A DNA stretch of 47,712 nucleotides from Microcaldota archaeon (GTDB lineage: Archaea; Micrarchaeota; Micrarchaeia; Anstonellales; SKW190), in NCBI GenBank assembly GCA_026414265.1, contig JAOAJI010000007.1, forward strand, positions 1 to 47,712, read 5' to 3'. The notes below the pieces were generated by a model. That model searched no databases. It was not told where the DNA came from and saw only the letters and a program-made list of their open reading frames with translations. Below are positions 1 to 47,712 of this stretch, in pieces (the first letter of the stretch is position 1; every line of letters begins with the position of its first letter). The translations under genes and the position numbers were made by a program.

Positions 1-1
1 C

Positions 2-127
2 AGACCTATCATAGGTAAAGTAAGACCCATGACCTATAACGGCATAAAAAACAAGCATCCTGATATCGATAAATACATTATGAAAATAGATAACCTTTGG
101 GAAAATAAAGAACTAAAGAAGAACTAA
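2..127 (+). CDS. C-terminal fragment of an unidentified protein
   Basis: An open frame enters from the left edge and stops with TAA at 125-127, giving 41 residues that are basic and end in a Lys-rich tail. I do not recognise the family. It is convergent with the 16S rRNA on the other strand; its stop lies about 45 bases from the outer arm of the 16S processing stem. A 7-bp inverted repeat (AAAGACA / TGTCTTT) straddles its 3' side and could end transcription. Whether it is coding rests only on the open frame and natural-looking composition. Confidence 0.5.
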   Translation, partial: RPIIGKVRPMTYNGIKNKHPDIDKYIMKIDNLWENKELKKN

Positions 128-170
128 AGACAAATAAACGTCTGTCTTTCAATTCTTGGTCATCGTTTCC

Positions 171-207
171 CATGCTCTGCAGCACTTAGGATGATATTTG
201 TTGCACA
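171..207 (-). other. Pre-16S processing stem, trailer arm
   Basis: Downstream partner of the leader arm at 1847-1882. It lies about 60 bases past the mature 16S 3' end and supplies the other strand of the bulge-helix-bulge. Its presence shows that the 16S is processed as its own unit, without a downstream 23S. Confidence 0.85.
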
Positions 208-266
208 ATAAAGCTGTACTTAAAAATAAAGGATAAATGAATTGCTTGCACACTTGTTTGTATTTT

Positions 267-1777
<1,511 letters not shown>

Positions 1778-1846
1778 TGTGGCTTTGTTAAGCCACTGAA
1801 AACAGAATATTGGTATTCTGGTTCGTACAGCTCGCCTATTAAGGCA

Positions 1847-1882
1847 TGTGCAACAAATATCGCTATCCTTGCGCAGAGCATG
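1847..1882 (-). other. Pre-16S processing stem, leader arm
   Basis: This leader segment pairs with the trailer segment at 171-207. A 15-bp helix (1847-1861 with 193-207) is followed by a 3-nt bulge on the leader side (1862-1864), a 5-bp helix (1865-1869 with 188-192), a 3-nt bulge on the trailer side (185-187), then 3 bp, one bulged base and a 10-bp helix (1873-1882 with 171-180). That is the bulge-helix-bulge shape cut by archaeal tRNA splicing endonuclease in pre-16S maturation. The pairing is read directly from the sequence; enzyme use is established for archaeal rRNA. Confidence 0.85.
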
Positions 1883-1970
1883 AGTCGAATCCTTCAATTG
1901 AAGAATTCCCATAAATTACGAGATAAACACGAGTGAAAATTAACAGCAAAACTTAATTATCTATGTATAT

Positions 1971-1980
1971 GTTTATAAAC
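1971..1980 (-). promoter_or_regulatory. TATA box of the 16S rRNA unit
   Basis: TTTATAAAC-type box on the minus strand, immediately beyond the stop codon of the upstream gene (ends 1982). A start about 25 bases downstream would give a leader of roughly 170 nt that includes the whole processing arm. No second TATA-like element lies closer to the gene. Confidence 0.6.
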
Positions 1981-1981
1981 C

Positions 1982-2638
1982 TTATCTAAGGTCTATTCTA
2001 GCAATAGGTAACAAGTTGGTGTCATAACCTGAAAAATGTTTCTTAAACGAAATGTGACATACTATCGCGAAATCTATTTCATCTCTGTCAGATACAGCTA
2101 CAACACTATAGTACCTTCTTTTACCATGCGATATTTTTACATCTATATTAGGATCTGAGAAATCAAAACCATCATAACAAATTTTTTTCTTAGAACTACA
2201 TGGAATAATTAATAATCTGTAGTTAATCAAATCGATAACCATTTTGTTATTGTCAGAAATTTTCTCCAAATCAATGATGGCGCTAAACAACAAGAATTCA
2301 GATTGATTAACTTTAAATTTCCTATTGTTAACAACCAATTCCTTAGAAAAATTTGTTGAGTTCAAATGAATAAGATAATCAGTTGGACCTGAAGAGAAAA
2401 ATCCTATTCTCTCGACTTCGAAAAAACGATTGTTATTGCTAAGTATCGGAAATTCATTAGATATGTTTATTAATACTGAAGAGTCTGTTCTCTCATAAAT
2501 ATCAAGCGTTACTTCTTGTAAATTGAAAGAAGTACTTATCAAAATTATTGCTATTAGTGATGAGGATAACAATACAAGGAATATTATAGCTATAATTATG
2601 AAGTTTTGAAATAACTTTTTGGTCTTTGACGTTATCAT
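1982..2638 (-). CDS. Membrane-anchored hypothetical protein
   Basis: 218 residues that I do not recognise. A short basic start is followed by one long hydrophobic segment (about residues 13-34), then a hydrophilic beta-rich outer part with several Asn and Ser residues, so it is probably anchored at the N-terminus with the rest outside the cell. The ATG overlaps the stop of sua5 by four bases (ATGA), so the two are translationally coupled in one operon. It ends just before the 16S promoter. Confidence 0.75.
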   Translation of the reverse strand: MITSKTKKLFQNFIIIAIIFLVLLSSSLIAIILISTSFNLQEVTLDIYERTDSSVLINISNEFPILSNNNRFFEVERIGFFSSGPTDYLIHLNSTNFSKELVVNNRKFKVNQSEFLLFSAIIDLEKISDNNKMVIDLINYRLLIIPCSSKKKICYDGFDFSDPNIDVKISHGKRRYYSVVAVSDRDEIDFAIVCHISFKKHFSGYDTNLLPIARIDLR

Positions 2639-3642
2639 AAATTTAATTTTTTGATTAAATTATTTAATTCATGTAGATAGGATACGCTACAAAAAGCACT
2701 CTTTCTTATTCTATTCATTACAGCTAAATTTATGCCTCGTTCCTCTAAAGCAGCTATCATAATGAATTCTATAGATTTCTTATCACAATCCCTGTAAATG
2801 CTATAAAGTTTTTTGTGGAAAAGTTCAACTTTATCAGGAAATATGATAATATAACGTTTATTATTTTTTTCTAAAACCTCTTTAAAGCTCTCGATTAACA
2901 ATGTTTTCTTATCGCTTTCAAATAGTATTACCTTAGCATTTGGTGCATAGTGCCTATATTTCATACCTGGAGACTTTGGAGTAATTTTGTTTGACTTTTG
3001 TATCATCCATAGTTCTAAGTCTGGCAGTATTTTCTTTAGTTCCTCAAACGTAATTGCACCAGGTCTAAGAATGACAGGCTTTTCAGAAGTCAAATCCAAA
3101 ACAGTAGATTCTAAACCAATTCTACACGAGCGCGACTTGATGATAGCTGCTATTTTACCATTGAAATCCTCGTAAACATGTTTGTAATTTGTTGGAGAAG
3201 GCTTTCCAGATAAGTTAGCTGATGGAGCAGCTATAGGCACTTCAGATAACCTAATAAGTTTCAATGCAACACTGTGCCTAGGCATCCTAATAGCAATAGT
3301 GTTAAGATTAGCAGAAACTTCTTTAGGAACAAATTCTTTTTTAGGCAAAATTAGTGTAAGTGGACCTGGCCAGTACTTTCTAATCAAAAGAGCTACTTTA
3401 GGAAAAATTATTTTATCTATTTTACAGAGTTCAAACACTTGCTTTTTTCTACATACATGTATTATTAATGGATTATCTACAGGTCTATTCTTAACAACGA
3501 AAACCTTTCTTACAGCATTCGGATCTAATGCATTAGCGCCTAAACCATAAACAGTTTCAGTAGGAAATGCTACTAATTCTCCCTTTTTTATGAGCTCTGC
3601 TGCTATTTGTATGTCATTTGAACTAAGAATATGTGTATGCAT
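2635..3642 (-). CDS. sua5: Threonylcarbamoyl-AMP synthase, Sua5/YrdC/YciO family
   Basis: Makes threonylcarbamoyl-AMP from Thr, bicarbonate and ATP, the first step of t6A37 in ANN-decoding tRNAs. The YrdC domain fills about residues 5-200: PTETVYGLGANA near the start, KNRPVDNPL, WPGPLTLI, AIRMPRH, the PSANLSGKPSPT motif and LRPGA. The typical Sua5 linker (SPGMKYRHYAP) follows and then a smaller Rossmann-like C-terminal domain. At 335 residues it is a full-length Sua5, not a short TsaC. An orphan membrane protein follows with a 4-base overlap; no KEOPS gene is nearby. Confidence 0.93.
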   Translation of the reverse strand: MHTHILSSNDIQIAAELIKKGELVAFPTETVYGLGANALDPNAVRKVFVVKNRPVDNPLIIHVCRKKQVFELCKIDKIIFPKVALLIRKYWPGPLTLILPKKEFVPKEVSANLNTIAIRMPRHSVALKLIRLSEVPIAAPSANLSGKPSPTNYKHVYEDFNGKIAAIIKSRSCRIGLESTVLDLTSEKPVILRPGAITFEELKKILPDLELWMIQKSNKITPKSPGMKYRHYAPNAKVILFESDKKTLLIESFKEVLEKNNKRYIIIFPDKVELFHKKLYSIYRDCDKKSIEFIMIAALEERGINLAVMNRIRKSAFCSVSYLHELNNLIKKLNL

Positions 3643-3687
3643 ATGATTATTTTTAAAGGATCACGTATTAAAAAATAGCTTAATTCA

Positions 3688-6069
3688 TTACAAATTTTTT
3701 TGCTCTAATGTATCAGAAACTAAAGGCTTAGTAAAGGCTAAGACCTCTGAAAGATTTGCATTCTTTGAAACAACAAGCAACATGTTTCTGTTTTTCCCTA
3801 AAACTAATACTGCTGTTGCTTTGGATAAATTAATTAACATATAGTTGATATTTTTTGCATAATTTATTTCTAGTAATCTTTTTACAGCAGATAATAATTT
3901 GATCATCATGACGCGCATTACTGACCTACTTGAATCTCTAGGCAAGTTTTCTTGAATAATATTACCTTCCTTATCGAAAATTACAGATGAGAGAAGTATG
4001 TTTTTTGTCTTTAAAGTCGAAGAAATTAATGTAAAGACATTACTTTCAATAAAATCTTTAGGGTATTTATAAATAGTGTTATTTTGCAAGCCATATACAT
4101 TCTTATCTATCTTGGAATAAAATTCATTTAGTATAACATCATATAACATTTCAGGAACACCAATTTCAATTAAGTCATGCTCTGTAATCTTTTCATATTT
4201 TTCAAGTTTTTGCGTTAATAAATTAAACCAGTTATCCTTATCCTGCTTATATGTTTTTACTAAGTTATCAAGCTGAGCTTTAATAACACTCATACGCGTT
4301 TTAGTATTTTTAATCAATGAACTATAATTAATAAGTTTTTCTTTATTTGCAGAAATTATAGCGTTATCCTTGATGTTTAGAATTTTTGGTATAGGTAATA
4401 ATAAATATTCTTCTTGCGTTTTGAAGAGTATACCTTGCATAAGTCCAAGGTCTTTTACTTGACTAAATAAAGAATCTATATCGCTTTTTAACTTGACAAT
4501 TTCTTTTTTTGTGACAAGAAGCTCCTTTTTGAGTTTATCCTCATCAGATAGATAATATTGCTCTCCCAGCACTAATATTTTGATTATTTCAATTACTGAT
4601 TTTTTAAGTAAAACAGCTGACAAGCATAAAGATAACCCTAAAAAGGTGTTTAAGTAATCAGCAAGCAAAACTCTCGTAAAAGTTACAACTTTGAATTCGG
4701 TATAGACAGATTCTAACCTTGTTTTAGGTACGTAAAAAATAATAGCTATTATAATGAACGTAGAGACAAACAGATAAATCAAGTATTTAGAATCATGTTT
4801 TCCTGCTAATTGCATTAATGCAACTTTTGGATTTTTTGAAAATACTGCATTTATAATTGCTAATGTAGTACCTAAATACTTTACTAAAATCATTATAATC
4901 AAGTAAAAAGTAAAAAGTAATAAACCAAAGCCTATGTAAGTACCAAAAAGTGTATCATATGCATTAATTATACTATCAATTGATGAAAATATAATCACAT
5001 AAACTGTAGCTAATTTAAGTGAATCGTCAGGTATAAACGAAACGTCTACACCAAAAGGATTCTGTTTATTTATAATGCTTTGATAATCAAAATTTGGATG
5101 CTGATATTCGTAATAAGATTGCAATGAAAAGTCTAGAGGATTATCTCTTATAGATTCATAACTAAAAATAAATGAAGAGTTTTGATAGGTAAAATTACCA
5201 TACGGTGGAACAGATACCTTTACATTAAAAACATTTGACACTACTGGAGTGTAGTTCAACTTTAATTTTGTATAAACATAACTTTTTTCAGAAAAAACAA
5301 TCACCTCATCACTTACTTTGAATTTTATCTCTGCAGGAGTTTTTTTACGTATAATGTCCTTTGTTATGTTGCTAATTATACTGTCTTTAAGAGAATTGTA
5401 TAACTCAGAAACGTATGAAGGATCTACGTAAGTACCTGCACAAGGACTATTTAATGTCGCAGAATATAATTTGCTGTATTTTTCTATTAATCCATAAGAA
5501 ATATTTCTTGCACCACTAACGTTATTGCTATTTATCATCAACTGAAGTTGATCAAAATCTTTTTCTATGTCGCTTATTTTATTAGCAATGTCTTTGATTG
5601 TACGTATACCTTGCTCGTAATTATTAGTCAAATAAGCCTCACAGAGAGCAGATTTTTTACATGCTATCATACAATTTGGATAGTCAGTACATGTTCTTAT
5701 TTCCCAATAATTAATTGCCTCTTTACAACTGTAAATCAAATCATCAAATGTAAATTTGGCTGAGGTAAATTTATTAATTGTTTCTTCTGGAATTTGAAAA
5801 CTCTCATTAACTATTTCTTGTGTACTTTCAGAGTATCGATATTCAAGATTATAAGTAGTTTTTCGCGTAGTATTAATTCCAGGGGCTTGAAACATTGTAT
5901 ACACAATAACGATTCTATCAGGTAGTCCATCGCTATCAATGTCTATTTCATTCTTAGAAGCTACCTCTAAAGAATTTTTAGTAGCCGCATAGTTAGTTAG
6001 ACATCCAGAAAAATAAAGAATAAGGAATATAAATGTAAAAAGACCCAAGTATTTAATTAGAGTAGCCAC
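3688..6069 (-). CDS. Large membrane protein with C-terminal Roadblock/LC7-like domain
   Basis: 793 residues, GTG start. The N-terminus has a hydrophobic segment ending in YFSGC, lipobox-like. It is followed by an acidic DIDSDGLPD motif (calcium-loop-like) and a Cys-containing, mostly beta outer region to about residue 370. Three or four membrane segments follow (about 385-520), then a long coiled coil (about 540-650). The last 110 residues have the pattern of a Roadblock/LC7 fold: strand, DKEGNII turn, long helix over the VMRVMMIKLLSAVKRL stretch, strand, AVLVLGKNRNMLLVVS hairpin, final helix. The outer part is unrecognised; the Roadblock assignment is my inference from pattern. The gene is divergent from hydE with an 84-bp shared intergenic. 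Confidence 0.7.
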   Translation of the reverse strand: MATLIKYLGLFTFIFLILYFSGCLTNYAATKNSLEVASKNEIDIDSDGLPDRIVIVYTMFQAPGINTTRKTTYNLEYRYSESTQEIVNESFQIPEETINKFTSAKFTFDDLIYSCKEAINYWEIRTCTDYPNCMIACKKSALCEAYLTNNYEQGIRTIKDIANKISDIEKDFDQLQLMINSNNVSGARNISYGLIEKYSKLYSATLNSPCAGTYVDPSYVSELYNSLKDSIISNITKDIIRKKTPAEIKFKVSDEVIVFSEKSYVYTKLKLNYTPVVSNVFNVKVSVPPYGNFTYQNSSFIFSYESIRDNPLDFSLQSYYEYQHPNFDYQSIINKQNPFGVDVSFIPDDSLKLATVYVIIFSSIDSIINAYDTLFGTYIGFGLLLFTFYLIIMILVKYLGTTLAIINAVFSKNPKVALMQLAGKHDSKYLIYLFVSTFIIIAIIFYVPKTRLESVYTEFKVVTFTRVLLADYLNTFLGLSLCLSAVLLKKSVIEIIKILVLGEQYYLSDEDKLKKELLVTKKEIVKLKSDIDSLFSQVKDLGLMQGILFKTQEEYLLLPIPKILNIKDNAIISANKEKLINYSSLIKNTKTRMSVIKAQLDNLVKTYKQDKDNWFNLLTQKLEKYEKITEHDLIEIGVPEMLYDVILNEFYSKIDKNVYGLQNNTIYKYPKDFIESNVFTLISSTLKTKNILLSSVIFDKEGNIIQENLPRDSSRSVMRVMMIKLLSAVKRLLEINYAKNINYMLINLSKATAVLVLGKNRNMLLVVSKNANLSEVLAFTKPLVSDTLEQKNL

Positions 6070-6121
6070 ATAAGTTAAACGAAATTAGTCTTAAAAAAGG
6101 TTATTGTGTTATTTACCTAAG

Positions 6122-6129
6122 TTTATTAT
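6122..6129 (+). promoter_or_regulatory. Probable TATA box of the hydEFG operon
   Basis: TTTATTAT lies 25-32 bases before the hydE ATG at 6154, the spacing expected for a leaderless archaeal transcript, and no Shine-Dalgarno precedes that ATG. A second AT-rich box (6138-6146) is too close to be the TATA element for this start. Confidence 0.4.
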
Positions 6130-6153
6130 TATCTACGTTTATATTATTATGAA

Positions 6154-7284
6154 ATGAAAAACCACCTTAACCGTTTGTTAATTAATCTAATCAAAGAAAA
6201 TGGGGAATACAGCGATAGTATCAAAAAACTGCTTGAACTAAACAACACCCAAGAAATAGAATTTTTAAAGAATAAGACAACAGAAATAACACAAAAATTT
6301 GTGGGAAACAAGGTCTATTTTAGAGGAATTATAGAATTTAGTAATGTATGTGAAAAAAATTGTTACTATTGTGGAATAAGAAAAGATAACAAAAAAATCA
6401 AAAGATATTTGATGGATGAGAAAAAAATTATTGATTGTGCTCTGTTTGCAGCTAAAAACGGATATGGATCCATTGTCCTACAATCAGGAGAACTTACATC
6501 AAAAAACTTTATAGATTATGTGATAAAGTTAGTTGCCAACATAAAAAAATTAACTAAAAAGTACCAAAAAAACGGATTGGGAATAACTCTTTCTATAGGT
6601 GAACAATCAAAAAAAGTATATCAAGAGCTGTATGATGCCGGTGCGCACAGATATCTACTTAGAATAGAGACATCTAATAAAAATCTTTATAGGAAGTTGC
6701 ATCCTGATGACGAAAAGCACTCTTTTGAAAAAAGATTAAATTGCCTAAAACACCTAAAAGAAATAGGTTATCAGTTAGGCACAGGAGTGATGATAGGACT
6801 ACCTGGACAAACTATAGAAGATTTAGTTAACGATGTTATATTCTACAAAAACATTGACGCGGATATGATAGGTATGGGACCGTATGTTATACATACAGAA
6901 ACACCTCTAAGATGGTATGAAAAGACATGGCAAAAAAATAGATCAACTATTTTTAATTTGTCACTGAAAATGATCGCAGTTACAAGACTTCTTTTGAAGG
7001 ACGTAAACATAGCAGCCACTACTGCACTGCAAACATTTCATCCTTATGGAAGGGAATTAGGGATACTTTTTGGCGCAAACGTGATAATGCCCATAATAAC
7101 ACCTCTAGAATTCAGAAAACATTACATGCTCTATGAGAATAAGCCTTGTATAGATGAAGACGCCACTAAATGCAATGCTTGTTTGCTATCAAGAATAAAA
7201 AAAATTAACAAAGACATAGGCCTCTTTGAGTACGGAGACTCACAACATTTTAAGAATAAAAAGAAACATGTAAAAAGGTGCTAA
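6154..7284 (+). CDS. hydE: [FeFe] hydrogenase H-cluster maturase HydE (radical SAM)
   Basis: Radical SAM enzyme that helps build the diiron subcluster of [FeFe] hydrogenase. The SAM cluster motif CEKNCYYC gives Cys66, Cys70 and Cys73 (CX3CX2C). A second motif near the end, Cys332-X7-Cys340-X2-Cys343, matches the accessory cluster site found in many HydE proteins such as the Thermotoga one. The barrel segments VLQSGE, GLGITLSIGE, RIETSN and GVMIGLPGQT are as in HydE. BioB and PylB are relatives, but the second Cys motif and the neighbouring hydF and hydG settle the call. First gene of hydEFG; one base separates its stop from the hydF GTG. Confidence 0.95.
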   Translation: MKNHLNRLLINLIKENGEYSDSIKKLLELNNTQEIEFLKNKTTEITQKFVGNKVYFRGIIEFSNVCEKNCYYCGIRKDNKKIKRYLMDEKKIIDCALFAAKNGYGSIVLQSGELTSKNFIDYVIKLVANIKKLTKKYQKNGLGITLSIGEQSKKVYQELYDAGAHRYLLRIETSNKNLYRKLHPDDEKHSFEKRLNCLKHLKEIGYQLGTGVMIGLPGQTIEDLVNDVIFYKNIDADMIGMGPYVIHTETPLRWYEKTWQKNRSTIFNLSLKMIAVTRLLLKDVNIAATTALQTFHPYGRELGILFGANVIMPIITPLEFRKHYMLYENKPCIDEDATKCNACLLSRIKKINKDIGLFEYGDSQHFKNKKKHVKRC

Positions 7285-7285
7285 T

Positions 7286-8596
7286 GTGCAAAAAGCCATT
7301 CTCGTAGACAGAATCAACATAGGCATTTACGGAAGAACCAATACTGGCAAATCCACTATTATGAATCTACTGACGAACCAAAACTCGTCAATAGTTGACG
7401 ATACTCCTGGAACTACATCTGATATCGTAAGAGTTTTATATGAGATCCATGACTTCGGACCTGTCAGAATATTTGACACGCCTGGTTTAGATGAATACAC
7501 ACAAGTAGGTTTTAAGAGAAAAGAAAAAGCATTGTTGAACTTCAAAGAATGTGACTTGATCTTACTTGTCATTAATCCAAACAACAAAAACTTGAAAGTT
7601 GAAAATGAGATAATGAGCCTGGCTAAACAGTATCAAAAACAATTAATTATTGTGTTTAATTGGTTCAAAAATCAGATACAAAACGATTATGATCTTAACA
7701 AAAATGTTGAATTTATTTTAGAAAATTTATTTGATGCTAAGGCACACAATCATTTAATAATTGACGCCTCTGAAAAAGAAAGCTCAAGAAAACTTGTTGA
7801 AGCAATCAAACAATTCTACAAAAAAGAAGAAAAGAAAATAGACATTCTACCTTTTGTGAAACCATACTCGTTTGTTGCTTTAAACATACCAATAGACGAA
7901 GAAACGCCAGAAAGAAGATTACTAAGACCACAAAACGTGGTTCTAGATTACTTGTTGAGAAGGATGGTTCCTTTTGCCGGCTATAGAATGGATCTACAAA
8001 AAGCAAGAAGCCAAATTAAAGAAATCCAAGAAGAAGAAAAAAATAATTATCTCGCTTTCATAGAAGAACTTAATGGTACTTCTATGGGCCTACAACTAGT
8101 TATTACAGATTCTCAAGCCATTGACATAGTAGACAAGTGGACTCCTAGAGAAATTCCAATAACTACTTTTTCAATAACGATGATAAATTATCAAAGCAAT
8201 GGACATCTCAAAAAATTCATTGAAGGACTAAATGTATTAAAAAGATTAAAAAAGCATGACAAAGTCCTAATCGCTGAAGCCTGTAACCATGACAGAAAAT
8301 GTGATGATATAGGTACAAAACAAATACCAAGAAGATTAACTCAGAAACTTGGATTTGAACTAGAATTTAAGTTCGTCTTTGGAAGAGAATTCTTCTCTAA
8401 AGAATTGCTCGATGATTGTAAATTAATCATCCATTGCGGAGGCTGTATGGTCGATTCTCAAAAAATACAGGCAAGGATATTAACAGCTGAAGAGAATCTA
8501 ATCCCTATAACGAATTATGGTTTAGTTTTATCTTATATAGAAGGTGAAAAAGCGCTAAATAGGGTCTTGGAACCATGGCTAAAGCAATTGGGGTGA
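7286..8596 (+). CDS. hydF: [FeFe] hydrogenase maturation GTPase/scaffold HydF
   Basis: GTPase and scaffold that carries the diiron precursor and passes it to apo-hydrogenase. The G domain shows the P-loop GRTNTGKS (residues 16-23), DDTPGTT (switch I) and DTPG (64-67). The C-terminal cluster domain has the HydF signature CxH-X47-HCxxC: Cys333, His335, His383, Cys384, Cys387. The middle region is the dimerisation domain. It starts with GTG, preceded by AGGTG six bases upstream inside the end of hydE; the ATG two bases earlier is out of frame. At 436 residues it is normal for the family. hydG follows after 6 bases. Confidence 0.95.
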   Translation: MQKAILVDRINIGIYGRTNTGKSTIMNLLTNQNSSIVDDTPGTTSDIVRVLYEIHDFGPVRIFDTPGLDEYTQVGFKRKEKALLNFKECDLILLVINPNNKNLKVENEIMSLAKQYQKQLIIVFNWFKNQIQNDYDLNKNVEFILENLFDAKAHNHLIIDASEKESSRKLVEAIKQFYKKEEKKIDILPFVKPYSFVALNIPIDEETPERRLLRPQNVVLDYLLRRMVPFAGYRMDLQKARSQIKEIQEEEKNNYLAFIEELNGTSMGLQLVITDSQAIDIVDKWTPREIPITTFSITMINYQSNGHLKKFIEGLNVLKRLKKHDKVLIAEACNHDRKCDDIGTKQIPRRLTQKLGFELEFKFVFGREFFSKELLDDCKLIIHCGGCMVDSQKIQARILTAEENLIPITNYGLVLSYIEGEKALNRVLEPWLKQLG

Positions 8597-8602
8597 GATA
8601 AC

Positions 8603-9994
8603 ATGGTCGGATTTATTGATGAGAAACTAGTAAATAACATCCTTGAAGAGAATCAAAATCCAAAAAAAGAAGATTGCCTAGAAATTATCAAAAAAGCTGA
8701 AGAATCAAAAGGTTTAACATTAGAGGAAACAGCGAAACTACTGCAAACTAATGATCAAAAAGTTATTCAAGTTATGTTCAAAACAGCAAAAAAAGTCAAA
8801 GAAAGAATCTATGGAACTAGACTTGTACTTTTTGCACCAGTATATCTCTCAAATTATTGCAGTAACAATTGCCTCTACTGTGCCTTCAGAAAAGATAACA
8901 GGGAATTAAAAAGAAAAACCCTGACAATGAATGAACTGAAAAAAGAAATAGAATTTCTAATTCAGCAGGGCCAAAAAAGAGTATTACTTGTAGCTGGTGA
9001 AGACCTTAGGCATACTAATATTGACTACTTAGAAGAAGCTATTAAAACTGTGTACTCAACCAAAGTAGGAAATGGCGAAATAAGACGATTGAACATTAAC
9101 GTGGCACCATTGTCACTAGATAATTTCATTAGATTAAAAAATGCAAAAATAGGTACTTATCAGCTATTTCAAGAAACGTACCATTACGAAACGTACAAGA
9201 AAATGCACCCACAAGGGCCAAAAGCAGATTACAAAAAAAGACTTTACGCTATGGACTTGGCTCAAAAGGCAGGCATAGACGATGTAGGCATAGGCGTTCT
9301 CTTTGGATTATATGACTACAAATTCGAAGTATTGTGCCTATTACTCCATGCACAACACCTTGAAGAAGAATTTGGAACTGGACCACATACGATATCTGTA
9401 CCTAGGATAGAACCTGCTCTAAATGCACCAGTCTCAACTAATCCTCCTTATCCTGTTTCTGATCAAGAATTCAAAAAACTAGTAGCTATAATACGCTTGG
9501 CAGTACCTTACACTGGAATGATTCTCTCAACAAGAGAAAATGCACAATTGCGAGATCAACTCTTCTCTTTAGGTATATCTCAAATAAGTGCTGGCTCTAG
9601 AACGAATCCAGGAGGGTATTCTGAATCAGAAAAAGAAAAATTTGATGAAGCCCAATTCAAAGTCCATGATAACAGATCACTTAGTAAAGTCATCAAAGAT
9701 ATATCTAATATGGGTTTCCTTCCTAGCTTCTGCACTGCCTGCTATCGTTCCGGAAGAACTGGAGATTATTTCATGCAATTCGCAAAATCTGGCAACATAC
9801 AAAACTTTTGTCACCCTAATGCAATTCTTACATTTAAGGAATATCTACTAGACTACGCTGATGAAGAAATGAAAAAATTTGGAGAAAAAGTAATTCAACG
9901 AGAAATCCAAAATATTACTAATCCAAAAATTAAGGAATTAACGATCAAAAAATTGAAACTTCTAGAAGATGGTCAAAGAGACCTATACTTCTAA
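8603..9994 (+). CDS. hydG: [FeFe] hydrogenase maturase HydG (tyrosine lyase)
   Basis: Radical SAM tyrosine lyase that splits Tyr to p-cresol and dehydroglycine and makes the CO and CN ligands of the H-cluster. The radical SAM motif CSNNCLYC gives Cys86, Cys90 and Cys93. The diagnostic C-terminal CX2CX22C is exact (Cys377, Cys380, Cys403), which separates it from the relative ThiH and shows that the site for the five-iron auxiliary cluster is kept. GGGGTGAG at the end of hydF serves as ribosome binding site. Length 463 is typical. Last gene of the operon; a convergent gene begins about 20 bases on. Confidence 0.96.
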   Translation: MVGFIDEKLVNNILEENQNPKKEDCLEIIKKAEESKGLTLEETAKLLQTNDQKVIQVMFKTAKKVKERIYGTRLVLFAPVYLSNYCSNNCLYCAFRKDNRELKRKTLTMNELKKEIEFLIQQGQKRVLLVAGEDLRHTNIDYLEEAIKTVYSTKVGNGEIRRLNINVAPLSLDNFIRLKNAKIGTYQLFQETYHYETYKKMHPQGPKADYKKRLYAMDLAQKAGIDDVGIGVLFGLYDYKFEVLCLLLHAQHLEEEFGTGPHTISVPRIEPALNAPVSTNPPYPVSDQEFKKLVAIIRLAVPYTGMILSTRENAQLRDQLFSLGISQISAGSRTNPGGYSESEKEKFDEAQFKVHDNRSLSKVIKDISNMGFLPSFCTACYRSGRTGDYFMQFAKSGNIQNFCHPNAILTFKEYLLDYADEEMKKFGEKVIQREIQNITNPKIKELTIKKLKLLEDGQRDLYF

Positions 9995-10014
9995 AAATAT
10001 GAACCTTGAATAAA

Positions 10015-10908
10015 TCAAAAAACTTGCAAAATTTTTATGGCAATAATTGAAAAAAAATTAAAGAAAAAGTGTGTAAAAATACAGGTATTTAAATTTGATT
10101 TAGTATAAACTAAACCAAGAACAACTCCTATAACGAACGAGGCTATCAACTGAACAATTGACAAGTATGAAAGATGAAATAACGCAAAAATAAAAGAACT
10201 CGTCAATAAACCTGCTCTTTTTAACAGAAAACCACGAAAAAAAAGTTCTTCAGTTATCGGCACAAAGATAATCGCAAATAATAAAATAGAAGAATCCATT
10301 GAGTTAATAACATCAATTACTTTGTAATTGTCAATTACTACTATATCTTTCAAAATATAAAGTATGAGATTCATTAATATAAGTGACGCCACATAAAACA
10401 AAAAGCCGAAAATAAGTTGCCGTATATCTAACTTTTCTATCTTATGATCAACAAAGAAAGAGTCTAAATCTTTATTATAAACCACAAAATGAAAGAAAAA
10501 AGGTGTTACCAATAACCATATATGCACAGGGAATGTTGCAAAATATGATAGCTTAGCAGATCCTGACCCACTCAAAACCAAAACAATTAGAATAGTAATG
10601 GCAATTATGTTCAAAAAAAAGATAGAAGTGTTTAAAGTATCGTATTTATTCAAGTCTACATATTTGAAACGTGAATTAATACGGAACAGTGCCATATACG
10701 TTATGTACGGTAGAACGATTACTGCTAAAGAGTATAACACTTGATCAGTGATATTCAAAGAGTTTTGTACAACTTGTGTTAACTTGAAAAAAATTGATAA
10801 CAAAAAAAACGGAATAGCAACTGAACAAGAAGAAAAAAACAAAACTACTAAGAAACGCTTGAAATCTATTGAACTAAAAAACTCTCTGATTCTAGAATCA
10901 ACTATCAT
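10015..10908 (-). CDS. CPBP-family intramembrane metalloprotease
   Basis: Multi-span membrane protein with the three CPBP (Abi/Rce1-like) motifs near its C-terminus: EELFFR (EExxxR), FALFH (FxxxH) and HFFFN (HxxxN), which hold the catalytic Glu and metal-binding His residues. About eight hydrophobic segments. Family members cleave prenylated or other membrane peptides or act in self-immunity; the substrate here is unknown. I place the start at ATG 10908, because the upstream GTG (10956) would overlap rps27ae by about 30 bases; the ATG leaves a 16-base gap. Convergent with hydG. Confidence 0.85.
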   Translation of the reverse strand: MIVDSRIREFFSSIDFKRFLVVLFFSSCSVAIPFFLLSIFFKLTQVVQNSLNITDQVLYSLAVIVLPYITYMALFRINSRFKYVDLNKYDTLNTSIFFLNIIAITILIVLVLSGSGSAKLSYFATFPVHIWLLVTPFFFHFVVYNKDLDSFFVDHKIEKLDIRQLIFGFLFYVASLILMNLILYILKDIVVIDNYKVIDVINSMDSSILLFAIIFVPITEELFFRGFLLKRAGLLTSSFIFALFHLSYLSIVQLIASFVIGVVLGLVYTKSNLNTCIFTHFFFNFFSIIAIKILQVF

Positions 10909-10924
10909 TGGATAATCATTATTA

Positions 10925-11092
10925 TTACTTCTTGACAAAATATCCACACTTACCACACGATAGTCTATCTTTGTGTGTAGCTAATTTGACTCCTGGACCA
11001 CACTTAGGACAATTGTTACCAGGTTGGTATACTTTTACTTGTTTTTTTTCTTTTTGCTTAGTCTGGTGAGTCTTTGAGGAATCTGCAGCCAT
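10925..11092 (-). CDS. rps27ae: 30S ribosomal protein S27ae
   Basis: A 55-residue zinc-ribbon protein. After a Lys-rich N-terminal tail it reads [19 protein letters not shown] followed by GKCGYF, matching archaeal S27ae with its four zinc Cys in two CxxC pairs. ATG at 11092, stop TAA at 10925-10927. It follows S24e on the same strand after 57 bases, the conserved archaeal order S24e-S27ae. Confidence 0.95.
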
Positions 11093-11149
11093 ATTACCAC
11101 ATCACTTAAAACAATTTTAATTTAACAAAGATTTTCTGTCATAATTTGA

Positions 11150-11464
11150 TTAGCTCTTTGATTTTTGAGGCTTTTCAATTAGACCATTTCTAATCAATAA
11201 ATGCTTTTTTTCGTACTTCATTAGTGCATCCTTGTTCAAATAATACCTAAATTTACAAATAACATAATGACCATTTATTTTGTGCTCAGCCTTGACCAAC
11301 ACTAATTGAGATATCTCTATCATGAAATGCTTAGCAACAATTTCCCTAATCTCGTTCCTCTTCAATGGAGCATAAACATTATCTATCTTTACAACTAATT
11401 CCTTAACAGAAAAAAAATTGTTAATCTTTTCTGAAATTAATTCAACGCTGTGTGAAGATGACAT
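11150..11464 (-). CDS. rps24e: 30S ribosomal protein S24e
   Basis: Recognisable as S24e by the NAPSRxEIRE-like block (here YAPLKRNEIREIVAKHF), an internal GHYVICKFRYY strand and the end-helix KYEKKHLLIRNGL. I use ATG 11464 (104 residues), with AGTGGT a few bases before it, instead of GTG 11473. It lies between eif5a (26 bases upstream) and rps27ae, so the three are probably one translation operon. Confidence 0.9.
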   Translation of the reverse strand: MSSSHSVELISEKINNFFSVKELVVKIDNVYAPLKRNEIREIVAKHFMIEISQLVLVKAEHKINGHYVICKFRYYLNKDALMKYEKKHLLIRNGLIEKPQKSKS

Positions 11465-11489
11465 TTTAACCACTTCAGGTAATTTGTGT

Positions 11490-11885
11490 CTATCTAACCC
11501 TTTCTATGGCCCTTTTGCCCATAGATACCAAAATCTCAACTTCTTTACCAGCTTCAACTTTGCCCTTTAGGTCTTCAGGGATCGAAACATCAAAGTATTC
11601 GTAAGTCTCAGAGTCCATCAACTTCGCTGAATCATTGTCAACAGAGATCACTTGCGCAGTTTTCCTTTCAACTATCGGAACCTGTACATCAGCATCACTA
11701 GGCGTCAAAAGATTTCTTTTAGAACCATCGAAAAGACCTATTGCAGTTATTCTCATCTTTGCACTACCGTGCTTTCCTGGCTTAGATGTTTCTATGTCTA
11801 CAATCCTACATGGAATATTGTCAATTAATACATATTTTCCAACTTTTAGTTCTTTTGCAGTTTGAAAAACAAAATCAGTAGACAT
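11490..11885 (-). CDS. eif5a: Translation initiation factor 5A
   Basis: 131 residues with the N-terminal SH3-like domain and C-terminal OB domain of aIF5A. The hypusine loop is TSKPGKHGSAK, with Lys38 as the expected modified residue. It rescues ribosomes stalled on poorly reactive peptides after modification by deoxyhypusine synthase, which is not in this window. First gene of the S24e/S27ae group; a roughly 110-base AT-rich intergenic upstream should hold its promoter. Confidence 0.97.
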   Translation of the reverse strand: MSTDFVFQTAKELKVGKYVLIDNIPCRIVDIETSKPGKHGSAKMRITAIGLFDGSKRNLLTPSDADVQVPIVERKTAQVISVDNDSAKLMDSETYEYFDVSIPEDLKGKVEAGKEVEILVSMGKRAIERVR

Positions 11886-11999
11886 TTACTCACCTGGCTA
11901 AAAATCTCAATAAGATTTTATCAACTAAAATCTAACTTATAATTAGCAATATTTAAATAGTTTGGCATCAACTCTCTTAAAATAATAGAAAACCTTTGA

Positions 12000-12521
12000 T
12001 CAATCCTTCTTTTCTAACATTGCCTGAATACTGTCTAATTTTTTAGATATGTTCGCTAGTGTCTGTCGCATAGAGTTAATCTCAAACAACATGTTCTGTA
12101 TTTGCACTTGTGTCATTCTCTGTGCTAGAGTCCCTGAAGATTTTACTACAGCTTCATGTTCATGAACATGCTGAACTGGTACGTAAACCTCTGCAGGATT
12201 TGATTTTAGAGGTTCAATAACAAGTTCGGTTTCTTCTGGTTTTTCTTCTTTTAAGCTTTCTTTCTTTATTTTAATTACGCCCTTGGCTTTGATTATCTGA
12301 CCCTTTTTTGAATGCTGTGACAATTTCTGCTTAGATTTTTCTTCCTTTAAAATTTCTTTCTTTACTTCTTTGACCCACTTCTTTAAGTTGATTAAAGAAA
12401 GAAATTTGTGCGAATTAGTAGAAGTAACTATTGCCTCTTTGAGCTGCATAAGCCCTTTTTTATTAAGCCTGTATCCCTTTTTAAGCTCGTTTTTTATAAC
12501 TAATTTAACTTTTTCATCCAT
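12000..12521 (-). CDS. Lys/Glu-rich hypothetical protein with C-terminal coiled coil
   Basis: 173 residues, family not recognised. The first 60 residues are helical and basic (VKLVIKNELKKGYRLNKKGL). A charged Lys/Glu linker follows, and the last 40 residues form a heptad-like coiled coil (MRQTLANISKKLDSIQ), so it probably oligomerises. The start ATG 12521 is preceded by GTGGT; the ATG at 12539 lacks a binding site. It is a lone gene between aIF5A and the GlcNAc-1-P transferase. Soluble, no membrane segment. Confidence 0.7.
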   Translation of the reverse strand: MDEKVKLVIKNELKKGYRLNKKGLMQLKEAIVTSTNSHKFLSLINLKKWVKEVKKEILKEEKSKQKLSQHSKKGQIIKAKGVIKIKKESLKEEKPEETELVIEPLKSNPAEVYVPVQHVHEHEAVVKSSGTLAQRMTQVQIQNMLFEINSMRQTLANISKKLDSIQAMLEKKD

Positions 12522-12599
12522 ATTAACCACAACAAACATAATTTTTATAAAAAATTCTTAATTTAAATGTAGAGTCTATTCGTTAATTTTTATTATAAT

Positions 12600-13592
12600 T
12601 CATGTGGGTAGTATATAAAACGTTATGACTGAAAGCACGATTATAATTTGAGTAATTAATAAAAGTAAAACTAGTTTATCTTCTGGCATAGGACCAATCT
12701 TGACTAAGATTAAATCCACTAAACCCCTAATACTGTTGTTTTCTGGATATAATCTACCGTTTATATTCACACAAAACGTTTTTGGAAATCTGTTTAAAAC
12801 TTTAATAAAAAAATCAACATAATACAAAATCATCATCATCGCTCCTGCACTTTCAAAATTTCCCACTATCACTGAAGATGCAATAACGCTCCCGTACACT
12901 AACGTACCTGTATCCCCAGGAAATATCTTGGCAGGATATCTGTTGTAAAGGAAGAATGCTAATGAAGAAAAAAATGCTATGCCGTTGATTACTAAGAGTA
13001 ACACATTTCCTTTAACAAAACCCAAAAACATCAATCCAAAGAATATTATCATCGCCAGTCCTGTCTCTAATCCGTTAAAACCTGCTAACATGTTTGTTAA
13101 ATTCGAACACACTGTTATTGCTAAAGGAATAAGAACCAATACATAAACTATACCGAAATCAATTGTACCTAATAGTGGCAAAGTAATTGATGTTTCACCA
13201 ACAGCCATTAAAGCTACAAGTGGAGCTGAAATGAACATTGGCAAAAGTGCCTTTAACCATTGCGGTAATACATAAATATCATCAACTATCCCTATCAAAC
13301 CAGCGATCGTGATAACTAAAACAACTGCAGTTATTACCCTTTCATCTACTATGTTGTGAACAAACGTATCAAAGAAAAGCAGTGTCATAAACCCTGCTAA
13401 TAAACCACCTATAACAGCAAAACCGCCCATCTCAGGTATGGTCGGCTTATTCGGTTTATGCACGTCTATTCCAACAATTTTCGAATTTTTTCCCCTTCTG
13501 CTGATAAACCAGGAAATAAAATGAGACATGGAAAAAGATAATACGAAGAAAAGCAACAACGACAGAACAAAAGGTAAAGAATAAGTTGACAT
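12600..13592 (-). CDS. UDP-GlcNAc:polyprenyl-phosphate GlcNAc-1-P transferase (AglH/Alg7-like)
   Basis: About ten membrane segments with the MraY/WecA/Alg7 superfamily motifs: GIVDD (Mg-binding Asp pair), NMLAGFNGLETG, and FPGDTGTL, plus a loop with NGRLYPEN before the last helices. Of this family, the spacing and the NMLAGFNGLE form fit the eukaryal/archaeal Alg7 branch, which starts dolichol-linked N-glycan synthesis from UDP-GlcNAc. The start is ATG 13592 with AGGT upstream; the longer TTG (13607) is less likely. It follows HMG-CoA reductase by 30 bases, an apt pairing since its lipid carrier is an isoprenoid. The GlmU-like gene at 27287 would supply the sugar nucleotide. Confidence 0.88.
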   Translation of the reverse strand: MSTYSLPFVLSLLLFFVLSFSMSHFISWFISRRGKNSKIVGIDVHKPNKPTIPEMGGFAVIGGLLAGFMTLLFFDTFVHNIVDERVITAVVLVITIAGLIGIVDDIYVLPQWLKALLPMFISAPLVALMAVGETSITLPLLGTIDFGIVYVLVLIPLAITVCSNLTNMLAGFNGLETGLAMIIFFGLMFLGFVKGNVLLLVINGIAFFSSLAFFLYNRYPAKIFPGDTGTLVYGSVIASSVIVGNFESAGAMMMILYYVDFFIKVLNRFPKTFCVNINGRLYPENNSIRGLVDLILVKIGPMPEDKLVLLLLITQIIIVLSVITFYILPT

Positions 13593-13622
13593 AAAAATAC
13601 CTAACAATATCTTTTATGCACA

Positions 13623-14996
13623 TCATGACTTTTTCTGTATGCTTTTTTCGCCTCTTGCAAGCTTTACGTGACTTTCTGCTAACTTAAATTCATCAACTAA
13701 TGCTGCAAGCAAATTTAATTCCTGACACAAAACAGCTGCGCAAATTATCTCTGCCAATTTCTTCTTTTTCTCGCCGCTTTTTCCTCCCAAGCAGTCCATA
13801 ATAGACAAACATTCTTTAGCTGTATGGTATACTGTCCCTCCGCCTACAGTACCTACTTCTATATTTGGCATCGTAACTGAAATTTTCAAACATTTCTTGC
13901 ATAAAGAAGATTTTTCATCTAATAATTTGTATGCAGGATTAGTTGACTCTGTACAATCAATTGTCTCACAATAAACAAAAGCACTCGAACTCTCAACTAT
14001 CTGAGCAGCATCTTGACCTGTTGCAATAAAAATACCTGCTACAGTATTAGCTGCATTTGCATTGAATCCTGTGAATGTACCAGCTAACTCTGAACCAAGG
14101 TGATTTTTAATGTTGTTAGTTTTAACTATTGCATCTACACTTACGTTTTGACCAAATACCTTAAACAACACATCTTCAGGAATAATGCACTCTGCTTCTA
14201 CTGATACCCCTCTACCTAACAAAATGTTAACGTGACTACTTTTTTTGTCTGTACAAAGATTCCCAGAAAGTGCTATCAATTTCAAATCTTGATAATACTG
14301 CTTTAAGACAGATACAGCTATAGCAGAATACTTTGTTGCTGAATTCATCCCCATTGCCTCGTTGGTATCAAAAGCTAATCTCATCCACACATATCGATTG
14401 ATGGAAAAAGCAGTTATACCAACTAGCTTTGAATACTTTGCCTCGCTCTTAATTGCGTTTGCGATTGCTTCAAATAAATTTTTGTTGGTGTTAAGATTTT
14501 CAACCAATTCCTTTGCTTTTTCTATACTACTACACTCTACAACAGGGGCACGGGTCATCAAACTTGATTTTACAACTGTTTTTATGCCATTAGCCATGTT
14601 CGTTGCTTTTATACCTCTCTGTAACCCGGCTATCAAAGCAGACTCATTAGTTGCTATAGGTACATAAAAATTTCCCTTTGCGTATTCTCCAGAAATCAAG
14701 ATGGGGCCTGCTATACCTAAAGGTATTATCGCACTACCTATACATTGTTCAATTTGTATCAACTGTTTATTTTCATCGGATTGTGCAAATGACTCGTTAT
14801 GCTTTTTTATAGATGTTAAAGACAACCCTAGTTTTGTTTCAAGTGTTTTTCGTCTCACTTCATTTGCCAATAGTGCACACGTATTCCAATCATTTATATG
14901 TTTACTTAATTCCTGCTCTACCGCGTATATTTTGATCTCACCTGACTCTACTTTCTTCACTAAATTAGATACTAATTCTTTATGCGCATTTTCCAT
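13623..14996 (-). CDS. hmgA: Hydroxymethylglutaryl-CoA reductase, class I
   Basis: Reduces HMG-CoA to mevalonate with NADPH, the committed step of archaeal isoprenoid lipids. The catalytic set is present in order: Glu in TNESAL, the EAMGMN block, Lys in the NLCTDKKSS segment, Asp in GQDAAQ, GTVGGGT, and the late His in LAESHVKLARG. The class I layout and the NADPH-type motif fit archaeal enzymes. ATG 14996 gives 457 residues, slightly longer than many archaeal forms. A few Cys (CTES..CKKC region) are unusual. The thiolase and HMG-CoA synthase for the preceding steps are at 42931-45177. Confidence 0.96.
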   Translation of the reverse strand: MENAHKELVSNLVKKVESGEIKIYAVEQELSKHINDWNTCALLANEVRRKTLETKLGLSLTSIKKHNESFAQSDENKQLIQIEQCIGSAIIPLGIAGPILISGEYAKGNFYVPIATNESALIAGLQRGIKATNMANGIKTVVKSSLMTRAPVVECSSIEKAKELVENLNTNKNLFEAIANAIKSEAKYSKLVGITAFSINRYVWMRLAFDTNEAMGMNSATKYSAIAVSVLKQYYQDLKLIALSGNLCTDKKSSHVNILLGRGVSVEAECIIPEDVLFKVFGQNVSVDAIVKTNNIKNHLGSELAGTFTGFNANAANTVAGIFIATGQDAAQIVESSSAFVYCETIDCTESTNPAYKLLDEKSSLCKKCLKISVTMPNIEVGTVGGGTVYHTAKECLSIMDCLGGKSGEKKKKLAEIICAAVLCQELNLLAALVDEFKLAESHVKLARGEKSIQKKS

Positions 14997-15087
14997 GAAA
15001 ATCAATATATATAGATTCCTTAAAATACCTTCCACGTTAAGTATTATGCCATCACACCAATATTTTAGCTAATTAGACATAATTAAA

Positions 15088-15096
15088 TTTATAAAA
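15088..15096 (+). promoter_or_regulatory. TATA box of alba
   Basis: TTTATAAAA about 60 bases before the Alba ATG. A start about 25 bases downstream would leave a short leader holding the strong ribosome binding site GAGGTGG at about 15144. Confidence 0.55.
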
Positions 15097-15154
15097 AGTT
15101 TTTCATATAAATCCCTTATTCTAAGAAACCAGTAGGTTTACAAGAGGTGGCAAA

Positions 15155-15463
15155 ATGACAAACGACAAACCAAATACAGAAAATGCAAAACAAAATGACA
15201 GCAACACTATCTTCATAGGCAAGAAAGCCACTATGTCTTATGTGCTAGCTGTCATGACACAGTTTAATAAGGGGTCCAAACAAGTAACCTTAAAGGCACG
15301 CGGGAAAACTATTTCCAAAGCAGTTGATGTGGCACAAATAGTCATTAACAGATTCATTAACGAAGTAAAAGTGGTCGACATAAAGATAGGTACAGAAGAG
15401 TTGACTGCAGAAGACGGAAAAAAATCAAGAATCTCAGCTATGGAAATAGTATTAGGTAAATAA
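15155..15463 (+). CDS. albA: Chromatin protein Alba
   Basis: Small basic archaeal nucleic-acid-binding protein, 102 residues. After a polar N-tail it has the Alba core: IFIGKKATMSYVLAVMTQF with the DNA-binding Lys pair, then KARGKTISKAVDVAQIVINR and the final KSRISAMEIVLGK strand. It coats DNA and RNA as a dimer and in many archaea is controlled by Lys acetylation near KK. Preceded by a strong Shine-Dalgarno (GAGGTGG) and a clear TATA box, in keeping with high expression. Confidence 0.96.
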   Translation: MTNDKPNTENAKQNDSNTIFIGKKATMSYVLAVMTQFNKGSKQVTLKARGKTISKAVDVAQIVINRFINEVKVVDIKIGTEELTAEDGKKSRISAMEIVLGK

Positions 15464-15519
15464 GAAATTGGCACCAACATAATACCTGTTTTGGAAACTG
15501 GAATAGGAAAAACCACAAA

Positions 15520-15575
15520 TAATTTTTTGATATTGTTTTTATTGTGTTTTTTAAATTTTATTTTTCAATTTTGAT
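15520..15575 (+). terminator. Oligo-T terminator tract after alba
   Basis: Within 60-110 bases of the Alba stop there are several T runs of five or six in an otherwise AT-rich stretch, the usual archaeal intrinsic termination signal. An imperfect hairpin (CCTGTTT TGG AAACTGG, near 15486-15502) precedes them. Confidence 0.5.
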
Positions 15576-15676
15576 GCCACTTTTTTAGTAATATCTGCTT
15601 ATCACTTTAAATTAGTTATTCTACATAAAAAGAGTAGTTAATGTTTTAATAAGGGTCATGGCAAGGTGCGTATATC

Positions 15677-16177
15677 ATGGCAAAGTTTCCTATAAGTAAA
15701 GAAGCTATTGAAACAAATGAATTGAAAGGTAAAGATAAAGAAAATTTAGAAAAAAATAGAATAAGTGAGCTTGATATTCAAGTGGCTAAAATCCTTTATC
15801 CTTATCTAAAAAATGTAGAAAACGTAGAAATCGTCAGAGCGCTGTCAAGTGATGAATCTTTGATAACACTTCTTGTTAAAGGAAAAGAAGAAGAATTGTT
15901 TAAAAATGAAGGTAACTGCATAAATGCACTATCAAAAGAACTGAAGAAAAAAATTAGAGTAGTCCCTTTATCTGATAACCATGAAATGACCTTAGCAGCT
16001 TTATATAACGTCAAATTTGTTAAAACACAAGAAATATTTTCGAAGGATAATCAACACTCTTCAATTAAGGTGTACGTTAAAACAAGTGAAAAAACACATG
16101 AAAAAAACTTAACTGAACTTAAATCAGTAATGAGTTACTTGTATCAAAAAGATGTGGAGATTGTTAAAGTAGAATAA
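15677..16177 (+). CDS. Hypothetical protein, possible KH-like RNA-binding domain
   Basis: 166 residues. A Glu/Lys-rich N-tail precedes a domain (about residues 50-105) that reads like a KH fold: VEIVRALSSDESLITLLVKG, a helix with CINALSKELKK, and the strand KIRVVPLSDN, echoing the second KH domain of archaeal NusA-like proteins. The GxxG loop is not clear, so the call is tentative. AAGGTG before the ATG supports the start. A lone gene between Alba and a convergent phosphatase. Confidence 0.65.
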   Translation: MAKFPISKEAIETNELKGKDKENLEKNRISELDIQVAKILYPYLKNVENVEIVRALSSDESLITLLVKGKEEELFKNEGNCINALSKELKKKIRVVPLSDNHEMTLAALYNVKFVKTQEIFSKDNQHSSIKVYVKTSEKTHEKNLTELKSVMSYLYQKDVEIVKVE

Positions 16178-16280
16178 TAGAATACATCCCCTAACTTATC
16201 AAAACTAACTTATCAAAAAGATACTAAATTTAAATTGTTACAATTACTACAAGTACTAAACCGGTCTTAGTAGCTTTTAA

Positions 16281-17081
16281 TCAGCCACTATCTTCCTTTA
16301 AGTATTTTTTTACTATCTCTTTTACTCGATTAAGATGCTCATCACATTGAGCGAAAATCAAGCCACAAGGTTTTAGGTCTTTCCAAGATCTAGAACCATG
16401 AAATGGTTCTGCTATACCACCAGCGTTTTCTAAAAAATGAGCACAGCCAGGATAATCAACAGGCTTCAAATCAAATTCAATACTTACTACGCCATAGCCT
16501 AATGCAACATAAGAGATGTTGTAAACTGCAGCACCAAGCATTCTAAACTTGCCAACTTTCTCTGCTAGCTCGAAAATCACATCTCTGTTACAATATAAGG
16601 TTATTTTTTCAAATCTTGAATCAGATAATATTATCCTGAGTTCTCTTGAACTGTTGATAATTACTTCATTGTTATTTAAATAAGATTTGTGATTGTATGC
16701 CTCCAATAGTATGTCATTAGATAATGAAACTATTGAATAGTATGGCTCATTCTCCTTAAAAACTGATATAGAGGTACCGTAAACAGGGATTCCTGCAGAA
16801 AAATTGTTTGTTCCGTCTATAGGATCAATTATAAATGTGTATTTACCTGTACCTTTTCTGGAATTCCTTTCCTCTGCAACTATTGATGAATCTGGCCAAT
16901 GTCTCAATACCAAATCCCTAAATTTGTCCTCTATAAATAAATCACAATCAGTGACAAAATCATGTTTTTCTTTTTCTCGCTTATGAAAAGTATGCTTTGT
17001 AAACTCTCTATGAAGATATGAAGAACTAAAAGACATAAAATCTCTTAAAGTTTGAACTAAATTTGTATCCATGTTTTCCAT
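16281..17081 (-). CDS. Inositol-monophosphatase-family phosphatase
   Basis: Metal-dependent sugar/inositol phosphatase of the IMPase/FBPase superfamily. Metal ligands are visible: the SIVAEE acidic pair (Glu70, Glu71) and DPIDGTNNF (Asp86, Asp89). The C-terminal motif usually written WDxAAG is changed to VDYPGCA here, keeping the Asp but not the Trp. In archaea such proteins act on inositol-1-phosphate and fructose-1,6-bisphosphate; the substrate cannot be fixed from sequence. The start may be ATG 17081 or ATG 17072. Single gene, next to tRNA-Ser. Confidence 0.88.
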   Translation of the reverse strand: MENMDTNLVQTLRDFMSFSSSYLHREFTKHTFHKREKEKHDFVTDCDLFIEDKFRDLVLRHWPDSSIVAEERNSRKGTGKYTFIIDPIDGTNNFSAGIPVYGTSISVFKENEPYYSIVSLSNDILLEAYNHKSYLNNNEVIINSSRELRIILSDSRFEKITLYCNRDVIFELAEKVGKFRMLGAAVYNISYVALGYGVVSIEFDLKPVDYPGCAHFLENAGGIAEPFHGSRSWKDLKPCGLIFAQCDEHLNRVKEIVKKYLKEDSG

Positions 17082-17150
17082 CCCACTCTTAATCTAATGA
17101 AATACCTCAATTTAATAATGAGTTGTTCCTCATTTGTCATAAATAGTCTA

Positions 17151-17233
17151 CGCCGAGGGAGGGAATCGAACCCACGCATCCTTATCGGAAAGTGGATTAG
17201 CAATCCACCGCCATACCACTAGGCGACCTCGGC
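17151..17233 (-). tRNA. tRNA-Ser(GCU)
   Basis: An 83-nt class II tRNA. Acceptor GCCGAGG pairs with CCTCGGC, D stem GCC/GGC, anticodon arm GTGGA-TTGCTAA-TCCAC with anticodon GCT, a long variable arm with a TCC/GGA stem, T loop TTCGAAT and discriminator G, all as expected for Ser. The T stem has one T-T mismatch. CCA is not encoded. Confidence 0.95.
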
Positions 17234-17326
17234 AACACCTCTCTAATTATAACATGATTTCTATGCCAAAAAACATTTTTAAAAAGATTTATTGAAGCAA
17301 ATAAATTTATTCGTAAGTATTCTAAT

Positions 17327-17878
17327 ATGATTATGCAAGAGACACCATCTGAAAAAGAAAAAAACGTAACTAACAATCAACTAAACCAAAATTCAAATTA
17401 CAGAAACATAAAAAGCAGAGGGATACCAAGCTCCGAAGACTTCTACCTTCCCAGATACGATTCACCTGAATTAAAACAGTTCCAAAATGAACAAGAAATA
17501 CCTACTAGAAACATTTGGCCTGTTGAATTAATTCTAAATTTCGTATTTCCAAAGAGATACAAAGAGAAATACTATGAAATATCACTTAAATTCATGAAGG
17601 AATTATTAAATAAAACTTGCTTGGAAGGCAAGGAAATCGCAGAGTTTGTTAAAAATAATAACTACTCGAAAGCTACTTTTTATAATAAAATTCTAATCAG
17701 GCTCAAACGAATAGGCATGATTAAAGTAGAAAGGAAAACCATTACAATCAACAATACTAAATACAGACCCATGAAAGTAACTCTAAGCAAAACATTTGGA
17801 AACTATTTAATGAAAATAGCAGACTCCTGGCTCGTACACGTAGATGAGGCAAGAGCAGAAAAACATAAATCTGAATGA
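17327..17878 (+). CDS. Winged-helix DNA-binding protein, hypothetical
   Basis: 183 residues. The N-terminal 60 residues are polar and probably disordered. From about residue 80 a winged-helix pattern appears: a helix with KFMKELLN, CLEGKEIAEFVKNNNYSKATFYNKILIRLKRIGMI (turn and recognition helix around YSKATFYNKI), then a beta wing with VERKTITINNTKYRP. Probably a transcription regulator; no ligand domain. It starts the plus-strand block that includes AMMECR1 and TFE, 87 bases before AMMECR1. Confidence 0.65.
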   Translation: MIMQETPSEKEKNVTNNQLNQNSNYRNIKSRGIPSSEDFYLPRYDSPELKQFQNEQEIPTRNIWPVELILNFVFPKRYKEKYYEISLKFMKELLNKTCLEGKEIAEFVKNNNYSKATFYNKILIRLKRIGMIKVERKTITINNTKYRPMKVTLSKTFGNYLMKIADSWLVHVDEARAEKHKSE

Positions 17879-17964
17879 TTGTGACATAGTTTTACTAATG
17901 GGTAAGTATACGTCAGAAGCTTTTAACAATCATAATAAAAAACCATTCATGCATCTAATCTTTT

Positions 17965-18603
17965 ATGAGTTCAAGTGACTTGCAATCAAATACACAAATT
18001 TCAGATGAAGTAGGCACGTATCTAGTCAGACTTGCAAGAAAAACTATTTATGACTACTTCAAATATAATACAAACTTTACCATTCCAGATTGCAAAGATA
18101 AAGTACTTTATCAGAAATTAGGCGCTTTTGTAACTATAGAGACCTATCCAGAAAAAAACCTGAGAGGTTGTATAGGCTATCCGTTACCATACAAAGAATT
18201 GATAGAAGCCATTAAAGACAATGCCTTGAATGCAGCATTTGAAGACCCTAGATTTCAACCACTTCAAAAAGAAGAATTATTAAAAATCGTTTTTGAAGTA
18301 AGTGTATTAAGTAAACCTGAAGAAATCAAATACTCTAATCCTAATGAACTTGTATCTGCAATTAACATAGGTAAAGACGGTTTGATAGTCAGATACAAGC
18401 ACTTCTCTGGATTGTTGTTACCACAAGTTGCAGTAGAAGAAAAATTGAACGCTGAAGAATTTTTATCACTAACGTGTGAAAAAGCTTTTCTACCACACGA
18501 TGCGTGGAAATACCATAATCTAACATGGCATAAGTTCTCAGGAACTATATTTGCAGAAGAAAAACCCGAAGGAAAAGTGATAAGAAAAAAATTAGTGAAC
18601 TAA
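17965..18603 (+). CDS. AMMECR1-domain protein
   Basis: 212 residues covering a complete AMMECR1 domain: the conserved LRGCIGYPLPYKEL motif, NALNAAFEDPRFQPL, FEVSVLSKPEEI, GLIVRY and a closing TWHKFSGTIF segment. The family is widespread in archaea and eukaryotes; its molecular function is not firmly established, although its gene often sits beside MEMO1-like and radical SAM genes. Followed after 22 bases by an orphan and then an HD hydrolase. No ribosome binding site precedes the ATG, suggesting a leaderless start. Confidence 0.93.
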   Translation: MSSSDLQSNTQISDEVGTYLVRLARKTIYDYFKYNTNFTIPDCKDKVLYQKLGAFVTIETYPEKNLRGCIGYPLPYKELIEAIKDNALNAAFEDPRFQPLQKEELLKIVFEVSVLSKPEEIKYSNPNELVSAINIGKDGLIVRYKHFSGLLLPQVAVEEKLNAEEFLSLTCEKAFLPHDAWKYHNLTWHKFSGTIFAEEKPEGKVIRKKLVN

Positions 18604-18625
18604 TCGTTTAGATAATGTGCTTTTT

Positions 18626-19528
18626 ATGATAAAAGCTAAATTTGTAAAAACAAAAGACGGTAAATTTGTCCTAGTGTTCTATTCCAATGAAAAAAAGTTT
18701 AATGTAAATGAGAACTTGATAAATGACGAATTCTATGCAATTAATTTTGACAGAAACTTAATTGTCCTTGCCAATAAGAATTTTATAAATGAAAAAGAAT
18801 TAGAAAAGGAACTCAAAAAAGATGCTAAAATTGAATATTCCGAAAAATCAAACGTTCAAAAAGATGATGGACTTTTATTTGATAATTACGACAAGTATCT
18901 GGCAGTTGCTCAAAAAATTATAAACCTGAAAAGAGAAGAAAGAACCTTAGAGAACATTAGTAAAGTACTGAATAAAGATGAAATTAAATTAATTCAGGAA
19001 ATGATAGACAAAAATCTTATAGTAACCTCTCATGGAGAAAAAAACAAAAATTTGAACTTGATGTTTATTGACAAAAACCTTTTTAAAGAAGCTAAAAAAA
19101 TGCAGTCAAAATATAATCAATCTAAATATAATAATACTCTTGATGAAACTAAAGAAAATTTGGCTCATGTGAAATCAAACGAAACAATGGAACTTATTAA
19201 AGTTAAAGGATTTGCAGTGATAGACTCTGAAGTTCAACTAAAAGAATTTCTAAGCGTAGCAGAAATAGATATAGTAAATGAAAACATATTTGGAATAAAA
19301 AATTTTGACGGAAAATACTATTACTGTACAAAAGACTATTACCAGAGATTAACTAAAAAGATTTATGAGTTATTTGAAAAAACAAAAGAAAACGAATTAT
19401 CAATAGCAGAATTGAAAGACGCTCTTCAAAAAGAAGATATAATTGGAATAAAAACTGTGGTACTCATAATGAAAGAAAAAGAAGGCGACATCATAGAAGT
19501 AAGAAGAGACATTTTCAAAAAAGTGTAG
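18626..19528 (+). CDS. Hypothetical protein, charged, possible tandem winged helices
   Basis: 300 residues, family not recognised. The first 60 residues are beta-rich (KFVKTKDGKFVLVFYS). The middle (about 95-140) reads like a winged helix: RTLENISKVLNKDEIKLIQ then MIDKNLIVTS. A second helical pair sits near the end (ENELSIAELKDALQKED). It is Lys-rich. The GTG nine bases earlier is an alternative start. It lies between AMMECR1 and the HD hydrolase, with 11 bases to the latter, so it is probably co-transcribed. Confidence 0.65.
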   Translation: MIKAKFVKTKDGKFVLVFYSNEKKFNVNENLINDEFYAINFDRNLIVLANKNFINEKELEKELKKDAKIEYSEKSNVQKDDGLLFDNYDKYLAVAQKIINLKREERTLENISKVLNKDEIKLIQEMIDKNLIVTSHGEKNKNLNLMFIDKNLFKEAKKMQSKYNQSKYNNTLDETKENLAHVKSNETMELIKVKGFAVIDSEVQLKEFLSVAEIDIVNENIFGIKNFDGKYYYCTKDYYQRLTKKIYELFEKTKENELSIAELKDALQKEDIIGIKTVVLIMKEKEGDIIEVRRDIFKKV

Positions 19529-19539
19529 TAGGTAATTCC

Positions 19540-20685
19540 ATGAAATTTGATTATGTCATCAGGGACCCAATTCATGGAGATATTAGATTAACACAACTTG
19601 AAATTGACATAATAAACTCTGAAAGATTTCAGTTCCTCAGAAAAGTAAAACAGCTAGGAGTTGCCTACTTAGTCTATCCAGGAGCAACTAACACAAGATT
19701 TGAACATTCATTAGGTGTGCTAGAAGTTACTACCAAACTGGCACAAAATTTAATACCTATTAAAGAGCTTGAAAAACTTAGAATTGCATCTCTTTTACAT
19801 GATATAGGGCACTGCTGCTTCTCTCACGAAGGAGAATTCGCATCTAATCTAGACCATGAAAAAAAAGGCCTTGAATTCATTACCAAAGGCGAAATCTCAA
19901 ATATTCTAAAGAAACATTTCTCAGAAAAAGAGATTAATGAAATAATTGATTATTATTTAGGTAATGGATATGGCTACTTGATAACATCAGCTATAGGAAG
20001 CGATAGAATAGATTATCTGTTACGTGATGCTTATTACACAGGAGTAGCATACGGCATTATTGATAAAAATCGTATAACGCAAGTGTTTAAACTAAAAAAT
20101 AATTCATTTTATATCGAAGAAAGCTACATGGAAGTCGTAGAGTCTATCTTAATTGCACGGTTTATGATGTTCATGAACGTGTACAACCATAAAACAGTCA
20201 GAAGCTTTTCTGGAATGCTTAAACACGCTATTGCCTCTGCATTAGAAAAGAATATCATTAACTATAACGAATTATATGAATATGGAGACGAAACTCTTCT
20301 GAACAAATTGACTGAAAATAATGTAGAATTAGCTAATGATTTACAGAAAAGAAAACTGTGGAAAAAAATATTGGTGGTAAATTACTCTGATTTTAAAAAG
20401 AAATTCCTAAACAACAACAAGCATGATATGAAAACAATAAGAAAATTATCAAAAGAATTTTCTCAAGAAATAGGTACAGAAGTAATTATCGAAGTTCCTC
20501 CTGTATCTTATAAAGAGCCTGATATTAAAGTTTATCAAAAAGAAAAATTTAATGAAATCAAAAAAGTTTCTCCTCTCATCTCAAGTCTAAAAAAAGCTGA
20601 ACACCAAAGACTAAAAGTTATAATCCTCAGCAAAGATTTCAACACACAACAAAAAAACAAGCTTGTTAAACTACTAAAGAATTAA
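19540..20685 (+). CDS. HD-domain phosphohydrolase (dNTPase/SAMHD1-like)
   Basis: 381 residues with an N-terminal HD hydrolase: DPIHGDIRLT, TRFEHSLGVLE (first His), LLHDIGHCCFSHEGEF (HD pair) and SAIGSDRIDYLLRDAYYTG (last Asp), the order seen in SAMHD1-like and YpgQ-like nucleotide hydrolases. The C-terminal 130 residues are helical and less conserved. Likely a dNTP triphosphohydrolase or a nucleotide pyrophosphohydrolase. Preceded by GGTAATTCC and 11 bases from the orphan upstream. Confidence 0.9.
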   Translation: MKFDYVIRDPIHGDIRLTQLEIDIINSERFQFLRKVKQLGVAYLVYPGATNTRFEHSLGVLEVTTKLAQNLIPIKELEKLRIASLLHDIGHCCFSHEGEFASNLDHEKKGLEFITKGEISNILKKHFSEKEINEIIDYYLGNGYGYLITSAIGSDRIDYLLRDAYYTGVAYGIIDKNRITQVFKLKNNSFYIEESYMEVVESILIARFMMFMNVYNHKTVRSFSGMLKHAIASALEKNIINYNELYEYGDETLLNKLTENNVELANDLQKRKLWKKILVVNYSDFKKKFLNNNKHDMKTIRKLSKEFSQEIGTEVIIEVPPVSYKEPDIKVYQKEKFNEIKKVSPLISSLKKAEHQRLKVIILSKDFNTQQKNKLVKLLKN

Positions 20686-20726
20686 ACTGTTTCTATTTCT
20701 ATTTATTTCTAAAAAAGGGAATCAAA

Positions 20727-21503
20727 ATGGAATTCTTGAACAAAATTAAAATAAGCGAATTAGAATTAAGCATAATTCTTGTATTTTCAATGCTTCTTCT
20801 AGGAGTTATCATGTTTCCACTTAATTTGCAAGAAGAATTAAAAATTCATAAAAATTCTGCTGTCAGCAAAGAAATAAGTGAAAAATGGAAAAGCATAAAT
20901 GGAAAATATACATATACCGTAGTAATAGAAGACCCTTCGAAGGAACTTTTTAACAGTCAAGAGTACATGAACCTTCTTAATTTGAACAAAGAAGAAAAAC
21001 TATTTTTGGTCAAAAACGATACCCTCGTAGCTTTCTCTGTAGAATATGAAGCATATCCTGCAAAAACTTGCCTTAACGTGTTTGAGTATTACCTTGAAGA
21101 AAAAAAAGAATACTGCTTAGACTATAGCTTTGAGAATTATTATGAATACCCATCATTTTTCATAAATTACATGATGCTTGCTTTAGCCGAAAATATTTCT
21201 GCTGAAAGTAGAGTATCTTATTTGAATCATACAATAACTATTAAAAATAATCTAAGTAATGTAAATGAAATTGCATTTGAAAATATTTCTTTTTATAACA
21301 TAAAATCAGAAATGTGGAATTTTATATTGGACAAAAGTACTGGAATTCCTATAGCAGGATTTTCTTCTGCCTCTACTTTTAAATTAGAGTACTATCTAAT
21401 ACATACTAACGACCCGAGGCTAGAACACTTAAATGATATAATTCTTGCTAACCAAAATATTATCATCTTAAAACTGAATTCATCGATGAAATATAGCAAG
21501 TAG
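20727..21503 (+). CDS. Hypothetical protein with N-terminal membrane anchor
   Basis: 258 residues. One hydrophobic helix (about residues 13-33, IILVFSMLLLGVIMF) is followed by a soluble outer part with several Asn-rich strands and two Cys (KTCLNVFEYY and KEYCLDYS). No domain recognised. The pattern resembles other orphan single-pass exported proteins in this window (1982, 26702). AAAAAGGGAAT precedes the ATG. It sits just before tfe. Confidence 0.7.
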   Translation: MEFLNKIKISELELSIILVFSMLLLGVIMFPLNLQEELKIHKNSAVSKEISEKWKSINGKYTYTVVIEDPSKELFNSQEYMNLLNLNKEEKLFLVKNDTLVAFSVEYEAYPAKTCLNVFEYYLEEKKEYCLDYSFENYYEYPSFFINYMMLALAENISAESRVSYLNHTITIKNNLSNVNEIAFENISFYNIKSEMWNFILDKSTGIPIAGFSSASTFKLEYYLIHTNDPRLEHLNDIILANQNIIILKLNSSMKYSK

Positions 21504-21517
21504 ACCAAGTGATTGAT

Positions 21518-22420
21518 ATGGAAAAAAAAACTAAGAAAAACATAACCAAACAAATCAAAAATAAAAAACCAAAAAATAGTTCAGTTAAGAAAACTAAAAC
21601 CACTATGAAAAAAAAGATAATGAAAAAAAAGACTATCAAAAAAAAGGAGTTGAAAGCCAAGAAAAAGGTTATTGAACCTAAAAAACAAAAATCAGTGACA
21701 AAAACTACTCTGCAAAACATCAAGGTAAAAACTGAAAAGATAGATATATCTTGGTTGATTAATCTGTTTAAAGACCATGCACTAAGAAAAAGATTGGTGG
21801 AAATAGGCGGAGAAGAAACAATAGAAGTATTAAAAGGATTAACAAAATATACCTCAGATGAAGATATATCAAATAACTGTAATATTAAGATTTCAGACGT
21901 TAGAGCAGTTTTAAATAAACTTCATGGTGCGAATATCGTAAGCTATGACAAAACTAAAGACGAAAGAAGTTGGTTTATATATCACTGGTATATCAAAAAA
22001 AATGCATTACTTGAACTGGCAAAAGAGGTAAAACAAGAACAAAAATTGTTGGAGAATCAATTCAATCCTTATGAATACTATTTCTGTCCAAACTGCAGAG
22101 CTGCTGAAAATATCCATCAAGACGATGCTGCTGTTACAGATTACTTCTGCCCAGTTTGTAATAATCACCTACTACCACTAGTAGAAAAAGAGAACTTTGA
22201 AAAAAATCCAGAACTATACGTTCATAACCAAAACATGAATAAAAATAAGAATCAGATGACTGGAGAAATTGACATTAACGAAAATGAAAAGAATAAACAA
22301 GAAATAGCTATAGAAATAGATCTAGAAAATGACTCTGAAGATAATTTAGTCGATGAAAAAGAAAATTATGATAATCCAAAAGATGGAAAAGATAAAAAAC
22401 CATACAAAAAAAATAAGTAA
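21518..22420 (+). CDS. tfe: Transcription factor E alpha subunit (TFE) with extended tails
   Basis: Archaeal TFIIE-alpha homologue that helps RNA polymerase open promoters. The winged helix spans about residues 75-165 (ISNNCNIKISDVRAVLNKLH, SWFIYHWYIKKNALLEL). The zinc ribbon follows with FCPNC and FCPVC. Unusual are a roughly 70-residue N-terminal tail made largely of Lys, and a C-terminal tail of about 80 residues rich in Asp, Glu and Asn. Usual archaeal TFE is about 170-190 residues; this one is 300. ATG 21518 is chosen over GTG 21509, as GTGAT then acts as binding site. Confidence 0.9.
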   Translation: MEKKTKKNITKQIKNKKPKNSSVKKTKTTMKKKIMKKKTIKKKELKAKKKVIEPKKQKSVTKTTLQNIKVKTEKIDISWLINLFKDHALRKRLVEIGGEETIEVLKGLTKYTSDEDISNNCNIKISDVRAVLNKLHGANIVSYDKTKDERSWFIYHWYIKKNALLELAKEVKQEQKLLENQFNPYEYYFCPNCRAAENIHQDDAAVTDYFCPVCNNHLLPLVEKENFEKNPELYVHNQNMNKNKNQMTGEIDINENEKNKQEIAIEIDLENDSEDNLVDEKENYDNPKDGKDKKPYKKNK

Positions 22421-22467
22421 CTACTATGGTAAAATAGTAAAAGTTACAAAATAAAGGAGAGAATTTT

Positions 22468-23556
22468 ATGTTACACAAACAAGGTAAAATAGCTGTTGCA
22501 ACCATAGGGAGTCATTCTGCCTTGGAAATTTGTTATGGATGTGCAAAAAACAACTTGAAATCTATAGTCTTCTCTCAAAAAGGACGAGATAAACAATACC
22601 TATATTATCTAAAGACAATAAGAAAGTTTAGCAATACAGGAATAATTGATATGCTTGTAAGACTTGATAACTTCAAAGATTTGCTAAATAAAAGTAATAT
22701 AGAGTTGATGAATAACAATAATACTGTTTTCATACCAAACAGATCTTTCTGTGTATATCTCGGCTACGAGGATATAGAAAAAAACTTTGATGTCCCTATC
22801 TTTGGAAATAGATATATGCTCAGAGCAGAAGAAAGAACAGAAGAAAAAAACCAATACAAACTAATGGAAAATGCTGGTGTTAGGACACCAAAAACATTTA
22901 AAATTAATGAGATTGATAGACCAGTTATTGTTAAAATTAATGAAAAAGAAAGAGCGTATGAACGTGCATTTTTTATAGCAATTGACGGCAAAGACTACGA
23001 AAACAAAGCTAATGAAATGATAAAAAAAGGGATTATTGACGAAAATGCGCTTAAAAACGCTAGAATAGAAGAACTTATAGTAGGACCACAATTCAATTTT
23101 AATTTTTTCTATTCGCCATTAGAAGAGACTCTGGATCTCATGGGTATAGACATGAGAAGGCAATCTAATATAGAAGGCTTTTCAAGATTACCATATTGGC
23201 TACAACCTAAGATAGATGTGAAAACAATTGAAGTTGGACATGTCGCTTGCACAATAAGAGAAAGTCTTCTGTCTAAAGTATACGAAATAGCAGAAAAAAT
23301 AGTCGAAACAAGCCAAAAAATGTTTGACAAAGGAATAATAGGGCCCTTTGCAATTCAAGCAATAATAACAGCTGAAAAAGGCAAAGAAGATATTGTTGTT
23401 TTTGATTTGTCCTTTAGGATACCAGGGTCACCTGGTATTAAATATACACCTTATTCTGCATACCTGTATCTTCATGAAATGTCTATGGGAGAGAGAATTG
23501 CTCTAGAAATAAAAAATGCTCATAAAGAAAATATGTTGGATGTAATCACTACTTGA
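22468..23556 (+). CDS. purP: FAICAR synthetase, archaeal PurP type
   Basis: Formate- and ATP-dependent enzyme that converts AICAR to FAICAR, the archaeal alternative to PurH in late purine synthesis. It shows the PurP N-terminal part (IGSHSALEICYGCAKNN), an ATP-grasp core (FGNRYMLRAEER, VIVKINEKERAYERAFF), the MGIDMRRQSNIEGFSR block, and the metal-binding end FDLSFRIPGSPG. 362 residues, full length. AAAGGAGAG precedes the ATG. No other purine genes are in the window. Its end is convergent with the RNase HIII-like gene, 9 bases apart. Confidence 0.95.
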   Translation: MLHKQGKIAVATIGSHSALEICYGCAKNNLKSIVFSQKGRDKQYLYYLKTIRKFSNTGIIDMLVRLDNFKDLLNKSNIELMNNNNTVFIPNRSFCVYLGYEDIEKNFDVPIFGNRYMLRAEERTEEKNQYKLMENAGVRTPKTFKINEIDRPVIVKINEKERAYERAFFIAIDGKDYENKANEMIKKGIIDENALKNARIEELIVGPQFNFNFFYSPLEETLDLMGIDMRRQSNIEGFSRLPYWLQPKIDVKTIEVGHVACTIRESLLSKVYEIAEKIVETSQKMFDKGIIGPFAIQAIITAEKGKEDIVVFDLSFRIPGSPGIKYTPYSAYLYLHEMSMGERIALEIKNAHKENMLDVITT

Positions 23557-23565
23557 CTAAGAAGG

Positions 23566-24327
23566 TTATTTTTCCCATTTCTGTTTTTTATTTGCTTCAT
23601 TTAAATAATAATACCTGGCAATTATAGATGCGCAAGAAACTATGGGAAATCTCTCTGCCTTTTCAACATACAGCAACTTTGGAAACTTCTCAGATAACTT
23701 TATACATTCTTTTAAATCATATTGGTCAATTATCGCAGTCACAGTTTCAAGATAGAAGTTACTCCTAATTAAAAAGTCATAACAGGCAGTTAAACACTTT
23801 GTGTATGCGTTTGTTAACAGACCGTTCAAGTTGAGTTTATTTGAAGATTTAATTAGTTCAGGTGAAATCTTGACTACTTTAATAAATAATGCCTTAGTTT
23901 TAATGAGCTCAGCTAATGAATTTATCTTATCATCGTCTAATTCCTTGGAGTCTTTCACACCTGATGATATCAAGAAGTTTAGTTCAGTTGCTTTTAAACA
24001 AACACAGGCACAAAAAATTGAACCATAGATCTCACCCTTTCCAGCCTCATCACAACCTATGAAAATACCATTGTTTACATAAAGCCTCTCCACTAAATAA
24101 TAAGGATCGAAATTCCTCAAAACAACTGAGCCTGAATTATAAACTATAACTAGGGAATTACTAGAGCCTTTATAATATCTGTTAAATTCATAAACTGATT
24201 TCTTGGATTGAACTGAAAACCCTAGATCTAACAAAATATCATTCAGTTTACTTAAAAGTGATTTATCAATTTTAATCGAATTTAATCTAGTACCTTCATG
24301 TTTAAGACGCTCATCGCTTTCAATCAC
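23566..24327 (-). CDS. rnhC: Ribonuclease HIII-like, short C-terminus
   Basis: Cleaves RNA in RNA/DNA hybrids. The N-terminal 75 residues fit the TBP-like substrate-binding domain of RNase HIII (VIVYNSGSVVLRN). The catalytic set is complete: Asp93 and Glu94 in GCDEAGKGE, Asp201 in IIDQYD, and Glu225 in the VEKAERF segment, followed by CASIIAR. The protein stops about 25 residues after that helix, whereas RNase HIII usually runs 40-50 residues further. GTG start, with GAGGTG 12 bases upstream. RNase HIII is mostly bacterial and uncommon in archaea, which normally carry RNase HII. Confidence 0.85.
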   Translation of the reverse strand: MIESDERLKHEGTRLNSIKIDKSLLSKLNDILLDLGFSVQSKKSVYEFNRYYKGSSNSLVIVYNSGSVVLRNFDPYYLVERLYVNNGIFIGCDEAGKGEIYGSIFCACVCLKATELNFLISSGVKDSKELDDDKINSLAELIKTKALFIKVVKISPELIKSSNKLNLNGLLTNAYTKCLTACYDFLIRSNFYLETVTAIIDQYDLKECIKLSEKFPKLLYVEKAERFPIVSCASIIARYYYLNEANKKQKWEK

Positions 24328-24405
24328 TGTTAAACAAGCACCTCATAAACTTATTCAAAATTAATGATATATATACACACACATAAATAATATTTATTAT
24401 GCCAT

Positions 24406-24729
24406 ATGAATGTGAAAAATATGAAATTGAAAGAAATTGCGAACAAGATTGCTAAACAAAGAATAATTGAATTGATCAATAATGCGGAAAATTTGCCTGA
24501 ATATGAAAACTATTACATAGATTTAATCATGAAATTAAAGAGTACTCATAAAATCAAATTAGAATGGCCAATAAGAATGAAATTTTGTAAACATTGCAGG
24601 CATTTACATAAAAATTCTAGAATAAGAATAAAAAACAAAAAAATTAGTATAATATGCAACAAATGCAGTAAAAAAACAGAATTTTTCAAAAAATCAAATA
24701 AGTTGTTGAATGGGGTCTCTGAGATTTGA
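24406..24729 (+). CDS. rnp4: Ribonuclease P protein component 4 (Rpp21/Rpr2)
   Basis: Protein subunit of archaeal RNase P, which trims tRNA 5' leaders. The N-terminal helices (EIANKIAKQRIIELINNAE) contact Rpp29, and a zinc ribbon has CKHC and CNKC with basic loops (RHLHKNSRIRIKNKK). 107 residues, normal length. The last 19 bases, including the TGA, overlap the 3' end of the tRNA-Pro gene on the other strand. The ATG follows an AT-rich tract without a Shine-Dalgarno, probably leaderless. An ATG 15 bases in is an alternative start. Confidence 0.9.
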   Translation: MNVKNMKLKEIANKIAKQRIIELINNAENLPEYENYYIDLIMKLKSTHKIKLEWPIRMKFCKHCRHLHKNSRIRIKNKKISIICNKCSKKTEFFKKSNKLLNGVSEI

Positions 24730-24783
24730 ACTCAGATCACCAGCTCCCTAGGCTGGCAGCATACCAGGTTAGCCCAAGACCCC
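24711..24783 (-). tRNA. tRNA-Pro with anticodon AGG
   Basis: A 73-nt tRNA. Acceptor GGGGTCT pairs with AGACCCC, discriminator A, T arm CTGAG-TTCAAAT-CTCAG, anticodon arm CCAGC-CTAGGGA-GCTGG. With T33 fixed, the anticodon is AGG followed by G37, so the gene reads Pro codons. A at position 34 is highly unusual in archaea, which use GGG for CCU/CCC. The D stem is weak (one T-T mismatch and one G-T). No intron, no encoded CCA. The 3' end overlaps rnp4. Confidence 0.88.
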
Positions 24784-24841
24784 TTTACCTAAATAAACAA
24801 TCCATTATCTGTTGTTTAAATGAATTAGTAATTAAATAAAT

Positions 24842-25099
24842 TTACTTTTTAAGGTATTGCTTAAATAACTCGAAAACTAGAGTAACTAAATAGAAAAATA
24901 GTCCTACGACTATAAAACCTATGCCTTGACCCAAAAACAAGTCCAAAACTAAAGCACAACCTACACCGACTAATATCAAGCCTACAACTGAAAAAATTAA
25001 TTTAACGTAGGCAGCATGGATAATCAAATCGTCTTCTCTAAATAATTCTTTTGATTTGTTCTGCTGTTGTCCAACTTTTTGTTTGATATCGCCTTTCAT
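24842..25099 (-). CDS. Small two-span membrane protein
   Basis: 85 residues: a polar Gln/Lys-rich start, then two hydrophobic helices (about 30-52 and 57-78) with Gly-rich faces (GLILVGVGCALVLDL). Not recognised; its topology suggests a small inner-membrane protein. It lies 58 bases after tRNA-Pro and 74 bases downstream of the exported-protein gene on the same strand, so it may share that transcript. Confidence 0.6.
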   Translation of the reverse strand: MKGDIKQKVGQQQNKSKELFREDDLIIHAAYVKLIFSVVGLILVGVGCALVLDLFLGQGIGFIVVGLFFYLVTLVFELFKQYLKK

Positions 25100-25172
25100 T
25101 TAACTAACTAATGACATTAAAAAATAAAAAGATTGGCTATGCAAAACTTATTAGAAAGAGATTGCTAATTCT

Positions 25173-26636
25173 CTAGATGTAAACTCTGTAATTCAGGGTA
25201 ACCTTCTTCTTCTCACCTGGCTTTAATTTTAAATCAAATGATATCTTGTCTATTTCTTTGTTGTAATCAGATACACCATCAACTGAAAGTACCTGATAGC
25301 TAGTGAAACCGTAGTATGAAACATGTTCTCTAACAGTTATAGACCTTTCAGTTCTACCATTGTTTTGGATTGTTAATTCTACACTGTAATCATAGCTAGT
25401 CACCCTTCCATTAGGATCATAATTGCTTCTTGAGTTGTATTCTCTTTTTACGGAAATTGAAGGATCTGCCTTTAACTTAATTTCTGTAAATTCCTTGTCG
25501 TAGATAGGCTTTGTTTCTATCTTTGTGTATGGCAATCCTTGTTTCAAAATAACTAATGAACCTTGAGGCAATGTTGTAGATTTTGTTTTTAGCTCAAGAT
25601 ATTCATAAATAGCATCTTCTCTCTGAGAATTCCAAATATATTTAAACGGCTTTATGTCTACACTATCTTTTACTAACCTTATAACGTGAGCTTTACCAAA
25701 CTCAGATTCTTGTAGTGTTGTTGAATATGCGTTTTCACTGTCTATTTCTGCTGATGTTGTTTCAGATGTTGATTCTTGGCTATACCCAACACTAGTTACC
25801 GTTCTTTTGGTAGCTTCTCTCGCATAAGGATAAATTCTTCTGTAAATAGATGATGAATCAAATGAGTAAGTAAAGAATGTTACTTTTGCATTTTTTATTT
25901 TGCCAAATGTATTAACAAAATTAACTGTAGTCTCTATCTCTTTTTTATCCAAGTCCAAAACATTGATCGTTTTATAATAATAGCTTTGCATATCACAATA
26001 TATACATCCTATACTTGTATCAATCATGTCATTAGGAATGGCTAAAAGTTTGTTAATTTGACCATCTATCTTTATTGTGGTAACTGTTTTATTCATGTTG
26101 TCTTTTATTTCTAGAGGTTTTAAAGAAACAACCTGGGAATATGGAATAATTACAAAATCTAATGAATTCTCTTTAGCCAAAATCAAAACTGGATTGTTTT
26201 CAGAAGGTAATTTTGATAATATTCCAACCATTTTTGTTCCATTGAACAAGTTAACTTCTACTCTTTTGTTCAAAAATGTTGCTAAATCATAGCTTTTCAG
26301 TTCATTTTTCTTTGATTCTTGGATGTCAACACTACCACTACCTAGTATGAAAAAATAAGGATTAGTATTTGGCTTCGGATACACGTATGCTGTAGTATAT
26401 GGAGTACCTTTCTCTACTAAATCATCAGGAAAAAGTAAATAAATCCCTGGTTTTGTATCATATGAAATTACGTAACTGTCCTTAAACAAAAAAAGCTCTC
26501 TTATCTCTATTTCTGGATAGCTGCTGGAAGCTTGCGTAGCCTGTGCAAATGTCAGTCCAACAAAAAGTATCAAAAAACCTATCAATAACCTTTTAGATAT
26601 ATCAAAAAATGTATTTTCTAACATTCCTATATACAT
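25173..26636 (-). CDS. Exported protein with DUF4139-like region
   Basis: 487 residues. A signal peptide or anchor (about residues 14-32) ends near AQATQASS. The rest is beta-rich. The second half has the pattern of DUF4139 proteins: LPQGSLVILKQGLPYTKIET, a strand with ELTIQNNGRTERSITVREHV, and the closing LKLKPGEKKKVTLNYRV. The first half (GTKMVGILSKL, FVIIPYSQVVSL) looks like the small beta domain that precedes it in such proteins. Function unknown; probably cell surface. GGTGA four bases before the ATG supports this start. Confidence 0.7.
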   Translation of the reverse strand: MYIGMLENTFFDISKRLLIGFLILFVGLTFAQATQASSSYPEIEIRELFLFKDSYVISYDTKPGIYLLFPDDLVEKGTPYTTAYVYPKPNTNPYFFILGSGSVDIQESKKNELKSYDLATFLNKRVEVNLFNGTKMVGILSKLPSENNPVLILAKENSLDFVIIPYSQVVSLKPLEIKDNMNKTVTTIKIDGQINKLLAIPNDMIDTSIGCIYCDMQSYYYKTINVLDLDKKEIETTVNFVNTFGKIKNAKVTFFTYSFDSSSIYRRIYPYAREATKRTVTSVGYSQESTSETTSAEIDSENAYSTTLQESEFGKAHVIRLVKDSVDIKPFKYIWNSQREDAIYEYLELKTKSTTLPQGSLVILKQGLPYTKIETKPIYDKEFTEIKLKADPSISVKREYNSRSNYDPNGRVTSYDYSVELTIQNNGRTERSITVREHVSYYGFTSYQVLSVDGVSDYNKEIDKISFDLKLKPGEKKKVTLNYRVYI

Positions 26637-26701
26637 AACATCACCTGTTTTATGGTTACTTTTATGATTTTTTAAATTTTTGTTTTTTGTTAGGAGTTAA
26701 C

Positions 26702-27274
26702 CTAACTATAGTTCATAAATAACATAAGTCCTCTAGAATCCCTGGAAAAATAAATAAATCTTAGATCATTCTCTGTATCATAACACAAAACAGAATGAAC
26801 TACCTGGATTGTGTGATTGTCAAAAGAATTAAAATAGTAACATTTTGATCCATCTGTATTTTCAGTATAATTTAAAATTGAAATGTACTTTGAAAAAACT
26901 ATACTTTTGGTCCTGTTAACAATAGAGTTGATTAGATCAGATCCTTTAATGTCACTGAATGATATTGTTGTATTCCCATTACTCAAATGATAAATTATAG
27001 TCTCTTTAAATGAACCTGACTTTGAATCATACTTAATCTTAGAAGTAATTGTTAAATTATCAATGTCAACAATATTGTAACTTATGTGTTCAATTTGACC
27101 AGATTGTAATCTTTTTAACCAAGTTTCGTGCGAATGTCTCAACTGGTTTATTTTAGAAGTCTGATACCCATATTCTCTATACTTATTAGAAAAATAGAAA
27201 AAAGCATAAACAATAAATATAATGAATAAAAACAACATTAACCTGTTTCTCATGACGGAATTTATTTTTATCAT
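26702..27274 (-). CDS. Single-pass hypothetical protein
   Basis: 190 residues with one N-terminal hydrophobic helix (about 10-29, NRLMLFLFIIFIVYAFFYF), then a soluble outer domain with many Asn, Ser and Thr and one Cys pair (SKCYYF, VLCYD). No family recognised. It lies 12 bases after the GlmU-like gene on the same strand, so it is probably in that operon. Confidence 0.65.
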   Translation of the reverse strand: MIKINSVMRNRLMLFLFIIFIVYAFFYFSNKYREYGYQTSKINQLRHSHETWLKRLQSGQIEHISYNIVDIDNLTITSKIKYDSKSGSFKETIIYHLSNGNTTISFSDIKGSDLINSIVNRTKSIVFSKYISILNYTENTDGSKCYYFNSFDNHTIQVVHSVLCYDTENDLRFIYFSRDSRGLMLFMNYS

Positions 27275-27286
27275 AAAAAAACTCTA

Positions 27287-28522
27287 CTAATCAGGTACTT
27301 TTTTATGTGTTATTTCATTCTCATATTTTGTTTTGAATATAGTATTGTCATGAACGTTTCTATCAACTATTGAATTTGGATATATCCAAACATTGGAACC
27401 AATAATCTTACCGGGGAGAAAAACTGCATTAACTCCTATTTTTACATTATTGCCCATCAACACTCCAAGTTTTTTTCTTTTAGAGTCTATTTTCATGTTG
27501 TTTGTCTCAACTAATACAGAGTTTCCGTCAAATCTAAAATTCGCTACTTGAGAAGATGAACCGAAATTACAATCATCACCTATGACAGAATCCCCAATGT
27601 AGGTCAGATGCTTGGCATTTGTTTTTGAGCCTACAATAGATTCTTTTATAGTAGTACTCTCACCTATGTGAGAATTATCACCTATTGATACATTTCCACG
27701 TATGTAAGAGTTAGGACCAACTGTAGAATTCTTACCTAAATATAAATTTCCATCAACGTACGAATCTTCAATAACAGAACCTTTTTCAATTATGATTTTA
27801 CCTTTGACTTTTGAATCTATGACTTCGCCTTCCAACCTCGATTCATAAAAATCAAATAATAAATCTAAACAGTCTAATAGCTTCCAAGGATAACCTAAAT
27901 CTATCCATTCTAACTCAGTGTTATAACAATAAGCACCTTTCAGTATGTCTGTGACCTCGTATTCTCCTCTTTTGGATAATTTAACCTTTTTTAATTCATC
28001 AAAAATAGTTTGCTTAAAGTGATATATGGAAGTGTTAACGTAACCAGAAGCGTTGTTTACTGGCTTTTCAATTATGTTAGTTATAACGTTTGCTTTTTCT
28101 TCTATCAAACCATATTCCATAGTTTGAGAAAGCTTTTTTGCAACTACAAATTTTTCAAACTTGTATTTATTCTCTTCTACGAAATCCATGAAGTGCTTAA
28201 CTAAGTTCTTATCAAATAATACATCTCCAGCCACCACGTAAAAATCATCAAGAATTTGATCTTCACATTGTAAAATTGCATGAGCAGTACCTAATTGTTC
28301 AAGCTGATAAACAGGTCTAATACTCAGTTCTGGAAAAAATTTTTTCACTTCATTAACTATCGAATCGTCTTTGGCAACCACATAAAAAGTTTTAAAGTTA
28401 GCTTTAAGTAGATTTATCAAATGCACTATTAGAGGTTTTCCTAAAACTTCAAACAAAAGTTTGTTTTCGAATGGATAAAAGCGCTTGCTCTTACCAGCAG
28501 CCAATATGACACAAGGGTCCAT
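27287..28522 (-). CDS. GlmU-like bifunctional sugar-1-P nucleotidyl/acetyltransferase
   Basis: 411 residues. N-terminal nucleotidyltransferase: LAAGKSKRFYPF, the uridine-binding LGTAHAILQ, GDVLF with the metal Asp, and WIDLGYPWKLL. The C-terminal half is a left-handed beta helix of hexapeptide repeats (IGDNSHIGESTTI, IGDDCNFGSS), the form found in archaeal GlmU-type enzymes such as ST0452. It probably makes UDP-GlcNAc from GlcN-1-P, acetyl-CoA and UTP, feeding the GlcNAc-1-P transferase at 12600. A UDP-Glc or dTDP-Glc pyrophosphorylase role is possible. First of a three-gene run with the two orphans beside it. Confidence 0.88.
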   Translation of the reverse strand: MDPCVILAAGKSKRFYPFENKLLFEVLGKPLIVHLINLLKANFKTFYVVAKDDSIVNEVKKFFPELSIRPVYQLEQLGTAHAILQCEDQILDDFYVVAGDVLFDKNLVKHFMDFVEENKYKFEKFVVAKKLSQTMEYGLIEEKANVITNIIEKPVNNASGYVNTSIYHFKQTIFDELKKVKLSKRGEYEVTDILKGAYCYNTELEWIDLGYPWKLLDCLDLLFDFYESRLEGEVIDSKVKGKIIIEKGSVIEDSYVDGNLYLGKNSTVGPNSYIRGNVSIGDNSHIGESTTIKESIVGSKTNAKHLTYIGDSVIGDDCNFGSSSQVANFRFDGNSVLVETNNMKIDSKRKKLGVLMGNNVKIGVNAVFLPGKIIGSNVWIYPNSIVDRNVHDNTIFKTKYENEITHKKVPD

Positions 28523-28545
28523 ATAAAAATCTTAACCATAATAGG

Positions 28546-29196
28546 TTATAAGGTTTCTTTGTTTTGACTGTTAGGCTCATCAAATTGTAGAGCTAAATGC
28601 AAAATAAGATAAGAACTCAACCAAAACAAAAAAAACTCTATGAATTTCATAATGTAATTAAAATTAGACTTAAAACCTATTGGGAATTTCTTGGGACTAT
28701 CCTCTAGTATGGATACATATTTCACTTCATCTTTGCTTACAAAAAAAGAAGAATTTAATATCAATTCTGAAATAGAACTAATCAGCAAGAACAAAAAAAT
28801 TATTAGTAATAAAGCCGCTTTGTATTTTTTTCCTGATTTTTTAGAATCAGTTTTTTCATTTTTTAACTCTAACTGCAAATACTTCATTCTGTATATGGCT
28901 GCGCTTATCAAGCCTAAAGTAGATATTAATAGAATCAATGGACCTAGTAACAATAGTAACAAAGCATTTTTTGAAACTACTTCTGAAAATTGAGTAAATG
29001 AACTTAATTGATTGGAAATAATGGAACAGTTTTCGTTTGTAGTTGCATCACATCTTTCAGTAAGCGATTGAACGACCAATCCTAACTGAACTATGACAGA
29101 AAAAATAAATGTTAACACTAGTCCTATAATGAATATTCTTGGTAGATTCTCCAAAAATAATTTGTAAGCTTTTTTTGAATCATGACCAGAATGCAT
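28546..29196 (-). CDS. Four-span membrane protein, hypothetical
   Basis: 216 residues with membrane helices at about 17-38, 72-95, 125-145 and 185-203. A short outer loop holds two Cys (RCDATTNENC). Not recognised; the layout resembles small membrane-shaping or transport-helper proteins, but no motif supports that. It precedes the GlmU-like gene by 23 bases and may be the first gene of that operon. Confidence 0.6.
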   Translation of the reverse strand: MHSGHDSKKAYKLFLENLPRIFIIGLVLTFIFSVIVQLGLVVQSLTERCDATTNENCSIISNQLSSFTQFSEVVSKNALLLLLLGPLILLISTLGLISAAIYRMKYLQLELKNEKTDSKKSGKKYKAALLLIIFLFLLISSISELILNSSFFVSKDEVKYVSILEDSPKKFPIGFKSNFNYIMKFIEFFLFWLSSYLILHLALQFDEPNSQNKETL

Positions 29197-29248
29197 AAGT
29201 TATAATGAATTTAAAAATTTATATTGTTAGTGATTGATGTTATCTGAC

Positions 29249-30700
29249 TCACACCATACTTTCAAAGTGCCTCAACACGTATCTTTCAAACACATTTCTA
29301 GGTAACTTACTAGGATCTGCACCTTTCTTGATTAAAAGATCAGCAAGTTCATATAATCCATTTAAAATTGCTAACTCCAATGGAGTAACAGAGAGTAACT
29401 CTATCTCACTCATTTTTTTACGTGCGATAATATATCTTTCATCAATCTCTGCGCCATTTTCTAATAAAATGATTGCTGTATCAATCTTACCGTGTTCAAT
29501 TGCGAGTAAAAGTGGCGTATATCCATTACTGTTTCTCACGCTCAAATCTGGACCATAACTTAACAAAAATTTAACTACATCAATACGATGAATAAAGCTC
29601 ATTAACACAGTATCTCCATTATGGTCCTTATGATTTATATCAATACCTGCATTAATAAGTTCTTCGGCAAGTTCAAAATTCGAATTCTTTAGTGCGTAAT
29701 ACAGCAAAGTTCTTCCTTGAGAATCAGTGATCATAATGTCTGCACCATTAATCATAAGTAAATATGTTATTGCTTCATCATATGCAGCCAGTAACAATGG
29801 TGATTCTTTCCTTTTGTTGAGCAAGTTCGGATTTGCTCCTAAGGAAAGTAAATAGTTTACTAAGCTTGAGTTGCCTGAAAGAACAGCTAAATGCAATCCT
29901 GTATTACCATCTGAGTCTCGTGCATCTATATTTGCTCCTAATTTGAGTAATCTTTCTACCAGCTTTTTATCTTTTGAGGATAATGAATCTTTTTCGCTGA
30001 GTTCTTTTATTAATTTGAGAAATGCAGCATTTTTTGTAGATCTCTCTTGTTCTTCACTAAGATATTTCAAGGTGTAAAAGAGTCCGAACAAATGTTCATA
30101 CATCTCTTGAGACTCTGTTCTTGAAATTAGTTTAATGAACAACCTTTCCGCATGTAAAAATTTAGACTGAACTATTAAGTCAATAAGTTTTTTAATACGC
30201 TCTGAATCACTAGAAACTTTTACGATAGCATCACGAAAAGCTTTTAAAGCCAAGTCAAAAGGCGTTAGATTGCTTCTATCTTTCGCAGACACGTCTGCTC
30301 CTTGACTCACAAGCAAATATACATATTCATAAAAACCTGATTCAGCTGCATCATGCAGAGGAGTTCTATCTGAGACATCACGTGAAGAAACATCGAGTCC
30401 GTGTTGGATAATTAAATGACTAGCTAAGTCCAGAAGTGAAAGTTTTTTTGAAAAATCTCTGACTTTTATTGAAGCAATGAGATGAAGCAAGTTTTTAAGA
30501 GAGTTATCCCTCGCCTTTGCATCGACACCTTGACTCAAGAAAAAGTATACCAAATCGATATTGAGATTCTTTAAAGCAAGCATCGCAACGTTATTCCCTA
30601 ACTCATCAGTAACTTTTATATCAGCTCCTTGATCAATAAGGCCTTTTATTCTTTCAAGAGGTCCGTTCTCTTCAACTAACTTTAAAAATTCTCTTGTCAC
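29249..30700 (-). CDS. Ankyrin-repeat protein
   Basis: 483 residues built almost wholly of ankyrin repeats, about ten, e.g. DRTPLHDAAESGFYEYVYLL, NTGLHLAVLSGNSSLVNYLL, RTLLYYALKNSNFELAEELI, YTPLLLAIEHGKIDTAIILL. A charged helical insert (about residues 185-245) splits the array. No signal peptide or membrane helix. Ankyrin arrays bind other proteins. The GTG at 30700 has no ribosome binding site. The frame stays open upstream to 30775 with natural-looking sequence but no ATG, GTG or TTG, so the true start may be earlier and non-standard. Confidence 0.88.
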   Translation of the reverse strand: MTREFLKLVEENGPLERIKGLIDQGADIKVTDELGNNVAMLALKNLNIDLVYFFLSQGVDAKARDNSLKNLLHLIASIKVRDFSKKLSLLDLASHLIIQHGLDVSSRDVSDRTPLHDAAESGFYEYVYLLVSQGADVSAKDRSNLTPFDLALKAFRDAIVKVSSDSERIKKLIDLIVQSKFLHAERLFIKLISRTESQEMYEHLFGLFYTLKYLSEEQERSTKNAAFLKLIKELSEKDSLSSKDKKLVERLLKLGANIDARDSDGNTGLHLAVLSGNSSLVNYLLSLGANPNLLNKRKESPLLLAAYDEAITYLLMINGADIMITDSQGRTLLYYALKNSNFELAEELINAGIDINHKDHNGDTVLMSFIHRIDVVKFLLSYGPDLSVRNSNGYTPLLLAIEHGKIDTAIILLENGAEIDERYIIARKKMSEIELLSVTPLELAILNGLYELADLLIKKGADPSKLPRNVFERYVLRHFESMV

Positions 30701-30880
30701 TTTGTCTAAAGGACGTTTTTGATAACGCCTAGAAAAATTTGGCTCTTCTAGAGGATGCTTTTGGAAAAGAGGATTTCAATTTATCCATTTTTTGTTTGAA
30801 CTCGCTCTATCGCGAGGCTGGTAAACATGTTTATCCACTTTTTATAATAAAAAAATGACTAAAAAGGTTTTTAACTCTGA

Positions 30881-30936
30881 GCCTCAGTCGCTGTTGGCAT
30901 CATCAAAAATCAGTGGTTGTCCAACTCATCATAGGC
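30881..30936 (-). ncRNA. C/D box sRNA (2'-O-methylation guide)
   Basis: Read on the minus strand: C box ATGATGA (30926-30932), a 12-nt guide (30914-30925), D' box CTGA (30910-30913), 4-nt spacer, C' box TGATGA (30900-30905), a second 12-nt guide (30888-30899), D box CTGA (30884-30887), and a short closing stem GCC/GGC at the ends. All four boxes and the 12-nt spacings are those of archaeal C/D sRNAs. It should assemble with L7Ae, Nop5 and fibrillarin. Targets were not found: the second guide matches only 7 nt of the local 16S. Confidence 0.85.
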
Positions 30937-30983
30937 ATGGATTATAATAACTCATAAATATTAAAATGTTTTGATGATAACTT

Positions 30984-31676
30984 ATGAAAAAAAGTATACT
31001 GATTAACTACTTGAATATTATTCTGAAGCTCATTAATCTTAGAGCACACAAAAATCCTGTGAGAATTAGCCAAGCTGAATTAGGAATGATAACAGGGTAT
31101 TCTCAACAATCAATCTCAAGAATCCTTAAGGAATTGAAAAATAACAATTATATTGAATACAAAAATGATACAATACAAGTCACTGAGTTAGCTGTACAAG
31201 AACTACTAAACTTGACGAATTTTATCCAGGAATGCATAAAACAAAAAAATGAAATAATAATAAAAGGTAGAGTATTTACAGGCTTTGGAGACGGCAAACG
31301 TTATCTTTCCATGGATTTTTATAAAAATGCTGTTATGCAAATTTCTGGATACATTCCATATCCTGGGACACTTAACTTAAAGATTGATGAAGACTATTTA
31401 ACTAATGCAAAATTGGTAAGACAATTGACAACCTACTACGTAAAAGGCAAAAAAGAAAACAACAGAGAACTTGGTGGTTTTTATTTGCTTCCTTGTCAGA
31501 TAGTTAAATATAGCGATGATGAAAATAATTCTATGAAATCTGTCGCTGGATATATAATCATTCCTGAAAAAACACATTATAATCTATCTGTTATTGAACT
31601 AATAAGTAAAAACTACTTAAGAAAAAAACTAAACCTAATTGATGGTGATAAAGTTATTGTAAGATTAACAGTGTAG
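30984..31676 (+). CDS. ribK: CTP-dependent riboflavin kinase with N-terminal HTH
   Basis: Archaeal enzyme that makes FMN from riboflavin using CTP. The N-terminal winged helix (ISQAELGMITGYSQQSISRI) occupies residues 1-75. The kinase domain begins at IIIKGRVFTGFGDGKRYLS, with the CTP/flavin loop YIPYPGTLNL and the ending YLRKKLNLIDGDKVIVRL. The HTH-kinase fusion is a known RibK form that can also act as a repressor of riboflavin genes. Six bases separate it from dinB. Confidence 0.93.
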   Translation: MKKSILINYLNIILKLINLRAHKNPVRISQAELGMITGYSQQSISRILKELKNNNYIEYKNDTIQVTELAVQELLNLTNFIQECIKQKNEIIIKGRVFTGFGDGKRYLSMDFYKNAVMQISGYIPYPGTLNLKIDEDYLTNAKLVRQLTTYYVKGKKENNRELGGFYLLPCQIVKYSDDENNSMKSVAGYIIIPEKTHYNLSVIELISKNYLRKKLNLIDGDKVIVRLTV

Positions 31677-31682
31677 TGAACT

Positions 31683-32765
31683 ATGAGATTGTTTATTCAT
31701 TTGGATTTGAACCAATTTTTTGTCACGTGTGAAAGATTAAGAAACAAAAATTTAATTAATTTACCAGTTGTTGTCGCAGTATATTCAGGAAGAAACGATA
31801 GAAGTGGAGCAGTTGCGACTGCAAGTTATGAAGCAAGAAAACTAGGTATTAAGAGCGGAATGCCATTAACTGAAGCCTTCAAAATTGCCGATAAAGCAAA
31901 AAAAGAACTTGGAATAGAGATCATTTTCTTGAGCCACGATTACGAATATTATGAAGAATTATCTAATAATATTTTTGACGAAATAAGAAAAAATTATAAA
32001 ATTCAACAAATGAGTATTGATGAATTTTCATTAGAATTGAATAACACATCATTTGAAGAAGCAGAAAAAATAGCTTTGGAACTCAATAATATTATAAAAT
32101 CCTTTGGATTTGAGTGTTCAATAGGTATCGCAACTACTCAAATAACAGCAAAAATTGCATCAGGTCAAAAAAAAGGTATTCTCGTAATAAGAAATGCTGA
32201 AGAGTTCTTGAATAATTTGGATATTTCAGAAATGCCAGGAATAGGGAAAAAAACAGAACAAGTATTGAGAAACTTAGGAATCAACACTATTGGAGAATTG
32301 GCAAAAGTAAACATCGCTGAATTAATCAAACATTTTGGAGAAAAGCATGGGAAATATCTCTTTAACGCATCTAAAAATCTGGAAGTTTATTATTTTGATG
32401 TAGATAATGAGCACGAAAAACAAGTATCTAGAATCAGTACTCTAAAAGAAGACAGTAACGACTACTATTATTTAAAAAGTGTGTTAGAAATTCTCATGGA
32501 GGAAGTAGTTGGAGAAGTTCTTGATCATAAGAAAGCTCTTGTTGGAACTATTCAAATTCTAGGAATTACAACTAAACTCAGAACTGTAACAAAAAGAAAA
32601 AAATTGGATAAAAGAACTGACAATAAAGCACTAATATACAAGGTTACGCTAGAATTACTTTATGAGCTTTGTGAGCAACTCAAAATAAACAAGATAATGC
32701 TAAGAAGATTGGGTTTTTCTGTGTCAGATCTTGAAAGCGCTAAAAATCAAACTAAATTATTCTAA
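31683..32765 (+). CDS. dinB: DNA polymerase IV, Y family (Dpo4/DinB)
   Basis: Translesion DNA polymerase, 360 residues. The palm motifs are FIHLDLNQFF (Asp8, with an aromatic steric gate) and MSIDEFSLEL (Asp113, Glu114). Also GAVATASYEARKLGIKSGMP (fingers), CSIGIATTQITAKIASGQKK and the HhH thumb MPGIGKKTEQVLRNLGI. Little-finger domain to the end. The SIDE motif is followed by F in place of the usual A, and no PIP box is obvious. The ribosome binding site is GTGAAC. The stop overlaps the possible start of the next gene. Confidence 0.95.
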   Translation: MRLFIHLDLNQFFVTCERLRNKNLINLPVVVAVYSGRNDRSGAVATASYEARKLGIKSGMPLTEAFKIADKAKKELGIEIIFLSHDYEYYEELSNNIFDEIRKNYKIQQMSIDEFSLELNNTSFEEAEKIALELNNIIKSFGFECSIGIATTQITAKIASGQKKGILVIRNAEEFLNNLDISEMPGIGKKTEQVLRNLGINTIGELAKVNIAELIKHFGEKHGKYLFNASKNLEVYYFDVDNEHEKQVSRISTLKEDSNDYYYLKSVLEILMEEVVGEVLDHKKALVGTIQILGITTKLRTVTKRKKLDKRTDNKALIYKVTLELLYELCEQLKINKIMLRRLGFSVSDLESAKNQTKLF

Positions 32766-33291
32766 GTATCAAAATAAAAAATGTTTGTGGAATAATTTCA
32801 TTGTGAGATTTCTATATAATAGTAATAAAAAATTTGCTGTGAGGCAAAATTCACAAAATCCATCTAGAGCAACTAAAAATAATCGATTTAAAAAATACTT
32901 TTTAAACACACTTGTAGTTGCCACAATATTAAGCTCTTATAACGTAGCATATCCACAATACATTAGAGTACATGGTTCAGAAGAACGTAATTATCGGGAA
33001 GTAGCAACTATTTATTCTCCTGAAATCAAACAGGAATACGTCAGAAAAAAAGCAGAGCAAAAAATCAAAGAAGAAGTTCAACAAAAGAAAGACAATAAAA
33101 ACTTTGAAACAATCAAAAATTTTTTTGGAACTGTTTTTGATTATTTAGTTCTTACGCCAATCACGTATATATTATCTGTCTATCATATGGCCATGAGATA
33201 CCTCGTACCGTTCTTTTTCTATTCTGGAATTTTTTTTATCGTTTTTGGAATTGCAATAAAAATGATTGACGGACTTTTAAGAAAAAAGTAA
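32731..33291 (+). CDS. Membrane protein, hypothetical (start uncertain)
   Basis: Up to 186 residues. The ATG at 32731 would overlap dinB by 35 bases; TTG 32785 or GTG 32803 are alternatives and no binding site decides. A hydrophobic segment near residues 58-75 (TLVVATILSSYNVAYPQY) looks like a signal peptide or anchor, then a charged helical stretch, and two closing membrane segments (about 138-180). Not recognised. The tRNA-Cys promoter begins just after it. Confidence 0.55.
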   Translation: MKALKIKLNYSKYQNKKCLWNNFIVRFLYNSNKKFAVRQNSQNPSRATKNNRFKKYFLNTLVVATILSSYNVAYPQYIRVHGSEERNYREVATIYSPEIKQEYVRKKAEQKIKEEVQQKKDNKNFETIKNFFGTVFDYLVLTPITYILSVYHMAMRYLVPFFFYSGIFFIVFGIAIKMIDGLLRKK

Positions 33292-33305
33292 GTCATATAT
33301 CATAG

Positions 33306-33313
33306 TTTATATT
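33306..33313 (+). promoter_or_regulatory. TATA box of tRNA-Cys
   Basis: TTTATATT lies 27-34 bases before the first base of the tRNA-Cys, correct spacing for an archaeal promoter that starts at or near the mature 5' end. Confidence 0.55.
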
Positions 33314-33339
33314 CCTTTTTGTTAGACATATATTATGAC

Positions 33340-33459
33340 GCAGGGTTGACAGAGCGGCTATGTGGCCGGCTGCAGGCTTGTCATATAAACTAGCTCTAGG
33401 GTATTATACAAAATTGAAGTAGAAACCGGCATAGGGGGGTTCGACTCCCTCACCCTGCT
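33340..33459 (+). tRNA. tRNA-Cys(GCA) with a 49-nt intron
   Basis: Acceptor GCAGGGT pairs with ACCCTGC, discriminator T, short D stem ACA/TGT, anticodon stem GCCGG (33365-33369) with CCGGC (33426-33430), T arm GGGGG-TTCGACT-CCCTC. The anticodon GCA is at 33372-33374. The intron fits 33376-33424, at the canonical 37/38 site. Anticodon loop bases CTGC pair with GTAG at 33419-33422, leaving 3-nt bulges on both sides with the cut after base two of each, the bulge-helix-bulge rule; the inner helix is weak. Discriminator U73 is as expected for Cys. Confidence 0.93.
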
Positions 33460-33466
33460 AAATTAC

Positions 33467-34951
33467 CTATTTGTTTTTTGCTTGCATTACGTTCAAGCTT
33501 TCAGAACTTCCTTCTACCCTTTTTGATGGATTCAATGTTTTCAATTTTTCTATACTTTCCTTGTCTAAAAAGTCACAATATATGATTTTATTTTGAATCA
33601 GTTGATTTCTCATTGCATCTACCGCAGCCAAGATTATTGGATAAGACGCAGGCGAAGAAGTTAAAACTGGATGTGTTCCTATCTGTAATGTAATCAGCTC
33701 AGAGATAGTCATAGACTTCTGAACACATAAACCAATCAAATTAAGTAGTTCTGCAACATAAACAGATCCAAAAACCTGACCGCCTAAAATCACATCGCTT
33801 TCTCTTGAAAATATGAGTTTAACGTAAAGCTCTTTAGAGTTACCAAAAGCAGAATGATGTTTGTCATATGTTTTACATTCTCCTACGATGTAATCAAAAC
33901 CGTTTTGCTTGGCTCTACTTTCAGTCATTCCAACACAACCAAAAACAGAATTACCTATTATAGTAGAATAAATACCAACTGTACCTTTGTTTTGTCTGAT
34001 CACTCGTAAGTTGAATATGTTAGAACCTGCTATCCTCCCCTCCGAAGTTGCTATCGAAGCTAACATCATAGATGTAACTTGCCTCGTAAAAAATTCTCTT
34101 TCTTCAGTACAGTCACCTACTGCAAATATGTTTGGATCAGAAGTCCTCATGTATTCGTCAACAACTATACCGTGCTGCTTACCTATCTCCAAACCTATCT
34201 TTTCCGCTAATTCTATGTTTGGCTTCATACCTGTACAAAATATTACAGCGTCAATATCAATAATTGTATTATTATCTAATTCAACTCCTTTTACCGTATT
34301 TTGAAGATCAGCTATAATTCTTTTTACATGTACCTTTGGATACAATTTAACGTTTTGCCTTATTAACAAGTCTTCTGCAATCGTGTAAAACTCTCTGTCA
34401 AAAGAATTCTCTAAAATGTGACTGGTAGGATAAATTAAAATAACTTCTTTACCCAGTTGGCTCAACAGATCAGCCATCTCAACTCCAACAAAGCCACCTC
34501 CTATTATGCCTATTTTCATTCTGTTCTTCAAAAATCTTTTTATCTCTAGCAAATATTCAAAGTCCTTCTTAACAACAAAAACGCCTTTTGCTGTTTTACC
34601 TTCGATATCTGGTAATGATGGTAATGAACCTGTTGCTAAAACAAGTCTATCATAGAAAAATACTCGATTGTCTGCTGTAGTAATAGTTTTCTTTTTTCTA
34701 TCTATGTCAACAACCTTAGTAATTTCTATTTCTAAATCTACATTCTTTAACGTATCATCGCACAAAAATTCATGCTCTTGACCATCTTTAATTTTCCAGA
34801 TCAAGTAATGCATACCACATGGCACAATAGGTACCTTGTCTTCTCTGAGAAGAAGAATTTTCTTTTCAGGATAACTCGCATTTATAGTTAGTGCTGTAGA
34901 AATGCCTGCAGGACCTCCTCCAACAATAATAACGTCATAATAATTAGACAT
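33467..34951 (-). CDS. FAD-dependent pyridine nucleotide-disulfide oxidoreductase (CoA-disulfide reductase/NADH oxidase type)
   Basis: 494 residues. The FAD Rossmann motif VIIVGGGPAGIS is at the start, followed by a single active-site Cys45 (VPCGMHY), as in CoA-disulfide reductase and NADH oxidase, not a CxxC pair. The second Rossmann IGIIGGGFVGVEMADLL binds NAD(P)H, then FAVGDCTE, and a dimerisation domain. It is about 45 residues longer than usual, with a polar tail. It probably reduces CoA disulfide, polysulfide or O2. It follows glutaredoxin by 54 bases. Its stop is 7 bases from the convergent tRNA-Cys. Confidence 0.88.
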   Translation of the reverse strand: MSNYYDVIIVGGGPAGISTALTINASYPEKKILLLREDKVPIVPCGMHYLIWKIKDGQEHEFLCDDTLKNVDLEIEITKVVDIDRKKKTITTADNRVFFYDRLVLATGSLPSLPDIEGKTAKGVFVVKKDFEYLLEIKRFLKNRMKIGIIGGGFVGVEMADLLSQLGKEVILIYPTSHILENSFDREFYTIAEDLLIRQNVKLYPKVHVKRIIADLQNTVKGVELDNNTIIDIDAVIFCTGMKPNIELAEKIGLEIGKQHGIVVDEYMRTSDPNIFAVGDCTEEREFFTRQVTSMMLASIATSEGRIAGSNIFNLRVIRQNKGTVGIYSTIIGNSVFGCVGMTESRAKQNGFDYIVGECKTYDKHHSAFGNSKELYVKLIFSRESDVILGGQVFGSVYVAELLNLIGLCVQKSMTISELITLQIGTHPVLTSSPASYPIILAAVDAMRNQLIQNKIIYCDFLDKESIEKLKTLNPSKRVEGSSESLNVMQAKNK

Positions 34952-35005
34952 GATACAAAATCATTAATCAAAAATAAAAAGATTTCCAATTTATGAATTT
35001 CAATT

Positions 35006-35341
35006 CTATTTACCAAGTTTTCTGAGCTCCTCATCTATTGCATATCTATCAAAGCCAATTATCATCCTACCATTTATTTCAATCTGAGGAACCCCAAGTT
35101 CGCCTGATTTCATTACCATCTCTTGTGCTGCTTTCATGTCTGCAGCAACATTTACTTCCTTGTATCTGACTCCTTTTGAATCTAAATAACTTTTAGCCAT
35201 TGAACAATAAGGACAGGTAGGAGTTGTATAAATTATAATTTCACTATTGTTTTGTATAGACTTGCCATTGTCATTTAGAGAAAAATACTTCTTCTTCAAC
35301 TCTTCTAACTTTCTTCTTTTGATTTGTTCAATGTCGTTCAT
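35006..35341 (-). CDS. Glutaredoxin-like protein with N-terminal helix
   Basis: 111 residues. The thioredoxin-fold part starts near residue 34: IIIYTTPTCPYCSMAKSYL with CPYC at Cys43-Cys46, then GVPQIEINGRMIIGFD with the cis-Pro. The first 30 residues are a charged helix (IEQIKRRKLEELKKK) similar to the start of PDCD5-type archaeal proteins. AAGGTGG precedes the ATG. Co-directional with the flavoprotein disulfide reductase, which may be its reductant; divergent from the TrmB-like regulator. Confidence 0.92.
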   Translation of the reverse strand: MNDIEQIKRRKLEELKKKYFSLNDNGKSIQNNSEIIIYTTPTCPYCSMAKSYLDSKGVRYKEVNVAADMKAAQEMVMKSGELGVPQIEINGRMIIGFDRYAIDEELRKLGK

Positions 35342-35424
35342 AAAACCACCTTTGCATTTAGCTTAGTTTTTAGTATTTATATAAAAACTTAAAACTTTTA
35401 AACTTATCGATTGTTGTAATTATT

Positions 35425-35769
35425 ATGAGAAAAAACATATCCATGTGCAAAAATATAGACGAAGCTATAAAATTTGCACTTGAACTTAGCGATCTTGAAT
35501 TCAAATTACTTTGTTATCTTTGTAATAAAGAATCTAATATAGATGAACTATCATCTAAATTTAAAAAAAGTAAAATCAGAATTTACCAAGCTTTGGTAGA
35601 ACTCATGAAAAAAAATATAATTTCAAGAAACAAGAAAAACCTCAGAAGAGGTTACGAATATACTTATTCATGCAAAACATACAATGAAATAAAAAAACTT
35701 GCATTACTTAACATCAAAAAAATAGAGAGTTTACTAACTGAAAATAATATAGATAGTAATCAAAAATAA
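35425..35769 (+). CDS. TrmB-like winged-helix regulator
   Basis: 114 residues, essentially one winged helix: LSDLEFKLLCYLCNKESNIDELSSKF, recognition helix KSKIRIYQALVELMKKNII, then a basic wing (SRNKKNLRRGYEYTYS). This is the TrmB/MarR-like pattern without a sugar-binding domain. It is divergent from glutaredoxin with 83 bases between, so it may control that redox pair. Its stop abuts the stop of the convergent dehydrogenase. Confidence 0.8.
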   Translation: MRKNISMCKNIDEAIKFALELSDLEFKLLCYLCNKESNIDELSSKFKKSKIRIYQALVELMKKNIISRNKKNLRRGYEYTYSCKTYNEIKKLALLNIKKIESLLTENNIDSNQK

Positions 35770-36783
35770 CTATACTACTCTATTGTAATCTTTGCCATCT
35801 AGATAATGATGGAGGTTCTCAACAGTCGTATCTAAGATCCTTAATAACGCTTCTTTACTATTAAATGCGTTGTGAGGAGTAAATACCACATTTTCCAATT
35901 GAAAAATTTTGTGGTCCCTGTAAATTGCTCTGAGCTTCTCTGGGTTTGCAGTATCATGAAGAAGTTGATGCTCTTCTCTGATTAATTCTTCTCCCTCTAT
36001 GACATCTAAGCCTGCTCCTCCAAGCTTTTTTGATTCTAAAGCCTCTAAAAGTGCATCAGTATCAACAACTCCGCCTCTAGCAGTGTTGATTAATATGGCA
36101 CCTTTTTTCATCAACCCCAAAGTATCTCTATTGATCATATGATGGGTACTTTGATTGTAAGGTACGTGTAAAGAAACTATGTCAGATTGTTTTAACAATT
36201 CAGACAACGAAACGTATTTGAATCCTATAACCTCTTCTAAGAACTTGTTTCTGTAAGCATCGTAAACTAACACGTTCATACCAAAACCTTTTGCGATTTT
36301 TGCCACATGCATACCTATTTTTCCTCCACCAACAATTCCTATAGTTTTTCCACGCAGATCAAAACCGATTAAACCCTCTATAGAAAAATCATTTTTCAAT
36401 GTTCTCACATAAGACTTATGTATATGTCTTGATAAAGACAATATTAATGCAAAAGTATGCTCTGCAACTGTGTTTTCACCATACGATGGAACATTGTATA
36501 CTTTTATACCTTTTTCCTTGGCTGTATTTATGTCAATATGGTCAAAACCTGTTGACCTTGTCAATATAGCTTTTAAGTTAGGTAATTTTTCCATAACTTC
36601 TTTTGTAACTTTCGAATAAATGAAAACTGATAAAACCTCTGTATCTGCAAATTCGTTTGTATCTATTTTATCTATGGTCTGTTGATAAAATCTAAGCTGA
36701 TTACCAGACAACCTTTTTTCTAAATATTTTCTTTCATTTTTTTTAACTTCAAACAAAGTTATCTTAGGCACAGAGACCACCAC
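35770..36783 (-). CDS. D-isomer-specific 2-hydroxyacid dehydrogenase (D-lactate dehydrogenase-like)
   Basis: 337 residues. NAD-binding GIVGGGKIGMHVAKIAKGFGM followed by YDAY, whose Asp favours NAD over NADP. Catalytic residues: Arg in NTARGGVVDTDALLEAL, Glu in GLDVIEGEE, His in FTPHNAF. The long insert before the His (LLHDTANPEKL) resembles D-lactate dehydrogenase. Likely reduces pyruvate or another 2-oxoacid to recycle NADH. It starts with GTG; an ATG nearby is out of frame. Confidence 0.9.
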   Translation of the reverse strand: MVVSVPKITLFEVKKNERKYLEKRLSGNQLRFYQQTIDKIDTNEFADTEVLSVFIYSKVTKEVMEKLPNLKAILTRSTGFDHIDINTAKEKGIKVYNVPSYGENTVAEHTFALILSLSRHIHKSYVRTLKNDFSIEGLIGFDLRGKTIGIVGGGKIGMHVAKIAKGFGMNVLVYDAYRNKFLEEVIGFKYVSLSELLKQSDIVSLHVPYNQSTHHMINRDTLGLMKKGAILINTARGGVVDTDALLEALESKKLGGAGLDVIEGEELIREEHQLLHDTANPEKLRAIYRDHKIFQLENVVFTPHNAFNSKEALLRILDTTVENLHHYLDGKDYNRVV

Positions 36784-36925
36784 ACATGCAGATATATTTC
36801 TTATACTACTATAATTTTGATATTTAAAAATTTAAGCAAACAAAAAATTAGAAAAAGTTGTTCAAAGTAATGAGATTTATAAAATCTTATATCATTCAAT
36901 AGGTATATCATCAAGAGGAGTTGAA

Positions 36926-37609
36926 ATGATAGGAGATAATGAAATAGTATTTAAGTTGATCGACGGACAAAAATCATTGATTTATGAAAGAAAATTAAAA
37001 AGTGATCTAACAGATGAAATTATTGAGAATTTATATGAACTATTATTGACTATGAAAGATCACTTTTTTGAAGCGTTGAGAATAGAAACTACCGTTGAAA
37101 AAAGCCAAAAAAAAATTGACGTTCTTAAACAGAACAACATTGAACTTCACACCTTTTTTCAGGAAATAAAAAAGCGTTCAAAAAAAGAATTAAAAAATAT
37201 ATCAGACCCTTTGAAAAAAACAGCTTATGAAGCATATCTAATCCATACATTAACAAATTTATCTGAACAAATTAATTTGCTTGAACTAAGTAATTCAAAA
37301 AATGTTGATGAAAATCAAAAAATTGATTTTATTTTCAAAAAAGACAATAAAATTATAATAAAAAAGCTGAAACTTGATGAAGATACTACTTATTATCATA
37401 AATTGTTTCATATGTGCTCAATTATGCACTCATTAAAGAACCTTCTTCTTGAATATAACTATGAAAAAATAAGAAAATTAATTGACCTCGAAAATAAATA
37501 TTCCATCTGTTTAATACCAGATTTGTACTTTTTTAAAGAATTAGACATTCCTGAACAAGAAAAGAAAAAATTTGCTAACATTTTGAAAAAAGTTCTGGCA
37601 AAAAAGTGA
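36926..37609 (+). CDS. Helical hypothetical protein
   Basis: 227 residues, not recognised. Mostly alpha-helical and charged, with a coiled-coil-like stretch at about 45-90 (TTVEKSQKKIDVLKQNN) and a beta hairpin near 150 (FIFKKDNKIIIKKLKL). No signal or membrane helix. A good ribosome binding site (AGAGGAGTTG) and an upstream TATA-like box (TTTATAAAA near 36873) support a real gene. Confidence 0.7.
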   Translation: MIGDNEIVFKLIDGQKSLIYERKLKSDLTDEIIENLYELLLTMKDHFFEALRIETTVEKSQKKIDVLKQNNIELHTFFQEIKKRSKKELKNISDPLKKTAYEAYLIHTLTNLSEQINLLELSNSKNVDENQKIDFIFKKDNKIIIKKLKLDEDTTYYHKLFHMCSIMHSLKNLLLEYNYEKIRKLIDLENKYSICLIPDLYFFKELDIPEQEKKKFANILKKVLAKK

Positions 37610-37691
37610 AATACCGTTAAATAACACATTTTTAGAAATTACATAAATTTTAAAAATTATGGCTGCTATTAAATCAATAAAAGGTGTGCCT

Positions 37692-37877
37692 ATGAGATAC
37701 CTAAAATTTGGTGATGACGAAGACGAAGATTTTGATGAAGAAGAAGACTTTGACGAAGACGAAGACTGGGACGATGATGAAGATTTTGACGATGAAGACG
37801 AAGAAGAAGATGAAGAAGAAGATGAAGACTTAGACGAAGAAGAGGAAGATGAAGAAGAAGTAGATGAAGAAGAATAA
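37692..37877 (+). CDS. Extremely acidic small protein
   Basis: 61 residues. After MRYLKFG nearly every residue is Asp or Glu, with a few Phe, Trp and Leu spaced between them (FDEEEDFDEDEDWDDDEDF). ATG 37692 is preceded by AAAGGTG, which decides for it over ATG 37659. The DNA is a run of GAA/GAT/GAC triplets, so the frame could have arisen by repeat expansion, but the binding site and start are real-looking. No function is assigned. A Ser-rich frame on the other strand is only its shadow. Confidence 0.65.
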   Translation: MRYLKFGDDEDEDFDEEEDFDEDEDWDDDEDFDDEDEEEDEEEDEDLDEEEEDEEEVDEEE

Positions 37878-37961
37878 CTAAGCAAACAAAATTTTTTAGT
37901 TTTTGGATTGAGATATAGATTGATTGAGATAGTATTTTAATATTTAAAATAATATATTTTG

Positions 37962-38861
37962 ATGATGTTGTATAACACGACAAAAAAGTTTACCATGTTT
38001 CTATTCCTGTTTTTTGTTCTAAACATGTTCGTAGTTAAACTAAGTTCTGCTTCAGATATGTTTCAAGTTCTAAGCACTCAAGAAGAATTGAGTAGACCAG
38101 ATAACATTACTCTTGTAAAAGTAGGGAATAATATTGACGAGAAGCAAATAAGTTATGGGAATACTATATTTGCGGATTCAATTGCTCCTGGTCAAGTTCT
38201 AGAATTAGGTATAATGCAAAGAGTTTTTACTAAAGGTAAATTTGACATAGGAGGGACTTATGATAAAATAAAAGTAGAGAACTTACCTGAGCTATGGACC
38301 ATTGAATCTATCAGTGGTTTTAATCCTGTATATGTTAAAATAAAAGTTCCTCAATTTGCCAAAGATGGGACATATAACTTTACCATAAGATTAATAGATG
38401 AAGAGAAGTTGGATTACTTAGATGATTTTGTTTTTTATGTAGTAGTTGATGTGAATAAAGAAATAATTTCATTGATTGCAAATGAAAAATATGTTGGAAA
38501 TGCGAAAGAAGAGATTGAAGTCAACTTCATAGTTGAGAACACAGGAAACTATCCTGAAACTTTTGTTGTTGAATTTTTTGGCCCTAAATTAGCAAAGATA
38601 ACTTATTCAGATGTTTTTCTTCAGCCAAAAGAAAAACGAATATTTAGAACTGTTCATAGATTTGGAGAAGCGGTAAATTATCAAGCATCTATAAGAGTGG
38701 TTTCAAAAAATAGTGAACTGGTAACAACAAAAAAAGAAATAACGATAATCAATAGAAGAACTATCACTTCAGATTTGCTATCAACAAAAAACGGAATTCT
38801 TTTATTTCCATTGAACTGGATGCATTCATTAATAACGTTCTTTGCGCATTTAATTGAATGA
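37962..38861 (+). CDS. Exported protein with Ig-like/CARDB-like domain and C-terminal anchor
   Basis: 299 residues. Signal peptide FLFLFFVLNMFVVKLSSA near residues 14-31. The body is beta-rich; residues about 165-260 resemble a CARDB/Ig-like fold (EEIEVNFIVENTGNYPETF, LQPKEKRIFRTVHRF). The C-terminus has a hydrophobic helix. Probably a cell-envelope protein. The upstream TTTAAAATAATA about 20 bases before the ATG and the absence of a ribosome binding site suggest a near-leaderless transcript. Confidence 0.65.
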   Translation: MMLYNTTKKFTMFLFLFFVLNMFVVKLSSASDMFQVLSTQEELSRPDNITLVKVGNNIDEKQISYGNTIFADSIAPGQVLELGIMQRVFTKGKFDIGGTYDKIKVENLPELWTIESISGFNPVYVKIKVPQFAKDGTYNFTIRLIDEEKLDYLDDFVFYVVVDVNKEIISLIANEKYVGNAKEEIEVNFIVENTGNYPETFVVEFFGPKLAKITYSDVFLQPKEKRIFRTVHRFGEAVNYQASIRVVSKNSELVTTKKEITIINRRTITSDLLSTKNGILLFPLNWMHSLITFFAHLIE

Positions 38862-38865
38862 TTTC

Positions 38866-39924
38866 TTATAAGACCTTTACTTTGTTATTTTTATCTACAT
38901 ATATCGTGTCTTCATATCTTACACCGAAATTATCAAAGTAGAAACCAGGTTCAATAGCTATCACTTTTTGCCGCAAATCCACTTCTTGATCGATTTTGAT
39001 TGATATTGTAGGATATTCATGAATTTCTAAACCAACCCCATGACCTAAGGAATGTAATTGATCTTTACTAATCTCTTTACATTTTTTTTCATAATATTTA
39101 GCTAATTCAATTATGGATTCACCACTTTCAATTTTTGATATGATTTCATAAAATGTATCTATAGCAATATCATAGATCTCTTTTTCTTTTTTTGAGTTAC
39201 TGTTATCAAAAAAACATCTTGTCAAATCAGCACAGTAGTTGTTATACTTTATTCCGAAATCTATCAAACACATTTTAGTTATTCTTTTATCTGAAGGGAT
39301 TGCATGAGGAAATCTGCTATTGTAGTTTGATGCCACTATCGGTTCAAAAGCTAATTCAACTCTGTACCTTAAAGCCTCTGTTTTAAGTTGAGAAGATATT
39401 TCTATTTCAGTGAGTTTGTTTGAAAATAAATCAGTGGCAGAAATAACTTTAGTAAAAATCTTTTTTGTAATTTTTACTGCTTTACTAATCTGCCTAACTT
39501 CATAAGAAGACTTAAAAGATCTGATAATTCTAAAATTCTCAGATGCATCAATAATTTTTAAAGCGTTATACTTTTTTGTTTCTGAAAATAACATTTTGTC
39601 TCCGTTAATCAAAACTTGAGATCTAGAGATTATTTTTTCCAAGTTTTCTAAATCATGGTTTAAATTTATCTTATCAAAAATCGATTGAGGTAATATTTTT
39701 TTTACTTTAGATTTTAGTACAAATTCCACAAAGTCTAATGCAATTTTAGATGTATATATTTCAACTTTATCCTTAGAAATGAGCACATAAGAGTCTGGGA
39801 TTTCTAATCCTAAATATATAGAATTAGGATCTATATCATTACGATTTGAAAATAATATGTAATCGCTTTTAGTAGAATCTAACAACTCTATAAATTTTGC
39901 AAATCTCTTATTTATTTCCTGCAT
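38866..39924 (-). CDS. Xaa-Pro aminopeptidase/dipeptidase (M24 family)
   Basis: 352 residues. The N-terminal domain of prolidase type is followed by a pita-bread domain with the five metal ligands in order: Asp in LIDFG, Asp in ADLTRCF, His in SLGHGVGLEIHE, Glu in AIEPG and Glu in VRYEDTI. Cleaves peptides at proline. The ATG at 39924 is chosen because TTTATATAT lies at 39946-39954, exactly where a TATA box would sit for a leaderless start; the longer frame from TTG 39963 would translate through it. Confidence 0.93.
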   Translation of the reverse strand: MQEINKRFAKFIELLDSTKSDYILFSNRNDIDPNSIYLGLEIPDSYVLISKDKVEIYTSKIALDFVEFVLKSKVKKILPQSIFDKINLNHDLENLEKIISRSQVLINGDKMLFSETKKYNALKIIDASENFRIIRSFKSSYEVRQISKAVKITKKIFTKVISATDLFSNKLTEIEISSQLKTEALRYRVELAFEPIVASNYNSRFPHAIPSDKRITKMCLIDFGIKYNNYCADLTRCFFDNSNSKKEKEIYDIAIDTFYEIISKIESGESIIELAKYYEKKCKEISKDQLHSLGHGVGLEIHEYPTISIKIDQEVDLRQKVIAIEPGFYFDNFGVRYEDTIYVDKNNKVKVL

Positions 39925-39945
39925 GCAAAAATGTAACAAATAAAA

Positions 39946-39954
39946 ATATATAAA
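39946..39954 (-). promoter_or_regulatory. TATA box of the M24 peptidase gene
   Basis: TTTATATAT centred 26 bases before ATG 39924 on the minus strand, the position of a TATA box for a leaderless transcript. Confidence 0.55.
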
Positions 39955-39973
39955 GTGAACCAATTGATAGCCA

Positions 39974-40111
39974 TCATTTTATTATGTCTATAACTATTAC
40001 CTTTTTACCGTTAATAATTATATAAGGATAATTATCTAATTCCTCTATAGAATCAATATAGTTGTATTTATTTTTTATATTTACAGGTTTTTGAGATTGC
40101 GGTTTTTTCAT
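39974..40111 (-). CDS. Possible 45-residue protein
   Basis: A short frame with a Lys-rich start and a well-formed end (SIEELDNYPYIIINGKKVIV). A TTTAAAT-type box lies about 27 bases before ATG 40111, fitting a leaderless gene. Not recognised. It is directly upstream of the M24 peptidase, which has its own TATA box. The coding nature is tentative. Confidence 0.35.
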   Translation of the reverse strand: MKKPQSQKPVNIKNKYNYIDSIEELDNYPYIIINGKKVIVIDIIK

Positions 40112-40245
40112 ATAATAATTTTTAGTTATAGTTAATTTAAAAACATTGTGATAATTTTTTGTGTTTTTTAACATTTTTGAAGCAAAAATTTATAAACAAT
40201 AACTAATTGATATTATCATATTTATTTGTAAGTCAAGGAAGAATA

Positions 40246-40329
40246 ATGATGAACATAATAATGAATAACGTTTTCTTTCTGAGCATTTTATTTTCTACTT
40301 TAAACTCAGAGGTGACATGTATTGCCTAG
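40246..40329 (+). CDS. Possible leader ORF overlapping the aIF1 start
   Basis: A 27-residue hydrophobic frame that opens with ATGATG after AAGGAAG and ends with TAG at 40327-40329, six bases inside the aIF1 gene in another frame. Translation through it would end on the aIF1 start region, so it could couple to or repress aIF1 translation. There is no evidence beyond the arrangement. Confidence 0.3.
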   Translation: MMNIIMNNVFFLSILFSTLNSEVTCIA

Positions 40330-40636
40330 TGTATGTCCTAAATGTGGCCTATTAAAAGATCTATGTGTATGTACTGTTTTGGATAAAGAAGACGTAGCTA
40401 AAATCGTGGTCTACGCAACTAAGAAAAAATTCAAAAAATTAGTTACTATTGTCGAAGGTTTAGACCAAAACACCATAGAAGATACAGCTAAAGAACTTAA
40501 ACAAAAACTTGCATGCGGAGGCACTGTAAAAGACGGCATGATTGTATTACAAGGAAATCATTTGAACAAAGTTAAAGATTTACTCATAAAGCTCGGTTAC
40601 CTAGAACAAAATATTTCAGTTAAAGGAGAAATTTAA
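40322..40636 (+). CDS. Translation initiation factor aIF1 (SUI1), TTG start
   Basis: 104 residues. N-terminal zinc-binding CPKCGLLKDLCVC, then the SUI1 domain: KKFKKLVTIVEGLDQ, ELKQKLACGGTVKDG and IVLQGNHLNKVKDLLIKLGY. It monitors start-codon choice on the 30S subunit. The frame begins at TTG with GAGGTGA six bases before it; an ATG four bases upstream is out of frame and closes at once. In many archaea this factor also begins with this Cys-rich stretch, so the TTG start is convincing. Confidence 0.93.
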   Translation: MPSVCPKCGLLKDLCVCTVLDKEDVAKIVVYATKKKFKKLVTIVEGLDQNTIEDTAKELKQKLACGGTVKDGMIVLQGNHLNKVKDLLIKLGYLEQNISVKGEI

Positions 40637-40693
40637 TTTTTTAACAAAAGTATTTAAAGACTAAAATAGATTTTATAACAGTAAAATATATTT

Positions 40694-40698
40694 GGTGA
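40694..40698 (+). promoter_or_regulatory. Shine-Dalgarno before the CTG start of the DUF460 gene
   Basis: GGTGA complementary to the 16S 3' end, four bases ahead of CTG. It is the main reason to place the start at that codon. Confidence 0.5.
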
Positions 40699-40702
40699 TT
40701 CA

Positions 40703-41158
40703 CTGAATATAATTGTAGGGATTGATGCAGGAACTACTACTGGAATTTCAATTTTTGATACCAAAGGCAAATTACTCGCTCTTTTTTCTTTAAGAAATGT
40801 TAAGACAAGCGAAATAGTAAACGCTATACTTGCTTATGGCTATCCAATAATCATAGGCTGTGACGTTCTCCATCCACCTAAAAAAATTAAGTACTTAGCA
40901 ACTGTATTTAAAGCTAAACTCTATGTTCCTAACAAAGTAATTTCGGAAAAAGAAAAAACCGTCATAGCAAAAAATTACAAATACGAATCTTCACATGAAC
41001 GTGACGCATTAGCCAGCGGAATAAAAGCATACAGAAAATATGAAAACACGTTAAGAAAACTCAATGCGCAAAACGTAAGCGAAAACATGATAAGACTTGT
41101 GTTTAAAGGTAATTCATTAGCTAAACTTAGAAAAAATTCTGCTTTAGAATGCAGGTAA
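40703..41158 (+). CDS. DUF460-type RNase H-fold protein, apparent CUG start
   Basis: 151 residues: GIDAGTTTGISIFD (first acidic residue and Gly-Thr loop), KTSEIVNAILAYGYPIIIGCDV, KAKLYVPNKVISEKEK, and HERDALASGIKAY (last acidic pair). This is the RNase H/RuvC-like domain of archaeal DUF460 proteins, which are normally several hundred residues with a coiled coil; here only the nuclease-fold part is present. The frame has no ATG, GTG or TTG before that first motif. GGTGA (40694-40698) lies four bases before CTG 40703, the same spacing seen before the neighbouring HMG-CoA synthase ATG. ATA or ATT a few codons on are alternatives. Confidence 0.85.
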   Translation: MNIIVGIDAGTTTGISIFDTKGKLLALFSLRNVKTSEIVNAILAYGYPIIIGCDVLHPPKKIKYLATVFKAKLYVPNKVISEKEKTVIAKNYKYESSHERDALASGIKAYRKYENTLRKLNAQNVSENMIRLVFKGNSLAKLRKNSALECR

Positions 41159-41190
41159 TGACTAATTACTGTTTTTGATTTGACTTCGAC

Positions 41191-41949
41191 TTAAGTTTTG
41201 ACTCTATAAGCCAATAACGCAATTCCTAATAAAATTAGTGCTGGAACACAACAACTTACTGTACTGCCTTTTGTATTAGAAGTGTTACCCTGATTTTGAT
41301 TGACAGTACCTACTTCTCCAAGTATGGCTGAGATGTTAGTTGTTTGTTGTTGCTGAGTTTGTTGATTACCTTGATTGGTATTTTGTTGCTGAGTACCTCC
41401 CTGAGTCTGGTTTCTTGGCACTTCCTTAGGATCACATTTTCCAGTCCTGTTGTTGTAGACTTCAGTATTCTTGTCGCATATGTCTATGCACTGATTAGTA
41501 ATCTTGTTACAAACTTGATCATATCTGCAAGGAGGATTATTATATGCACAGCCTGATTTTAAAACACAATCATTACCTTTTCTATCGTAATTCTCTGGAC
41601 AAGGGCATTTGTTAGGATCTTTCTCTAATTTTCCTAAATTGCAGTAATAAGGAGCACCATATTGTTCTGAAGTAGAGCATTGACCGTGAAGAGTGCCATC
41701 AGGGCACTTTATCACGCATTCACCATTTTGAATAGTTCCACCTACCTTTGAACAACATCCATTTGGCCTATCATCAAAGACTAAACCTGAGGCCAAACAC
41801 AGGTAACCTGGATTCTTAACAGAACAATTGTAATAAGGTGTTCCGTCATTACATGGTGGTGTATTAACCCTAGAAAAAGAAATACCTACAAAAAATTTGA
41901 GGAAGACTACTACCATAATTCCAAAAAAAACTACTCTGCCTAACTTCAT
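41191..41949 (-). CDS. Cys-rich cell-surface protein
   Basis: 252 residues. Signal peptide (about 5-24), then a region to about 170 with 24 or so Cys containing two copies of a CxDGTxxxxCS...YYC-type unit (CNDGTPYYNCS and CPDGTLHGQCS) and smaller EGF-like segments (CRYDQVCNKITNQC). A linker of Gln, Asn, Thr and Gly follows, then a hydrophobic C-terminal helix with a basic end (LILLGIALLAYRVKT). The layout is a disulfide-rich head held off the membrane by a flexible stalk. TATA box at 41972-41979, leaderless spacing. Confidence 0.8.
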   Translation of the reverse strand: MKLGRVVFFGIMVVVFLKFFVGISFSRVNTPPCNDGTPYYNCSVKNPGYLCLASGLVFDDRPNGCCSKVGGTIQNGECVIKCPDGTLHGQCSTSEQYGAPYYCNLGKLEKDPNKCPCPENYDRKGNDCVLKSGCAYNNPPCRYDQVCNKITNQCIDICDKNTEVYNNRTGKCDPKEVPRNQTQGGTQQQNTNQGNQQTQQQQTTNISAILGEVGTVNQNQGNTSNTKGSTVSCCVPALILLGIALLAYRVKT

Positions 41950-41971
41950 GTGATAAATATCTGTTATAGCC

Positions 41972-41979
41972 TTTATAAA
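41972..41979 (-). promoter_or_regulatory. TATA box of the Cys-rich surface protein
   Basis: TTTATAAA on the minus strand 23-30 bases before ATG 41949; no ribosome binding site between, so probably leaderless. Confidence 0.6.
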
Positions 41980-42123
41980 CCTTGTGGAATTGATTGATCT
42001 CGAGAATCTCTAATATTCTATTCGAACTGAACTTATAACAAATATTTATGAAAACATGTTTATACTATATTATCAGATAAAAAACCTACAAGAGAAGACA
42101 AGTATAAATTTCTTTCGCCTTTT

Positions 42124-42140
42124 AACGAAGGTTATTCGTT
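42124..42140 (+). promoter_or_regulatory. Palindrome upstream of the regulator-HMGS operon
   Basis: AACGAA GGTTA TTCGTT, a perfect 6-bp inverted repeat between two TATA-like boxes (about 42105 and 42148) in the 250-base intergenic upstream of the HTH regulator. The rest of this intergenic is AT-rich with no gene. It could be an operator for the regulator that follows, or a short hairpin. Confidence 0.35.
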
Positions 42141-42202
42141 TTTCATGAAAGATATTTAAACCTTATTGTCCAGAAGATCATTGTAGGATAAGAGGTTACC
42201 TC

Positions 42203-42901
42203 ATGATAGACAAAAGGTACAATGACTTACTGAAGAAGGTTTGTGGAGACATAGTTTTATCAGAAAACCCAGGAGAAACCATGAAAAAATGGCGAGAAAT
42301 TTTCAGGATAAGCCAGAACGAGTTGAGTCAGCACTTGAAGGTATCCCCTTCTACGTTATGTGATTACGAAGCAAACAGAAGAAAATCACCAGGAGCTAAA
42401 GTCATAAAAAGATTTTGCGAAGCACTCTTTTTGATAGACATCAAAAACGGCGCAAGAACTGTAGAATCATTACTAAAAGAAGAAAACCCAAATACCAACA
42501 AATACTATGAGTTATATGAATTTAGTAAATTCATGAGCGCAGAAACTTTTGTAAAAAAAATTAACGGTAAAGTTATAACTAATGCAGATAAGATTAAGTC
42601 ATTGAGAATTTTTGGGTATACTATTCTTGACTCACTCAATGTCATTCTGAACGTGCCATACAATCAGCTCCATCAAATATACGGAGATACTAATGAAAGA
42701 GCACTGATTTTTACCGGAGTGACAACTGGCAGAAGCCCTATGGTGGTTGTAAGAACTAATCCTATTAAACCTGCTATTGTAGTTTTTATTAACCTCGATC
42801 AAGTCGATCCTTTAGCTATAAAAATCTCGGAAAAAGAGACCATACCGATAATTACAACAGACATGCCTGTTCAAGAAATAAAAAAGGCTCTGTCTTTTTA
42901 A
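42203..42901 (+). CDS. HTH (Cro/CI-type) transcription regulator of the mevalonate operon
   Basis: 232 residues. The Cro/CI-type helix-turn-helix lies at about 27-80 (KWREIFRISQNELSQHLKVS, PSTLCDYEANRRKSPG). The C-terminal half is an alpha/beta domain (RIFGYTILDSLNVIL, ERALIFTGVTTGRSPMVVVR) typical of an archaeal regulator family often placed before HMG-CoA synthase. It may sense an intermediate; the ligand is unknown. AAGAGGTTACCTC precedes the ATG. 29 bases to HMG-CoA synthase. Confidence 0.9.
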   Translation: MIDKRYNDLLKKVCGDIVLSENPGETMKKWREIFRISQNELSQHLKVSPSTLCDYEANRRKSPGAKVIKRFCEALFLIDIKNGARTVESLLKEENPNTNKYYELYEFSKFMSAETFVKKINGKVITNADKIKSLRIFGYTILDSLNVILNVPYNQLHQIYGDTNERALIFTGVTTGRSPMVVVRTNPIKPAIVVFINLDQVDPLAIKISEKETIPIITTDMPVQEIKKALSF

Positions 42902-42930
42902 TTAAATTTACAATAACATATGGTGAGTTA

Positions 42931-43995
42931 ATGGCAGGTATTTGTTCATACGGAGCATATGTACCTAAGTACAGGATCAAAGTAGACGAAATAGCAAATG
43001 TTTGGGGAGAAGAAGGTGAAAGAATCAAAAACGGTCTTGGGCTGATTGAGAAATCCGTTCCAGGAATAGACGAAGACACTGCAACAATGTCTGTTGAAAG
43101 TAGTAGAATTGCTTTAGAAAGGTATGAATTAGCTTTCAACAAATCTGCTATTGCAAACGCAGTATTTGTAGGCAGTGAATCGCATCCATACGCGGTTAAA
43201 CCAACTGCTACCATAGTCCAAGAAGCTCTAGGTTTTTCACCTAACGTTTATTCTGCAGACCTGGAATTTGCATGCAAAGCAGGCACAACAGCTATGATAA
43301 TAATCAACTCAATGGTCGATTCAGGTAAAATTGATTTTGGTATTGCAATAGGTAGTGACACCTCACAAGGCAGACCAATGGACGCTCTTGAGTATTCAGC
43401 AGGAGCTGGCTCTGCATCGTTTTTAATAGGCAAAGAAAACACTATTGCAACAATAGTAGACCACTACTCTTTTTCAACAGATACTCCTGATTTCTGGCGA
43501 AGACAACACGCAGAGTTTCCTTCTCACGGAGGCAGATTTACAGGACAACCAGCTTACTTCAGACACGTTATATCAGCAACTAAAAAACTGCTTGAGAGAA
43601 CCAAGACAACAGTAAATGACTATGACTATTTTGTTTTTCATCAGCCAAATGGCAAGTTCCCTCAACTGGCTGCCAAGCAACTAGGTATACCCAAAGAAAA
43701 GATAGACTTAGGATTAGTCACGCCTTACATAGGAAACACGTATAGTGGAGCGTCTATGGTTGGCTTGGCTAACGTACTAGATAACTGCAAAGGAAACGAA
43801 AGAATCTTCGTTTGCTCGTTCGGTTCAGGAGCTGGTAGTGATGCCTTCATCATAGAAGTAAATGCTAATATACGCAAAATTAGACAAACAGAAAAAGAAT
43901 ACCATAGATTAGAATACTACATAAAAAGAAAGAAATACTTGAGCTATGGCATGTATGCCAAACACCGAGGCAAGCTCAAGGGACTCGAAGACTAA
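42931..43995 (+). CDS. hmgS: Hydroxymethylglutaryl-CoA synthase
   Basis: Condenses acetyl-CoA with acetoacetyl-CoA. 354 residues, archaeal type: catalytic Glu near SESHPYAVKPT (residue 83), nucleophile Cys115 in ADLEFACKAGT, and His in FHQPNGKFP. GAGAGSASFLIG and GNTYSGASMVGLANVL are typical. GGTGAG four bases before ATG. It works with the next two genes: in a characterised methanogen complex thiolase, HMGS and a DUF35 protein channel acetoacetyl-CoA, and the gene order here is the same. Confidence 0.96.
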   Translation: MAGICSYGAYVPKYRIKVDEIANVWGEEGERIKNGLGLIEKSVPGIDEDTATMSVESSRIALERYELAFNKSAIANAVFVGSESHPYAVKPTATIVQEALGFSPNVYSADLEFACKAGTTAMIIINSMVDSGKIDFGIAIGSDTSQGRPMDALEYSAGAGSASFLIGKENTIATIVDHYSFSTDTPDFWRRQHAEFPSHGGRFTGQPAYFRHVISATKKLLERTKTTVNDYDYFVFHQPNGKFPQLAAKQLGIPKEKIDLGLVTPYIGNTYSGASMVGLANVLDNCKGNERIFVCSFGSGAGSDAFIIEVNANIRKIRQTEKEYHRLEYYIKRKKYLSYGMYAKHRGKLKGLED

Positions 43996-44013
43996 CTGAT
44001 GAGTGTGATGCTT

Positions 44014-45177
44014 ATGAGAAGAGTAGCTGTTATAGGTATAGGTATAACAAAATTCGGCGAGCACTGGGAAAAGGGCTTCAGAGACCTGGTTATTGAAGCC
44101 GGAAAAAACGCATTGGAAGATGCGAATGTCCAAGGAGAGGAAATCGACGCTTTATTTGTTGGAGCCATGTCTCCTGGACTGATGGTAGGACAAGAGCATG
44201 CTGCTGCTTTAGTAGCAGACTACATAGGTCTTAATCCCATACCTGCTACGAGAGTTGAAGGCGCTTGCGCCTCAGGAGGACTCGCTTTCAGAAACGCTTA
44301 CATGGCTGTTGCTTCTGGAATGCACGACATAGTAGTTGCAGGAGGAGCAGAAAAAATGACTGATTTAGATACTGCGCAGATTTCAACTGTTTTAGGTGGA
44401 GCTGGAGACGAAGAATGGGAACTATTTCAAGGCGCTACTTTTCCTGCCATCTATGCGCTCATGGCTAAAAGGCACATGCACGAATACCATACAAGAGAAG
44501 AGGACATGGCACTCGTATCAGTAAAGAATCATAAACATGCAAGCATGAACGACTATGCACAATTCCAAAAGGAAATAACAGTAGAAGAGGTTTTGGAATC
44601 AAAAACTGTTTCATCTCCACTAAAATTGCTTGATTGTTCACCAATAACAGATGGTGCTGCAGTAGTGGTACTAGCGGAACTCGAAAAAGCAAAAAAATAT
44701 ACTGATACTTTAATTGAAGTTATTGGCTCTGGACAGGCAAGTGGGCAAATAGCCTTACACGATAGACAGTCTATAACGCAAATAGATGCTACAAGAGTTG
44801 CTGCTGAAAAAGCACTCAAACAAGCAAAAGTTACGCACAAAGACATTGACCTGGTTGAAGTCCATGACTGTTTCACTATTGCTGAAATACTCGCACTTGA
44901 AGACTTAGGGTTCTTTAAAAAAGGCGAAGCAGTGAAAGCAATAAGAGAAAACCAAACGTATTACGATGGCTCATTACCAGTAAATACTTCAGGAGGATTG
45001 AAAGGCTGTGGGCACCCAGTAGGTGCTACAGGCATCAAACAGATAGTAGAAGTTGCTATACAGCTGAGAAACCAAGCAGGGAAAAGACAAGTAAAAAACG
45101 CAGAAATAGGAATGACACACAATGTAGGAGGTTCTGGAGCTACAGCAGTAGTTCACATACTGAAGAGAATCAAATGA
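44014..45177 (+). CDS. Acetyl-CoA acetyltransferase (thiolase) of the mevalonate pathway
   Basis: 387 residues. Nucleophile Cys in EGACASGG, His in VEVHDCFTIAE, second Cys-His in KGCGHPVGATG; the archaeal thiolase/SCP-x type. Makes acetoacetyl-CoA for HMG-CoA synthase. Three ATGs open the frame (43999, 44008, 44014); only the last has a Shine-Dalgarno-like GTGAT four bases before it and the expected start MRRVAVIGIG. Followed by the DUF35 protein after 27 bases. Confidence 0.95.
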   Translation: MRRVAVIGIGITKFGEHWEKGFRDLVIEAGKNALEDANVQGEEIDALFVGAMSPGLMVGQEHAAALVADYIGLNPIPATRVEGACASGGLAFRNAYMAVASGMHDIVVAGGAEKMTDLDTAQISTVLGGAGDEEWELFQGATFPAIYALMAKRHMHEYHTREEDMALVSVKNHKHASMNDYAQFQKEITVEEVLESKTVSSPLKLLDCSPITDGAAVVVLAELEKAKKYTDTLIEVIGSGQASGQIALHDRQSITQIDATRVAAEKALKQAKVTHKDIDLVEVHDCFTIAEILALEDLGFFKKGEAVKAIRENQTYYDGSLPVNTSGGLKGCGHPVGATGIKQIVEVAIQLRNQAGKRQVKNAEIGMTHNVGGSGATAVVHILKRIK

Positions 45178-45204
45178 TGGTTATACTTTAAACGGTGAAT
45201 TAAA

Positions 45205-45606
45205 ATGAAAAAAAACTTGGCACTTGTTTGGAGAAGGATCCCTCAAAGATACAGGTTAATAGGTTCCTTATGTGAATCGTGTAATGAAAAGTTTTTTCCC
45301 AAAAGACATTTCTGTCCCAAGTGCAGAAGAAAAGGCAAAATTAAAGATTTCCAGTTCTCTGGTAAAGGTTCTGTTTATTCTTACACCAAAGTAAGCGTAG
45401 CACCAGAGGGGTATGAATCGATGGCACCGTACTACTTAGCTATAGTCAAGCTTGACGAAGGACCTTTGCTGTTGGCACAAATAGTAGATTGCGAAGATGA
45501 CGAAATTCATATTGGAGCTAAGGTGCGAAAGGCTTTCAGGATAATGAACAAGGACGGAAAAGAAGGAGTTATAAACTATGGCTTCAAGTTCATTATAGAT
45601 AATTAA
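45205..45606 (+). CDS. DUF35 OB-fold zinc-ribbon protein
   Basis: 133 residues. A rubredoxin-like zinc ribbon (CESCNEKFFPKRHFCPKC) is followed by an OB-fold (GSVYSYTKVSVAPEG, YYLAIVKLDEGPLLLAQI). In the archaeal thiolase-HMGS complex this protein bridges the two enzymes; the three-gene cluster supports the same role here. No enzymatic residues. Confidence 0.93.
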   Translation: MKKNLALVWRRIPQRYRLIGSLCESCNEKFFPKRHFCPKCRRKGKIKDFQFSGKGSVYSYTKVSVAPEGYESMAPYYLAIVKLDEGPLLLAQIVDCEDDEIHIGAKVRKAFRIMNKDGKEGVINYGFKFIIDN

Positions 45607-45633
45607 TGATTGCAATCATCAGGTGAGTTGAAA

Positions 45634-45996
45634 ATGGCTATAAAAACTGACAAGAAACTAATAGCGATAGTAGCAGCATTTGCAAATTTCTGGATTCCTG
45701 GAAGCGGATATTTGATTTTACAGAAGAGGCTAGTTTTCGGAGTCATCATGCTCGCAAGTCAGTTGTTAGGACTTATATTTTACTTTACTGATGAGTTAGT
45801 ATATTCAAGAGCAACTAATAACATCCTTTTTGTAATATCAGTACTATTGCTTGGCTTGGCTTTTGCTTATGACGCTTATGAACTAGGAACAAGCGATACC
45901 AAATCAGAAGCACCATCAAGTGATCTCAGTAATACCCAAACAGATAAAAGCTCAGAAACCAAAACCGAAGTAGAAAAAGAAGTTAAAACCAATTAA
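45634..45996 (+). CDS. Small two- or three-span membrane protein
   Basis: 120 residues: membrane segments near 8-28 (IAIVAAFANFWIPGSGYLIL), 30-50 and 62-80, then a polar Ser/Thr/Lys/Glu tail. The IPGSGYLILQKR turn recalls TM2-like or DUF5683-like proteins, but I cannot assign it. GGTGAGTT four bases before ATG 45634 fixes the start. It follows the DUF35 gene and may share its transcript. Confidence 0.65.
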   Translation: MAIKTDKKLIAIVAAFANFWIPGSGYLILQKRLVFGVIMLASQLLGLIFYFTDELVYSRATNNILFVISVLLLGLAFAYDAYELGTSDTKSEAPSSDLSNTQTDKSSETKTEVEKEVKTN

Positions 45997-46001
45997 CTAA
46001 C

Positions 46002-46358
46002 CTATGCCTTCTTCTGGAGCTCTAATATCGCTAATGAAATGTCTCCTTTGGCTTCCTTTAAGGCTTTTATCGCCGTTTCTCTATTTACATTAACCGAGTC
46101 CATGACTAATTTTATGTCTTCTTCTTGAAACTCGCTGCTTTTTGTATCTTTATTATCTGTATCACTCTGAACCATTTGAGGCTTTCCTGAAACCTGAAAA
46201 TACGATTGTCCTTGCATTAGTACTTCTATGACCTCTGGGTTGTTTATTTCTAACTTTTGGTCGTCTTCCTTAACAAAAATGACCTTCTTTATCTTATGAG
46301 TTATTGTTTTTATCCCCATTCTTTTCATCAATTGCTCCATCTGCCTCGGATCAAACAT
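46002..46358 (-). CDS. nac: Nascent polypeptide-associated complex protein
   Basis: 118 residues. The NAC domain (MFDPRQMEQLMKRMGIK, EVIEVLMQGQSYFQVSG) is followed by a C-terminal UBA domain (EEDIKLVMDSVNVNRETAIK). It binds nascent chains at the ribosome as a homodimer in archaea. Start ATG 46358 with GTGGGT four bases before. Last gene of the S15-S3Ae-NAC operon, 10 bases after S3Ae. Confidence 0.95.
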   Translation of the reverse strand: MFDPRQMEQLMKRMGIKTITHKIKKVIFVKEDDQKLEINNPEVIEVLMQGQSYFQVSGKPQMVQSDTDNKDTKSSEFQEEDIKLVMDSVNVNRETAIKALKEAKGDISLAILELQKKA

Positions 46359-46368
46359 TACAACCCAC

Positions 46369-47034
46369 TCATGCGTTTGATGAAACAGGAACAGATGTCG
46401 TAGAAGTTGAATCACTTTTAGTTGAACCTTGTTTCTGCTGCTCTTTCTTCTTTTCCTGTGTTCTTATCAATTCGATTTTCTTTATTTCGAACCTAGAAAT
46501 AGGGAATATCTTTTTTATCTGGTTATAAGTATCGACACTTAACTTTCCATAAAATAAGTTACTAAGTAGCTCATCTAAAGTCATTTCAGCGGTCTTCTGT
46601 AAATACAACTCTTTCAACTTGTTTCGTATATCAGTTCTTGTTCTTCTACTACATTTGTGCTGAGTAACAACAAAAAACTTGATTTTGATGTTTTTGTTGT
46701 CTTTCGTCTTAAACTTTTCAACGTAGTCTATCAGGCTCTTCCTCCTTCTTATTAACGTAGTCAAATAAGAAAATACAAGCTCGTGTCTATCATATTCTGT
46801 GTAACAATTGTTTCCTTTTACTTCAACTATCCTGAACTTGACAATAGTATATGGATTAGGTAATGCAAAACTACCAGTCAACGTATCCAAAGTAAAAGAT
46901 ACCCTTCTGTTTAGCAAATTAGATTCGTCACTTGAAACTATTTCACCTACCTTTTTCTTACCAAAAATTTCAGGTGAAATTACGTTATACCACTTCTTTG
47001 ATTTCCATTTGTCAACGACTTTTTTTGTTGCCAT
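46369..47034 (-). CDS. rps3ae: 30S ribosomal protein S3Ae
   Basis: 221 residues. Recognised by KKWYNVISPEIFGKKKVGEI, RRVSFTLDTLTGSF, FFVVTQHKCSRRTRTDIRNK and the closing FPISRFEIKKIELI. A polar Ser/Thr-rich tail of about 30 residues ends the protein. GGTGA four bases before ATG 47034. 22 bases after S15. Confidence 0.95.
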   Translation of the reverse strand: MATKKVVDKWKSKKWYNVISPEIFGKKKVGEIVSSDESNLLNRRVSFTLDTLTGSFALPNPYTIVKFRIVEVKGNNCYTEYDRHELVFSYLTTLIRRRKSLIDYVEKFKTKDNKNIKIKFFVVTQHKCSRRTRTDIRNKLKELYLQKTAEMTLDELLSNLFYGKLSVDTYNQIKKIFPISRFEIKKIELIRTQEKKKEQQKQGSTKSDSTSTTSVPVSSNA

Positions 47035-47056
47035 TAGATCACCATGAGTTCAGTTA

Positions 47057-47512
47057 TTACCTAACAATCAGTTCTGCTGTTTCTCTAGAATACCTCCAGT
47101 TCTGAGGCAATACTTTTGTTCTCCTGTAATACCTGACTAAACGCCTTATCTTTGACTCAACCCAAGTCAATCTAACACTGTTGTAAGTATCTCTCTTGTT
47201 TGACCTAAGATGTCTGATCATCCTCACTGCTCGTCTTATCAAACTCAATAAATCTTCAGGCAGTTCCATGACCACTTGGTTCTCTTTTAATATCTCTACT
47301 ATCTTTTTACCGCAAATTGCCTTGACATCAGGTACTTTGTGCTTGTCTCTCAAAATAGCGCCTATCTGCGAAGGGCTGTTACCTTGCCTGTATAAAGAAA
47401 CAACCAAATCTTCTACCTCTGCAGGAGTAATCTCTAAATCTTCAGGCACGGGTCTAAAAGGCTTCTTATAAGATTTGGCAGTACCTCTTTTTCGCGCATG
47501 CATTCTTGCCAT
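47057..47512 (-). CDS. rps15: 30S ribosomal protein S15
   Basis: 151 residues, archaeal/eukaryal S13e/S15 form. The N-terminal extension MARMHARKRGTAKSYKKP is typical, then the SPSQIGAILRDKHKVPDV block and the S15 helices (LIRRAVRMIRHLRSNKRD, RLVRYYRRT). Binds 16S h20-h22. ATG 47512 has GTGAT before it; the GTG at 47521 is part of that site. Confidence 0.96.
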   Translation of the reverse strand: MARMHARKRGTAKSYKKPFRPVPEDLEITPAEVEDLVVSLYRQGNSPSQIGAILRDKHKVPDVKAICGKKIVEILKENQVVMELPEDLLSLIRRAVRMIRHLRSNKRDTYNSVRLTWVESKIRRLVRYYRRTKVLPQNWRYSRETAELIVR

Positions 47513-47645
47513 AAATATCACAAAATAGATATTCTCATAAGTATGTCATGATATTAAACATAATGGATTTTTAAAAGTTTTCTTTGAATACTGGAAAACT
47601 AGCCATGTTACCTTTATTAACTCAATCCTTTAATTTTAATTATCA

Positions 47646-47712
47646 ATGCGGTTAAAAATCGAACTAAAACCAAACGATTCCAATAACTTCTTCATTCCTT
47701 TCAATTACAACC
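47646..47712 (+). CDS. cas6: N-terminus of a probable Cas6 CRISPR RNA endonuclease (cut by window end)
   Basis: 22 residues are visible before the edge: MRLKIELKPNDSNNFFIPFN then YN. The pattern M-R-x-x-I-x-L-x-P-(D/E)-D...-(V/I)-P-(F/Y)-N is the first strand and turn of Cas6 proteins, e.g. the Pyrococcus form. This is short evidence, and other RAMP-fold proteins start alike. It would place a CRISPR-Cas locus just outside the window. Divergent from S15 with about 130 AT-rich bases between. Confidence 0.5.
   Translation, partial: MRLKIELKPNDSNNFFIPFNYN

Follow-up and report, generated by a model that had tools for sequence, protein, structure and literature searches.

A complete hydEFG maturation operon and its probable [FeFe] hydrogenase partner in the genome of a Microcaldota archaeon

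Archaeal [FeFe] hydrogenases are reportedly the subject of a paper entitled "Minimal and hybrid hydrogenases are active from archaea", said to have appeared in Cell in 2024. An archaeal enzyme of group A is already known, that of group A3 in Woesearchaeota having been published in 2021 (PMC8421398, with no mention of HydE, HydF or HydG); [FeFe] hydrogenases in archaea are thus not a novelty, which qualifies the original prediction. The HydEFG system encoded in the window—the whole analysed stretch of 47,712 nucleotides—is a classical one, and it very probably matures the group A HydA encoded on another contig of the same genome, C40, so that the archaeon would have a functional [FeFe] hydrogenase, probably linked to NADH, and the maturases to go with it. 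The features concerned are collected in Table 1.

Table 1 Features of the window, of the hydrogenase contig C40 and of the loci with HypC-fused HydE
Sequence	Feature	Position	Strand	Remarks
Window	Archaeal 16S rRNA gene	267..1777	-	Rfam RF01959 (SSU_rRNA_archaea), 1480.5 bits
Window	Candidate archaeal TATA box in AT-rich stretch	6122..6153	+	TTTATTAT, ~25-32 bases 5' of the hydE ATG; predicted from the sequence
Window	hydE	6154..7284	+	376 aa, radical SAM maturase
Window	hydF	7286..8596	+	436 aa, GTG start, GTPase scaffold
Window	hydG	8603..9994	+	463 aa, radical SAM tyrosine lyase; expected from its family to produce the Fe(CO)(CN) synthon
C40 (L140)	NuoF-like HydB	107-1234		375-aa NuoF core
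C40 (L140)	HydA	1251-2918		555 aa
C40 (L140)	Ankyrin-repeat protein	2971-5442		823 aa, directly downstream of HydA
C40	uS2, uS9, uL13, eL18	after the ankyrin gene		Strand opposite to HydB/HydA
Order genomes	HypC-HydE then HydG (by profile)	L141:6186-7445; L142:7921-9270; L185:6456-7712; L119; L120; L121		
Archaeon DeMMO3_27	HypC-HydE then HydG	L038:4697-6004		
Two Scalindua contigs	HypC-HydE then HydG	L049:2162-3457; L103:4663-5958		

The operon and its archaeal setting

The genes hydE, hydF and hydG are all intact and co-directional, with intergenic gaps of 1 and 6 bases, and form a complete operon that is probably co-transcribed. HydE passed the NCBIfam equivalog model TIGR03956 with 353.7 bits (cut-off 254.6) and HydG passed TIGR03955 with 569.1 bits (cut-off 312.15), while HydF reached 328.9 bits with TIGR03918, barely above the cut-off of 325.55. 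The best matches among solved structures were PDB 4jy8, itself a HydE, for HydE (E 1.7e-88), PDB 3qq5, 5lad and 5kh0 for HydF, and PDB 4wcx for HydG (E 3.5e-171). Concerning the cofactor sites, a scripted motif check located in HydE the radical SAM motif CX3CX2C as CEKNCYYC (residues 66-73) and a second cysteine site, C-X7-C-X2-C (residues 332-343), in HydF the P-loop GRTNTGKS, the DTPG motif and the cluster site CNH-X47-HCGGC, and in HydG the motif CSNNCLYC (CX3CX2C) along with the C-terminal C-X2-C-X22-C. Both earlier claims about the operon thus stand, i.e. that a complete hydEFG set is packed into one tight operon, and that all the signature residues are kept, the three genes being near-gapless and above the curated cut-offs and the CX2CX22C spacing of HydG and the X47 spacing of HydF being exact.

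The contig itself, 47.7 kb long with an archaeal 16S rRNA gene and the operon inside, is archaeal. The genes adjoining the operon code for eIF-5A, S24e and HMG-CoA reductase, and its predicted place next to archaeal translation genes is confirmed by eIF-5A, S24e and the 16S gene. A DPANN affiliation is suggested by the genome sizes within the order (0.5-2 Mb) and by one genome of the same class having been deposited as Micrarchaeota. The flanking genes (3688-6069 and 10015-10956) lie on the minus strand, opposite to the operon on both sides, which marks the latter as a self-contained, insert-like unit. Its codon usage correlates with that of the other window genes at 0.89 for hydE, 0.92 for hydF and 0.81 for hydG, the spread for the other genes being 0.71-0.95.

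The hydrogenase genes on contig C40

There is no HydA in the window, as had been observed before, and the PF02906 search of the window's own genome gave a single match (3.7e-94), on C40, a contig of 7,992 bases in all. This HydA exhibits all three H-cluster motifs intact—TTCCPAW, MPCTAK and EIMACPGGC. The expectation that the catalytic subunit must be encoded elsewhere is therefore borne out by a gene located beside archaeal ribosomal protein genes, and the refuting condition named in advance, a genome devoid of HydA, does not hold. HydA passed the group A model TIGR02512 with 498.1 bits (cut-off 405.95), its best model overall being the group A6 exception model, with a score under the cut-off of that model. 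Of the accessory sites, the N-terminal [2Fe-2S] and two [4Fe-4S] are present and the His-Cys3 [4Fe-4S] is missing; since the latter varies within group A, its absence does not exclude HydA from that group. In the tree, HydA groups with the HydA of four order-mates (100% SH-aLRT), and the members of this clade share the loss of the His-Cys3 site as well as TTCCP instead of TSCCP. In two relatives with the same HydA (L147 and L148), NuoE, NuoF and HydA stand in a row; C40, with HydB beside HydA, ends before the position that NuoE occupies there, so that a NuoE-like HydC is to be expected just past its end. It may be added that the best model matches of the ankyrin-repeat protein were generic repeats, far under the cut-off.

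C40 is taken as part of the window's genome. Its uS2 and uL13 scored above the cut-offs of the archaeal-type models TIGR01012 and TIGR01077, respectively, its eL18 is an archaeal/eukaryotic protein, and the tetranucleotide correlation of its HydA stretch to the window is 0.933 (0.851-0.983 for pieces of the window); no end overlap was found between C40 and other contigs. Chimerism was assessed by composition and codon usage, and a binning error or chimerism of C40 was rejected on the ribosomal protein genes, the composition and the HydA phylogeny. The wider possibility that either the operon or C40 belongs to a different member of the metagenome would suit a fragmented genome (117 contigs, 90.7% complete, 3.3% contamination) and a very patchy distribution, window-type HydF occurring in only 2 of the 301 genomes of the phylum. 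It is, however, very improbable in view of the archaeal 16S gene and the fitting codon usage on the operon's side, the four archaeal ribosomal protein genes and the fitting composition on the side of C40, and the clustering of HydA with order-mates.

Judging from the protein families, HydG would cleave tyrosine and so provide iron with its CO and cyanide ligands. The resulting synthon would next be processed by HydE, and the [2Fe] unit would be put together on HydF for transfer to apo-HydA, the presumed acceptor being the group A HydA of C40; the two contigs would work together. As HydA sits with the NuoF-like HydB, the enzyme most likely couples NADH (perhaps also ferredoxin) to H2, the electron carriers again being those expected of the families, and H2 evolution in fermentation appears the more likely direction. 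The archaeon can probably make or use hydrogen.

Hydrogenases and maturases across the order

Among 84 genomes of the order, HydA was found in 30, HydG above the cut-off in 12 and HydF above the cut-off in two; the HydF search was noisy because other GTPases match, and only matches above the cut-off were therefore counted. The full set of HydA, HydE, HydF and HydG is confined to the window genome (G000) and to G067, 28 of the 30 HydA genomes being without HydG and HydF, and those without HydG span both a long HydA (G047, 92% complete) and minimal forms. With a mean completeness of 87% for the 28 genomes, the chance of the locus having been missed in all of them would be ~1.5e-26 if they were independent, their relatedness leaving far fewer than 28 events; incompleteness alone is not a credible cause of these absences. 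It should be noted, as a separate observation, that HydA and clear [NiFe] large-subunit matches never co-occur (0 of 30 HydA genomes, relatedness ignored and weak partial PF00374 matches in three HydA genomes left out of the count).

That HydA usually occurs in the order with no maturases (the same 28 of 30) might suggest that the genes are relics, present but unused, in the window genome as well; this is very improbable, given that all four are open, keep every ligand and show no signs of decay. Counted against the preferred reading, i.e. that the operon matures the HydA of C40, are the location of HydA and hydEFG on different contigs of the 117-contig assembly, the marginal score and long branch of HydF, the missing His-Cys3 site and TTCCP for TSCCP in HydA, and the closest HydA relatives (G041, G046, G047 and G049) being without HydG and HydF, so that this type of HydA may not depend on them. 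The window genome being one of only two complete sets in the order, the cofactor supply of maturase-free HydA can be tested with close relatives.

Ten genomes of the order have HydG without HydF or HydA. The HydE of six of them (G052, G054, G055, G058, G065 and G076) carries an N-terminal HupF/HypC domain above or near the family threshold; the HydE of G075 likewise shows the CYAIPG start, those of G021 and G027 do not have it, and in G056 this part lay beyond the stretch read. HypC-fused HydE directly followed by HydG was also seen beyond the order (Table 1), and no HydA was found in the genomes of L038 and L049. The HypC-fused HydE form one branch, separate from the HydE of the window. A 943-aa open frame on a Nitrospirae contig (L044:4546-7377) includes a HydG with a long N-terminal extension.

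A [NiFe] large subunit is present in nine of the ten HydG-only genomes versus 24 of the 74 others (Fisher p 0.0007, relatedness ignored). In L038, 1.3 kb separates HypC-HydE from the end of the upstream genes for group 3-type [NiFe] delta and alpha subunits (1372-3430). In G076 the distance is 3 kb, the neighbours there being a [NiFe] large subunit (hydrogenase subunit genes at L185:1627-3535) and a gene resembling hydrogenase proteases. Of the 20 large subunits fetched, all have DPCxxC and 19 have CGxC as read. HypD, HypE and HypF were above the cut-off in a single order genome, G048, with ~33 having a [NiFe] large subunit. It may be, as these associations suggest rather than prove, that HydG together with HypC-HydE feeds the [NiFe] hydrogenase; many [NiFe] genomes are without either set, and the idea does not account for those. 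The pairs thus hint at another route to the [NiFe] cofactor, of which no description was found in the literature examined, and this side finding may outweigh the main one in value. A broader view may be considered, according to which hydrogenases and their assembly enzymes have become uncoupled in the order—most [FeFe] enzymes without HydEFG, most [NiFe] enzymes without HypDEF, the HydG and HypC-HydE pair re-used for the [NiFe] Fe(CO)(CN) unit, and the window genome as one of two with the full classical [FeFe] set, acquired apart from HydA—a tentative picture about which we have more doubt than confidence.

The ten genomes with HydG and neither HydF nor HydA, and the six HypC fusions, could also mean that [FeFe] hydrogenase is not what the window's maturases work for, just as the HydF-less pairs seem to work for [NiFe] hydrogenase. 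This is very unlikely for the window, where HydF is present and HydE, on which the Pfam search found no HypC domain, splits from the HydE of HydF-less pairs (99%), and for its genome, which contains HydA and in which no [NiFe] large subunit was found; with HydF and HydA and without the HypC domain, the system is not one of the HypC-HydE/HydG pairs. The original prediction had regarded the maturases as strong evidence for H2 metabolism. The conclusion holds, HydA being present, but the reasoning needs amending, since the occurrence of HydG without HydF and HydA in ten genomes means that HydE and HydG alone do not demonstrate [FeFe] metabolism in this order, HydF and HydA being the indicative ones. 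Because the genome has both the enzymes assembling the H-cluster and the hydrogenase to receive it, H2 metabolism can here be soundly concluded, with more than the maturases to go on.

Gene histories and comparison with known systems

Among the 301 genomes of the phylum, a single one encodes a HydF closely related to that of the window, namely that of Micrarchaeota archaeon NC_groundwater_1961 (G279; locus L102, identical with L179), at about 51-52% identity, the HydF of G067 being distant. In the HydF tree, the two stand apart on a deep branch of their own (100% SH-aLRT), with a long end branch, and in the HydE tree the window pairs with L102 (97%) and next with a HydE from Halanaerobiaceae (100%). 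No specific bacterial donor emerged from the HydG tree, where a strict pair of the window and L102 is mildly rejected (p-AU 0.021) because the HydG of L102 pairs with the long-branch G067. The transfer history that had been deemed worth resolving by trees is thus clarified in part: HydE and HydF have nearest kin other than those of HydA, so that HydA and the maturase operon probably reached the genome independently, whereas the HydG tree names no donor. The operon may have been exchanged among archaea of the window's class.

The nearest known hydEFG operon is that of L102, from the same class and also in the order E-F-G, its HydE being 56% identical to that of the window and its HydF located on the shared deep branch; the genome has a HydA too, but one from another HydA branch, without the losses shared by the window clade. 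G067, the sole other genome of the order with HydA, HydE, HydF and HydG, differs from the window in its gene order G-E-F, a HydF of clostridial affinity and a minimal HydA. The HydABC of Thermoanaerobacter kivui (PDB 8a6t) provides, with its electron-bifurcating HydA1, the closest solved relative of the HydA over nearly its full length (E 1.7e-167); compared with it, the archaeal HydA has TTCCP as the P1 motif and no His-Cys3 [4Fe-4S] site, and the HydB, a NuoF core of 375 aa, is shorter. With the trimeric A3 [FeFe] hydrogenase of Woesearchaeota (PMC8421398), finally, the present system has in common the small-genome archaeal host, HydA with a NuoF-like partner, the conserved H-cluster cysteines and—here in the window's relatives—the NuoE-like partner; the window genome has the full maturase operon, on which that paper is silent.
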